DNA from: Prosthecobacter debontii | Lineage (GTDB): Bacteria; Verrucomicrobiota; Verrucomicrobiia; Chthoniobacterales; Chthoniobacteraceae | Length of the DNA: 52,737 bases | Assembly (NCBI GenBank): GCA_945861385.1 | Contig: CAMAUI010000018.1 | Coordinates: forward strand, 1-52,737 | Direction of reading: 5' to 3' | Part shown: piece after piece, positions 1 to 52,737 of the stretch | How positions within the stretch are numbered: the first letter of the stretch is position 1 | Layout: each line of letters opens with the position of its first letter | The notes under the pieces: generated by a model | The model's database searches: none | What the model saw: only the letters and a program-made list of their open reading frames with translations | Told to the model about the DNA's origin: nothing | Translations under genes and position numbers: made by a program

Positions 1-971
1 TGTTCTGGTACACGTGGAAGAAAACCTGCGCGACGATCCCGCCAACGACCAGCAGGCCGAAGGGCTCGGACGCGCGAAACGCCGTGAGCAGGCACGAGCA
101 AAGCAGCACTGCAAAGGCGGCGATGAGTGCCGCGCCGCCGAGAAAGCCCCACTGCTCTGCGATGGTGGTGAAGATGTAATCCGTGTGCGCCTCGTCGGCG
201 GTGATCAGCTTGCTCTCGAGCTGCGTGCCTTGCGCCTTGAACCCTTTCCCCCTGAAGCCCGCGCTGCCCACGGCGATGAGGGACTGGTTGACGGCGTAGC
301 CGGTCCCGCGCGGATCGGCGTCGGGATTGATGAAAGTGACGATGCGGTCGCGCGCGTGCTGCTTGAGGCCGAAATTGATCACCAGCGGCAGCGCCGTGAG
401 CGCGATGAGCGTCACGAGCGCCAGCCACCGGAGCGGCAGCTTCGCCAGCCAGAGCACGACCCCGACGACGGGCACCCACACGAGCGTCATGCCGTAGTCG
501 TTTTGCTTGAGGATGAGGATCATCGCCGGGGCGACAATGACGCCGGCCCCGAGGAGCTTCAGCGCCGGATGCCACGAGCGGCAGGCCGAGAGGAAAAGCG
601 CGAGCACGAGGATGCCGGCGAGGATCATCAATTGGGAGGGCTGGAACTGCTGCAAGCCGGGCAGTTGGAGCCAGCATCGCGCGCCGTTCACCTCGCGCCC
701 GAGGCTCGTGTACGTGAGCGCCATCAGCCCGATGCTGAGCAGAAACAACGGCGCCGCCGCCCACTTGATCCACCGGTAATCAACCATCGAAATGATGAGA
801 AAGACCACGAGGCCGAAACCCAAGAACTTCGCCTGATTCTGCCAGTAACCATACTGCGGCTGCAGGTAGCTCGCGCCATTGATGAAGAGAATCCCCGCCA
901 TCCCAATGACGACCACGCTGGCGAAAAGGAGCCAGTTCATGCCGAGCAATTTTCGGAGAAACGGCGTCATT
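1..971 (-). CDS. rodA: RodA, SEDS peptidoglycan glycosyltransferase (3' end outside window)
   Basis: Inner-membrane SEDS glycosyltransferase that polymerises lipid II during cell elongation, normally with a class B penicillin-binding protein. About 323 residues are present, starting at the ATG whose complement is at 969-971; the C-terminus runs off the left edge (family length is about 370-420). Several hydrophobic segments alternate with the conserved SEDS blocks: GREVNGARCWL followed by FQPSQLM (usual form G..RW..LG..FQPSE), KQNDYG (usual QPDLGT), and the late block GKGFKAQGTQ...EAHTDYIF...EQWGFLG, matching the catalytic-loop region of RodA/FtsW. The QHTDFIF-type signature favours RodA over FtsW. 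It starts 11 bp after the ABC ATPase on the same strand, so the two may be co-transcribed although their roles are unrelated. Confidence 0.9.
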
Positions 972-982
972 GCGCGGACGCG

Positions 983-1885
983 TCAGCCAAACACCGGCAC
1001 CGCCGCCAGCAGCTTCTTCGTGTACTCGTGTTGCGGATTCTCGTAGATCGCCTCCGCGGATGCGCTCTCGACGATTTTGCCGTGGTACATCACCAGCACA
1101 TGGTCGCTGATGTGCTCCACCACCGCGAGGTCGTGCGCGATGAAAAGATAAGTCAGCCCGAGCTGCTCCTGCAGGTCCTGGAGCAGGTTCACGATCTGCG
1201 CCTGCACGCTCACATCCAGCGCGCTCACGGGCTCGTCGCAGACGATGAACTTCGGCTCGACCGCCAGCGCGCGCGCGATGCCGATGCGCTGCCGCTGCCC
1301 GCCGCTGAACTCATGCGGATAGCGCTCCATCATGTCCGGCTTGAGCCCCACTTTCACCAGCAGTTCCGCCACGCGCGCCCGCCGATCCTCCCGGTTCATC
1401 ATCGGAAAATGAATCTCCAGCGCCTCGCCGATGATCTGAAAAATGGACAGCCGTGGATTCAGCGAGCCAAACGGATCCTGGAAGATCATCTGCATCTCCC
1501 GCCGGTGATGCCGGAACTCGCCCTCACTCATCGGCAGCACATCGGTTCCGTTGAAAAGCGCCTGCCCCGCCGTCGCCGGGATCAGCTTCAGCAGCGCGCG
1601 GCCGATCGTCGTCTTTCCGCTTCCGCTCTCGCCCACAAGCCCCACGGTCGTCCCCTTCTCAATGCTGAAACTCACATCGTCCACGGCCTTAACATCCCCG
1701 GTATGGCGGCGGAAAACACCCGAGCGGATCGGGAACCAGACTTTCAGATTGCGGACTTCGACAAGCGGCACGCGCCTTGTCTCCGCGCTCCGCGCGCGGC
1801 TGTCAAGCGGCTCCCCGGACGCACCGCCGGCGCCCCCGGAACCCGGGGCATCAGACGGATTTCCGCCTAAGCAATATCCTTGCAC
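983..1885 (-). CDS. Oligopeptide/dipeptide-type ABC transporter ATP-binding protein (OppF/DppF family)
   Basis: Cytoplasmic ATPase subunit of a peptide- or nickel-type ABC importer. Visible motifs are Walker [10 protein letters not shown], the Q-loop in [13 protein letters not shown] (typical of OppF/DppF), the signature [14 protein letters not shown], Walker [13 protein letters not shown] and the switch histidine in IAHDL. The C-terminus ([15 protein letters not shown]) is the usual OppF ending. The GTG start at 1885 is preceded by GGGAG about 8-10 bases upstream; it adds a 38-residue Gly/Pro/Ala-rich leader unlike the family. An internal GTG at 1771 ([13 protein letters not shown]) is the alternative and fits the family better. 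No permease, binding protein or partner ATPase is in the window, so this subunit is either an orphan or has partners elsewhere. Confidence 0.9.
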
Positions 1886-1934
1886 GGTGATGATCTCCCG
1901 CTTGGCTCCCCGTTACCACTGAATCACTCATCTC
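1886..1934. promoter_or_regulatory. Divergent intergenic region between ABC ATPase and PSCyt operon
   Basis: Only 49 bp separate the divergent ABC ATPase and first PSCyt genes, so promoters for both directions must lie here or inside the flanking coding sequence. I do not see convincing -35/-10 boxes. This is inferred from gene orientation only. Confidence 0.3.
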
Positions 1935-4900
1935 ATGCGATCCATCATCACCGCGCTTGCCACCTTGATTTTAGCCACCTGTCCGCAGCCGCGGGCGGGT
2001 GCGGCGGACGGCGCGGCCAAAGCGGTGGATATTTCCAAGCTCCCGCCCGCCGCCACCGTGACGGTGGATTTTGCGCGCGACATCCAGCCGCTGCTCGCTG
2101 ACCGCTGCGTGAAATGCCACGGGCCGGAGAAGCAGAAGGGCGGTCTGCGGCTCGATGCGAAGGCGCGGGCGATGCAGGGCGGTGACGACGGGAAGATCAT
2201 CGAGCCGGGGAAGAGCGCGGCGAGCCGGCTGATCCATCTCGTCGCGGGACTTGAGGAGGACACGGTCATGCCCCCGAAAGACAAGGGCGAGCGGCTTACG
2301 GCGGCGCAGATCGGGCTGTTGCGCGCGTGGATTGATCAAGGCGTGAACTGGCCGGACGACGGCAAGGTGGCGCGTATCCGCAGCGATCACTGGTCCTTGC
2401 AGCCGCTGAAGATGCCTGCTGTGCCGGGGGTGGCCGGGGCTCAGGGAGACAGGAAAGCCGCTCCTCCGCTGGCGCCAATTGACGCGTTCGTGCAGGCGAA
2501 ACTTTCCGCAAAAGGCCTCGCGCTGTCGGCGCCCGCAGACCGCCCGACCTTGATCCGGCGTGTCACTTTCGACCTCACCGGCCTGCCGCCGACCCCGGAG
2601 GATGTAGAGGCATTCGTCAACCCGTCCCATCCGACCCATCTGTCCTACGAAGCGCTCGTGGAAAAGCTCCTCGCCAGTCCCCACTACGGTGAACGCTGGG
2701 GGCGGCACTGGCTGGACGTGGCCCGCTACACGGAGAGCCAGGGCTTTGAATACGACCGCATTCGCAACAACGCATGGCACTACCGCGACTACGTCATCAA
2801 GAGTTTCAATGAGGACAAACCGTACGACCGCTTCATGCGCGAGCAGGTCGCCGGCGACGTGATCGAGCCGGTGACGACTGACGGCATGGTCGCGCCGAGC
2901 CTGCTCGTCTGCGGCCCGTGGGACCAGGCGGGAAACGCGCAGGCAAACGCCACGCAAAAGCTGATCACCCGCGAGGACGAACTCGAGGACTTGCTCGGCG
3001 TGGTGGGGCAGACGTTTCTCGGGCTCACGGTCAACTGCGCGCGGTGCCACGCGCACAAGTTCGACCCGATCCCGCACGAGGATTACTACCGGCTGAAATC
3101 GGTTTTCGAGGGTGTGAAGCACGGCGAGAGGACCATCACGAGGGCGGAAGAGCCGAGGGAGAAAAAGGGGCCGAGGGAGGAGCTGGAAAAGGCCATCGCC
3201 GCGGCGGAAAAGCAGGTGGCCCAGATCGAAGCCGAGGGCGCGAAACTCGCGACGGCGAGGCGACCGAAGACCACACCACCACCGGGACCGGCCGCGTTTG
3301 CGCGCTGGAAATTCGACGGCACGAAAGCCGCCGTGATGCCCGGCACGCTGCAAGGGGGCGCGGAGATCGCTGATGGGCGCTTGAAACTTCGGAACTCGGG
3401 CGCCTTTTTCAAGACGGAGCCGCTGCCAAAAGACATCACGGCGAAAACGCTGGAGGCGTGGGTCTCGCTGGCAACGCTCGATCAGGGCGGCGGTGCGGCC
3501 ATTTCCATCGAGGACAGCACTGGGGGTGAGTTTGATGCCATCGTGTACGGTGAACGGCAGCCGAAAAAATGGATGGCGGGAAGTGCCGCCTATGCGCGCA
3601 CTCAGGACATCGCAATGCCTGCCGAGGCTGCGTCTCTCGGCACATTCGTGCATGTGGCCATCGTCTATGGCGCGGACCAGACCATCACTTTCTATCGCGA
3701 TGGAAAGCTCACGGGAAAACCCTACAAGGCGAAGTCTCTCGCGACTTACAAAGCGGGTGATGGTCGCATCCTGCTGGGACTGCGCCACACGGGTGCTGGC
3801 AAGGCCCATCTCAGCGGGGAGATCCAGCAGGCCGCGCTCTACGACCGCGCCTTGAGCGAAGCGGAAATCACGGCGTCGTTCCTCGCCGGCGGATCGTCCA
3901 TCTCGCAGGAGGACATCCTCGCCGCGCTCACCGGTGAACAGCGGGCCGCCCGTGATGCCGCGCTGGCCGGGCTGAAGAAAAATCGCGAGTCGCTCCAACG
4001 CCTCGCGCCCGTCAAACCCTCGCGCGGCGAAAGTTCCTATGTCGGCACGCGCATCCAGCCACCGCCCACGAAGCGGCTTCTCCGGGGCAATGTGACTTCA
4101 CCGGGCGAGGTCGTCACGCCCGGCACCCTGAGCGCCATTTTCGAACTCGAACCCGACTTCGGCCTGCCTGCGGACGCACCCGAGGCAAAGCGGCGGCTGA
4201 AATTTGCCGACTGGCTCGCCGACCCGCGCAATCCGCTGCCCGCGCGCGTGATGGCGAACCGCGTGTGGCATCTGCATTTCGGGCAGGGCCTCGTCGCGAC
4301 TCCGAACGATTTCGGTGCCAGCGGTGCGAAGCCGAGTCATCCCGAGTTGCTCGACTGGATGGCGGTGAAATTCATCGAGAGCGGCTGGAGCGTGAAGGCG
4401 CTCCACCGGCTGATTTTGCATTCGGCGACCTACCGGCAGTCGTCCGCGTTTAACGGGAAGGCAGCGGATCTCGATGCCGACAATCAGTTGCTCTGGCGCT
4501 TCACTCCCCGCCGGCTCGAAGCCGAGGCCGTTCGCGATGCGATGCTCGCTGTGAGCGGCCAGCTCAATCCCGCCATGGGCGGGCCGAGCTTCCGTCCGTT
4601 CACAATCACGGAATTTGGCGCTGCATTTTACCATCTCGCGGACCGCCCCGGGCCGGAGTTCAACCGCCGGACCGTCTATCGCGCAAACGTGAACAGCGGC
4701 AAGGATGCGCTGCTCGAAGCATTCGACTGCCCTGATCCATCCGTGAAAACGCCGCGCCGCGGAGTGACCACGACACCGCTGCAGGCGCTCGAGTTGATGA
4801 ACAACTCCTTCGTGCAGCGCCAGGCGAAGTCCCTCGCCGAGCGCGTGAAGAAAGCGGGTGGCGATGACATCAATGCCACCATCCGGAGCGCGTATCTCCT

Positions 4901-5024
4901 CGCGCTCGGGCGCCCGCCCACCACCGGGGAGACCGCCCGGACTTCCGCCGCCGCGAAGGAACGGGGCCTCGCCGGCGTTTGCTGGGCGCTGCTGAACTCC
5001 ACCGAATTCATCTATGTCCGATAA
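1935..5024 (+). CDS. Secreted planctomycete-type cytochrome, PSCyt1-PSCyt2(DUF1549)-LamG-like-PSD1(DUF1553)
   Basis: Exported protein of 1029 residues, predicted extracytoplasmic; the reaction is unknown for the family. The N-terminus (MRSIITALATLILA) is a short signal peptide. A PSCyt1 domain follows with heme c motif CVKCH (residues 58-62) and its GPEKQKGGLRLD context. DUF1549 follows (IDAFVQAKL, LIRRVTFDLTGLPPTPEDVE, YGERWGRHWLDVARY), then a second heme motif CARCHAHKFDPI. A coiled Lys/Glu-rich linker and a concanavalin/LamG-like domain lie around residues 450-660 (ALYDRALSEAEI is typical of the latter). DUF1553 is C-terminal (NRVWHLHFGQGLV, PSHPELLDW, ATYRQSS). Its end overlaps the DUF1501 gene by 11 bp. 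It is paralogous to the gene at 6438-9677, which lacks the LamG-like domain. Confidence 0.93.
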   Translation: MRSIITALATLILATCPQPRAGAADGAAKAVDISKLPPAATVTVDFARDIQPLLADRCVKCHGPEKQKGGLRLDAKARAMQGGDDGKIIEPGKSAASRLIHLVAGLEEDTVMPPKDKGERLTAAQIGLLRAWIDQGVNWPDDGKVARIRSDHWSLQPLKMPAVPGVAGAQGDRKAAPPLAPIDAFVQAKLSAKGLALSAPADRPTLIRRVTFDLTGLPPTPEDVEAFVNPSHPTHLSYEALVEKLLASPHYGERWGRHWLDVARYTESQGFEYDRIRNNAWHYRDYVIKSFNEDKPYDRFMREQVAGDVIEPVTTDGMVAPSLLVCGPWDQAGNAQANATQKLITREDELEDLLGVVGQTFLGLTVNCARCHAHKFDPIPHEDYYRLKSVFEGVKHGERTITRAEEPREKKGPREELEKAIAAAEKQVAQIEAEGAKLATARRPKTTPPPGPAAFARWKFDGTKAAVMPGTLQGGAEIADGRLKLRNSGAFFKTEPLPKDITAKTLEAWVSLATLDQGGGAAISIEDSTGGEFDAIVYGERQPKKWMAGSAAYARTQDIAMPAEAASLGTFVHVAIVYGADQTITFYRDGKLTGKPYKAKSLATYKAGDGRILLGLRHTGAGKAHLSGEIQQAALYDRALSEAEITASFLAGGSSISQEDILAALTGEQRAARDAALAGLKKNRESLQRLAPVKPSRGESSYVGTRIQPPPTKRLLRGNVTSPGEVVTPGTLSAIFELEPDFGLPADAPEAKRRLKFADWLADPRNPLPARVMANRVWHLHFGQGLVATPNDFGASGAKPSHPELLDWMAVKFIESGWSVKALHRLILHSATYRQSSAFNGKAADLDADNQLLWRFTPRRLEAEAVRDAMLAVSGQLNPAMGGPSFRPFTITEFGAAFYHLADRPGPEFNRRTVYRANVNSGKDALLEAFDCPDPSVKTPRRGVTTTPLQALELMNNSFVQRQAKSLAERVKKAGGDDINATIRSAYLLALGRPPTTGETARTSAAAKERGLAGVCWALLNSTEFIYVR

Positions 5025-6437
5025 CACCACACCATTCTCGCGCCGCCACTTCCTGTGGAACTCCGGCGGCGGTCTCGGGGCCATCGCCCTCGCCTGGATG
5101 CTTCAACGCGACAACGCGCGGGCAGCGGGCTCGTCCCCGGCGATCAAGCCGCACTTTCCAGCGAAGGCCAAGCGCGTGGTGCAGGTGTTCTGCGCGGGCG
5201 GCGTGAGCCATCTGGAGACGTTCGATTACAAGCCGGAGCTGGAGCGGATGCACGGCAAGACACTCGAGGGCAAGGGCGAAAACCTCGGTTTTTTTGGCCA
5301 GCCGGGACGCCTGATGAAGAGCGTGTACAACTTCCGCCAGCACGGGAAATCCGGCGCGTGGGTGAGCGATTTGCTGCCTCACCTCGCGGGGTGCGCGGAC
5401 GACATCTGCTTCATCAAATCCATGTTTGCGAAGAGCAACAATCACACGCCGGCGGCCTTTCAGATGAACAGCGGCTTCACGTTGAACGGCTTCCCCTGCA
5501 TGGGTGCGTGGCTCAGCTACGGGCTCGGCACGGAAAACGAAAACCTCCCCGCCTTCGTCGTGCTGCCCGACCCGCGCGGACTTCCTGCGGGTGGCTCGAT
5601 CAACTGGACCTCCGGTTTTCTCCCCGCGAACCATCAGGGTGTCTCCTTCCGCACCAATGCCGCGGAGCCCATCGCCGATTTGCGCACGCCCGCCGACGTG
5701 ACGCCCGCCGCACGCACCGCCGACATGGAACTGCTCGCCTCGATGAATCGCGACTTCGCCAGCGCGAGTCCTGGCGACGGTGCGTTCGCCGCGCGCCTCC
5801 GCTCCTACGAACTCGCCGCGCGCATGCAATCGAGCATCCCCGATGCGACAAGCCTCGATAGCGAGCCGGACGCCATCAAAAAACTCTACGGCATCAACGA
5901 GCCCGCCAACAAAGGCTTCGCCCGGAACTGCCTCATGGCGCGCCGCCTCCTCGAGCGCGGCGTGCGATTCGTTCAGATCCTCAACGGCGGCGCGTTCGGC
6001 AGCCCGCGCATCAATTGGGACGGCCACGAAAACATGAAGGAGAACCACGACAACCAGGCCGCCACGATGGACAAGCCCGTGGCCGCCCTCATGCAGGATT
6101 TGAAGCAGCGCGGAATGCTAGAGGACACGCTTTTTGTCTGGTCCACGGAGTTTGGCCGCGGCCCCGCAACGCAAGGCGTGGGCAAGCCCGGACGCGACCA
6201 TCATCCGACCGCTTTCACCTGCTTCCTCGCGGGTGCCGGCGTGAAAAAAGGGATCAGCTACGGCACCTCTGACGAGATCGGCTATTTCGTCGGGGAACAC
6301 AAAGTCATCATCCCAGATTTCCACGCGACCATCCTGCACCTCCTCGGCCTCGACCATGAAAAGCTCACCTTCTACCACAACGGCGTGAACCGCCGGCTCA
6401 CCGACGTGCATGGGCACGTCATCAAGAGCATTCTCGT

Positions 6438-6441
<4 letters not shown>
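5014..6441 (+). CDS. DUF1501 protein, Tat-exported, alkaline-phosphatase-like fold (copy 1)
   Basis: 475 residues. The N-terminus has a twin-arginine motif (SRRHFLW) followed by a hydrophobic stretch (GAIALAWML), so it is probably exported folded by Tat. Family landmarks are the early FCAGGVSHLETFDYKP block, WSTEFGR with a following GRDHHP metal-site-like motif, and the C-terminal block HEKLTFYHNGVNRRLTDVHGHVI. DUF1501 is related to the alkaline phosphatase/sulfatase superfamily, but no substrate is established. It overlaps the preceding PSCyt gene by 11 bp and the next by 4 bp, indicating translational coupling. In planctomycetes and verrucomicrobia DUF1501 genes habitually sit next to DUF1549/DUF1553 genes, so the two products probably act together. 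Confidence 0.93.
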
Positions 6442-9677
<3,236 letters not shown>

Positions 9678-9680
9678 GCG

Positions 9681-11084
9681 ATGAACATCACCCGCACACG
9701 CCGCGATTTTCTAGGCACGCTCGGCACCGGGCTCGGCGGCATCGCGCTCGCGTCGTTGCTGCAGCGCGAGGCCCGTGCCAGCGCGCCGCATTTTGCGCCG
9801 AAGGCGAAGCGCGTCATCCAGCTTTTCATGAACGGCGGGGCGAGCCAGTGCGACCTTTTCGACTACAAGCCGCAGCTCATCGCGCGGCACGGGCAGAAGT
9901 TCGACCCCGGCGGCGGCGCGCGCGTGGAGGCGAGCGTGAGCGTGCCGGGCGCGCTGATGAAGTGCCCGTTCGAGTGGGCGCAGCACGGGCAGTGCGGGCG
10001 CTGGGTGAGCAGCGCGCTGCCGCATCTCGCGCGGCACGTGGACGACATGGCATTCCTCATGGCGATGCAGTCGGCGTCGAACGTCCACGGCCCCGCTTCG
10101 TATTTGCAGACGAGCGGGTTCGTGCTGCCGGGTTTCCCGTGCGCGGGCGCGTGGGTGTCGCATGCGCTCGGCAGTCTGGCGGACAACGTACCCGCCTTCG
10201 TCGCGCTGCCGGATGCGCGCGGGCTGCCCTACAACGGGCGCAGCGCGTTCACGTCCGGGTTCCTGCCCGCGAATCACCAGGGCACCATCATCCACGCCAG
10301 CGCGCCGCAGCCGATGACGCACCTGCAGCCACCGGCAGCCGCGCAACACATCACCCCTGCGAGCCGTGCCGATGGCCTCGCACTGCTGCGCGAAATGAAC
10401 ACCGCGCATGCGGCGGAGCGTCCCGATGATTCACGGCTCAACGCGCGCATCGAGAGCTACGAACTCGCCGCACGCCTCCAGCTTTCCGCGCCCGAGCTGC
10501 TCGACCTCGCGGGCGAGACCGACGCGACGAAAAAGCTCTACGGCCTCGGCCAGACGGAGACGGCGGATTTTGGCAAACGCTGCCTGCTCGCGCGCCGCAT
10601 GATCGAGCGCGGCGTGCGCTTCGTGCAGGTCTGGAGCGGCCACGGTGGCGGCGCGGACAATTGGGACAACCACGCCAACATCCCCAAGGAACTCCCCGCC
10701 GCCGCGCGCAAAATGGATCTGCCCGCCGCCGGGCTGCTCATGGATTTGAAAGCGCGCGGCCTGCTCGAGGACACGCTGCTTGTGTGGACGACGGAGTTTG
10801 GCCGGATGCCGTTCACGCAGGGCAATACCCTCGGACGCGACCACAACGGTGGCACGTTCGTCTCGTGGTTCGCCGGCGCGGGCATCAAGCCCGGCACCGC
10901 GCTCGGCCAGAGCGACGAGTGGTCGTGGAAAGCTGTCGAGGACGTGACGACGAGCTACGACTTTCACGCGACGATTCTGCACCTGCTCGGCATCAACCAC
11001 GAGAAACTCACCTTCCGCCACAGCGGCATAGATCGCCGGCTGACGGACGTGCATGGGCATGTCATAAAGGAAATTCTCGCCTGA
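9681..11084 (+). CDS. DUF1501 protein, Tat-exported (copy 2)
   Basis: 467 residues, paralogous to the DUF1501 gene at 5014-6441. Twin-arginine signal TRRDFL is followed by GTGLGGIALASLL. Shared blocks include FMNGGASQCDLFDYKP, FTSGFLPANHQG, WTTEFGRMPFTQG with GRDHNGGTF, and the terminal HEKLTFRHSGIDRRLTDVHGHVIKEIL. It begins 3 bp after the PSCyt copy 2 stop. The four-gene arrangement PSCyt-DUF1501-PSCyt-DUF1501 implies duplication of a whole pair. Function unknown; probably an extracytoplasmic partner of the cytochrome-like protein. Whether it is an active hydrolase cannot be told from the sequence. Confidence 0.93.
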   Translation: MNITRTRRDFLGTLGTGLGGIALASLLQREARASAPHFAPKAKRVIQLFMNGGASQCDLFDYKPQLIARHGQKFDPGGGARVEASVSVPGALMKCPFEWAQHGQCGRWVSSALPHLARHVDDMAFLMAMQSASNVHGPASYLQTSGFVLPGFPCAGAWVSHALGSLADNVPAFVALPDARGLPYNGRSAFTSGFLPANHQGTIIHASAPQPMTHLQPPAAAQHITPASRADGLALLREMNTAHAAERPDDSRLNARIESYELAARLQLSAPELLDLAGETDATKKLYGLGQTETADFGKRCLLARRMIERGVRFVQVWSGHGGGADNWDNHANIPKELPAAARKMDLPAAGLLMDLKARGLLEDTLLVWTTEFGRMPFTQGNTLGRDHNGGTFVSWFAGAGIKPGTALGQSDEWSWKAVEDVTTSYDFHATILHLLGINHEKLTFRHSGIDRRLTDVHGHVIKEILA

Positions 11085-11114
11085 GACGTGCGCGAAGTGG
11101 CATTTCCTTGGCCG

Positions 11115-11876
11115 ATGACCAATCCATTCTCACTCACCGGCCGCGTGGCGCTCGTCACCGGCAGCACCACCGGCCTCGGCAAACCGATGGCCATCGCCCT
11201 CGGCAAAGCAGGCGCAAAGGTCGCGCTGAATTTCAACAACAACGTCCCGCGCGCGGAAGCGGCGTTCGCGGAATTCAAAGCCGCCGGCTGCGCAGGGATG
11301 CTGGTGCGCGGCGATGTGAGCAGCGAGACCGACGTGCCGCGCATCGTCGCGGAAATCGCCGCGCAGCTCGGCCCGGTGGACATCCTCGTCCTCAACGCCA
11401 CGCCCGACCAGCCGCAGAAACCCATCGAGGAATACGAATGGGCGTTCTATCAGCAGATGCTCGATTTTTTCGTGAAGAGTCCGGTGCTGCTTTCCAAGGC
11501 CTGCCTGCCGCATATGAAGCAGCAGCGCTGGGGCCGCATCATCAACATCGGCTCGGAAGTCGTCGCGCGTGGCGTGCCGAATTTCACCGCCTACGTCGCC
11601 GCGAAAGCCGGGCAGAATGGCTTCAATCGAGGGCTGGCCACCGAGGTCGCGCGGTGGGGCGTGACCGTGAACATGATCTGCCCCGGCTGGATCCCCGTCG
11701 AGCGCCACGCGAACGATCCGCAGGAGCAGAAGGACGGCTACCGCGCGCTGATCCCCGCCGACCGCTGGGGCGTGCCGGCGGATGTCGCCGGCGCCGTAGT
11801 CTTCCTCGCCAGCGAGGCCGCGTCGTTTGTCACCGCACAAAATTTGCACGTGAACGGCGGGATGACGGTTCATTAG
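11115..11876 (+). CDS. Short-chain dehydrogenase/reductase (SDR), sugar or sugar-acid oxidoreductase
   Basis: Classical cytosolic SDR of 253 residues. The Rossmann dinucleotide motif TGSTTGLG lies near the N-terminus, NIGSE carries the catalytic serine, YVAAK is the catalytic Tyr-x3-Lys pair, and the C-terminus NLHVNGGMTVH is typical. The ATG at 11115 (MTNPFSLTGRVALVTG) was chosen because it gives a normal SDR N-terminus; a GTG at 11088 would add nine residues. Its place directly upstream of a sugar ABC importer and kinase suggests oxidation of a sugar or sugar acid. In non-phosphorylative L-fucose/L-rhamnose routes an SDR oxidises the 2-keto-3-deoxy acid, a role it could have here, but specificity cannot be read from the sequence. 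Confidence 0.9.
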   Translation: MTNPFSLTGRVALVTGSTTGLGKPMAIALGKAGAKVALNFNNNVPRAEAAFAEFKAAGCAGMLVRGDVSSETDVPRIVAEIAAQLGPVDILVLNATPDQPQKPIEEYEWAFYQQMLDFFVKSPVLLSKACLPHMKQQRWGRIINIGSEVVARGVPNFTAYVAAKAGQNGFNRGLATEVARWGVTVNMICPGWIPVERHANDPQEQKDGYRALIPADRWGVPADVAGAVVFLASEAASFVTAQNLHVNGGMTVH

Positions 11877-11974
11877 CGCGCCATGAATATGTGCGTGACG
11901 ATGCCTCCCGCCTTCCATCAAGCTGCCGCCCGATGCTCCTTCCAGCTCGTTGAAAATCTCATTCTGAAAACCCG

Positions 11975-12991
11975 ATGAAACTCACCACCACCATCCTCGC
12001 CCTCGCGGCAATCCTTGTCACCGGCTGCAAACCGTCCGCACCTTCGGGTTCCGGCTCCTCCGGCAAAAAGAAGGTCGCTTTTGTCACCAACGGCGTGGCG
12101 TCGTTCTGGACCATCGCATCCGCCGGCGTGAAGGCCGCGGGCGAGAAATTCGGGGTGGATGCCCAGACGCTCATGCCGGCGGAGGGGATCGTGGGGCAGA
12201 AGCGAATGATCGAGGATCTGCTGACACGCGGGATTGATGGCATCGCCGTGAGCCCGATAGATCCGGCGAACCAGACCGGATTGCTCAACGAAGCCGCGAA
12301 GCGCACGAAGCTCGTCACGCACGATTCCGACGCGCCGGACAGCGCGCGGCTGATTTATATCGGCATGGATAACTACAAGGCGGGCCGCCTCTGCGGCGAC
12401 CTCGTGCGGGAGGCGATGCCCAAGGGCGGAAGCGTGATGATTTTCATCGGACGGCTCGAGCAGGACAACGCGAAGCGCCGCCGCCAGGGCACCATAGACG
12501 CCATCCTCGGACGGCCGGAGAATCCCGCCAATTTCGATCCGCCGGGCACCGTGCTCGAAGGAAACGGCTTCAAGATTCTCGGCACGCTCACCGATGAGTT
12601 CAACTTTGCCAAGGGCAAGGCCAACGTGGAGGACACGCTCGCGAAGCATCCCGATGTGAACTGCATGGTCGGGCTTTTCGCGTACAATCCGCCGCTCATG
12701 CTCGAGGTGCTCCAGCAGGCCGGCAAACTCGGGCAGGTGAAGATGATCGCGTTCGACGAGGACGATGCGACCCTCGCGGGCATCCAGAAAGGAACGGTCC
12801 ACGGCACGGTCGTGCAGAATCCCTATATGTACGGCTTCAAGTCGGTCGAGGTGCTTGCCGAACTGGCGAAGGGGAACAATGCGGTGATCCCCGCAAACAA
12901 GTTCATTGACATCCCCGCACGGCAGATCCGGAAGGACAATGTCGATGAGTTCTGGGCGGACCTGAAGGCGAAGACGGGATCGGGCAAGTAA
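11975..12991 (+). CDS. Sugar ABC transporter substrate-binding lipoprotein (RbsB family)
   Basis: 338 residues. Lipoprotein signal with lipobox LVTGC (Cys18), then a Ser/Gly-rich tether and a periplasmic-binding-protein type 1 fold: [25 protein letters not shown] at the N-terminal lobe, [12 protein letters not shown], and VGLFAYNPP with the hinge-like region [10 protein letters not shown]. This is the RbsB/XylF-like sugar-binding cluster. It is followed after 13 bp by the matching ATPase and then the permease, so it captures a monosaccharide for that importer. The ligand is not determinable by eye; the neighbouring ribulokinase-like enzyme and the deoxysugar-type oxidative genes on the other strand are the only hints. 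Confidence 0.93.
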
Positions 12992-13004
12992 CGACCGCGA
13001 CGCA

Positions 13005-14507
13005 ATGAGCGCGCCGCTCCTCGAAGTCAGAAAACTCTCGAAGTCCTTCCCCGGCGTCCGCGCACTGAAAGGCGTGAGCATCGCGCTTCAACCCGCGGAG
13101 GTGCTCGCCGTCATCGGTGAGAACGGCGCGGGGAAAAGCACGCTGATGAAGATTCTCGCCGGTGTGCAGCGGCCCGATTCCGGCGCGATCCTGATGAATG
13201 GCGCGGAGGTCGAAATCCGATCCGTCCACGACGCCCTGGCCCGGGGCATTGCGCTCATCCACCAGGAACTCAACCTCGCCGACAATCTCGATGTCGCCTC
13301 GAACATCTTTCTCGGACGCGAACCGCTTCGTGGCGGACTGGTTGACACGAAGCGGATCAGGCGCGAGGCCCGCAAATTCCTCGATGCCGTGGGCCTCGAT
13401 GTGGATCCCGCGACGCTCGTGGGCACGCTTCCCATCGGCTGCCAGCAGCTCGTGGAGATCGCCAAGGCGCTCTCGGTGAATGCGCGCGTCCTCATCATGG
13501 ACGAGCCGACGTCGAGCCTTTCCGCCGGTGAGGCGGAGAAACTGTTCAAGGTCATCCACGACCTGCGGAGCAGCGGCGTGAGCGTCATCTACATTTCGCA
13601 CCGGCTCGGCGAGGTGAAGAAGCTTGCCGACCGCGTGACCGTCCTCCGCGATGGTGAAAACGCAGGGGATCTCGCGCGCGAGGAGATCAGCCACAACGGG
13701 ATGGTGAAGCTCATGGTCGGTCGCGACATCTCGCAGTTTTACCCGCACGAACCGCACACGCCCGGGCAGATCGTGCTGGAGGTCGCCGGCATTCGCACGC
13801 CCGCGCATCCCGGCCACGCGCTCTCTTTCACACTGTGCGCCGGGGAGATCGTCGGCGTGGCCGGGCTGGTCGGCGCGGGACGGACGGAAATGCTGGAGAC
13901 ACTTTTCGGGGTCACGCCTGCGCTGGGAGGAACGATGCTCGTGGCCGGCAAAGAGATAGCGCCACGGTCGCCGCTGGAGGCCATCGGTGTCGGGCTCGCA
14001 CTGGTGCCGGAAGATCGGAAGAGGCAGGGCGTGATCCTCGAAATGACCGTGCGCGACAACGTGAGCCTCGCGAGCCTGCGGAAGGACCAGCGGGCCGGCT
14101 TCCGGAACGGCCGCAGGGAGCGGGAGCTGAGTGCCGAAATGATCGGGAGCCTGCGGATCAAGACGCCGCACGACCGGCAGATCGTTCAGTTCCTTTCCGG
14201 AGGAAACCAGCAGAAGGTCGTCCTCGGCAAATGGCTCGCCCTGCGTCCGCGCGTGCTTTTCCTGGACGAGCCCACGCGAGGCATAGACGTCGGCGCGAAG
14301 CAGGAGATTTACAGACTGATGGAGGAGCTCGCGCGGGAAGGGGTCGCCATCCTTTTTGTCTCCAGTGAAATGGAGGAGATCCTCGGCATGTCCGACCGCG
14401 CGCTGGTCATGCACGAAGGCCGGATCACCGGTGAACTGGCACGCGCCGGACTGAGCGATGAGGCGGTGATGCGCCTTGCCACGGCGGGCGAAAAGGTGGC
14501 TGCCTGA
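13005..14507 (+). CDS. Sugar ABC transporter ATP-binding protein with two ABC domains (RbsA family)
   Basis: 500 residues, the usual size for RbsA/MglA/XylG. Domain 1 has Walker [10 protein letters not shown], Walker [13 protein letters not shown] and the family-typical signature region [16 protein letters not shown]. Domain 2 starts with the degenerate P-loop VGAGRTEML characteristic of the family, then [16 protein letters not shown] and Walker [17 protein letters not shown]. It powers uptake with the adjacent permease (3-bp gap) and binding lipoprotein. ATG start 13 bp after the rbsB-like stop. Complete, with no missing catalytic motif in the first site; the degenerate second P-loop is normal for these carbohydrate transporters. 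Confidence 0.95.
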
Positions 14508-14510
14508 GCA

Positions 14511-15509
14511 ATGAAGAAAATCCTCGGCATCACGGCTCTGCTCGCCCTGGTCTGCATCATCACGGCAATCCTGAGCGAGGGTTTCCTCAGCGGTTACAAC
14601 ATCGAAAACCTGGCCCGCCGCACCGCGCTCCTTGGAATCATCAGCATAGGCGTGGCGTTCGTCATCATCACCGGCGGGATTGATCTTTCCGTCGGATCGG
14701 TCGTGTGTCTTGTGGGCTGCGGGCTGCCCTGGCTGCTGACGAAACAGAACTGGTCCATGCCCGCCGCGCTTGCGGCGGTGGCGCTGGTGTCGGTCGGCAT
14801 CGGCATTTTCCACGGCGTGATCATCACCAAACTGCGCATTGCGCCGTTTGTGGTGACGCTCTGCGGACTGATGATGTACCGGGGAATTGCGCGCGGATTC
14901 ACGCAGGACCAGACCGTCGGGTTCGGCGGCGAGTTCACCGGCCTGCGGACGCTTGCCACGGGGCAGATCAGCATCCCGTTTGTTGATGGCTTCACGCTTC
15001 CCGCACCGTGCGTTTTTCTGCTCGTCGCGGCGCTTCTCGCGGCGATTTTTCTCAACCGCACGATCTGGGGCCGCTACATGCTCGCGCTCGGGCGCAACGA
15101 GGAGGCGGCGCGCTACAGCGGGATCAATACGGATCGGATGGTGATCGTCGCTTACGTCATCTGCTCCGCGCTCTCAGGCCTTGGGGGCATGCTCTATGTG
15201 CTGGATTCGAACACCGCGCAGCCCGTGGACTTCGGAAATTTCTACGAACTGTATGCGATCGCCGCCGCGGTCCTGGGCGGATGCAGCCTGCGGGGCGGGG
15301 AGGGCACGATCGTCGGAATCCTTGTCGGGGCGGCCTTGATCATGGTCCTCCGCAACATGATCATGCTCACCACGAACTACACGAACATCGAGTTCGCCAT
15401 CATCGGCGCGGTGCTGCTCATCGGGGTCATTGCGGACGAACTCGTCAAACGCTACGCCATGCGTCGCCGCGCCGCGCGGGCGCTGCTCGCGGAAACCAAA
15501 CCATCCTGA
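14511..15509 (+). CDS. Sugar ABC transporter permease (RbsC family)
   Basis: 332 residues, highly hydrophobic, with about eight or more membrane segments. The GGIDLSVGSVV motif near residues 55-65 and the cytoplasmic coupling loop GRNEEAARYSGI identify the RbsC/XylH/AraH branched-chain-type sugar permease family. It forms the translocation channel for the adjacent RbsB-like and RbsA-like proteins. Starts 3 bp after the ATPase stop and ends 4 bp before the ATG of the secreted hydrolase, consistent with one transcript. Confidence 0.94.
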   Translation: MKKILGITALLALVCIITAILSEGFLSGYNIENLARRTALLGIISIGVAFVIITGGIDLSVGSVVCLVGCGLPWLLTKQNWSMPAALAAVALVSVGIGIFHGVIITKLRIAPFVVTLCGLMMYRGIARGFTQDQTVGFGGEFTGLRTLATGQISIPFVDGFTLPAPCVFLLVAALLAAIFLNRTIWGRYMLALGRNEEAARYSGINTDRMVIVAYVICSALSGLGGMLYVLDSNTAQPVDFGNFYELYAIAAAVLGGCSLRGGEGTIVGILVGAALIMVLRNMIMLTTNYTNIEFAIIGAVLLIGVIADELVKRYAMRRRAARALLAETKPS

Positions 15510-15513
15510 CCAC

Positions 15514-16347
15514 ATGAAACTGCCAATCGGGCCTCTTCCCGGAATTCACAACCGGCGTCCATTTTTTCTCCCGCTGCTCGCGGGCCTCGTCCTCCTCACG
15601 CACGGCTTGCAGGCGCAGGAGAAAACCAAAAAGGCCCTGCCGTTGCCGGGCGATTCATTTTTGATCGGGAAGCACGAGGCCTTTGTCATTGCCCCGCCAG
15701 CCGCCGATCCGAAGCTCCCGGTCCCGTGGGTCTGGTACGCGCCCACGCTGCCGGGCCTGCCGGGAACGGCGGAGAAGTGGATGTTTGAGCAATTCCTCGC
15801 CGCTGGCATCGCGATCGCGGGCATTGACGCGGGCGAATCGTACGGGAGTCCGCGCGGCAACGCCGTGTTCACGTCGCTTTATCGTGAACTGACGGAAAAG
15901 CGCGGCTTTGCAAAAAAGCCCGTGTTCCTCGGGAGGAGCCGCGGCGGGTTGATGGCCCTGAGCTGGGCTGCGGAGAATGCCGGCAGCGTCGGCGGCTTCG
16001 CCGGGATCTATCCCGTCTGCGATCTGGCAAGTTATCCGGGGATTTCAAAAGCATGCGGCGCCTTCGATCTGACCGCCGATGCATTGCAATCGAGGCTCAA
16101 GGAATTCAATCCGGTGGAACGGCTGGAATCCATCGCCAAGGCGGGTGTCCCGCTGTTCGCCATCCACGGGGATTCGGACAGGCTGGTGCCGCTCGATGCG
16201 AACTCGGGGGAGGTCCAGAAACGTTACCTCAAGCTCGGCGGAGCGATGCAGTTGATCGTCCCGAAAAATCAGGGCCACAACATGTGGCAGGGCTTCTTCC
16301 AATGCGGAGAGCTCGTTGCTTTCATCAAGGCCAACGCCAGACCCTGA
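15514..16347 (+). CDS. Secreted alpha/beta hydrolase (prolyl-oligopeptidase-like or esterase)
   Basis: 277 residues from the ATG at 15514, chosen because it gives a signal peptide (PFFLPLLAGLVLLTHGLQA); an upstream in-frame start would overlap the permease gene and spoil it. The catalytic triad is visible: nucleophile elbow GRSRGG (Ser), acid in IHGDSDRLVP (Asp) and His in NQGHNMW. The fold is a small peptidase_S9/dienelactone-hydrolase-like domain. Being exported and encoded between a sugar permease and a sugar kinase, it may remove an ester (acetyl or similar) group from a sugar before uptake; that role is inference from context. It ends 2 bp before the kinase start. Confidence 0.85.
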   Translation: MKLPIGPLPGIHNRRPFFLPLLAGLVLLTHGLQAQEKTKKALPLPGDSFLIGKHEAFVIAPPAADPKLPVPWVWYAPTLPGLPGTAEKWMFEQFLAAGIAIAGIDAGESYGSPRGNAVFTSLYRELTEKRGFAKKPVFLGRSRGGLMALSWAAENAGSVGGFAGIYPVCDLASYPGISKACGAFDLTADALQSRLKEFNPVERLESIAKAGVPLFAIHGDSDRLVPLDANSGEVQKRYLKLGGAMQLIVPKNQGHNMWQGFFQCGELVAFIKANARP

Positions 16348-16349
16348 CA

Positions 16350-17978
16350 GTGGTTCAGCACTCTCGATCCTCACCTCGCAAAGCCGTGGACCTCTCGGTC
16401 GGACTCGATTTCGGGACGGAAAGCGTACGCGCGCTGCTCGTGGATTTGCATGGGCGCGAGCGAGGCGTCGCCGTGGTGAAATACCAGCACGGGCAGATAA
16501 CGGAGACGCTGCCGGGCACCGGCGAAAAGCTGCCGCCGGATTTTGCGCTGCAACATCCGCAGGACTGGCTCGATGCCGCGGCGAAAGCCGTGCGCTCGGC
16601 GCTCCGCCTGGCAAAGGCCGTACCCGCCGACGTCGCGGGCATCGGCGTGGATTTCACAAGTTGCACGATGCTTCCCGCGCTGGCCGACGGCACGCCGCTT
16701 TGCCTCACGGAGAAATGGCGCGGCGAGAAATTCGCGTGGCCGAAGCTGTGGAAGCATCACGGCGCAAAGTCGCAGACCGACCGCATCAACGCCCTCGCCC
16801 GCGAGCGTGGCGAGCCGTGGCTTGCGCGCTACGGCGGCATCATCGGGCTGGAATGGTTTTTCCCGAAGATGCTCGAGACGCTGGAGCGTGCGCCGCGCGT
16901 GTACGCAGCTACGGATGTGTGGCTGGAGGCGGGCGACTGGTTTGTGTGGCAGCTCATCGGTGGCGGAGCGGGCGAGGTTCCGCGCTCCACCTGCCAGGCT
17001 GGCTACAAGGGCATGTGGAGCCGCGAGGACGGATTTCCGTCGCGTGAGTTTTTCCGCGCGCTGCATCCGCGCATGGAGAATGTCGTCGCGGAGAAAATGC
17101 CGGGACGCTTCCTCGCGCCGGGCGAGTGCGCGGGTGGGTTGACCGCGGCGATGGCGAAGCGGTTCGGGTTGCGCGCGGGCACGCCAGTCAGCGCGGCCAT
17201 CATTGACGCGCATGCGGGTGTCCCCGGTGCGGGTGCGGCGGAGCCGGACACTCTCGTGATGGTCATGGGCACGAGCAGTTGCCACATGCTGAACTCCGCC
17301 GTGGAGAAGTCCGTGCCCGGCGTCGCTGGCATCGTGCGCGATGGCATCCTGCCCGGCTTCTTCGGCTACGAAACAGGCCAGGCTGCCGTCGGCGACGCCT
17401 TCGAATGGACGCGCCGCCTGCTCGGTGCCCCCGATTTTTCCAGGCTCTCCGCGCAAGCCGCCTCGATCCCGCCCGGCGCGGACGGCGTGCGCTGCGTGGA
17501 TTGGTTCAACGGCTGTCGCACCCCGCTCATGGACGGCTCACTCACAGGCACCTTCACCGGCCTCACTCTCAACCACACACCGGCGCACGTCTTCCGCTCC
17601 GTGCTGGAGGCGAGCGCGTGCGGCTTGCGCTGGATCGTGGACACGCTGCGCGAGGGAGGCGTGCCGGTGCGGCGCTTCGTCGCCACCGGCGGCCTGCCGC
17701 ACCACAGCCCGCTTTTCCTGCAAATCTGCGCCGACATCCTCGGCGAACGCATCATCATTCCCGCCGCGCGCCAGGGCCCCGCCCTTGGCGCAGCCATCCT
17801 CGGCGCGCTCGCCGCGGGATGTTTCCCCGATGCGCGTGCCGCCATCCGCGCCATGGCCCCATCCGGCAAAGCGCGCGTCATCTCGCCCACCCGCGCCGCC
17901 GCGAAAGCCTCCGCGCAGGTCTATGCCGGCTACCGGCGGCTGGCTGCGCAATGCATGCGCATTGGCGACAAACAGTGA
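16350..17978 (+). CDS. FGGY-family carbohydrate kinase, ribulokinase-like
   Basis: 542 residues from the GTG at 16350. Phosphate-1 motif GLDFGTESVRALLVD, a long AraB-like central region (KLWKHHGAKSQTDRIN, GGIIGLEWFFPK, DVWLEAGDWFVWQL), MVMGTSSCHML, and the C-terminal ATP-binding block ATGGLPHHSPLF. The arrangement and length resemble L-ribulokinase (AraB) more than xylulokinase or fuculokinase, so it probably phosphorylates a ketopentose or related ketose imported by the upstream ABC system. The next in-frame GTG (16386) lies just before the FGGY motif and is an alternative start. Last gene of the plus-strand run; the next gene is convergent, 31 bp away. Confidence 0.9.
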   Translation: MVQHSRSSPRKAVDLSVGLDFGTESVRALLVDLHGRERGVAVVKYQHGQITETLPGTGEKLPPDFALQHPQDWLDAAAKAVRSALRLAKAVPADVAGIGVDFTSCTMLPALADGTPLCLTEKWRGEKFAWPKLWKHHGAKSQTDRINALARERGEPWLARYGGIIGLEWFFPKMLETLERAPRVYAATDVWLEAGDWFVWQLIGGGAGEVPRSTCQAGYKGMWSREDGFPSREFFRALHPRMENVVAEKMPGRFLAPGECAGGLTAAMAKRFGLRAGTPVSAAIIDAHAGVPGAGAAEPDTLVMVMGTSSCHMLNSAVEKSVPGVAGIVRDGILPGFFGYETGQAAVGDAFEWTRRLLGAPDFSRLSAQAASIPPGADGVRCVDWFNGCRTPLMDGSLTGTFTGLTLNHTPAHVFRSVLEASACGLRWIVDTLREGGVPVRRFVATGGLPHHSPLFLQICADILGERIIIPAARQGPALGAAILGALAAGCFPDARAAIRAMAPSGKARVISPTRAAAKASAQVYAGYRRLAAQCMRIGDKQ

Positions 17979-18009
17979 GGCAGCTTGCGGAGAATTGTCG
18001 CGAGGCGCG

Positions 18010-18849
18010 TCAGGCCGGGGGGCCGGCAGGCAGGCCGTAAAACCGCGCGCAGTTCCCGCCGAAGAGCTTCTCCAGCGCGGCGGGCGATGACTGCGCGGCG
18101 TACCGGGCCACGAGTTCGTGGACGGCCGCGTATTTCCCGGCGAGGAGGCACACCGGCCAGTCGCTGCCGTACATCAGCCGGTCTTCGCCGAACGCCTCGA
18201 ACACCACGTCGAGGTACGGCTTGAACTCCTCCGGCTTCCATCCGTCGTGCTTCGCCTCGGTCACCAGGCCGGAAACTTTGCACATCACGTTCTTTGCCTT
18301 GGCCAGCTCACGGATCTGCCCGCGCCACGGCTCCAGCATGCCATCCGCGATCGGCGGTTTCGCGATGTGATCGAGCACGAACGGCTGCTCCGGGAATCTC
18401 CCCGCCAGCCTGATCGCCGACGGCAGGTGCTTTGGAAAAACGAGCATGTCGTATTTCAATCCGAACGCCGCCAGCTTCCCGATCCCCCGCTGAAAGTCCG
18501 CGCCATCCATGAAATCCGCTGCCTCATCCTGCACCACATGCCGCACCCCGACAAAGCGCGCATCCTTCGCCAGCGGCCCGATTTCCTCCTCCACCCGGTT
18601 CGAGCGAAGGTCCACCCATCCGACCACGCCTTTGATGATCCCGGCGTGATCCGCGAGCGTCAGCAGCCAGCGGGATTCCTCCACCGTCTGGCGCGCCTGC
18701 ACCGCGATGCAACCGTCGAGTCCCGCAGCCGCGAGCAAGGGCGCGAGATCATCCGGCAGCCAGTCGTGGTGCAGCGGCGAACCTTTCGGAATCCACGGAT
18801 ACTCCCGCTCGTCGTAGCGCCAGAAATGCTGGTGCGCGTCGAGTTTCAT
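18010..18849 (-). CDS. Amidohydrolase family protein (COG3618), probable sugar lactonase
   Basis: 279 residues from the ATG at 18849 (MKLDAHQHFW), which overlaps the upstream dehydrogenase stop by 4 bp (ATGA). Metal-site motifs of the TIM-barrel hydrolase family are visible: HQHFW at the N-terminus, FVLDHIAKPP in the middle and MYGSDWPVC near the C-terminus. COG3618 members include L-fuconolactonase and L-rhamnono-lactonase. Translational coupling to a zinc dehydrogenase and proximity to an aldo-keto reductase of the L-galactose/L-fucose dehydrogenase type fit hydrolysis of a sugar lactone formed by dehydrogenation. Exact substrate unresolved. Confidence 0.87.
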   Translation of the reverse strand: MKLDAHQHFWRYDEREYPWIPKGSPLHHDWLPDDLAPLLAAAGLDGCIAVQARQTVEESRWLLTLADHAGIIKGVVGWVDLRSNRVEEEIGPLAKDARFVGVRHVVQDEAADFMDGADFQRGIGKLAAFGLKYDMLVFPKHLPSAIRLAGRFPEQPFVLDHIAKPPIADGMLEPWRGQIRELAKAKNVMCKVSGLVTEAKHDGWKPEEFKPYLDVVFEAFGEDRLMYGSDWPVCLLAGKYAAVHELVARYAAQSSPAALEKLFGGNCARFYGLPAGPPA

Positions 18850-19877
18850 AAATTGACGACCGCCTTGATGACCCCCGTCTCCGGCTTCAGCCATGTCGGG
18901 AACACCGAGATCATGTCATCGAACTTCGCGTGGTGGGTGATCCATGTGGCGGTGTTGATTTTTCCCTCCTCGATCAGTGAAATGATCCGCGTGAAATCCG
19001 GCGCGAGCGCATTGCGCGAGGCCATGATCGTGATCTCGCGGCGGTGCATGACGGGCGCGTGCAGGAAGGACACCTCCTGCTGCGTAATCCCCACATACAC
19101 GAGCCGCCCGGCAAACGCGCAGTATGCGAGTGCGCCTGCCATGCTCTTGTTGCTCCCGGTCGCATCCACGACCACATCGGCGAGCCGGGCGTCTGTCATT
19201 GCCGAGAGCTGCGCGATGGCGGCCTCCTCGCCGCCCGGCGCGAGCAGGATCGTGTCGGCCACGCCCATTTTTTCCCGCACAAACTCCAGCCGCGCGGCGT
19301 TCATATCCATCACGATCGTCTTCGCGCCGCTGAGCTTTGCGAATTCGATCACCGACAACCCGATCGGCCCCGCTCCGATCACCAGCACATGCTCGCCGGG
19401 CTTCGGGCTGGCGCGGTTGATGGCGTGGCAGCCGATGGCGAGCGTCTCGACGAGCGCGAGCTGATCAAACGTCAGCTTGCGCGAGACATGCAGTTTCCGC
19501 GCGGGAAGCAGCATCCGCTCGACCATCCCGCCATCGCACATCACACCGAGGGTCTTGTGCGCCTCGCAGCAGTTCGTGTGGCCGCGCCGGCACGAGTAGC
19601 ATTTCTGGCAGTTGATGTACGGCTCCACGGAGCAGCGGTCGCCCGGTGCCACGTTTGTCACGCCTATGCCAACGGCGATCACCTCGACGCCGAGTTCGTG
19701 GCCGGGAATCCGCGGATAGCTGAAAAACGGCATCTTGCCGAGGAAGCCCCCGTAGTCCGTCCCGCAAATGCCGATGCTGTGAATCCGCACCAGCGCCTCG
19801 CCGGTGCCCGGCTGGGCTGGCTCCGCAATATCGAGCCGGCGGAATGACATTGGCTCCGTAAGTTGGATGGCTTTCAT
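18846..19877 (-). CDS. Zinc-dependent medium-chain alcohol/sugar dehydrogenase
   Basis: 343 residues, MDR superfamily. Catalytic zinc ligands are in GICGTDYGG (Cys) and PGHELG (His, Glu). The structural zinc cysteines are in CQKCYSCRRGHTNC, and the Rossmann motif is GAGPIGL. It resembles L-threonine dehydrogenase/sorbitol dehydrogenase-like enzymes and L-galactonate or L-fuconate-type oxidoreductases. The amidohydrolase starts inside its stop codon region (4-bp overlap), so the two are co-translated and probably act in one pathway, oxidising a sugar or sugar acid. The AATTTATGA junction at its end and the family-length N-terminus support these boundaries. Confidence 0.9.
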   Translation of the reverse strand: MKAIQLTEPMSFRRLDIAEPAQPGTGEALVRIHSIGICGTDYGGFLGKMPFFSYPRIPGHELGVEVIAVGIGVTNVAPGDRCSVEPYINCQKCYSCRRGHTNCCEAHKTLGVMCDGGMVERMLLPARKLHVSRKLTFDQLALVETLAIGCHAINRASPKPGEHVLVIGAGPIGLSVIEFAKLSGAKTIVMDMNAARLEFVREKMGVADTILLAPGGEEAAIAQLSAMTDARLADVVVDATGSNKSMAGALAYCAFAGRLVYVGITQQEVSFLHAPVMHRREITIMASRNALAPDFTRIISLIEEGKINTATWITHHAKFDDMISVFPTWLKPETGVIKAVVNL

Positions 19878-19914
19878 GTGGCAGCATGAGCCCTCGCCGA
19901 TTCACGCGGCTCGA

Positions 19915-20223
19915 TCAATTCCCTTCTGCGCGGCGAAAACGATGCTCAAGGGCCCGCTCGAAACTTACCAACCGCCGCAGCAATGCATTGTATTGCCCGT
20001 AGGCATCCCGCCCGCTCGTCGCGACGAGCAAGTGATGCAGGCGAATCTCCGCATCCACCGCCGCCGTCGCGCGCTTCGGCTGGTGAATCCCGCACGCCGT
20101 CAAGCGCGGCTCCGCGATCTCAACCAGCAAAGAAGCCACGCTTTCCACCCCTTTCGCTCCGTCACTGAGTCCCTCGCGGATCAACTCCTCCCCGGGCAAT
20201 CCATCGAGCGTCAAAGCGCTCAT
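19915..20223 (-). CDS. Hypothetical protein, partner of upstream nucleotidyltransferase
   Basis: 102 residues, predicted largely helical, with Arg/His-rich segments (RLHHLLV, RRLVSFERALEHRFRR). I do not recognise the family. Its ATG overlaps the stop of the nucleotidyltransferase-like gene by 4 bp, so it is the second gene of a coupled pair. That layout recalls nucleotidyltransferase/helical-partner toxin-antitoxin modules, but the HEPN R-x(4-6)-H motif is not clearly present, so I do not make that call. Codon use looks like that of its neighbours, and the length and coupling make it a real gene. Confidence 0.65.
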   Translation of the reverse strand: MSALTLDGLPGEELIREGLSDGAKGVESVASLLVEIAEPRLTACGIHQPKRATAAVDAEIRLHHLLVATSGRDAYGQYNALLRRLVSFERALEHRFRRAEGN

Positions 20224-20750
20224 CCCCGGCCCTCCTGCGTCACCGACTCCACCCGGCGGCGGAACATTTCCACATCAATCGCCGGATAGCGCACCAAGCG
20301 CGGCGCGATCGCGTTGAAAAACTCCCGCAGCCGTCCCCGCTCGACCAATCCGCCCGCCAGCATCGCTCCCACATCGCCACGGTCCCGGGCGTGCCACCGT
20401 TCGATCTTCGCCAGGGCCTGCGCGTAGAAGTCATAGTGGAAAAAGTCCACCTTTCCATGGCGGGCGATGAACTGACTCCGGCCCTGCCACCCATCCAGGG
20501 CCGGGATGAAATCGTCCGGCGCGGCCAGTTCGATATTGATCTCCAATTCCTCCTTCAGCCGTGGCAGCGCATCGAAAATCCCCAACGGCTCCGGCTCCAA
20601 TTTCAAATCCACATCCACCGTCATCTCACGCCAGCCCAGCAGCACCGCCGTCACCCCGCCCGTGAAATACACGCACCCCGGCTCGCGCGCCACACGCCCG
20701 ATCTCATCCATCAACTTCTCGATTTGTTGTCGTTTCGATTCACCGCGCAT
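20220..20750 (-). CDS. Nucleotidyltransferase-fold protein (DUF6036/AbiEii-like)
   Basis: 176 residues. A minimal nucleotidyltransferase signature is visible: GG at residues 31-32 within YFTGGVTAVLLGWR, followed by T-V-D-V-D with Asp46 and Asp48 as the likely metal pair. A GGxxA...GxRxTxDxDL arrangement is typical of DUF6036/AbiEii-like proteins. The remainder (DFIPALDGWQGRSQFI, KVDFFHYDFYAQALAKIERW) also fits that group, which often mixes transferase and substrate-recognition elements. It is first in a two-gene unit inside an otherwise sugar-catabolic stretch, so it looks like an accessory module (type IV toxin-antitoxin-like or housekeeping unknown). Confidence 0.7.
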   Translation of the reverse strand: MRGESKRQQIEKLMDEIGRVAREPGCVYFTGGVTAVLLGWREMTVDVDLKLEPEPLGIFDALPRLKEELEINIELAAPDDFIPALDGWQGRSQFIARHGKVDFFHYDFYAQALAKIERWHARDRGDVGAMLAGGLVERGRLREFFNAIAPRLVRYPAIDVEMFRRRVESVTQEGRG

Positions 20751-20801
20751 CGTCCACGCACCCTGCCCGGATGGCGCTGCAATGGCGAATACAAATACCC
20801 C

Positions 20802-21734
20802 TCAGTTGTTCTCCGGGCGTCCTTCAAGATGCCCGATGTTTTTCACCGGTGCAAAAATCTCCAGCACCTCCGCCAGCAGCTCCGTGTCCAGAGGCTCGGC
20901 CGCCCATTGCGCCCACTTGCGGATGTTGGCCGGATTCGCGCTGCCGCTCACGGTTGTCGTGATGTCCTCATTGGCGAGGCAGAATTGCAGCGCGAGCTTT
21001 GCGATGTCCACCCCCCTGCTCTCGCAATGAGCCGCCGCTTTGCGGGCCGCGGCCTTCACGGATTCCGGCTCCTTCAGCCACGCGGGGAGCGGGGCGTTCG
21101 TCAGCAGCCGCGCGCTGAAGGGCCCGGCATTCATCACGCCGATGCCGCGCGCCTTGAGGTACGGCACCGTCTCATCGGCGAAGCGCGTGTTTTGCAGCGT
21201 GTACTGGTTGTAGTTCATCACGCAGTCCACGTCGGCCTGCTCGCAGATGAAGCGGAAAATTTTCTGCGGATATCCGCTGAACCCGATGTGGCGCACCTTC
21301 CCGGCCTGCTGAATCCTCCGCAGCGCGGGCAGCGTCTCATCCACGATCTGCTGCATCGGCACGAACTCGATGTCGTGGCAGAGCACGAGGTCGAGGTGCC
21401 CGCAGCCCAGCCGGTGCAGCGACACATCCACGCTCTCCGCGACGCGCTTCGCCGAGAAATCGAAGTGGCCGAGATCGTAGCGCCCGAGCTTCGTGCAAAT
21501 CGTGTAGTTCTCCCGCGGCACCCCCTTCAACGCCACGCCCAGCAGCACCTCGCTCATCCCGCGCCCATAGAAAGGCGATGTATCAATGAAATTCAGCCCG
21601 CACTCCAGCGCCACGCGCACGCTCGCCAGCACTTCATCGAGCGTGACGTTGCGAAACTCCGCTCCGAGCGACGACGCGCCGAAGCTGAGGATCGGGAGAT
21701 GGAGATCGGTCTTGCCGAGGCGGCGGGTTTGCAT
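20802..21734 (-). CDS. Aldo/keto reductase, L-galactose/L-fucose dehydrogenase-like
   Basis: 310 residues. The AKR catalytic tetrad is visible: Asp and Tyr in NFIDTSPFYGRG, Lys in CTKLGRY, and His in DLVLCHDIE. The C-terminal cofactor region includes TVSGSANPANI. The pattern (SFGASSLG, NFIDTSPFYGRGMSEVLLG) is that of the L-galactose dehydrogenase/L-fucose dehydrogenase subgroup, which oxidises the sugar C1 to a lactone. With the COG3618 lactonase and a FucU-type mutarotase on the same strand, a mutarotase, dehydrogenase, lactonase sequence can be proposed. The substrate remains an inference. ATG at 21734; 57 bp separate it from the giant gene upstream. Confidence 0.88.
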   Translation of the reverse strand: MQTRRLGKTDLHLPILSFGASSLGAEFRNVTLDEVLASVRVALECGLNFIDTSPFYGRGMSEVLLGVALKGVPRENYTICTKLGRYDLGHFDFSAKRVAESVDVSLHRLGCGHLDLVLCHDIEFVPMQQIVDETLPALRRIQQAGKVRHIGFSGYPQKIFRFICEQADVDCVMNYNQYTLQNTRFADETVPYLKARGIGVMNAGPFSARLLTNAPLPAWLKEPESVKAAARKAAAHCESRGVDIAKLALQFCLANEDITTTVSGSANPANIRKWAQWAAEPLDTELLAEVLEIFAPVKNIGHLEGRPENN

Positions 21735-21791
21735 CCGGCGATGTAATAGGCCGTCCGCAATTCACGCAAGACCGCCGGGCGCGGCACTGCG

Positions 21792-24700
21792 TCAGTTGCC
21801 ACCACCGCCCGCGACGATGTTTCCACCACCACCCGCGACGATGTTTTCACCACCACCCGCGACGATGTTTCCACCGACGCGGGTAACAACGTTCCCACCA
21901 CCACCTGCGACGATGTTCCCACCACCACCTGCGACGATGTTTCCACCACCCGCCGCAACGATATTTCCGCCTCCCGCGGCGACGATATTGCCTCCGCCAC
22001 CGGCGACGATGGTTGCATTTCGCCCGGCGATGGCTCCGGCGCTTTGACCGGTGTCGTTTCGGATGAGTGCGTTGCCGTTGTGGCTGATCACGTTGCCGCC
22101 ACCCGCGGCGACGATGGTGCCCCCTCCGCCGAGCACCGGCTGGCCAGCCTCGATGGCGCGTGCGATGCCGACGAGGTTGTCCGCCGTGAGCGGCGTGCCG
22201 CGGATGGTGATGTTTCCGCCGATGCCCGCGACGATGTTTCCTCCACCGCCCGCGACGATGTTGCCACCGCCACCGGCGACGATGCCGGCGGGCCCGATCG
22301 CGATCACGCAGTCGGCGCCTTGCTGGATGATCATCCAGTTGGATTCATTCGTGATGGCGGTCGTGCCTCCAAAGGTGATCTGGAAACCGTCGGCTTTGAT
22401 CTGCTTCACGTTCGGACGCACGGCGGCCTGGTTGTTGCCGCGGAGGTTGATGCCGAATGCGCCGAGGATGTTGTTCCAGATCGTCTCGGCATGGCCGGCG
22501 AGATTGGTGACCGCGACGGTGGTCGAGGATGGGCCTGCGGCGAAGGCGCCGGCATTCGAGCTGTGGGCCACGCACGAGTTGTCATACACGGTGCCGCTGT
22601 TAAGCGTGACACGGACGCTGAAGGACATGCCGCGCTCGGTGCTGGGCGGGAGCGCGCCGAGTTTCCATTGCACATTGCCGCCGACTTTTTTGCCGCCGTT
22701 ATCCGCGCTCACGAATGTGGTGCCCGAGGGAATCTGCATCTCGACGACGATGTCATTCGCAGCCTCGGTGCCGCCATTGCCGGCCATGATCGAGTAGGTC
22801 ATCGAGCCGCCCGATGAGGCACCGAGCGGTGATTTTTTCAGGCACCAAAGCGCGGGAGCTATTGGATACTCGACGCGTTGCGTTTCGCCATTGGCCGTGG
22901 TGTTGCTGCTCGCATCGGTGGGGCCTTCGCCGTTGGCGACGAAGCGCCCGCGAGGCAGGCGCGCCCGTTTTGGCGCGGGGCGGGTGTAATCCCAGAACAG
23001 CCTCGGTTGCGGTGGGACAAAGTCGGTGTTCACGATCTTGTCGGGGAATTTCGCATCGGTCTCCAGTCGCAGGCGCGCGAAGACGCTCACGACGCCCTGC
23101 GCCGCGGGGTTCGCGGGATCTGCGGGGGTGAAGCCGGGCAGGGTGCCCACGTTGAAAAGCACGGTGGCCACGCGTTCGCGCACGGCATCAGTGGTGGCGG
23201 GCTCGGTGATCTCGTGGCCTTTCGCATCGTAGAGCGCGACGGGGAAGCTGCCGGAGGAGGTGCTGCCGGTGAAGACGAAGCCGTCGGGGATTTCCTGCGT
23301 GATGCCGACGTTGCTGGCGGCGAGTGAGTCGCTGTTGTTGCGGAAGGCGGTGTGGTAAGTCGCGACTTCGCCGGGGCGCACGCGCTTGGGCGAGTTTGTC
23401 GCATCGGCCGCGAGGGTGAGCGGCTCGACCACGCGCACGACCGTCTGCCGCGGCGCGCCAAAGACGAACGTGTTCAGGCTCTCGGTGACCATGTAGTAGT
23501 CGCTGGTGATCACATCCACGGGCTTCGCCGCTTTGCCCTCTTTCACGGGCTTGAGCGTCACGGGATTGTGCGCGGTCACGCGGTAGGAAAGCCGGCCGAA
23601 ACTGCGCGCCGAGATGCTGCCGAGCCGCCACTCGATGCGGCTGACCTTTGCGAGATCCTGATCAATGGTGTGGCCGGGATACGGGAGCGGTTTTCCGCGC
23701 TTGTCAAAGAAGCGGTAGAAATCCGGGTGCAGCGCGCCGCCGTTTGCCGTGATGTCGCCGGCAAAGGTGAACTCCGGCGGGATGCTGTCGAAGATCACGA
23801 TGTTTTCCGCGCGTGAGTCGCCCTCGTTGCGATAGCTGAGCGTGTAGATGATGTCGCCCCCCGGCACCACGGTGGTGACGGCGGTGGGCACGGCGACGCC
23901 CCGTTTTTCGTCGGAGATCGCCGCGCGCAGCGTGCCGTCGCCGTCGGCGTGTTTCGTGAGGGAAAGCACGGGCGGCGCGGCCGGGTCGGCCTCGCTGATG
24001 AGCGTGCGCGCGACGAATTCGCCGGGCACCGCGCCGGGCTGATCCTTTTTTGCGCCGGGGAAGGCCTGCACGATGCCGCCACTCGGCGGCGTGGCGAAAA
24101 ACGAGAACACGCGGTTTTGAATCTCGACGGTGTCCTTCGAGCCGTCGGCATTGAAGAGCGTGCCTGGCACGTCGTACTGCACGCGCACCGAGAAACGGAT
24201 CTCGCGCTCGGTATTTGGCGGGATCGTGCCGAGGTGCCAGGTGACCACGCGCTGCTCGCCTAGTGCAAAAGGCGTGAAGGAAACCGGCGTCGAGGTCGCC
24301 GTGAGTGTCGCGCGGTTCAGCGGTGTGCCGCGGAAGCTGCCCGTGCCATCGTCGCCGAGGATTTCCTCGATGAAAGTACCAGCGGGCAGTTGATTCGTCA
24401 CGGTCGCGCCAGTAACGGCGAAGGCCGCCTCATTGCTCGCGCGGATCGTGTAGCGGATCACGTCACCGGCTCCGGCGACGTTCGGATCTTCGTCAATCGT
24501 GATTTTCAGCGCGCCGATGACCGGCGTGATCGTCTCGGAGATCGCCGCCGACGCGCCTTTTGCGGAGATGGACATGAGGTAGTTTTTGATTTCGTCGCCC
24601 GCCTCGGCATCGGGATCCACGCGGAAGTGGATCGTCTCCGTCTGCGACTGCCCTGGCGCGAGTGTGCCGATGTCGTAATAGATTTTCCGCGTGGCTGTGG

Positions 24701-27700
24701 TCGGGATGCCGTCGCGCAGGCCGCCGCTGAGATTCGTCGCGGTGTCAAACGTGGTGAGCCGGGGGCGCCCGATGGCGACGACGGTGGGAAGCGCGGGCGC
24801 GGTGCCGATATTCCGCCACGTCACATCGTAGAGCAGGAATTCCGACGGGCGCGTGAAGCCCGAGCGCGGGCGCGCGACGATATCGAGGAGCGGCGCGGGC
24901 TCGATGACAAAGGGGCCGACTACCGGGCCCGCGTTCGAGCGGTGCGCGTTCGAGTAGCTGCGTGTGCGGAAATAGACCGTGCCCGTGGGAAAGAGCCGCG
25001 TAGAAAGGAACCACGTCACGCTGCTCGGCGAGTTCCGCGACATGCCGGCTTCGGGCAGGTTCAGCCAGCTCCCCGCGTCCTCGGGCGTCGCCGTGGCCTG
25101 GATTTTCACCTCGAGGCCGCTCAAGTCCGAGCCCGCATCCTGCCGAGCGAGGAAGCGAAGCACTGCGCCGGTCTTCGTTTTGCCCTTCGTCTTCTTTTTA
25201 CCGTTGATGAGCACGCTCAGCTCGGAGGCCGGCGGCGTGAAGGGCTGTTGGTTGCTTTCGTTATCGTGGATCACGACCGTCGCCGTGTCGGGATCGGCGA
25301 GTTGGCCGATGTCCGGCGCATCGAGCGAGAGCAGGATCGTCTCGTCGCCTTCGTTCTCCTCGCCGTCATTGATCGGCACGACGAGGAAATCCTTCACCGT
25401 CTCGCCGTCGGCGAAAACGACCGGGCCGTCCGGGATCGTGAAGTCGCCGGTGAGATCATCCTCGCCCGTGCCTTCGGTCGCCGTGCCGCCGGTGATGGTG
25501 ATGCCGACGGTGAGCGGCCCCGCGCCGCTGCCCGTGCGTATCACGCGCACGGCGATGGGCCCGCTCTCCTCGTTGCCCGCGTAGTTGAGGGACTGGAACG
25601 AGACTTTTTGCAGCGCGGAAAATTCGCCAACCGTCTGGCGGAACGCGGGCACAGCGGCGCTGCCATCGGTGGCGAAAGTCGTGAGTTCCACGCGCGGATT
25701 CGTCCCGGCGTCAATGGGCTCGGGCTTTATCACCTCGATGTGCATTTCGTTTCCGACCTCGGCGTCGAGCGCGAGGAGCGCGCCATCCGGGCTCCACGAG
25801 ACGACGCGGGTGAAAGGCGTGCGCGTGAAATCGTAGAGCGGCACGCGCGGATTCGTCGTGGCTTCTTCGGGTGTGAACTGGGCGAGTTCATCGCGCACCT
25901 GGACGATGACGATGCGCGACGTGGTGAGCGCGCCCGTGCGGTCGAACTCGACGAACGCGAGGCGCTGCCCGTCCGGCGACCACGACGGGCAAAGAGGCTC
26001 GCTCGTGCCCGCGGGCGCGGGGCCGGGGATGGTGAGCGCGACGGGCAGGTTCGCCGGGCCGGCGGGGATGAGCGCGTCGAATTCATCGAGCACCGTGATG
26101 CCAAAAACCGTATCCGCTTCGGTGTAGGCGATCACGCGTCCGTCCGGGCTCCACGCGAGTGTGGGGATTCCGTTCGTGATGCCCCCGACGATGGAGAGCA
26201 GCGTGTCGGCGGCGTTCTCCGGCGTGTTGATGTTCCCGTTCTCGTTCACGGCCTCGATCACTTGGATCTGTCCGTTCGATGAGGCAAAGGCGATGTGCCG
26301 CCCGTTCGGCGACCATGCGATATTTGCGAGGTCATTGATCGAGAGAAGAGCAGTGCTGATTACGTTCACGGGCGTATTCGCCGGGCCCATCGGCACCGCT
26401 TTCATCACCATGAGGCCACCCGGTCGTGTGAAGGCGGCATGCACGCCATCCGGGCTGAGCGCGGGCCTCCCGACGCTGATCGTGCCGTCGGTGAGCGCCG
26501 TCTTTGCGCTCCCGTCCGCCTCCATCCGCATCAGGTACGTCGAGCCGCCAAAAGTGCGCCCATACACGATCCGCCCCGCAGGCAGGCTGATGGGATACAC
26601 TACCGCCGAGGCGAGCGTGTGCGGCGCGAGACCATCGGCACTTGAGATGACGCGGAAGGAGCGATCGCCGAGCGGCAGGTCGTCGGTGATGAGCTGCCAT
26701 GAGTCGCCGCCGATGTCCGTCATCTCGCCGCCGCCGGGCAGGTCCTGCCAGCTCCCGGGATCGTCCGGCGTGAGCGACGACTGCACGCGCAGCGTCACGC
26801 CCGGCGCGGATTGCGTGACGGTGAAAGTCCACTCTTCGCCGAAGGGCGCGGACGCGATCGTGAAATCCGTCGCCGCCGGCACCGTGGGGATCGGAGCGAC
26901 CGGCTGCGAAAACCGCGCGGCCCTGCCACCGCCGTCAGCATTGGTCGTGAGCGCGACGCGCGGATTCGCCACGCTCTCCGGCACGGCGTTCAGCTTGAAG
27001 ATATTCTCCTGCGGCCCGCTCGCGGGCCGGGCGGTGAAAACGATCACCGAGCCATCCGCGCTCCAACTCGGCGCGGAGACGACCGGGTCTGCGGCGGCGG
27101 TGGTCAGCGCGACGCGTGGGTTCGCGCCGCTCTCGGGCGTGAGCACGCCCGCGCCGTTTTTCACCGTGAGCATCGAGAGGCTCGTGCCGGTGATTTGGAA
27201 CGTCGTCGGGTTCTGGTGCGTGTTTTCAAAGACGATCTGCGTGCCGGTGAAGTCCCACGAGGCGGCGGTCGCCTGCACTGGCGCGCCCGGGTTGTACTGT
27301 GTGAGATATGTCACCGCATTTGCGCCACTCTCGGGCGTGATCGTGTCGCCCGCGCCGACCGCGGAGAGCGCGACGATCGAGGTGTCGCGCGTGAACGCGA
27401 TGAATTTCCCATCCGGGCCCCACGCCGGGTGGTGATTGTCGGAAAACTGGAAATTCGTGAGTTGCACGGCGGCATTTCCCGCGCCCTCGGGCGTGATCGC
27501 TCCCGCGCCATCTACCACATTCAGCACGACGATCAGTCCGTAGCCGACGCCGTCGTTCCGGCAGAAGGCGAGCCGCTTTCCATCCGGCGACCAGGTCACC
27601 GGGCTGCCGAGCCGCAAGCTGGTGGTGATCAGCACGGGCACGTTCGTCGCATCCGCGACAGTCGCTTTCATCACGTAGAGCCCGAAGCCCTGCCCGCCAT

Positions 27701-29780
27701 CGCCGACGAATGCAGCGAGCGTGCTCGTCGCATTCAGCGCGCCATCGAGCGCGAAGGCGCTGCTCGTGAGTTCCGCGCGCGCCGAGCCGTCGGCTTCCAT
27801 CACGGAGAGTTCGTTGCTCGTGCGGTTCACGTAGAGGATGCGGCCCGCGGGCGTGGTGATGTTGAACGGCGTCGCAAACACGTCCGTGCTGTCCGTCGCG
27901 CCCGGCGCCGCCGCGATCACGCGGAAAAAACGGAACCCCGGCGGGATGTCCGCCGTGTCATGCGTCCACGTATCGCCGCTGCGCGTCATCGAGCCGCCGC
28001 CGGGCAGATCGGTCCAACTCCCCTCGATCGCGGGCGTGAGCGTGCTTTGCACCCGGAGGGAAAGCCCCGCCGCGTTCGAGGCGAGCGTCGCGGTGAAAGT
28101 CCACAGCTCGCCGGGCTCGCCGTTGGCGATCGAGTCGAAAGTCGGATCGGCCAGCGCCGGCGGCGGAGCGATCACGCTGGGCTGGAAACTCGCGCGGCGA
28201 CCGCCGGGCGTGCCGGTGCCGGGACTCGTGATTTCCGTGAGCGCGACGCTTGGGTTCGTGACCAGGTCTTCAAACTCCGGCTTCAGCGAAAAAACCGTAT
28301 CCAGCTCCGGCACGCCCGCGAAGCGGTAGCCGTACGTCACGCGTGTGCCGTCCGTGCTCCACGAGGGATCGCCGACGAAGTTTGGGTCTTCGTGAACGTA
28401 CGTCGGGTTGTAGCTCGCGGACTGGTCGCGAAAGAGCGACACGCGGCCATCGTCGCTGCCGTTTTGCGCCGCGGGGATGAGCGCGCCGCCGCCCGCGAGC
28501 GGCTGACGCACCGTGCGGATCGCGATGTCGCTCTTCGTGGGAATGCCGGGCGGCGTCCCGGGCTGCGAGGCGAAAATGAGGCGCGTCCCATCGGGGCTCC
28601 ACGCCGGGAAATCTTCGCCGAGGAAAAGATTCGTCGTCAGGAAAACCGGCTCGTTCGTCGTCGCGACCTCCGGCGTGAGCGCGCCGCCGCCATCCACGAT
28701 GCGGATTGCAACCACGGTCTGGCTGTTCGAGTAGGCGAGGAGTTTTCCATCCGGGCTCCACGCGGGATTCTGCGCCTGCGAGGGCTGCCCGCCTGCGGTG
28801 AACGCTGCGCCGGTCGTCACTTGCACCGCGAGATTTGCCCCGCTCTCCGGCGTCACCACGCCCGCTCCGTCCACGGCATTGAGCACGTAGATTTGCGAAT
28901 CAATGCTGTCGGCAAACGCGATGCGCTTCCCATCCGGCGACCAGCAGATGCGGCTGATGGCGCTCACGTTTTCGCGCACCATCACCGCGGGATTCGTCCC
29001 GGAATCAATCGGCGCGGCGTTCATCACCCACAGCTTCGCGCCGCCGAGGCCCTGCTCGGCGACGAAAGCCACGCGCGTCGCATCCGCGTTCAGCGCGATG
29101 TAGCCGTAGTTAAAAAACTCCGCACCCGCGATCACCGTCTTCCCGGTGCCGCCGGCATTCATGAGCACCAACTCCACGCCGGGGTTGGCCGGGCCGCCAT
29201 TGTTCGCAAAGGCGTTTGTGAATCGCTGATACACGATCTTTCCCGTCACGAGAGGCGCGACCTCGATGACTGCCCCGATCGGCTCGATGATTGATGCCGC
29301 CGGTGTGACCGGGCTGGGGGCGTCGTTCCAGCCTCCAGGGATGCCGGAATACGTGTTGTTGCTCGGGAACATGTGAACGTAGTTTTCGCTGCCACCGATA
29401 TTATCCGGCAGACCAGGGTGCCAGTTCGTGTAGGCGACGACCTCGCCGCTGACCCACACGAAATCGTTCCCGACTTTTTGCAGCCCGATCCAGAGACTGC
29501 GATCCACGCCACCGACACTGCCGAAGGTATTGAAAACAAACGCCTGCTCCGCCGCGTCGTTGATCGTCACCAGATGGCCGCCGAGCGCCACCGCGGCTGC
29601 CTCGGCATCGTTCCACTCCGTGTGGTCCGTGTCCGTGTGTTCCGTGATGTAAAGGTGGTACTCGTGCCCGTTGGCCGGGTTTGTGACTGGGCCGAGCAGC
29701 ACATCCGCGCGGGCGGCAGGCAGCGCCAGCGCGGCGGAAAGCATCGTGCAGAGGAAGTGAAGGAGGCGGGTGGTTTTCAT
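21792..29780 (-). CDS. Giant secreted protein: C-type lectin, three TolB-like propeller modules, Calx-beta, DUF11 repeats, glycine-rich octapeptide tail
   Basis: 2662 residues with a signal peptide (ends near ALPAARA). Domains by eye: C-type lectin-like (about 30-175; WNDAEAAAVALGGHLVTI, SLWIGLQK); three WD40/TolB-like propeller modules (about 185-540, 640-1000, 1090-1385) with many WSPDGKRIAF-type blades; modules 2 and 3 are preceded by an Ig-like segment ending SW-DLPGGG. A Calx-beta domain follows (about 1393-1510), then another Ig-like segment, a CARDB-like region, four DUF11-type modules (about 1760-2400; e.g. DVIRYTIRASN, DIIYTLSYRNEG), and a tail from about 2497 dominated by N-I-V-A-G-G-G-G units. 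There is no transmembrane anchor or PEP-CTERM signal at the end. Probably a surface or matrix adhesin/carbohydrate-binding protein; the TolB-like blades also resemble sensor or scaffold proteins. No obvious Shine-Dalgarno. Confidence 0.93.
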   Translation of the reverse strand: MKTTRLLHFLCTMLSAALALPAARADVLLGPVTNPANGHEYHLYITEHTDTDHTEWNDAEAAAVALGGHLVTINDAAEQAFVFNTFGSVGGVDRSLWIGLQKVGNDFVWVSGEVVAYTNWHPGLPDNIGGSENYVHMFPSNNTYSGIPGGWNDAPSPVTPAASIIEPIGAVIEVAPLVTGKIVYQRFTNAFANNGGPANPGVELVLMNAGGTGKTVIAGAEFFNYGYIALNADATRVAFVAEQGLGGAKLWVMNAAPIDSGTNPAVMVRENVSAISRICWSPDGKRIAFADSIDSQIYVLNAVDGAGVVTPESGANLAVQVTTGAAFTAGGQPSQAQNPAWSPDGKLLAYSNSQTVVAIRIVDGGGALTPEVATTNEPVFLTTNLFLGEDFPAWSPDGTRLIFASQPGTPPGIPTKSDIAIRTVRQPLAGGGALIPAAQNGSDDGRVSLFRDQSASYNPTYVHEDPNFVGDPSWSTDGTRVTYGYRFAGVPELDTVFSLKPEFEDLVTNPSVALTEITSPGTGTPGGRRASFQPSVIAPPPALADPTFDSIANGEPGELWTFTATLASNAAGLSLRVQSTLTPAIEGSWTDLPGGGSMTRSGDTWTHDTADIPPGFRFFRVIAAAPGATDSTDVFATPFNITTPAGRILYVNRTSNELSVMEADGSARAELTSSAFALDGALNATSTLAAFVGDGGQGFGLYVMKATVADATNVPVLITTSLRLGSPVTWSPDGKRLAFCRNDGVGYGLIVVLNVVDGAGAITPEGAGNAAVQLTNFQFSDNHHPAWGPDGKFIAFTRDTSIVALSAVGAGDTITPESGANAVTYLTQYNPGAPVQATAASWDFTGTQIVFENTHQNPTTFQITGTSLSMLTVKNGAGVLTPESGANPRVALTTAAADPVVSAPSWSADGSVIVFTARPASGPQENIFKLNAVPESVANPRVALTTNADGGGRAARFSQPVAPIPTVPAATDFTIASAPFGEEWTFTVTQSAPGVTLRVQSSLTPDDPGSWQDLPGGGEMTDIGGDSWQLITDDLPLGDRSFRVISSADGLAPHTLASAVVYPISLPAGRIVYGRTFGGSTYLMRMEADGSAKTALTDGTISVGRPALSPDGVHAAFTRPGGLMVMKAVPMGPANTPVNVISTALLSINDLANIAWSPNGRHIAFASSNGQIQVIEAVNENGNINTPENAADTLLSIVGGITNGIPTLAWSPDGRVIAYTEADTVFGITVLDEFDALIPAGPANLPVALTIPGPAPAGTSEPLCPSWSPDGQRLAFVEFDRTGALTTSRIVIVQVRDELAQFTPEEATTNPRVPLYDFTRTPFTRVVSWSPDGALLALDAEVGNEMHIEVIKPEPIDAGTNPRVELTTFATDGSAAVPAFRQTVGEFSALQKVSFQSLNYAGNEESGPIAVRVIRTGSGAGPLTVGITITGGTATEGTGEDDLTGDFTIPDGPVVFADGETVKDFLVVPINDGEENEGDETILLSLDAPDIGQLADPDTATVVIHDNESNQQPFTPPASELSVLINGKKKTKGKTKTGAVLRFLARQDAGSDLSGLEVKIQATATPEDAGSWLNLPEAGMSRNSPSSVTWFLSTRLFPTGTVYFRTRSYSNAHRSNAGPVVGPFVIEPAPLLDIVARPRSGFTRPSEFLLYDVTWRNIGTAPALPTVVAIGRPRLTTFDTATNLSGGLRDGIPTTATRKIYYDIGTLAPGQSQTETIHFRVDPDAEAGDEIKNYLMSISAKGASAAISETITPVIGALKITIDEDPNVAGAGDVIRYTIRASNEAAFAVTGATVTNQLPAGTFIEEILGDDGTGSFRGTPLNRATLTATSTPVSFTPFALGEQRVVTWHLGTIPPNTEREIRFSVRVQYDVPGTLFNADGSKDTVEIQNRVFSFFATPPSGGIVQAFPGAKKDQPGAVPGEFVARTLISEADPAAPPVLSLTKHADGDGTLRAAISDEKRGVAVPTAVTTVVPGGDIIYTLSYRNEGDSRAENIVIFDSIPPEFTFAGDITANGGALHPDFYRFFDKRGKPLPYPGHTIDQDLAKVSRIEWRLGSISARSFGRLSYRVTAHNPVTLKPVKEGKAAKPVDVITSDYYMVTESLNTFVFGAPRQTVVRVVEPLTLAADATNSPKRVRPGEVATYHTAFRNNSDSLAASNVGITQEIPDGFVFTGSTSSGSFPVALYDAKGHEITEPATTDAVRERVATVLFNVGTLPGFTPADPANPAAQGVVSVFARLRLETDAKFPDKIVNTDFVPPQPRLFWDYTRPAPKRARLPRGRFVANGEGPTDASSNTTANGETQRVEYPIAPALWCLKKSPLGASSGGSMTYSIMAGNGGTEAANDIVVEMQIPSGTTFVSADNGGKKVGGNVQWKLGALPPSTERGMSFSVRVTLNSGTVYDNSCVAHSSNAGAFAAGPSSTTVAVTNLAGHAETIWNNILGAFGINLRGNNQAAVRPNVKQIKADGFQITFGGTTAITNESNWMIIQQGADCVIAIGPAGIVAGGGGNIVAGGGGNIVAGIGGNITIRGTPLTADNLVGIARAIEAGQPVLGGGGTIVAAGGGNVISHNGNALIRNDTGQSAGAIAGRNATIVAGGGGNIVAAGGGNIVAAGGGNIVAGGGGNIVAGGGGNVVTRVGGNIVAGGGENIVAGGGGNIVAGGGGN
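21795..22013 (-). repeat. Tandem 24-bp coding repeat (octapeptide NIVAGGGG)
   Basis: Nine consecutive 24-bp units encode variants of Asn-Ile-Val-Ala-Gly-Gly-Gly-Gly (also NIVAAGGG, NVVTRVGG, NIVAGGGE), plus a last Asn before the stop. Three more units lie near 22210-22290 and isolated ones near 22090-22130. Units are identical or differ by a few bases, so slippage or unequal exchange could change their number. Confidence 0.9.
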
Positions 29781-29907
29781 GGGAAGTGAGAGATTCTGGA
29801 ATTGGTGTTATGGGCGTGGTGTTCTTTCAAGGCCGATTGAAAGAAATTTTCCCCTGCGGCATTCCACCGGTGTGAGAACCCGCGCTCGACGGGATTTCCC
29901 AGGGGCT

Positions 29908-30354
29908 TTACGAAGTGCGGACGCCGACGGTGAGGAGCACGTTGGCCCACAGCGCCTGGTCGGCGGTCTGGATGGTGAGGACGTGGTCGGGGGACTCGAC
30001 GGCTTTGTAGAAGTCCCACTTGGGAATCGGCTCGATCGTCACGGTGGCGCCGGCCTCGGCGGTGATGGCGCGCAACTCGGCCCACACCGGCGGTTCGCCG
30101 TACTTCGCATACGGATCATCGGGCGGGATGCCCATGGTATTGATCGCGTCGAACGGCAGCGCGCTGAGCAGGGCGCGCAGGACTTGCGCGACGGTCGGCA
30201 CGCCGGGCACGAGCTGGAGGCTGATTTGCTCGGCGTGCGGGCCGATTCTTGTCGAGGCAGGGTAGTGGCCGTCGGCGATCAGGATTTTTGCGTGGTGCCC
30301 GCAGCGCGCGGCGATGCGGAGGATCTCGGGATGGAGCAGTGTGGTCTTGAGCAT
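29908..30354 (-). CDS. RbsD/FucU-family sugar mutarotase
   Basis: 148 residues from the ATG at 30354 (MLKTTLLHPEILRIAARCGH), which matches the family N-terminus. A GTG at 30390, overlapping the upstream stop as GTGA, would add 12 residues and is a real alternative. Key features are His20 and the ADGHYP segment (Asp28, His30), corresponding to the FucU S-D-A-H-F-P catalytic region, and a C-terminal aromatic/hydrophobic segment (ALWANVLLTVGV). The family interconverts sugar anomers or pyranose/furanose forms of fucose and ribose. Co-oriented and almost overlapping with the TIM-barrel isomerase; part of the sugar-utilisation set. Confidence 0.88.
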   Translation of the reverse strand: MLKTTLLHPEILRIAARCGHHAKILIADGHYPASTRIGPHAEQISLQLVPGVPTVAQVLRALLSALPFDAINTMGIPPDDPYAKYGEPPVWAELRAITAEAGATVTIEPIPKWDFYKAVESPDHVLTIQTADQALWANVLLTVGVRTS

Positions 30355-30386
30355 GGGTGAGAAAGGAGCGTGAAAAGCGGAGGGTG

Positions 30387-31205
30387 TCACGTTTGACTTC
30401 CCGCCTTGCGGAAACTCTCCATCGTCACTCGGGCTGCCGTGCCGGCATCCGGCAGCGGGAGGACTTCGGCGGAGAGGTATCCTTCGTAACCGATCTCCCG
30501 CAACGCGGTGATGACCGGCGCGGCATCCGTGTGGCCCATGCCGATGGCGCGGCGGTTCGAGTCGGCGAAATGCACGTGGCCGATCGCGCTGCCGGCCTCG
30601 CGGATGGCGGCGGGGAGATCCGCCTCCTCGATGTTCATGTGAAAGAGATCCGCGAGAACCCTCACCGACTTCGTCCGGAGCCCGCGGGTGAATGCGGCGG
30701 CGTCGGCCAAGCGGTTGATGAGGTTGGTCTCGTAGCGGTTGAGGGGTTCATAGAGCAGCACCTGCCCATGCCCCGCCGCGCGCCCGCCAAGCTCCTCGAG
30801 TGCGGAGGACAACCATTCAAGCGCCTGCTCGCGCGTCACGTCGCCCTCGGCTTTTCCCTGCATCGAGCCGATGATCGCGGGCGCGCCGAGCGCCGCCGCG
30901 GCGTCCATGATCCCGGCGATGAAAGCGCGCGCCTTCTCCCGCACCGCGGGATCGGCGTGCGTCAGCGTCCACTTGTGCGCGACCCAGCCGGCGCCGGTTC
31001 CCACTGCGGCGACCTTCAGCCCGTGCCTGTCCAAAATCAGGCGCACCTCCGCCACGCCGATCATTTCCGCGGAGCGCGGAAAAATCTCCACCGCATCGAA
31101 CCCAAGCGCCGCCGCCGCCGCGCACGCAGAGTCGAGGCCGTTCCAAAAAACAAACGGCCCGCCCTTCGCTTCCGGGACGAGTGAAACGGTGATCGCTGAT
31201 TTCAT
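30387..31205 (-). CDS. Sugar phosphate isomerase/epimerase, TIM barrel (AP endonuclease 2 fold)
   Basis: 272 residues from the ATG at 31205 (MKSAITVSLVPEAKGGPFVF). Metal-binding positions of the hydroxypyruvate isomerase/IolE/tagatose-epimerase fold are visible: Glu in LLYEPLNRYETNL, Asp in VLADLFHMNIEE, His in IGHVHFADSNR, and Glu in LSAEVLPLP. Such enzymes isomerise or epimerise ketoses or their derivatives without phosphate recognition motifs. It lies directly upstream of the FucU/RbsD-like gene (overlap or 32-bp gap depending on the latter's start), so it probably belongs to the same sugar pathway. A longer frame extends to 31427 but is a low-quality extension into the intergenic region. 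Confidence 0.87.
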   Translation of the reverse strand: MKSAITVSLVPEAKGGPFVFWNGLDSACAAAAALGFDAVEIFPRSAEMIGVAEVRLILDRHGLKVAAVGTGAGWVAHKWTLTHADPAVREKARAFIAGIMDAAAALGAPAIIGSMQGKAEGDVTREQALEWLSSALEELGGRAAGHGQVLLYEPLNRYETNLINRLADAAAFTRGLRTKSVRVLADLFHMNIEEADLPAAIREAGSAIGHVHFADSNRRAIGMGHTDAAPVITALREIGYEGYLSAEVLPLPDAGTAARVTMESFRKAGSQT

Positions 31206-31860
31206 GCCCGCGTGGATAGCCGGTCGCAACGACTCGCGTAAAGACTCTCCGGCCAGCGGTGGCGCCCGGGCGGCAATGTGTGCGGGCTCGTCGGGAACCA
31301 CCTCCGTCGCATCGTCATCCTCGTTGAGGGACCGAAATCCGGCACATCGGCGCGCTTTCCAAAAAGGAAAACGAGGCTGGTGGGGTGGATGTTGATATCG
31401 AGGCGGAAGGAGGGATTGCGCCATCACGCAAGGGACAAGGGATACATTGTGACCTGACCCCGGCGAGTGGACGGATCAAAAATGTAGTTCCGTCGGTGGG
31501 TTGTTGTTGTGGTTTGTAGTTGTTTGCCGCTGCGGCGCGTGAGCGCCGAGGTAGTGTCCAGAATGTGACACGCCGTCCGTCAGCAGTCATACCATGTCCA
31601 CAAAATGAACCAGATTCATGGCGGGCGGCGCGTGAGTGCCGCGAGGCTTTGGAGTGCGGGGGCTTGACCCCGCTTTGGCTTCCGGAGCGGGAGACGTGCG
31701 TATGCCGGGGAATGTGGCGCGCGCTTGTGCCGGCGATTGTCCGACACTCCACGCGCACTCCGTGAAAAGGAAAAGTGGGGTCAAGCCCCCGCAGTCCAAA
31801 GGCTGCCGCCACGCCCGGTGGCTCTCCGCCATTCCGTCTCTTTCGTCCGTGGAGAGGGGA
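31206..31860. other. Long intergenic region with a dispersed inverted-repeat element
   Basis: 655 bp between the isomerase start and the cupin-gene stop. Apart from the inverted repeat at 31648-31800 I see no convincing gene. The region includes a G/T-rich patch near 31495-31530. Promoters for the isomerase/FucU pair are expected near 31206-31300, but no clear boxes are seen. Confidence 0.6.
31648..31800. repeat. Inverted-repeat element (ECGGLTPL/SGVKPPQSK type)
   Basis: 29-bp arms at 31648-31676 and 31772-31800 are complementary with two mismatches; the core CGGGGGCTTGACCCCGC pairs with its complement. They enclose about 95 bp. Translated, the arms give ECGGLTPLWLP and SGVKPPQSKG, peptides I recall as by-products of a common repeat in Verrucomicrobia. 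Distinct from the elements at 6519, 7077 and 52575. Confidence 0.8.
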
Positions 31861-33129
31861 TCAGTTGAACTTGTTCTTCCGGTACGCGCCCATCTTCGGT
31901 GCGTCGGGGTTCACCTCGGGGCCGAAGTAGCGGAGGATGACGAGGGGCTCGGTGTCGCTTGTGTTTTGGAAGGTGACACCGGCTTTTGCGCCTTCGTCGT
32001 TGCAGAAGTATTCGTCCTCGGTGAGTTCGGTGAAGCGGATGAGCTTGGGTGAATTGAGCGGGAGGCCGTTGATTTTGCCGGTGCCCTGCACGCAGAGGAG
32101 GCCGTAGGCGCCGTTGTCTTTGACAAATGCGGTGACGCCGGGATCCACGGTGAGTTCCTTGGCGGTGAAGAGCTGTTCGCCGTCAATTTTGCCATAGACG
32201 ATCCAGCGGTCCACGTAGCCTTCGCTGCGGGTGTCGGCGACGGGGACGGGTTCGAGGTAGTGGTTGTCCTTGAATTTCGGGTCCACGTTTTTCGCCCAGT
32301 CGAGCTGGTCCACGATGAAATCAATGTCCTTGTGCCTGCTCTTGGGCATGTCCTTGACGAGGAGCGCCCACGGGACTGCGCGGCCTTCGACGAGGTTTTG
32401 ATACATGCCGAAAACATCCGAGCCCCACTGCGGCTCGTAGGTGCAGAGGCTGCCGGGCGCGTGGAGGATGCAGGGGTCAATGAGCCAGCCGCTGCCGACT
32501 TTCAGGCGGTAGGCCTTCGAGAGATCGAGGATGCCGTTGTCGCCTTTGTTCCAGTTGGCGATGCACTGGCGCACCTGGTCCTTCGTCGTGCCGGGTTCGA
32601 AGCCCATGAATGTGTAGGGGAAATTGTTGCCGACGTTGTTGTGCTGCGGGGGGAAGTAGTAGCTCTCGGGCTTGCCTTCCTGCCCGACGAGTTTCGCCTG
32701 CGCCTGCGACTGGTGCATGTGGTGGGGGATGGGGCCCATGTTGTCGAAGAACTTCGAGTACACCGGCCACTTGCCGTATTTTTTCCAGATCGCGGTGCCG
32801 ATGAGCGTGGCGCCGCAGTCCTCGACGGCTTTCGCAAGCGTGAACTTTTCCTTGCCGACGACGATGTAGGAGAGGCCCTCGTCGGGCGTGCGGTTGTCGT
32901 TCGCCGCAGGCGTGGTCGAGGCGAACCACCGCTCGTCAATCCCGCCGCGGTCGAGGCCGTAGGCGTAGAGGTCGTCGGGGTGGAGCTTCAGCCGCCTGCC
33001 GGGCTGGAGGAAGGCGCGCGGGACCCAGCAGGGCGCGAGGCGGAGGAGGCCGCCGGTGCTTGAGAGCTCGGTCTCGACTTTGGATTTCGTGTTCCCTTTG
33101 AGGGTGCGGAGTGCGGTGACGGTGTTCAT
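31861..33129 (-). CDS. Cupin-type protein, distantly like mannose-6-phosphate isomerase
   Basis: 422 residues from the ATG at 33129 (MNTVTALRTLKGNT). The visible core looks like a two-barrel cupin: MGPIPHHMHQSQAQ (His-rich likely metal site), LKVGSGWLIDPCILHAPGSLCTYEP (second metal-binding-like block with His), and a C-terminal barrel with KELTVDPGVTAFVKDNGAYGLLCVQGTGKINGLPL, typical cupin turns. A sugar isomerase or regulatory cupin is plausible given the sugar genes on the same strand, but the family is not one I can name with certainty. It is transcribed divergently from the DUF2314 lipoprotein, 87 bp away. Confidence 0.75.
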   Translation of the reverse strand: MNTVTALRTLKGNTKSKVETELSSTGGLLRLAPCWVPRAFLQPGRRLKLHPDDLYAYGLDRGGIDERWFASTTPAANDNRTPDEGLSYIVVGKEKFTLAKAVEDCGATLIGTAIWKKYGKWPVYSKFFDNMGPIPHHMHQSQAQAKLVGQEGKPESYYFPPQHNNVGNNFPYTFMGFEPGTTKDQVRQCIANWNKGDNGILDLSKAYRLKVGSGWLIDPCILHAPGSLCTYEPQWGSDVFGMYQNLVEGRAVPWALLVKDMPKSRHKDIDFIVDQLDWAKNVDPKFKDNHYLEPVPVADTRSEGYVDRWIVYGKIDGEQLFTAKELTVDPGVTAFVKDNGAYGLLCVQGTGKINGLPLNSPKLIRFTELTEDEYFCNDEGAKAGVTFQNTSDTEPLVILRYFGPEVNPDAPKMGAYRKNKFN

Positions 33130-33216
33130 GTGAAAAGAGGCGCGCCTTGTGGCGATCCGCGTGCGACGGGTCAAGCCGTGCTTGCGCGGGAGGAGGCGGG
33201 CCAGCACGTTGCGCGG

Positions 33217-33726
33217 ATGGTTTTCTGCAAATGGCTGCTCGTTGTTTCGTGCGCGTTCGTTTTTTCCGGCTGCAAGGATGCCGCGAAGGAAAGGCGCCGC
33301 GACGAACTCCGCGCGCTCATGCACGGCAACACCGATGACCCGGAGATCAAGGCGGCGATGGAGAAGGCGCGTGCGACGGTGGGCGATTTCCTCGCGGTGC
33401 TGCGGAAGCCGGCGGCGAACCAGACGCAATTCATGGTGCGCAAGGCCTACCCGACGCGCGAGGCCGGCCGGCGGCAGATCCTGTGGATCAATCAAATCAC
33501 CTTCGACGGCACCCTGCTGCATGGGGTGGCCGATGACAAAACGGCGGCCGTCGGCGCGGGCATCCCGCTCGATGGCAGGGTCGCGTTCCCGCCCTCGGAG
33601 ATCGCGGACTGGATGTTCAACGAGGACGGCAAGGCCGTCGGGGGGTTCATGCTCCGCGCGCTGAAGAACAAGATGAGCGCGGAGGAATGGGCGAAAATCG
33701 CGGAGAGGATCACGTTCAAGGAGTGA
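33217..33726 (+). CDS. DUF2314-type lipoprotein
   Basis: 169 residues from the ATG at 33217, chosen because it gives a lipoprotein signal (MVFCKWLLVVSCAFVFSGC, lipobox FSGC). The C-terminal two thirds match the DUF2314/YegJ pattern: FMVRKAYPTREAGRRQILWINQ followed by a variable strand and AFPPSEIADWMF. No function is established for the family. The frame opens further upstream to 33130, but that extension is Arg/Pro-rich without a signal. Orientation is the same as the following fusion gene, with a 78-bp gap. Confidence 0.75.
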   Translation: MVFCKWLLVVSCAFVFSGCKDAAKERRRDELRALMHGNTDDPEIKAAMEKARATVGDFLAVLRKPAANQTQFMVRKAYPTREAGRRQILWINQITFDGTLLHGVADDKTAAVGAGIPLDGRVAFPPSEIADWMFNEDGKAVGGFMLRALKNKMSAEEWAKIAERITFKE

Positions 33727-33804
33727 GGCGGGGCAAAATTTGCGGGAGATGATGTTGGTGGTTGATTGCGAAACGGCGTGTCCGTACGGTGGCCGTCCTT
33801 CACC

Positions 33805-35991
33805 GTGGTCACTAAAAAGCGCATCCTTTTTGTCTGCACAGGCAACATCTGCCGGAGCCCGATCGCCGAGGGACTTCTCGCGCACGCGGTGAAAGGCCGC
33901 AAGGACATCGAGGTGAAGAGCGCCGGCGTGGCGACCAGCCACGGACAGCGGGCGAGCGAAAACGGCGTCGAGGCGCTGCGGCAGTGGGGCGTGGACATCA
34001 GCGGCATCCGCTCCCAGCCCGTCACGGACGACCTGGTCGAGTGGGCCACGCACATCTACGCGATGACGCGCGGGCATCTCGATGCGATCCTCACGTTTTT
34101 CCCCGAGGCGGCGAGCAAGGCGTGGCTGGCATGCGAATTCGAGCCATCGCTCGCGCACCAGCCCGAGGTGCCCGACCCCATCGGCATGGGCATGCACGCC
34201 TACCTCGCCACGCGCGATCATCTTTCCAAAGCGATGCCCTCGCTCATTAAACACATTGATTCGACCATGACCGCGAACAGCCTGCAGCAGCCACCCGATC
34301 CGAAAAAGACACTCCGCATCACCATCGGCGCGGACCACGGCGGCGTGGAGGTGAAACAGGCGATCCGCGATTCGCTGAAAGCGGAGGGCTACGTCGTCCA
34401 GGATGTCGGCACCAACACCGCGGACAGCGTGGACTACCCGGATTTCGCCGGGCGGGTGTGCAAGGAAGTGCTCACGGGCGAGGCGGACCTCGGCATTCTC
34501 GTGTGCAGGACGGGCATCGGCATGAGCATCTCCGCAAACCGCCACGCCGGAATCCGCGCCGCGCTGGTCACGAATGCCGGCGACGCAGCGACGACGCGCC
34601 GCCACAACAACTCGAACGTCCTCTGCCTCGGCTCTGTGAATGTCGCCGCCAACCAGGCCGGGCCGATCGTGAAGGCGTTTCTCACCACGGAATTCGAGGG
34701 CGGACGCCACGCACAGCGCGTGCAAAAGATCGAGTCGTGCGCCGATGCGGGCGGACGCTCACTGGCCGAGGTGGACAGCGCGGTCTTCCATGCCATCGAG
34801 GATGAGCACCGGCGCCAGCGCGAGGGCATCGAGCTGATCGCGTCGGAAAATTTCACATCCGCCGCCGTGATGGAGGCGCAGGGCTCCTGCCTCACCAACA
34901 AATACGCCGAGGGCTATCCGGGCCGCCGCTGGTATGGCGGGTGCGAGAATGTGGACGTCACCGAGCAGCTCGCGATAGACCGCGCGAAGCAGCTCTTTCC
35001 CGGCGCGGAGCACGTCAACGTCCAGCCGCATTCCGGCTCGCAGGCGAACACCGCCGTTTATTTCAGCGTGCTGCAGCCCGGGGATCGCATCCTCACGATG
35101 AACCTCGCGCACGGCGGGCACCTCACGCACGGGCACAAGGCGAATTTCAGCGGGCGCTTTTACGCCGTCACCCACTACGGCGTGTCGGAAAAGGACGAGC
35201 AGATTGACTACGACGCGCTGGCCGCGCTCGCGGCGCAGGTGAAGCCGAGGATGATCACCGCCGGGGCGAGCGCATACCCGCGCATCATTGATTTCGAGCG
35301 CATGCGGAGGATTGCGGACAGCGTGGGCGCGTACCTTTTCGTGGACATGGCGCACATCGCCGGCCTCGTCGCGGGCGGGCAGCACCCGAATCCGTGCGCC
35401 ATCGCGGACTTCACGACGACGACCACGCACAAGAGCCTGCGCGGCCCGCGGGGCGGCATCATCATTTGCAAGGAACAGTACGCGAAGGCGATTGATTCGC
35501 AGGTCTTCCCCGGCATCCAGGGCGGCCCGCTCGAGCATGTGATCGCGGCGAAGGCCGTGTGTTTCCACGAGGCATTGCAGCCGTCCTTCCGCGAGTACAC
35601 CGCGCAGGTCGTCAGCAACGCAAAGGCGCTCGCGGCGAAGCTCGCGCAGTGTGGCTATCGCATCGTCAGCGGCGGCACGGACAACCACCTCATGCTCGTG
35701 GACCTCCGCCCGCGCGGCCTCAACGGCGCGCTCGCGAGCGCGGTGCTCGACAAGGCGGGACTGACCGTGAACAAGAACGGCATTCCCTTTGACACCGAGC
35801 CGATCAGCAAGGGCGGCGGCATCCGCGTCGGCACGCCGGCGGTCACCACGCGCGGGATGAAGGAGGACGAGATGATGGAGATCGCCGACTTCATCCACCG
35901 CGCGCTCGAGGCCCGGGACAATGAAGCGGAACTCGCGGGAATCCGGGACGAGGTGCGCGCGTTCACGAAGCAATTCCCGCTGCCGTTCTGA
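33805..35991 (+). CDS. glyA: Three-domain fusion: low-molecular-weight protein phosphatase - RpiB - GlyA (serine hydroxymethyltransferase)
   Basis: 728 residues from the GTG at 33805 ([19 protein letters not shown]). Domain 1 (about 5-152) is a low-molecular-weight phosphatase with P-loop CTGNICRS (Cys11, Arg17) and general acid Asp124 in VPDPIG. Domain 2 (about 168-305) is ribose-5-phosphate isomerase B with IGADHGG, catalytic-type Cys234 in [14 protein letters not shown], and [10 protein letters not shown]. Domain 3 (about 318-728) is a complete serine hydroxymethyltransferase with [11 protein letters not shown] and PLP lysine Lys543 in [15 protein letters not shown]. All three keep their active sites and are joined in one frame without stops. 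The order mirrors Bacillus ywlE-ywlF-ywlG-glyA, as if that operon had been fused. Ile15 in the P-loop fits tyrosine- rather than arginine-phosphatase activity. It could couple pentose-phosphate and one-carbon metabolism. Confidence 0.93.
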
Positions 35992-36003
35992 AGCGCGACG
36001 CGT

Positions 36004-36118
36004 TCACCGGCGCTCCCGCCATGTGCGGCGGCGGAGGAAGATGTCGAGCGGCATCAGCATGAGCGCGGCGGCGAGGAACCAGCCGGTGAGATCGCGGCGC
36101 GAGGATGTGGTGTGCGAT
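36004..36118 (-). pseudogene. Duplicated 3'-end fragment of the vWA/amidotransferase-like gene
   Basis: About 115 bp nearly identical to 45713-45827, the last ~37 codons and stop of the vWA gene. The fragment still reads RRDLTGWFLAAALMLMPLD... to the same stop (TGA complement at 36004-36006), with about ten substitutions. Similarity ends abruptly near 36118 and no start or upstream domains exist, so it is a remnant. It marks one edge of the signalling island. Confidence 0.85.
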
Positions 36119-36461
36119 GCGGCCATTCAGCGCACGATTTTCCGTCACATCGTGGGCTGCATCACCCGGGTGGACAATTACCCCAGCAAGCTCGGGAATC
36201 AGCGCGGACGAGCCGACTGCACCGAATTGGTGTTCGACGCGGCATGGATCAGGCTTTAAATGCTGGCTGCAAATGGCCATACTTTGTTCACAACTCCTCA
36301 AATATTACGCGTCGGCTTGGAACGGCTGGCGTTCTGCTCTTAGCCGCGGTTCAGCCGGGTTCGCATGAGTACTGGGTGGCAGGAGCACACTTTCTGGTCG
36401 CTCACAAGTGCGCTGCGATGAGCAGCGCAAATGGAGATCACAGGTTGCCTGGGAGGTGTTG
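36119..36461. other. Non-coding spacer before histidine kinase, unrecognised
   Basis: About 340 bp that appear more AT-rich than the surroundings (for example near 36255-36310). Short open frames are present on both strands, but none resembles a known protein. It probably contains the promoter of the kinase operon; the only strong signal is the Shine-Dalgarno GGGAGG at 36451-36456. Confidence 0.5.
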
Positions 36462-38963
36462 GTGAGAGCGATACAGATACGCAGCCTGCTCGTTGGATTC
36501 GCCGTGGCGCTGGCGCTGCTGGCCGGCGTGGCGTGGTTCGATTGGCGGCACACCGCGCGCATGCAGGAGACGGCGGAGTGGGTGGCCCACACGCACGAAG
36601 TGCAAGCCATCCGCAACCAGTTGCTCGCGCTGGTGCTGGAAACCGAGAGCGAGCAGCGCAGCTACGTGCTGACCGGTCTGCCAGTGTTTCTCGATCAGTT
36701 GGAGGAAGCAGTGACCCATCTGGCTCGATTGGAACGGAAGCTGGAGAAGTTGACGCACGACGAAAGCCAGAAAGCCAACCTGGCCGCGCTCAAGCCGCTT
36801 ATGGGCGAGCGAATTGCCTTTTCCCGCCGCATTGTCGAACTGCGCAAGAACACCGGGGCCGATGCCGCCGCGCAGGAGATCTCCACCTTGAAGGACAAGA
36901 AACTGACCGACGAGATCCGGGCGCAATTTGCCCTGATGGATGCGCGGGGCAAGGAGCTGCTCGACAAGCGGACCGCCGCCGCCAGCGACGAAGCGCGCAA
37001 GACCACGCTGCTCACCCTCACCGGCACCGGCCTAAGCTTCATCCTGCTCATTACCGTGTTCACGCTCACGCTGCGCGAGAACCGGCTGCGCCGGCAGACG
37101 CAGGCGGAACTCGATCGGTTCTTCACGCTCTCGCTGGACATGCTCTGCATCGCCAGCGCGGATGGTTTCTTCAGACGCATCAGCCCCGCGTTCACGCAGA
37201 CGCTGGGCTGGAGCGTGGAGGAGATTCTGGCGCGGCCGTTCCTCGACTTTGTGCATCCCGACGACCGTGCCGCCACCGTGCGCGCAGTGGAGACTCTTGG
37301 CCTGGGCCAGCCATTGCTGCACTTCGAGAACCGCTACCAGCACAAGGACGGCTCGTGGCGGGTGGTGTCGTGGAAGGCGGTGCCGCAGCCAGATGGGCTG
37401 ATGTATGCGACCGGGCGCGATGTCAGCGAAAGCAAGCGCACCGAGGAACAGATGGCCGGGAACATCAAGGCGCTGGCGGAATTCAAGGCCGCGCTCGACG
37501 AGCATGCCATCGTCGCCATCACCGACGCGCGGGGGAAAATCACCTACGTGAACGACAAGTTCTGCGCGATCTCGAAGTATGCGCGCGAGGAGCTGCTCGG
37601 GAAGGATCACCGCATCATCAATTCCGGGCATCACCCGAAAGAGTTCATCCGCGAACTGTGGGAGACGATCACCAGCGGGCGCGTGTGGCATGGCGAGATC
37701 AAGAACCGCGCGAAGGACGGCTCGTTCTACTGGGTGGACACGAGCATCATCCCCTTCCTTGGCGAAGACGGAAAGCCGACCCAATTCATCGCGATTCGCG
37801 CGGACATCACCGGGCGCAAACGCACGGAGGTGGCTTTGCGCCAGAGCGAGGAGCGCATGCGGTTGGCCGCCGAGGCCGCCGGCATCGGGGTATGGGATTG
37901 GGATATCATGACCGGTGCCGTCCAGTGGGACGAGCGGATGTTTGCCCTCTACGGCCTGCCGGTGAAACCGGACGGGCTGGCGTCCTATGATCTTTGGCGC
38001 GCGGCAGTGCTGCCGGCGGAGATAGTAGAGCAGGAGGCGGTTTTGCAGCGCACCGTCGCGACGGGTGGCCGCAGTCAGCGCGAGTTTCGCATCGTGCGCG
38101 CCTCCGATCAGGTGGTGCGCGTCATCCTGGCTGCAGAGATGGCAATCGCGGGAACCGATGGCCAGACGGCGCATGTGGTGGGCATCAATCTCGACATCAC
38201 CGAGCGCAAAGAGGCCGAGGAGCAAATCGCGCGGCTCAACGCCGACTTGGAGCAGCGCGCGGCCCAGCTCGAGGAGGCCAACAAGGAACTGGAGTCCTTC
38301 TCCTACTCCGTGTCGCACGATCTGCGCGCGCCGCTGCGGCATGTGCAGGGCTACGTCCAGATGCTGACGACGGCCACGGAGGGCCAGCTTTCCGACAAGG
38401 CCAAACGTTTTCTGAAGACCATCAACGACGCGAGTGTGGACATGGGCATGCTCATTGACGATCTGCTCTCCTTCTCCCGCATGGGCCGCGTGGAAATGAG
38501 GGAACACCGCGTCGCGCTGGACGGGATGATGCAGGAAACCCTGCATGGCCTGGAGATGGCGACCAAGGAACGGAACATCGAGTGGCAGGTCGCGCCGCTG
38601 CCGTCGGTGACCGGCGATGCCTCCATGCTCCGGCAGGTGCTGGCGAACCTCGTGGGCAACGCGGTGAAATACACCCGTGGCCGCGACCCGGCGCGGATCG
38701 AGATCGGCTGCGCGGGCGAGGAAGACGGGCGGATCATCTTTTTCGTGCGCGACAATGGGGCGGGCTTCGACATGCAGTATGTCCACAAGCTTTTCGGCGT
38801 CTTCCAGCGCCTGCACCGGGCGGATGAGTTTGAAGGCACGGGCATCGGCCTGGCCAATGTGCGGCGCATCATCGCCCGGCACGGCGGGCGCACATGGGCC
38901 GAGGGAAGGCTGGACGAAGGGGCGACATTTTATTTCACTCTGAAACCGGCAACGGCTGGCTGA
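36462..38963 (+). CDS. Sensor histidine kinase with CHASE3 and three PAS domains
   Basis: 833 residues. The GTG at 36462 is chosen because GGGAGG lies five bases upstream and the product then starts with a membrane segment (IRSLLVGFAVALALLAGVAWF). A CHASE3-type extracytoplasmic region follows (about 25-185; QRSYVLTGLPVFLDQL), then a second membrane segment (LLTLTGTGLSFILLITVFTL) and three PAS/PAC units (about 215-325, 345-460, 465-585; each with a DITGRKR/DITERKE-type end). The kinase core has SYSVSHDLRAPLRHV (phospho-acceptor His619), N-box LVGNAVKY, G-box DNGAGFDMQY and FEGTGIGLANV. The DLRAPLR H-box and FGVFQRLH F-box are of the phytochrome-like kinase type, which often signals to the small single-domain receiver encoded next (26 bp downstream). 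Confidence 0.93.
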   Translation: MRAIQIRSLLVGFAVALALLAGVAWFDWRHTARMQETAEWVAHTHEVQAIRNQLLALVLETESEQRSYVLTGLPVFLDQLEEAVTHLARLERKLEKLTHDESQKANLAALKPLMGERIAFSRRIVELRKNTGADAAAQEISTLKDKKLTDEIRAQFALMDARGKELLDKRTAAASDEARKTTLLTLTGTGLSFILLITVFTLTLRENRLRRQTQAELDRFFTLSLDMLCIASADGFFRRISPAFTQTLGWSVEEILARPFLDFVHPDDRAATVRAVETLGLGQPLLHFENRYQHKDGSWRVVSWKAVPQPDGLMYATGRDVSESKRTEEQMAGNIKALAEFKAALDEHAIVAITDARGKITYVNDKFCAISKYAREELLGKDHRIINSGHHPKEFIRELWETITSGRVWHGEIKNRAKDGSFYWVDTSIIPFLGEDGKPTQFIAIRADITGRKRTEVALRQSEERMRLAAEAAGIGVWDWDIMTGAVQWDERMFALYGLPVKPDGLASYDLWRAAVLPAEIVEQEAVLQRTVATGGRSQREFRIVRASDQVVRVILAAEMAIAGTDGQTAHVVGINLDITERKEAEEQIARLNADLEQRAAQLEEANKELESFSYSVSHDLRAPLRHVQGYVQMLTTATEGQLSDKAKRFLKTINDASVDMGMLIDDLLSFSRMGRVEMREHRVALDGMMQETLHGLEMATKERNIEWQVAPLPSVTGDASMLRQVLANLVGNAVKYTRGRDPARIEIGCAGEEDGRIIFFVRDNGAGFDMQYVHKLFGVFQRLHRADEFEGTGIGLANVRRIIARHGGRTWAEGRLDEGATFYFTLKPATAG

Positions 38964-38989
38964 ACAGGAATCCGAAGACTTATATTACC

Positions 38990-39451
38990 ATGCAACAACT
39001 CCAGCGCATCCTCCTCGTGGACGACAGTCCGCGCGACACCGAACTGGCGATCGAGGCGCTGGAATCCAGCAATCTGGCCAACGAAGTCGTCGCCCTGCAA
39101 GACGGCGCGGAGGCGCTCGACTACCTGTATCGGCGCGGCCAGTTTGAGGGGCGCCAGAACGGCCACCCCGCCGTCATTCTGCTGGACTTGAAGATGCCCA
39201 AGGTGGACGGCCTGGAAGTCCTGCGCCAGATCAAGGGCGACCCGGAACTGAAAGTCATCCCCGTCGTCGTGATGACCTCCTCGCGCGAGGAACAGGATCT
39301 CGTCAACAGCTACCAACTCGGTGTGAATGCCTACGTGGTCAAACCGGTGCAATTCCACGAATTTGTGGACGCCGTAAAGCTGGTTGGCGGGTTTTGGGCC
39401 GTGCTGAACGAGCCGCCGCCGAACAGCACGCGCCGCCTCGGCGAAGCGTGA
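38990..39451 (+). CDS. Single-domain response regulator (Rcp1-like)
   Basis: 153 residues, one receiver domain without output. Acidic pocket VDDSPRD, phospho-acceptor Asp in ILLDLKMPKVDG, switch Thr/Ser in VVVMTSSREEQD and Lys in YVVKPVQFHEF. The sequence is of the Rcp1/CheY-like group that pairs with phytochrome-like kinases; typical elements are the longer loop before the phospho-acceptor (YLYRRGQFEGRQNGHP) and the terminal LVGGFWAVLNEPPP. It lies between two kinases on the same strand and probably receives phosphate from the upstream CHASE3-PAS kinase. Confidence 0.94.
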   Translation: MQQLQRILLVDDSPRDTELAIEALESSNLANEVVALQDGAEALDYLYRRGQFEGRQNGHPAVILLDLKMPKVDGLEVLRQIKGDPELKVIPVVVMTSSREEQDLVNSYQLGVNAYVVKPVQFHEFVDAVKLVGGFWAVLNEPPPNSTRRLGEA

Positions 39452-39481
39452 GCGTAAACCCCGGGAAAACCTGACAGCGAC

Positions 39482-42400
39482 ATGCCTGGGGAAAAAACTT
39501 CCATCCGAATTCTGCATCTCGAAGACAGTGATCGCGATGCCGCGATGGTGGCCGACCTGCTCGACGTCGAGGGCGGGAGCTACGAGTTCATCCGGGCCGC
39601 AGACCGGAAGCAGTTTGAAGCGTTGCTGGAACAGCCTGGGTTCGACCTCATCCTCTGCGACTTCAATCTTCCGGATTTCGACGGCCTTTCCGCGCTGAAG
39701 CTGGCGAGGAACAAATACCCGGGAACGCCCGTCATTCTCGTTTCCGGGGCGATCAATTCCGAGGAAGCGGTGGAATGCTTGAAAGCCGGCGCGACCGACT
39801 ACCTTCTCAAGCAGCGGCTGGAGCGGCTGCCTTCCGCCGTTGAGCGTGCATTGAAGGAAGCCCGAGTGGAGAAATTGCGCGAAGCTGCCGAAGCGGCTCT
39901 GCGCGAGAGCGAAGAGCGTTTCAGGCAACTTGCCAACACTATTGATGAGGTTTTCTGGCTGACGGATCTGGCGAAAGCCGAACTGGTTTACGTCTCGCCT
40001 GGCTATGAGGCGCTTTGGGGGCGGACACGCGCCTCGCTCCACGCATCTCCGCGCGAGTGGCTCGAAACCATCCACCCGGAAGACCGTGAGCGAGTTCTCG
40101 AAGCCGCATTCAACAAACAAATTACCGGCGAGTACAATGAGGAATATCGCATCGTCCGCCCTGACGGAGCAATCCGCTGGATCCATGACCGGGCCTTTCC
40201 GGTCAGAAATCAAATGGGCGAAGTCTATCGGATCGCGGGCGTGGCCCGCGACATCACGAACAGCAAGCTGGCGGAGGAGGTCCTGCGCGCGTCAAACGCG
40301 CGTTTGGCCGATCAGGCGAAGATGCTATCGAGCTTGCGGGATGCGGTGGTCGCACGAGACCTCGATCAGCGCATCTACTACTGGAACACCGGCGCCGAGC
40401 GGCTCTACGGGTGGACGGCACAGGAAGCGTTCGGGTGCCCGGCAAATACCCTCCTCCACAGTGACTTTGAAGCCTCCGAGCCGATGAAAGAGCTGCTGCG
40501 GACGGGCGAGTGGACAGGTGAATTGAGCCAGCGGCACAAGGATGGGTCCGAGATCATCGTTGAGTCTTTTTGGAGTCTCCTGACTGATGACTCGGGCGAG
40601 CCGACAGGTGTTCTCAGCATCAACACCGATATCACCGCGCGCAAGCATGCTGAACAGGCGCGGATCGAAAGCGAGAAGTTTGCACAGGCATCGCTGAATG
40701 CTCTGGGCGCACATGTGGCGGTGCTCGACGAGCGGGGAGTCATCATCGCCGCCAACCGCTCATGGCGGGAATTTGCGCGCATCAACGATGGTGCCCCGGC
40801 GCGCACCGTCGAAGGGGTGAACTATCTGGAAGTATGCGAGCACGCGGAAGGAGAAGGCGGCGAGGACGCGCGCCGTGTCGCCGCGGGCATCCGTGCCGTG
40901 ATACGCGGGGAGACGGGCGAGTTCGTCCTCGAATATCCCTGCCATTCCCCGGAGGAGCAGCGCTGGTTCCTCTGCCGTGTCACGCGTTTTCCAGGCAATG
41001 ACCAGGTGCGCGTGGCAGTGGCACACGAGAATGTGACCCTCGTAAAACAGGTGCAGGAGCAGCTCGATGAATCCAAAGAGACCTTCCGAACCCTCGCCCG
41101 CGTTGCGCCGGTGGGGATCTTCCGGATGGATGACAAGGGACGCTGCAACTACGTGAACCGGCACTGGCGCATGATGACCGGGCTTTCCGAAGAGCAGGCA
41201 CTTGGCGAGGGATGGAGCCTTGCCATCCATCCCGAGGACCGTGCGCGTGTGCGCGGGGAGTGGAATGAGGCGGTGAGCGGGGCAAATCCGTTCCGCTCAG
41301 GGTTCCGCCTCCAGAAACCGGATGGCACAGTCGCCTGGGTCATCGCGGAGGCGACGCAGTTGGTGGCCGCGGATGGATGGCTGCTCGGCTATGTCGGGAC
41401 GGCCTTCAACATCACCGAGCAAAAGCAGACCGAAGCCGTGCTGCGCTCGCTCTCGACCGAGGCGGCCGGGCTGACCGGCGAGGCGTTTTTCCAATTCATC
41501 GCCGGGCGGCTGGCCGGCATCCTCGGCGTCGAGCTTGGCTTCATCGGTCGTCTGGATGAGGAACAGGACGACGCCATCCGCACCCTTGCGTTTTCGATTG
41601 ATGATCAATTGGTGCCGAACTTCCACTACTCACTGGCCGGAACGCCGTGCGAAAACGTGATCGCCAAGGATCTTTGCATCTACCCGTCGGACGTGCAGCA
41701 GCAGTTTCCCCGCGACACGATGCTGGTGGAAATGGGCATCGCCGCATACGGGGCCATCCCGCTCCACCGCTCATCCGGGGGGGCGATGGGACTGCTGGGG
41801 ATCATGAGCCGGCGCCCCCTTCGCGATCCAAAACACGTCGAAGCCACCCTCAAGCTCTTCGCGGTGCGCACCGCCGCGGAGATCGAGCGGCAACGCTCCA
41901 TCACCACCCTCGAACAAACGGCGCGTGAACTCACGGAGGCGAAACTGGCCCTCGAGGCGGAGCGCACGCAGTTCGCCGGACGGGTGGCGGAGCGGACGCG
42001 GGAACTGAGCGTGGCCAACGCGGAACTCAAAAGCGCCAACCGGCTCAAGAGCGAATTCCTCGCCAACATGAGCCACGAGCTGCGCACCCCGCTCAATGCA
42101 ATCCTCGGCCTGAGCGAGTCGCTGATGGAGCAGGCCGGCACGCTCACGCCGCGGCAACTCCGATCCGCAACGACCATCCACTCCAGCGGGCAGCATCTGC
42201 TCGAGCTCATCAACGACATTCTCGACCTTTCCAAAGTCGAGGCCGGCAAGCTCGAACTGCACCCCGAACCGGTGAATGTGGAGGAGCTGTGCCAGTCCTG
42301 CCTCGGATTCGTGAAAACGCAGGCGACGAAAAAGCAAATCACCGTCGCCTGCGAAAATTGCAAATCCGTGGGGAGCATCCATGCCGACCCCAAGCGCCTC

Positions 42401-43456
42401 AAGCAGATCCTCGTGAACCTGCTCACCAACGCGGTGAAGTTCACCCCCGAAGGCGGCAGCATCGGCCTGATCGTTGATGCCTTCCCGGACGAGGAGATGA
42501 TCCGCTTCACCGTATGGGATACCGGCATCGGCATCACGCCGGAGGATGCGGCGAACCTGTTCCAGGCCTTTACGCAGATCGACTCGGGCCTGAACCGCTT
42601 GCAGGATGGCACGGGTCTCGGGCTGGCACTGGTCGCGAAACTGGCCGACTTGCACGGCGGCAGTGTGGCTCTGAGCAGTGAACCAGGCCGGGGCAGCCGC
42701 TTCACGGTGACGCTGCCGCTCCCGGCGGAAGCCCCTGATTCTGCCCCGCCCGGGAGGGATGTGCCCCGCGCGATGATCATCGAGGACGATCCCAACCTGG
42801 CCGCGATGCTCGGACAATACCTCACTGATCTTGGATACCGCACCATCCTGCTCGGGCGGGGCGACCAAGCCATGGCTGCGATTTTGCGCGAGATGCCCGA
42901 TGTGATCCTGATGGACATCCATTTGCCCGGCATGAGCGGCTGGGATGTGCTGAAACAAATGAAGACGCATCCGGAAATGCATGCGGTCCCTGTTCTGGTG
43001 GTCACCGGCGTGAATGAACCGGAAAGATCCCGGGCGCTCGGCGCTGCCGGGCATTTGACCAAGCCATTCACGCCCGATCAATTCGTCGATTTTTTCGAAC
43101 GCTCCATCGGTCGCCCCGTGTCCCCTGCCGAGCCGGAAGCTCCCCGGCCCTCGTCCGCGGACGGTCCGCTCACCCGAGGCCGCGCTTTCCACTTCATGCC
43201 CGTCGGAGCGGAGATACTTCCCGATGACATCACAGGCTACGGGATCATCATCAACCACGAGGACATGGAGGCTTGGGAGCATTTCGATCCGGGTCGCAGC
43301 CGGGTCGTGTTCGATCTCATCCATTGCAGGAAATCGAAGGCGGAAGTTCGTGCCATGGCCCAACTCGCTCTCGACCTCGATCATGGCGTCATGCCGCTTG
43401 AGAATCCCAAAGACCATCGCCAGTCCCAGCCCCGTACCTGCTTCACCCTTGGTTGA
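39482..43456 (+). CDS. Hybrid histidine kinase: REC-PAS(x4)-GAF-HisKA-HATPase-REC, with aberrant antisense-derived C-terminus
   Basis: 1324 residues as an open frame. Receiver 1 (about 5-130; LILCDFNLPDFDG). PAS/PAC units at about 140-270, 270-390, 395-530 and 530-650. A GAF domain (about 660-800) is followed by a coiled segment, HisKA (FLANMSHELRTPLNA, His864), HATPase (LLTNAVKFTPEGG, DTGIGI, DGTGLGLALV) and a C-terminal receiver (AMIIEDDPNLAAML, Asp near 1144 in VILMDIHLPG, TKPFTPDQ). Beyond about residue 1220 (after FFERSIGR) the frame has no family sequence: its last ~95 codons are the antisense of the opposite-strand kinase, ending at 43456. The natural stop codon appears lost near 43150-43175. 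No membrane segment is visible, so it is cytoplasmic. Confidence 0.92.
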   Translation: MPGEKTSIRILHLEDSDRDAAMVADLLDVEGGSYEFIRAADRKQFEALLEQPGFDLILCDFNLPDFDGLSALKLARNKYPGTPVILVSGAINSEEAVECLKAGATDYLLKQRLERLPSAVERALKEARVEKLREAAEAALRESEERFRQLANTIDEVFWLTDLAKAELVYVSPGYEALWGRTRASLHASPREWLETIHPEDRERVLEAAFNKQITGEYNEEYRIVRPDGAIRWIHDRAFPVRNQMGEVYRIAGVARDITNSKLAEEVLRASNARLADQAKMLSSLRDAVVARDLDQRIYYWNTGAERLYGWTAQEAFGCPANTLLHSDFEASEPMKELLRTGEWTGELSQRHKDGSEIIVESFWSLLTDDSGEPTGVLSINTDITARKHAEQARIESEKFAQASLNALGAHVAVLDERGVIIAANRSWREFARINDGAPARTVEGVNYLEVCEHAEGEGGEDARRVAAGIRAVIRGETGEFVLEYPCHSPEEQRWFLCRVTRFPGNDQVRVAVAHENVTLVKQVQEQLDESKETFRTLARVAPVGIFRMDDKGRCNYVNRHWRMMTGLSEEQALGEGWSLAIHPEDRARVRGEWNEAVSGANPFRSGFRLQKPDGTVAWVIAEATQLVAADGWLLGYVGTAFNITEQKQTEAVLRSLSTEAAGLTGEAFFQFIAGRLAGILGVELGFIGRLDEEQDDAIRTLAFSIDDQLVPNFHYSLAGTPCENVIAKDLCIYPSDVQQQFPRDTMLVEMGIAAYGAIPLHRSSGGAMGLLGIMSRRPLRDPKHVEATLKLFAVRTAAEIERQRSITTLEQTARELTEAKLALEAERTQFAGRVAERTRELSVANAELKSANRLKSEFLANMSHELRTPLNAILGLSESLMEQAGTLTPRQLRSATTIHSSGQHLLELINDILDLSKVEAGKLELHPEPVNVEELCQSCLGFVKTQATKKQITVACENCKSVGSIHADPKRLKQILVNLLTNAVKFTPEGGSIGLIVDAFPDEEMIRFTVWDTGIGITPEDAANLFQAFTQIDSGLNRLQDGTGLGLALVAKLADLHGGSVALSSEPGRGSRFTVTLPLPAEAPDSAPPGRDVPRAMIIEDDPNLAAMLGQYLTDLGYRTILLGRGDQAMAAILREMPDVILMDIHLPGMSGWDVLKQMKTHPEMHAVPVLVVTGVNEPERSRALGAAGHLTKPFTPDQFVDFFERSIGRPVSPAEPEAPRPSSADGPLTRGRAFHFMPVGAEILPDDITGYGIIINHEDMEAWEHFDPGRSRVVFDLIHCRKSKAEVRAMAQLALDLDHGVMPLENPKDHRQSQPRTCFTLG

Positions 43457-44503
43457 AAAGAAAGGCTCGAAACAGCGCTCCCGAACTTCCTCAGGCATGC
43501 CTTTGCCGGTGTCTGCCACTTCGATGAGAACCTGGCCCTGATCCCGGCGTGAGCGGATGGTGATGACGCCGCCGCTCGGCATGGCGTCCACGGCATTGAA
43601 AACCAGATTCATCAACACCTCGCGCAGTTCCGGGCCGCTGCCTGCGACATTCGGTAATTTCTCCAGCTCAAACGCCACTTCGATGTTCAGCCCCATTGCT
43701 TGCGCCTGGGTGCGCCACTTTGGCTGGGAGAGCTTGGCTGCTTCGCAGACCAGCTTGTTCAGATCGAGCGCCACAAAGACATCGCTCTCCTCGCGAGGCC
43801 GGTAGAAATCCCGCAGGCGGGCCACGACATGCGTCGCATCACGCCCGGCTGTGAGCATGATTTTCAGATATTCCCGCACCATTTCCGGATCGCGCAGCGA
43901 GCGTTCGTCGCCGAGAAGCAGCTCGCTGTAGCCGATTACCGAGACCAAGGCGTTGTTGAAATCATGCACCACCCCGCTGGCCATCTCGCCAAAGGCGCGG
44001 AAGCGTTCGCGCTGCACGACCTGGTGCTGGCTGTCCCGCAGTTCCTTGGTCCGCTCGGCGACCTTTTCCTCAAGGAGCACATTCTGGTTCTGGAGTTCGA
44101 GGTGGAGGAATCGGCTGCGGAGCACCCCGCGAATCCGCATGAGGATTTCCGCGGAATCGAGCGGCTTGTGCAGGATGTCCGTGGCACCGGCGGCGAGTGC
44201 CTTGCGCTTGTTTTGCGGCGTGGCGGAGCCGCTGAGCACGATGATCGGGAGCACAAGATTATCCGAATGGGTCGTACGGATCTGAGTGATCAGATCGACA
44301 CCGTCCATCTCCGGCATGGCGAGATCGGTGATGATGACATCCGGCGGGTGCGTCACTATTTCCGTCCTGACGTCCAGCGGGTTGCTGAGTTTGCGAATAT
44401 TCGCGAAGCCCAGACGGTTCAGGATGTTTTCGAGCAGGCAGAGATTACTCACCTCATCATCCACCATGAGGATGCGTGCCTTCCGCAGGGAGTCTTCTTT
44501 CAT
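41771..44503 (-). CDS. REC-HisKA-HATPase kinase with truncated second receiver, reading through into antisense
   Basis: The genuine part is 44503 to about 43165 (roughly 446 residues). Receiver 1 has VDDE and phospho-acceptor Asp60 in VIITDLAMPEMDG; a coiled linker leads to HisKA SGVVHDFNNALVSVIGYSELL (His180), HATPase N-box LVFNAVDAMPSGG, DTGKGM and GTGLGLAMV, then the start of a second receiver (LHVLVVDDDPVACDVIGKYL) that breaks after about 40 residues (SGERTV). From there the frame continues some 460 codons to 41771, but this is only antisense of the plus-strand hybrid kinase. HDFNNAL-type kinases of the NtrB class often work with a C-terminal receiver; here that domain is incomplete. ATG at 44503, 21 bp after the receiver gene. 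Automated callers may drop this gene because of the 1.7-kb opposite-strand overlap. Confidence 0.8.
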   Translation of the reverse strand: MKEDSLRKARILMVDDEVSNLCLLENILNRLGFANIRKLSNPLDVRTEIVTHPPDVIITDLAMPEMDGVDLITQIRTTHSDNLVLPIIVLSGSATPQNKRKALAAGATDILHKPLDSAEILMRIRGVLRSRFLHLELQNQNVLLEEKVAERTKELRDSQHQVVQRERFRAFGEMASGVVHDFNNALVSVIGYSELLLGDERSLRDPEMVREYLKIMLTAGRDATHVVARLRDFYRPREESDVFVALDLNKLVCEAAKLSQPKWRTQAQAMGLNIEVAFELEKLPNVAGSGPELREVLMNLVFNAVDAMPSGGVITIRSRRDQGQVLIEVADTGKGMPEEVRERCFEPFFSTKGEAGTGLGLAMVFGILKRHDAMIEVESELGHGTNFRLRFPAMDEIEHDPAATRIEMLPSLHVLVVDDDPVACDVIGKYLRSDGHEVESAASGERTVRGRGPGSFRLGRGHGATDGAFEKIDELIGREWLGQMPGSAERPGSFRFIHAGDHQNRDRMHFRMRLHLFQHIPAAHAGQMDVHQDHIGHLAQNRSHGLVAPPEQDGAVSKISEVLSEHRGQVGIVLDDHRAGHIPPGRGRIRGFRRERQRHREAAAPAWFTAQSHTAAVQVGQFRDQCQPETRAILQAVQARVDLRKGLEQVRRILRRDADAGIPYGEADHLLVREGINDQADAAAFGGELHRVGEQVHEDLLEALGVGMDAPHGFAIFAGDGDLLFRRLRFHESEAGLAQLLHIHRFGVQFELAGLDFGKVENVVDELEQMLPAGVDGRCGSELPRRERAGLLHQRLAQAEDCIERGAQLVAHVGEEFALEPVGAFEFRVGHAQFPRPLRHPSGELRALRLEGQFRLREFTRRLFEGGDGALPLDLRGGAHREELEGGFDVFWIAKGAPAHDPQQSHRPPG

Positions 44504-44524
44504 TGGCGAGGAAGTGGTTCTGCC

Positions 44525-44920
44525 TTACGCCACGGCATGCACGGGTTGGCCCAGCAGGCGTTTCACGGTTCGATTGAGGGCTTGCGGGTTCACTGGCTTC
44601 GAGAGGAAGGGCATCCCCCCACGCATGACCGCATCGTCCGCAGCCTCATTGGGCGAGACCAGTGAGGTGAGAAAGAGAATCGGCACTTTTTCAAAGCGCG
44701 GATCGGCACGGAATTCGGTCGCGACTTCACCGCCGTCTTTTCCAGGCATGTCCACATTGAGCAAAATGAGATCCGGCTGGAATTTTTCCGCGGCAGCCAA
44801 GGCTGCGTAGGGGCGATTCTCGATGCACACACGGTGATCGCCCAGTTTGACGAGGAGCATTGCCACCAAGCGGCTGATGTTCGGGTCGTCGTCAACAATG
44901 AGGATGCGGGATTGATTCAT
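44525..44920 (-). CDS. Receiver-domain protein with Asn at the phospho-acceptor position
   Basis: 131 residues from the ATG at 44920 (MNQSRILIVDDDP); a GTG at 44926 is also possible. It is a single receiver: acidic pocket IVDDDP, switch residues FLTS, and LSKPV with the conserved Lys. Where the family has DLILLDV it reads DLILLNVDMPGKDG, so Asn55 replaces the phospho-acceptor Asp and an Asp follows two residues later. It may be a pseudo-receiver with a phosphorylation-independent role or mimic an active state. It is the first gene of the minus-strand pair with the REC-kinase and is transcribed divergently from the LuxR-type regulator. Confidence 0.9.
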   Translation of the reverse strand: MNQSRILIVDDDPNISRLVAMLLVKLGDHRVCIENRPYAALAAAEKFQPDLILLNVDMPGKDGGEVATEFRADPRFEKVPILFLTSLVSPNEAADDAVMRGGMPFLSKPVNPQALNRTVKRLLGQPVHAVA

Positions 44921-44978
44921 GACCACTCAAGTCAGCGGATTGCGTTCCATTGGCGGGTGGTCATACTCCTCAAATTGT

Positions 44979-44998
44979 GCTCAGGGTTTTTACTGAGC
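44979..44998. promoter_or_regulatory. Short inverted repeat in divergent promoter region
   Basis: GCTCAG (44979-44984) and CTGAGC (44993-44998), separated by 8 bases, lie between the divergent receiver gene and the LuxR-type regulator. It could be an operator for a dimeric regulator. Evidence is symmetry only. Confidence 0.3.
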
Positions 44999-45015
44999 GC
45001 TGACAACCCGTGCCG

Positions 45016-45693
45016 ATGGCAGGAAGCATTCTCAATACGAAAAAACTACGGATATTGCTGGCTGACGACCATGTTGTGGTGAGGGCGGGGCTTCGCCGTT
45101 TGTTGGAAAGCGAGCCAGCATGGTGCGTTTGCGGTGAGGCTGGAACCGGCTCGGAAGCAGTCGCCCTCGCGGGGCAACTCAGGCCCGACGTCGCGATCCT
45201 CGATATCTCCATGCCCGAACTCAACGGACTCGATGCCACGCGCCGGATCAAGCGATCCTCGCCCAAAACGGAGGTGATCATTTTCACCGGACAGGAAACC
45301 GAGGAACTCATCGTGCAAGTCTTTGAAGCCGGCGCGCGCTCCTACATCCTGAAGACCGATCTTCAGACCCATCTCTTCGAGGCGATTCGTTGCGCCGCCA
45401 TTCACAAGCCCTATTTCACATCCGCGACTGGCGAGGTTGTTTTCGCGAAGTTCCTTCGCCGCCGGGGCAACCGTGCGGAGGACTCAGGGCAGCAGAGCCG
45501 CCTGAGCGTCCGCGAGCGGGAAATCGTACAGGTTCTGTGCGAAGGCCTGAGCAACAAGGCGGCGGCGGCGAAGCTCGGCATCAGCGTCAAGACGATTGAA
45601 ACCCACCGTGCCACGGTAATGAAAAAGCTCGGCCTGAAAGCATTCAGCGAGATGGTCCGCTATGCCATCCGCAACAAGATCATCGAAGCGTGA
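45016..45693 (+). CDS. NarL/LuxR-family response regulator
   Basis: 225 residues from the ATG at 45016; GTG at 45010 adds two residues. N-terminal receiver: LLADDHVVVRAGLRRLL (DDH typical of NarL), phospho-acceptor Asp in VAILDISMPELNG, and YILKTDLQ with the conserved Lys. C-terminal LuxR/GerE helix-turn-helix: LSVREREIVQVLCEGLSNKAAAAKLGISVKTIETHR. It is a DNA-binding transcription factor likely controlled by one of the nearby kinases; the inverted repeat upstream may be its own site. Ends 19 bp before the convergent stop of the vWA gene. Confidence 0.94.
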   Translation: MAGSILNTKKLRILLADDHVVVRAGLRRLLESEPAWCVCGEAGTGSEAVALAGQLRPDVAILDISMPELNGLDATRRIKRSSPKTEVIIFTGQETEELIVQVFEAGARSYILKTDLQTHLFEAIRCAAIHKPYFTSATGEVVFAKFLRRRGNRAEDSGQQSRLSVREREIVQVLCEGLSNKAAAAKLGISVKTIETHRATVMKKLGLKAFSEMVRYAIRNKIIEA

Positions 45694-45712
45694 CCCGCTG
45701 CCTATGCGCCAC

Positions 45713-48316
45713 TCACCGGCGCTCCCGCCAGGTGCGGCGGCGGAGGAAGATGTCGAGCGGCATCAGCATGAGCGCGGCTGCGAGGAACCAGTCGGTGAGG
45801 TCGCGGCGTATGGATGTCGCGTGCGAGGGGCGCGCAAAAACCTCGCCGGGTTTGGGGTCGAAGCGGCCGGAGGTGGCGGCTGCAATTTGCGAGAGCAATA
45901 TTTCGTCCGTCCCGTCCGAGAGGAATTCACGCGGATAGCTGCGGGTGTGCGCGAGCGCGACGCCGCCGTCGGGCAGATCCGGCGAGCTGACGTTGATGAC
46001 GGTGGTCCCATCGCGCGGAAGTTCCAGCGCGGCTTTGTAGCTGCCCGGTGCATTTTGGATCGCGGTGACCGACTGGGTTGCATCGTCCGGAGTCCTGGCG
46101 GTGATCGTGATGGGGAGGCGGTCGCGGAATGTTCCGCCCGGTGTAAGCGCGTCAATTTGCAGCTCGAGCCTGTCTCCCGTCTCGCGGCGCACCACATCGA
46201 ACGCGGCGGCGCTTTCTTTTCGCATGAGGCCGCGGACCACCTGGGTCCAAAATTTCCCGTAGCCGGGCCACGCGAGCCACTCGCCGGCCCAGCGGGCCTT
46301 TGCGTCGCTGGTGAACGCCGCGGCCTGGCCGAGGCCGTGGCGCCATGTCGCGAGGAGCGGCTCGCCGCGCTCGGTGGCGAGGAGAATTTCCGCGGTCGGC
46401 TTTGGCTTGGTGGCGTTGTAGCCGAGCAGCAGCGGGCTTTGCGCCCAGTCAATGCCATCGGTCATCGCATTCCTGATCACGCCCACGGCCAGCGTCGGTT
46501 CCTCGATGAGGGAGCTTTGCGCGACCTTCATCGTCTCGGTGGAAAAAATCTGCGGCAGCGTGGTCGCGTCGCTCGTGAGGTAGAAGCGTCCAAGCCCGCG
46601 CTCGGCGAGCTGCCGCAGGAATGGCGTGTCCTTGTCCTGCTCCGAGCCGAGGGCGACGACGCTGGTGGTGATTTTTGAAGCGGCCATCGCGCTCACAAGG
46701 TCAAGCGCCGTTCCGCTGCCTTGCGCGCCGTCCGCCTGTTCGCCCGCGGTCTTCTCCTCGGCGTCCGCGGCGTCGGAAAAAAGGATGACGTGCCTGATGC
46801 GGGCGTTCACTTCGCGCAGCGCCTGCGAGGCCTCCGCTAGCGAGGTGTAAATGTAGATGCCACCGCCGCCCGCGGTGATGGCGAGGATGCGCTGGGCGAT
46901 GGGTTCCTTTGCGCCGTGGCGCGCGAGTGCGGCGATGACGTGCGAGCGCGTGTCCACCGCGAGGACACCGAAATAATCACGTGGGCCGAGCACATTGAGG
47001 GCGAGCGCGGCCCCCTGCGCGGCGAGTGACATTTTTGTCTGGCCGGAGACCAGCGCGGTCATCGAGCCGGAGCGGTCGAGCACGATCAGCAGCGCGACGG
47101 TGGGAAGTTCCTGCCGGTCGTTGTGCTCCATGCGGACGGGCAGCATCTGCTCGATCGGCGTGCGGAAATAGCCGCCGACGCCGAAGCTGTTCTCGCCGCC
47201 GAGGAGCAGGAATCCGCCGCCGAAATCCTGCACCCACCGGCGATAGAGGTCCATTTGTTCGCGGTTGAGCGTGAGCGCGGAGACGTCGCTGAGAATGAAA
47301 AGATCGAACTGCTGAAGGTCTTCGAGGGAGCGGGGTGCGCCGCTCGGGCCGCGCAGGTCCACGGCGATCCGGCTCGCGCGCAAGGCCCCGGCGAGCGGGC
47401 GCGCTTTTTCGATCTCACCGTCCACGAGCAGGACGCGCGGCTGCCCGCGCAGGCTGGCGACGGCGATGCCGCGGTTGTTTTCGAGAATGGTGTCCGCGGC
47501 GGCCGTGACGGCGACTTCGTAGCGCACGAAATTCCCGTCTGGCCGCAGGCCTGGCGCGGAGAAGGAATTGTCGCCCGGCTTCAATTCCACGTCGCGTTCG
47601 GCAACCAGGAACTGGCTCTGGTACACGCGGACCTTCGCGGTGGTGGCGACGTTGCTGCGGAGATTTGCCGTGAGGTCGAACGGCTCGCCCTCCTTGAGTC
47701 TTGCGGGAACATCCACGCGGGCGACCAGCACCTCGGGCCGCCCGGCATTGCGAAGCGGAACCGTCCAGACCTCGACGCCGGCGCGATGGAGGCGCGCGGC
47801 GGCGGCGGCGGCGTGGCCGGCGGTGTCATTGCCATCGGAAAGCAGGATGACGCGCCTGGATGCGCCCGCTGGGAAAAGCGCGCTGGAAAAATCGAGGGCG
47901 GCCCCGATGTCGGACGCATCGGGGGATTCCGCCGCGGGCCATTCGAGCAGCGGTGGATCGGAAGTGACCGGCTGAAGGAGCGCCGGGCTGGCCGCGAAAG
48001 TGACGATGCCCGCGCTGTCCGCGCCGCCGCGGGCCGAAAAAGCTTCGCGGATGAATCCGCGGGCTGCGGCCCCGGCTTCTGGGCTGACGCTGGCAGAGCG
48101 GTCCGCGACAAAAAAAACCGCAACGCCCGATGAAGGCAGCAGTGCGCGGACGCCGGCCATCGCGAGCGCGAGCAGCAGGAGAATCAGCGAGCGCAGGAGG
48201 AAGCACGTCCGCCGTTGCGCGGGGGTGAATGATGCGAGCGAACGGCGCTGGGCGAGCGTGAGCACCGGCAGTGCGGCGAGCAAAAGCAGGAACCACGGCT
48301 GGGCGAGTTCAATCAT
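45713..48316 (-). CDS. Membrane protein with vWA domain and glutamine amidotransferase-like region
   Basis: 867 residues from the ATG at 48316 (MIELAQPWFLLLLAALPVL), overlapping the upstream gene by 4 bp (ATGA). Two N-terminal and one C-terminal membrane segments (WFLAAALMLMPLDIFL) frame a large extracytoplasmic or cytoplasmic part: an atypical first vWA-like region (VAVFFVADRSASVSP), an amidotransferase-like segment (RVLLVDGE, FGGGFLLLGGENSFGVGGY), a vWA domain with MIDAS-like LIVLDRSGSMTALV, and a C-terminal beta-rich region. It belongs to the BatA/vWA proteins encoded next to DUF58 genes, which may be assembled or regulated by MoxR AAA ATPases. Its last ~115 bp exist as a second, orphan copy at 36004-36118. 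Confidence 0.9.
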   Translation of the reverse strand: MIELAQPWFLLLLAALPVLTLAQRRSLASFTPAQRRTCFLLRSLILLLLALAMAGVRALLPSSGVAVFFVADRSASVSPEAGAAARGFIREAFSARGGADSAGIVTFAASPALLQPVTSDPPLLEWPAAESPDASDIGAALDFSSALFPAGASRRVILLSDGNDTAGHAAAAAARLHRAGVEVWTVPLRNAGRPEVLVARVDVPARLKEGEPFDLTANLRSNVATTAKVRVYQSQFLVAERDVELKPGDNSFSAPGLRPDGNFVRYEVAVTAAADTILENNRGIAVASLRGQPRVLLVDGEIEKARPLAGALRASRIAVDLRGPSGAPRSLEDLQQFDLFILSDVSALTLNREQMDLYRRWVQDFGGGFLLLGGENSFGVGGYFRTPIEQMLPVRMEHNDRQELPTVALLIVLDRSGSMTALVSGQTKMSLAAQGAALALNVLGPRDYFGVLAVDTRSHVIAALARHGAKEPIAQRILAITAGGGGIYIYTSLAEASQALREVNARIRHVILFSDAADAEEKTAGEQADGAQGSGTALDLVSAMAASKITTSVVALGSEQDKDTPFLRQLAERGLGRFYLTSDATTLPQIFSTETMKVAQSSLIEEPTLAVGVIRNAMTDGIDWAQSPLLLGYNATKPKPTAEILLATERGEPLLATWRHGLGQAAAFTSDAKARWAGEWLAWPGYGKFWTQVVRGLMRKESAAAFDVVRRETGDRLELQIDALTPGGTFRDRLPITITARTPDDATQSVTAIQNAPGSYKAALELPRDGTTVINVSSPDLPDGGVALAHTRSYPREFLSDGTDEILLSQIAAATSGRFDPKPGEVFARPSHATSIRRDLTDWFLAAALMLMPLDIFLRRRTWRERR

Positions 48317-50139
48317 TCCGTTTTCCTCCGGTGGAAGAGCCACCACTCGAATGTGAACAAGGCGAATGCCACGAGCGTCAGCCATTGCCAGGGTGGCAGC
48401 GGGCCGGTGGCGAAAATGGAAGGGGCGGAGGCGCGCACGGACGTGGCGGGCACGCGGAGATCCGATTCCGCTGCGCTGAAAGTGTTCACCGCGATCCAGC
48501 GTGTCCCGCCGTTTTCGCTCACCGCGTAAAATCCGTTTTTCATCGGTTGCAGGAAGCGTGCGTCTGCCGGTGCGGGCAGCGGGCCGGATGGTGCGGAGGT
48601 GAGGGGCTCCGATGCGGCGCGTTGCGAACCCGTGAGTGGGATGATCTCGCCGGCCTGTGCCGCCGGGAGGGCGCTGGCTGTGTCGCCCGCGAGCCAGTGA
48701 AGCGTGTTGCTGATGAGCAGCGGGAATGCGACGCGGAGAGGAAGGTCGCTTTCAAGCAGATCGAATCCCAGCGCGGCGAATCGCCGGGTGCCGCGCGTGC
48801 CGGTGATGAGCAGCGCGTCGTCGAATGAGCGGAGCGGTGAGGCGGACAGCCATCCGCCGGAGGCCGGCGGTGTGAGCGCGGTCGCGCGGACGATGCTCAC
48901 GTTTTGCAGGCTGACTCCGCGCGTGGCGGGATGGGCCGGGTCAATCCCGGTGACCAGCGGATGATCGAGTTGCCTGGTGGTGGAAAAAGGCGTCCTTTTC
49001 AGGAACAGGAAATTGCCTTCTGCCTGCGCGAAGTCGAAGCCGGCGGGGAGCGTGGAATCGAAAATGACGGCCTCGAATTTTTCCGCGAGCGCGGGCTGCC
49101 ACGCCTCCGGGGCGATGAGTTGGAATTTCACCGAGGGATCCACGGCGAGCAGTTTTTCGAGGAAGGAGTTCCCGGCGGTGATGAGGAGAACGCGGTTCAG
49201 CCGTGCCGGTGGCAGCGTGGCGTAGGCGATGTTGTCGGATGCGAGGGCGTCGTCCGCGGTGATGCGCGCCGTGAGCCAGCCCTGCGCGGCGCGGGTGGGG
49301 CGTGTGAGGCCGGGGAGGATTTCCAACCGCCGCTCGCCGGGCTGGAGGGCGAAGGGTTTTACGTCGAGCGTGCGCCCGTCGAGTGTCAGTTCCAATTCCG
49401 TCCGCGCCGGCGTGGTGCCGAAGTTTTGCAGCTCGATGAGTGCCGCGCTCGTTGCTGGGTCCGCGGGAAGAGGGCGGGTGGCGAAGCGGGTGATTGCGAG
49501 GTTGTCGCGCGGGGTGGCGATCGCCGGTGCGATGAGCGCGGGGTCATCGGGCGTGCGGTCGCTGAGGAGGACGATTTGCCCGTCGCCACCGCGGCTCTTG
49601 AGCAATGAATCGGCGAGCCGCAGCGCGGCGGGGAGTTCGCCCGCGGTGTCCGTCGGGCGGATCGCATCGAGCGCATCGAGGAGGGGCTTCTGATCGGTGG
49701 AAAATGGCACCGCCACGGCGGGCGCGGCGTCGAGCGTGATGAGTGCAAACTGGCGGCTTTCGCCGGCCTGGCGTACCAGCGCGCGCGCGTGATCGAGCGC
49801 CTTGTCGAGCCGCTGCCGGCCGTCCGGCTCCACCGCCTGCATTCGCGCGCGAACATCGAGCACGATCACGGTGCTCGCGCCGGAATGCACGGCCTGCCGG
49901 AGCAGCGGGCGGGCGAGCGCGGCGACGAGGATTGAAAAAATCAGGACGTGCAGCAGCAGGGAGAGCCACTGGCGGAGTCGCTGGAAAAAGGCGCGGCGAC
50001 TGTTTTCGCCAAGCACCCGCTGCCAGAAAAGGTGTGTGCTGACGGACAGGCTGCGTCTTTTCAGGCGCAGGAAGTAGAGCGCCACGATCACCGGAAGACC
50101 GGCAAGAAACCAAGCTGCCCAGGGCTGGAGGAAAGTCAT
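48313..50139 (-). CDS. BatA-domain membrane protein with vWA-like region
   Basis: 608 residues. The N-terminus matches BatA (PF07584): FLQPWAAWFLAGLPVIVALYFLRLKRRSLSVSTHLFW, with a second membrane segment (LLLHVLIFSILVAALARPLL). A vWA-like domain follows (ASTVIVLDVRARMQA, lacking a canonical DxSxS, so metal binding is doubtful), then a long beta-rich domain and a C-terminal membrane helix (WQWLTLVAFALFTFEWWLF). It is the middle gene of a three-gene operon (DUF58, BatA/vWA, vWA-amidotransferase-like), overlapping the downstream gene by 4 bp. The group is often linked to MoxR chaperone systems for cell-envelope or metabolic assembly; the cargo here is unknown. Confidence 0.88.
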   Translation of the reverse strand: MTFLQPWAAWFLAGLPVIVALYFLRLKRRSLSVSTHLFWQRVLGENSRRAFFQRLRQWLSLLLHVLIFSILVAALARPLLRQAVHSGASTVIVLDVRARMQAVEPDGRQRLDKALDHARALVRQAGESRQFALITLDAAPAVAVPFSTDQKPLLDALDAIRPTDTAGELPAALRLADSLLKSRGGDGQIVLLSDRTPDDPALIAPAIATPRDNLAITRFATRPLPADPATSAALIELQNFGTTPARTELELTLDGRTLDVKPFALQPGERRLEILPGLTRPTRAAQGWLTARITADDALASDNIAYATLPPARLNRVLLITAGNSFLEKLLAVDPSVKFQLIAPEAWQPALAEKFEAVIFDSTLPAGFDFAQAEGNFLFLKRTPFSTTRQLDHPLVTGIDPAHPATRGVSLQNVSIVRATALTPPASGGWLSASPLRSFDDALLITGTRGTRRFAALGFDLLESDLPLRVAFPLLISNTLHWLAGDTASALPAAQAGEIIPLTGSQRAASEPLTSAPSGPLPAPADARFLQPMKNGFYAVSENGGTRWIAVNTFSAAESDLRVPATSVRASAPSIFATGPLPPWQWLTLVAFALFTFEWWLFHRRKTE

Positions 50140-50158
50140 GCGCTCGCGTGCCCCCTTC

Positions 50159-51067
50159 TCATTTCAGCATCACCCCGCCTCGCAAGACGCGGAGCACGAC
50201 ATTCTCAAACGCCATGTCCGTCGTCACCCGCGCGTGGCCGATGCCGCGTTGCACGCAGAAGGACTGGAGGCTGTCATTGAAAGTGGCGATCTCGGCGCGG
50301 TAACGCCTGAGCAGGGCCTCCGTGCTCGTCACATCGAGGCCCGCGCCGGTCTCGCATTCCACAAGGCGCAGGTCGCCGGTCTCGACGGGAGTGAGTTCGG
50401 CGGCATCGAGCACGTGCAGCACATGCGTCTCAAACTGGCAGTGGCGCAGCATGGCGAGCGGTTCCTCGAAGCCGGACGGATCGAAAAAATCGCTGATGAC
50501 GATGACCAGGCCCCGTCTTTTCACGCGCTGGGTGAAAGTGCGGATTCCAGCCAGCAGGTCTGTGCGCCGACCGGGGGCGGGCGGTGAGGAGAGGAACTCG
50601 AGCACGCTGTGGAAGTGGGCTTTTCCGCGCGCGACGCCGAGTTCCGAGAGAAGGCCGTCTGCGAGGAAGTGGATGTTGAGGGCGTCGAGGTTTGCGAGGG
50701 CGATGTAGGCAAGGGCGGCGGTGAGTTTTCGCGACTGGTCGAGCTTCGTGATGCGCCGTGCGCCTTGCGGCTGCCAGCGCATGGAGCTGCTGGCGTCCAC
50801 GAGGAAGCTCACAGGCAGATCCTGCTCGTGCTCGAAGAGCTTCACAAACAGGCGGTCGAGCCGCCCGAACGCGGACCAGTCAATGCTGCGCAGTTCGTCG
50901 CCTGGTGTGTACTCGCGGTGGTCGGCAAATTCGAGGCTGCTGCCGTGGGCGCGGCTCCTGCGCTCGGCGCGGCGCTCACCGCGGAAGAGCCGCCGCGCGA
51001 GCAGATGAAGCTGCTCGATTTTTGCCAGGAAGGCGGAGTCGAAAAGAGATGGCGCTTCGGCGCTCAC
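50159..51067 (-). CDS. DUF58 family protein
   Basis: 302 residues. The family hallmark EYTPGDELRSIDWSAFGRLDRLFVK lies near residue 55, followed by a vWA-like fold (VSFLVDASSSMRW, DxSxS) and GLVIVISDFFD. DUF58 proteins act in the cytoplasm beside BatA/vWA proteins and MoxR ATPases. No MoxR gene is present in this window, although MoxR is commonly encoded immediately upstream of DUF58; here that position is taken by ispF (155 bp away). Start at the ATG complement 51065-51067; the stop is 19 bp before the BatA gene start. Confidence 0.92.
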   Translation of the reverse strand: MSAEAPSLFDSAFLAKIEQLHLLARRLFRGERRAERRSRAHGSSLEFADHREYTPGDELRSIDWSAFGRLDRLFVKLFEHEQDLPVSFLVDASSSMRWQPQGARRITKLDQSRKLTAALAYIALANLDALNIHFLADGLLSELGVARGKAHFHSVLEFLSSPPAPGRRTDLLAGIRTFTQRVKRRGLVIVISDFFDPSGFEEPLAMLRHCQFETHVLHVLDAAELTPVETGDLRLVECETGAGLDVTSTEALLRRYRAEIATFNDSLQSFCVQRGIGHARVTTDMAFENVVLRVLRGGVMLK

Positions 51068-51222
51068 CGTTGCGGGGTGGGGGACTCGGTGGAGCTAGCC
51101 TTGCACCGGGGTGTGATGCTGCCGGGCGTTCGCCAAGTGCCGATGCCGCGGAGTGGTTTCATGTGTTTGGGAAATGCGCGCCAAGGGTTGGCGGCGCAGG
51201 GATCGGAGTCGAAGCAAAAACT

Positions 51223-51705
51223 CTACGTGCCGGGCAGCTCGATGCCCGCCACCGCCATCGCGGCGATGCCTTCGGCGCGGCCGATGAAGCCGAGCTGTTC
51301 ATTGGTGGTTGCCTTGATGCCGACGCGGCGCGGGTCGAGGCCGAGTGCGGCGGCGAGGTTCGCTTTCATCGCGGCGAGGTGCGGCGCGATCTTCGGCGCC
51401 TCGGCGATGAGCGATGCATCCACATTGATGACGCGCCCGCCGATGGCGAGGACGAGTGCGGCGGCTTTGCGGACGATTTCGAGGGAGGACATCCCGGCGC
51501 ACGCCGGGTCGGTGTTTGGAAAGTGATGGCCGATGTCCTGCTCGCCGATGGCGCCGAGGATGGCGTCGGCGATGGCGTGGCAGAGCACGTCGGCATCGCT
51601 GTGGCCGTCGAGGCCGCGGGGGTGCGGGATTTCGACGCCGCCGAGGATGAGCTTCCGCCCTTCGGCGAAGCGGTGGACGTCGTAGCCGGTTCCAACGAGG
51701 TTCAT
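51223..51705 (-). CDS. ispF: 2-C-methyl-D-erythritol 2,4-cyclodiphosphate synthase
   Basis: 160 residues, the normal size of IspF. It converts CDP-ME 2-phosphate to the 2,4-cyclodiphosphate in the MEP isoprenoid pathway (cytosolic trimer). Zinc-site motif GYDVHRF (Asp8 and His10 region), GHSDADVLCHAIADAILGA, DIGHHFPNTD, and the C-terminal ATTNEQLGFIGRAEGIAAMAV are all intact. Start at the ATG whose complement is 51703-51705, overlapping the preceding phosphatase stop by 4 bp (ATGA), so the two are coupled. No other MEP pathway gene is near. Confidence 0.97.
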   Translation of the reverse strand: MNLVGTGYDVHRFAEGRKLILGGVEIPHPRGLDGHSDADVLCHAIADAILGAIGEQDIGHHFPNTDPACAGMSSLEIVRKAAALVLAIGGRVINVDASLIAEAPKIAPHLAAMKANLAAALGLDPRRVGIKATTNEQLGFIGRAEGIAAMAVAGIELPGT

Positions 51706-52463
51706 TCCTGGGGAAGGAGCTGGAGGTTTCCACTCCATGCGCGGATGGAGAGTTTGCCCGGGGCGTCGTCGCGTTCGGTGACTTCGATTTTTCCGCCCGC
51801 ATTTTCCAGCAGGAGCTGGCCGGCGGCGATGTCCCACAAGCTCACGCTCTGCTCGATGTAGGCGTCGAGCCGCCCACACGCGACGTAGGCGAGGTCGAGC
51901 GCCGCGCTGCCCATGAGGCGGCATTTGCGGACGCGCTCGATGTAGCGGGGGAGCAGCGCGAGGCCGGCGTTGATGGTGGTTTTGTTTTTCGAGAAGCCGA
52001 TGCTCACGACGGCCTCGCCGAGGTCGGAGCGGTCGCTGACGCGGATGAGCTGGCCGTTCAGCAGCGACGGTGCGCCGAGAGCGGTCTGGAAAAGCTCATC
52101 GCGCTGCGGGTCGTACACGACACCGAGTTGGATGACATCCTTTCGCCGGAGGGCGATGCTCACGCAGTAGTGGGGGATGCCGTAGAAGTAGTTCACCGTG
52201 CCGTCGAGCGGATCCACGATCCACTGCCACTCGCTGCCCTGGTTCCCTGCGATGCCTTCCTCGCCGTAGAGCGCGTGATCGGGAAAGGCGGCGAGCAATT
52301 TTCGGGTGATGAGATCCTGTGCCTCGACATCGAGCGCGAGTTTTATGTCGTGGGCATGGAGTTCGTTCACCGCGGGTGGTTTTCCGAAGTGGCTGCGAAG
52401 GAGGCCGCCAGCCTCGAGGGCTGCGGCGACCGCTGTGGTGAGTGCGGCGGAAAGATCGGACAT
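51702..52463 (-). CDS. Inositol monophosphatase-family protein (SuhB/CysQ-like)
   Basis: 253 residues from the ATG at 52463 (MSDLSAALTTAVAAALEAGG), with an ATG at 52481 as alternative. Metal-binding motifs of the Li-sensitive phosphatase family: ALYGEEG (Glu), IVDPLDGTVNY (Asp-x-x-Asp-Gly), and WDIAAGQLLLENAGG. Members dephosphorylate myo-inositol-1-phosphate or other phosphates (PAP, histidinol-phosphate), so substrate is open. It is translationally coupled to ispF (4-bp overlap). The upstream open frame beyond 52481 is not needed for the fold and runs into the repeat element. Confidence 0.94.
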   Translation of the reverse strand: MSDLSAALTTAVAAALEAGGLLRSHFGKPPAVNELHAHDIKLALDVEAQDLITRKLLAAFPDHALYGEEGIAGNQGSEWQWIVDPLDGTVNYFYGIPHYCVSIALRRKDVIQLGVVYDPQRDELFQTALGAPSLLNGQLIRVSDRSDLGEAVVSIGFSKNKTTINAGLALLPRYIERVRKCRLMGSAALDLAYVACGRLDAYIEQSVSLWDIAAGQLLLENAGGKIEVTERDDAPGKLSIRAWSGNLQLLPQE

Positions 52464-52574
52464 GAGGACGGGATAGAGCATGCGATGATGGCGGGCAAGG
52501 CGCGCGCTCCATATATTGATGAAACGGCGGGATGGACTACAGCGATGGCTGGCTGAGTGCGCCGGAGGCGCTTT

Positions 52575-52714
52575 GGAAATTAGCTGGCGGCGTAAGCCAC
52601 CGGATCTTCGTCCACACGAATCGCGCCCCGGCAGGGGCGCTGGATCCGCCGCCCTTCCAGGGCGGGTTTCGTTTCCATGGCTGTTCCGGTGGCTTACGCC
52701 ACCGGCTAATTTCC
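52575..52714. repeat. Three-hairpin inverted-repeat element
   Basis: Outer 30-bp arms at 52575-52604 and 52685-52714 pair with two mismatches (core GGCTTACGCC with its complement). Inside are two further hairpins: GCGCCCC/GGGGCGC (52623-52629/52634-52640) and CCGCCCT/AGGGCGG (52649-52655/52659-52665), giving a cloverleaf-like fold. It lies upstream of the phosphatase/ispF operon. Dispersed repeats of this kind are, from memory, common in Verrucomicrobia and Planctomycetes. Confidence 0.8.
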
Positions 52715-52737
52715 GTCGTGCCTCCGGCACAAAATCA

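What the first reader, a model, noticed from the sequence alone, without database searches (positions are those of the whole stretch)
33805..35991. One gene encodes LMW phosphatase, RpiB and GlyA in fused form
Three enzymes that are usually separate are joined in one 728-residue frame, each with its complete catalytic motifs. The order matches the Bacillus neighbourhood ywlE-ywlF-ywlG-glyA (phosphatase, RpiB, DUF436, GlyA), so a conserved gene order appears to have become a fusion with DUF436 lost or absent. This could link pentose-phosphate flux, one-carbon metabolism and a phosphatase in a single polypeptide. I do not know whether the triple fusion has been described; a two-domain RpiB-GlyA fusion may exist elsewhere in the phylum.
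Basis: partly seen in the sequence, partly recalled or inferred. Interest (0 to 1): 0.85.

Follow-up and report, generated by a model that had tools for sequence, protein, structure and literature searches.

The report
Three-enzyme fusion gene with hidden start
A real bacterial gene joins a phosphatase, a sugar-phosphate isomerase and a one-carbon enzyme in one frame, a type already reported in 2008, but its sequence and that of its relatives suggest a second start codon inside it, so the cell may also make the last two enzymes as a separate protein.

Summary
In detail: one open frame (33805-35991 +, 728 aa) carries LMWPc, RpiB and SHMT domains. Of 38 genomes of the order, own included, 25 have it intact, so it is no sequencing error. 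The triple fusion is not new: Hou et al. 2008 described Minf_1669 with the same three domains.

What I add. (1) The phylum shows separate genes, phosphatase + RpiB-GlyA, the triple frame, and phosphatase-GlyA without RpiB. (2) The gene is the only SHMT and ribose-5-phosphate isomerase found in the assembly. RpiB is missing or decayed in 22 genomes, all with another isomerase, against 14 of 36 intact fusions. (3) The phosphatase-RpiB border has an in-frame Met (ATG 34267) in 25 of 25 loci of the order, in RNA kept unstructured by synonymous codon choice; only the true start looks alike. Linkers without that Met lack the signal.

Most likely the gene yields the full protein and a 574-aa RpiB-GlyA enzyme. 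Use of the internal start is inferred, not shown.

The parts
33805..35991 (+). whole fused frame, LMW phosphatase - RpiB - GlyA, 728 aa from GTG 33805 (in-frame alternatives GTG 33778, TTG 33766)
33823..34245 (+). low-molecular-weight phosphatase domain (LMWPc, residues 7-147), P-loop CTGNICRSP
   Evidence: motif conservation
34267..34269 (+). proposed internal start codon ATG (Met155) right after the last phosphatase helix; would start a 574-aa RpiB-GlyA protein
   Evidence: Met in the junction of 25 of 25 loci of the order; synonymous low-structure signal; use not shown
34270..34302 (+). linker after Met155 (residues 156-166), pLDDT under 50 in the predicted structure
34318..34731 (+). RpiB domain (LacAB_rpiB, residues 172-309); only RpiB found in the assembly
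   Evidence: no RpiA
34762..35895 (+). serine hydroxymethyltransferase domain (SHMT, residues 320-697); only SHMT found in the assembly

Best explanation
This is a genuine fused gene of Verrucomicrobiota, derived from the conserved gene order phosphatase-rpiB-glyA. RpiB and GlyA are truly one polypeptide and act as two independent housekeeping enzymes: it is the only ribose-5-phosphate isomerase and the only SHMT found in this assembly, so it supplies ribose-5-phosphate, glycine and one-carbon units, which meet in nucleotide synthesis. The phosphatase was joined in frame upstream, but the old start codon of the RpiB-GlyA gene was kept as ATG 34267 in an unstructured context without a Shine-Dalgarno. 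Ribosomes therefore most likely make two products, a 728-aa LMWP-RpiB-GlyA protein from GTG 33805 and a 574-aa RpiB-GlyA protein from ATG 34267, which could co-assemble, so that only part of the oligomers carry the phosphatase. Shown: frame, domains, single copies in the assembly, distribution, conservation of the junction Met, synonymous low-structure signal. Inferred: translation from the ATG, enzyme activities, mixed assembly, role of the phosphatase.
For: Domains and frame. Same frame in 25 of 38 genomes. One SHMT, one RpiB, no RpiA in the own genome, 93.7% complete. RpiB missing or decayed in 22 genomes, all 22 with another RpiB or RpiA; of 36 intact triple fusions 14 have another and 22 none (my tally; Fisher 7.5e-7). 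Internal ATG: a Met lies in a 27-codon window at the phosphatase-RpiB junction in 25 of 25 loci of the order, against 3 of 25 at the RpiB-GlyA junction and 47% expected from Met frequency. Fold energy of the 45 bases around it: median over loci -0.6 kcal/mol, against -10.4 for the mean at the other in-frame Mets of the same genes. Against synonymous shuffles: mean z +1.16, 24 of 25 positive; control positions -0.11, RpiB-GlyA junction -0.04. Scan of the gene: the 25 highest of 709 columns fall in two places, residues 13-17 (true start) and 154-173; the top 15 fall in the same two after collapsing to 11 genera. Nine linkers without a Met after the helix have no signal (mean z -0.11), 11 with it do (+1.25; one per genus), while the true-start z is positive in all 20. 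In phosphatase-GlyA fusions 12 of 13 have a junction Met, all with positive z (no chance expectation computed there). SD-free starts chosen by local unfoldedness are established (Scharff et al. 2011, abstract), and some Verrucomicrobia are SD-scarce (PMC10783764, passages).
Against: No expression data. The loci are related, so the p-values overstate independence; the kinship-aware pair test for RpiB loss had too few pairs to decide. In the window's own gene alone the signal is modest (z 0.61, p 0.28; linker z 1.03 against a control s.d. of 0.58), and L026 is the weakest of the 11 (linker z 0.24) with its Met at or inside the helix end. No Shine-Dalgarno precedes the ATG (duplex energy +0.6), and over the 37 triple fusions tested the internal sites pair worse with the anti-SD than the starts of separate RpiB-GlyA genes (medians 0.3 and -5.9). 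Relaxed codon choice in a disordered linker could mimic part of the signal, although the nine linkers without the Met do not show it. With RpiB-GlyA genes counted in, 29 of 64 intact fusions have a second isomerase found. About 6% of the genome may be missing, so 'only copy' is for the assembly.
Confidence: 0.68

Rival explanations
1. One obligate trifunctional polypeptide: only the 728-aa protein is made, and the fusion itself physically links phosphatase signalling, the pentose phosphate pathway and one-carbon metabolism.
For: Uninterrupted frame in 25 of 38 genomes; P-loop, RpiB and SHMT residues conserved; the phosphatase join changes 8 times, gains and losses together, on a weakly resolved GlyA tree, so joining seems easy or favoured. 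In the pMMO-bearing family f15 and in f18 the linker has no start-like signal, so there a single product is likely.
Against: Conserved junction Met with start-like mRNA context in the window's order. In f15 the RpiB His-Asn pair is lost in 7 of 7 proteins read while a separate RpiB is present, so the link to the pentose phosphate pathway is broken just there. RpiB is absent from the middle in 13 loci read, so joint chemistry is not needed.
Confidence: 0.2
2. Neutral relic: the fusion and the ATG are left over from loss of a stop codon between neighbouring genes; the ATG is not used and the fusion has no consequence.
For: Of 27 loci with a separate phosphatase gene, 11 have a four-base ATG overlap with RpiB-GlyA and 6 have the two genes in the same frame, so fusion by loss of a stop is easy; 23 changes of architecture on the tree.
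Against: A Met in a variable linker in 25 of 25 loci over 11 genera, and synonymous sites kept unstructured, are not expected of a relic.
Confidence: 0.11
3. Sequencing or assembly error joined neighbouring genes.
For: None found.
Against: Same frame in 25 of 38 related genomes, and the same three domains in one protein in a published genome.
Confidence: 0.005

Closest known systems
Minf_1669 of Methylacidiphilum infernorum V4 (Hou et al. 2008, PMC2474590; passages seen)
   Same: One protein with SHMT, LMW phosphatase and RpiB domains, in the same phylum.
   Different: Minf_1669 itself was not read here. In the family f15 of pMMO-bearing genomes, which I take to be its family by inference, the RpiB His-Asn pair is lost in 7 of 7 read and no Met follows the last phosphatase helix; the window's RpiB is intact, is the only one found, and follows a conserved Met.
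RpiB-GlyA two-domain fusion of Verrucomicrobiota
   Same: RpiB joined directly to SHMT; 37 of 99 loci read.
   Different: There the phosphatase is a separate gene (27 loci) or was not found in the stretch read (10 loci).
Bacillales operon sua5 - LMW phosphatase - rpiB - DUF436 - glyA (ywlC, ywlE, ywlF, ywlG, glyA in Bacillus; names recalled)
   Same: Same gene order, checked in Salinicoccus halodurans; Sua5-phosphatase fusions occur upstream of RpiB-GlyA in L060 and L064.
   Different: Genes are separate and DUF436 lies between rpiB and glyA.
YwlE / PtpB protein-arginine phosphatase
   Same: LMW-PTP loop CX4CR(S/T); an McsA-McsB arginine kinase pair is encoded in the own genome.
   Different: The specificity residue is Ile in the window (Thr in YwlE and PtpB; Ile favours phosphotyrosine, PMC8001253 passages). 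Among the 23 triple fusions of the order listed it is Ile 17, Thr 4, Ser 2.

Membership tests
Minf_1669-type triple fusion | LMWPc, RpiB and SHMT in one uninterrupted frame | tested here: met
   the order of domains in Minf_1669 is not stated in the passage seen
Serine hydroxymethyltransferase (GlyA) | full-length SHMT domain above cut-off with the PLP lysine | tested here: met
   545.8 bits against 27; NF000586 618.7 against 335; K543 invariant in 33 rows; residue role recalled
Serine hydroxymethyltransferase (GlyA) | catalytic activity | not testable with these tools
   needs an assay
Ribose-5-phosphate isomerase B | RpiB equivalog score and catalytic Asp-His, Cys and His-Asn | tested here: met
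   TIGR01120 165 against 138.65; D177-H178, C234, H267-N268; roles recalled. The residue after Cys is Arg here and variable in the phylum
LMW protein tyrosine phosphatase | CX4CR(S/T) loop and general-acid Asp | tested here: met
   Pfam 89.6 bits against 23.2; C11, R17, D124 invariant in 33 rows. No NCBIfam LMW-PTP equivalog reaches its cut-off
YwlE-type arginine phosphatase | Thr at the fifth loop position (PX5) | tested here: not met
   Ile in the window; rule from PMC8001253 passages
Gene with in-frame internal translation start | conserved start codon in an initiation-like context | tested here: met
   across 25 loci of the order; weak in the window's own gene taken alone
Gene with in-frame internal translation start | a shorter protein made in the cell | not testable with these tools
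   needs N-terminomics, ribosome profiling or a blot

The most novel reading that the evidence does not exclude
A metabolic fusion gene that encodes two enzymes by design: the full phosphatase-RpiB-GlyA protein and, from a conserved internal start without a Shine-Dalgarno, RpiB-GlyA alone. The ratio of the two would set how many phosphatase arms sit on a mixed oligomer of two essential nucleotide-precursor enzymes. In the methanotroph-like family both the internal start and the RpiB active site are missing, leaving a single chain with a dead RpiB spacer.
Probability: 0.45. Interest if true: 0.65.

Novelty: new variant of a known kind. Interest (0 to 1): 0.5.

Why it matters
The fusion was noted in 2008 as a sign of tight coupling between the serine and pentose phosphate pathways. 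The comparison here suggests otherwise: among the genomes examined the RpiB part is decayed or absent only where another isomerase was found, including the family that is probably that of the original report, and where it is the only copy the gene seems to keep a way to make RpiB-GlyA without the phosphatase. It is a natural series of fusion, retained start, domain decay and domain absence in one phylum, and a warning that an uninterrupted frame need not mean one protein.

Tried and rejected
Sequencing artefact: rejected. Shine-Dalgarno at the internal ATG: none in the window, and the genes' own starts in the order mostly lack one too, with exceptions such as L023 and L024; over 37 triple fusions internal sites do not differ from the genes' own starts in SD energy (p 0.68, one-sided) but are weaker than the starts of separate RpiB-GlyA genes (p 9e-7). 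In some triple fusions of other families an SD-like stretch precedes an RpiB-start Met (L048, L057, L113). By the 27-codon window 12 of 14 triple fusions outside the order have a Met, but in L047 and L112 it lies inside the phosphatase helix, and 8 of those 14 also have a Met at the RpiB-GlyA junction, so the contrast between the two borders holds for the order only. Start of the long form in the window: the 45 bases at GTG 33805 fold at -14.2 kcal/mol, at TTG 33766 -9.3 and at GTG 33778 -6.2 (assigned to codons by their order), so 33805 rests on its conservation in relatives. Kinship-aware pair test: undecided. GlyA tree: weakly resolved, 21 of 93 inner branches starred, so change counts are rough. 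Solved structures: of 123 matches 60 were shown, each to the SHMT part alone. Literature searches for an RpiB-SHMT fusion: only Hou et al. 2008 describes it among what I opened; most other listed papers were seen as listings only. PMC12651746 (passages) and PMC2837039 (passages) do not mention the fusion there. Subscription papers are mostly not held. Not tested: DUF436 in the own genome; extra SHMT genes outside the own genome; RpiA in most RpiB-GlyA genomes.

Full report
Observation. The frame 33805-35991 (+) is open and codes for 728 aa. Pfam places LMWPc at 7-147, RpiB at 172-309 and SHMT at 320-697, all far over the cut-offs; NCBIfam agrees for RpiB and SHMT, while no LMW-PTP equivalog reaches its cut-off. 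On the same strand a DUF2314 protein ends at 33726 and a sensor kinase begins at 36408. The own genome (4.29 Mb, 93.7% complete) has one SHMT, one RpiB and no RpiA. The nearest named relatives are Spartobacteria and Chthoniobacteraceae MAGs at 83% identity.

Already in print. Hou et al. 2008 write that M. [quoted passage not shown] A search for the locus tag finds that paper only. The triple architecture is known; the window holds another member.

Distribution. Of 38 genomes of the order, own included, 25 have the full frame, 1 is cut by a contig end and 12 have a phosphatase-GlyA frame without RpiB. I then classed 99 loci of the phylum, the window's included; outside the order they were chosen by me, mostly one per family, so they are no random sample. 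Classes: triple 39 (37, plus 2 with a second GlyA fragment downstream), phosphatase + RpiB-GlyA 27, phosphatase-GlyA 14, RpiB-GlyA without a phosphatase in the stretch 10, all three separate 3, phosphatase + GlyA 3, GlyA alone 3. One of the 14 (L059) is triple in length with a decayed RpiB that Pfam still detects (57.6 bits), which makes 40 and 13. On a GlyA tree of 96 rows (8 close relatives dropped, 6 outgroup rows) the phosphatase join changes state 8 times, the RpiB join 6 times and RpiB absence or decay 6 times. The phosphatase seems to have been joined several times, because triple fusions of f38, f41, f60 and f66 lie among relatives in which it is not joined; support is moderate.

Is the RpiB domain working? 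In families f15 and f18, and in one RpiB-GlyA protein (L108), RpiB catalytic residues are lost, the His of the His-Asn pair in every one read. All 8 f15 genomes searched carry the methane/ammonia mono-oxygenase family PF02461 and are probably Methylacidiphilaceae (inference). RpiB is thus absent or decayed in 22 genomes: 12 phosphatase-GlyA genomes, G200, 7 of f15, G113 and G094. All 22 have another RpiB or RpiA. Of 36 intact triple fusions 14 do and 22 do not (G006 left out as incomplete). Fisher 7.5e-7, not corrected for kinship; the kinship-aware pair test could not decide, and with RpiB-GlyA genes counted in, 29 of 64 intact fusions have a second isomerase found. Where it is the only copy the fused RpiB is intact in the 22 loci concerned, so it very probably works.

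The internal start. In the 25 triple fusions of the order a Met stands at the end of the last phosphatase helix (L026 less clearly than the rest) and opens a variable stretch in which the next residue is Thr or Ser in 22 of 25, as at many protein N-termini. In the predicted structure the helix ends at residue 154 and residues 156-166 have pLDDT under 50 (mean pLDDT 85.3, pTM 0.58). The 45 bases around this ATG are among the least structured of each gene (median share of codons as unstructured 0.0015). Shuffling synonymous codons keeps the protein and tests the RNA alone: the observed RNA is less structured in 24 of 25 loci (mean z 1.16), while control positions (-0.11) and the RpiB-GlyA junction (-0.04) are near zero; in the window's gene alone z is 0.61 and not significant. 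In a scan over 709 alignment columns the 25 highest fall in two places, the true start (residues 13-17), which serves as a positive control, and residues 154-173. As a negative control, nine linkers at the same place without a Met after the helix (7 of f15, counting L047, L050, L112 and L114-L117, then L059 and L045) have no signal (mean z -0.11), against +1.25 for 11 with it, L026 being the weakest at 0.24. In 12 of 13 phosphatase-GlyA fusions a junction Met is present although RpiB is not, so what is kept seems to be the start, not the linker. This is the pattern Scharff et al. 2011 describe for SD-free starts, with internal AUGs usually structured (abstract). A paper on SD use lists Akkermansia muciniphila and another Verrucomicrobia among SD-scarce organisms (passages).

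Origin. In the 27 loci with a separate phosphatase gene the candidate start of RpiB-GlyA forms a four-base ATG overlap with the phosphatase stop in 11, and in 6 the two genes share a frame. Losing a stop in the latter state makes the fusion and leaves the old start in place. The wider order Sua5, LMWP, RpiB, DUF436, GlyA was confirmed in Salinicoccus, and Sua5-phosphatase fusions stand before RpiB-GlyA in L060 and L064.

The phosphatase. An ATP-guanido kinase domain was found in 26 of 26 genomes searched (none of the 14 control genomes rang, B. subtilis among them, in which I recall McsB, so the search may miss some), and the own genome has McsA next to McsB (McsB passes one NCBIfam cut-off, McsA is below its own). 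The only other LMWP-like match in the own genome resembles arsenate reductase, below that model's cut-off. The fused domain is thus the candidate partner phosphatase, but its loop residue Ile points to phosphotyrosine rather than phosphoarginine. I leave this open.

Judgement. Real, already described as an architecture, a member with an intact RpiB that is the only one found, and with good comparative evidence for a second product. Not shown: any protein.

Noticed in passing
L060:832-1965, L064:760-1953: Sua5 domain fused to the LMW phosphatase just upstream of RpiB-GlyA, so four operon genes are reduced to two fusion genes.
   Followed up: partly
L059:1486-3708; L047; L050; L112; L114-L117: RpiB domains inside the fusion that lost catalytic residues but stay in frame, in a pMMO-bearing family and one neighbour family; each of these genomes has a separate RpiB.
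   Followed up: yes
G005 C308:3560-3700 and G004 C35:637-777 (L009, L010): A second copy of the last ~47 residues of GlyA about 700 bases (G005) or 500 bases (G004) downstream of the fused gene in two same-genus genomes.
   Followed up: no
L118:487-2094 (own genome, contig C117): McsA-McsB protein-arginine kinase pair in a verrucomicrobial genome; the kinase domain is in 26 of 26 genomes searched.
   Followed up: partly
G082, G073, G109, G196, G103, G181, G156: A further RpiB copy lies in an open frame of about 420-460 aa, perhaps fused to another domain.
   Followed up: no
G185 contig C1 689037-689288: In one pMMO-bearing genome the decayed RpiB is reduced to an 86-position match in a 276-aa frame, as if the fusion had split.
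   Followed up: no
window 34504-34521, RpiB loop CRTGIG: The residue after the RpiB active-site Cys is Arg, Lys, Thr or other in this phylum, not the Gly I recall from E. coli RpiB.
   Followed up: partly
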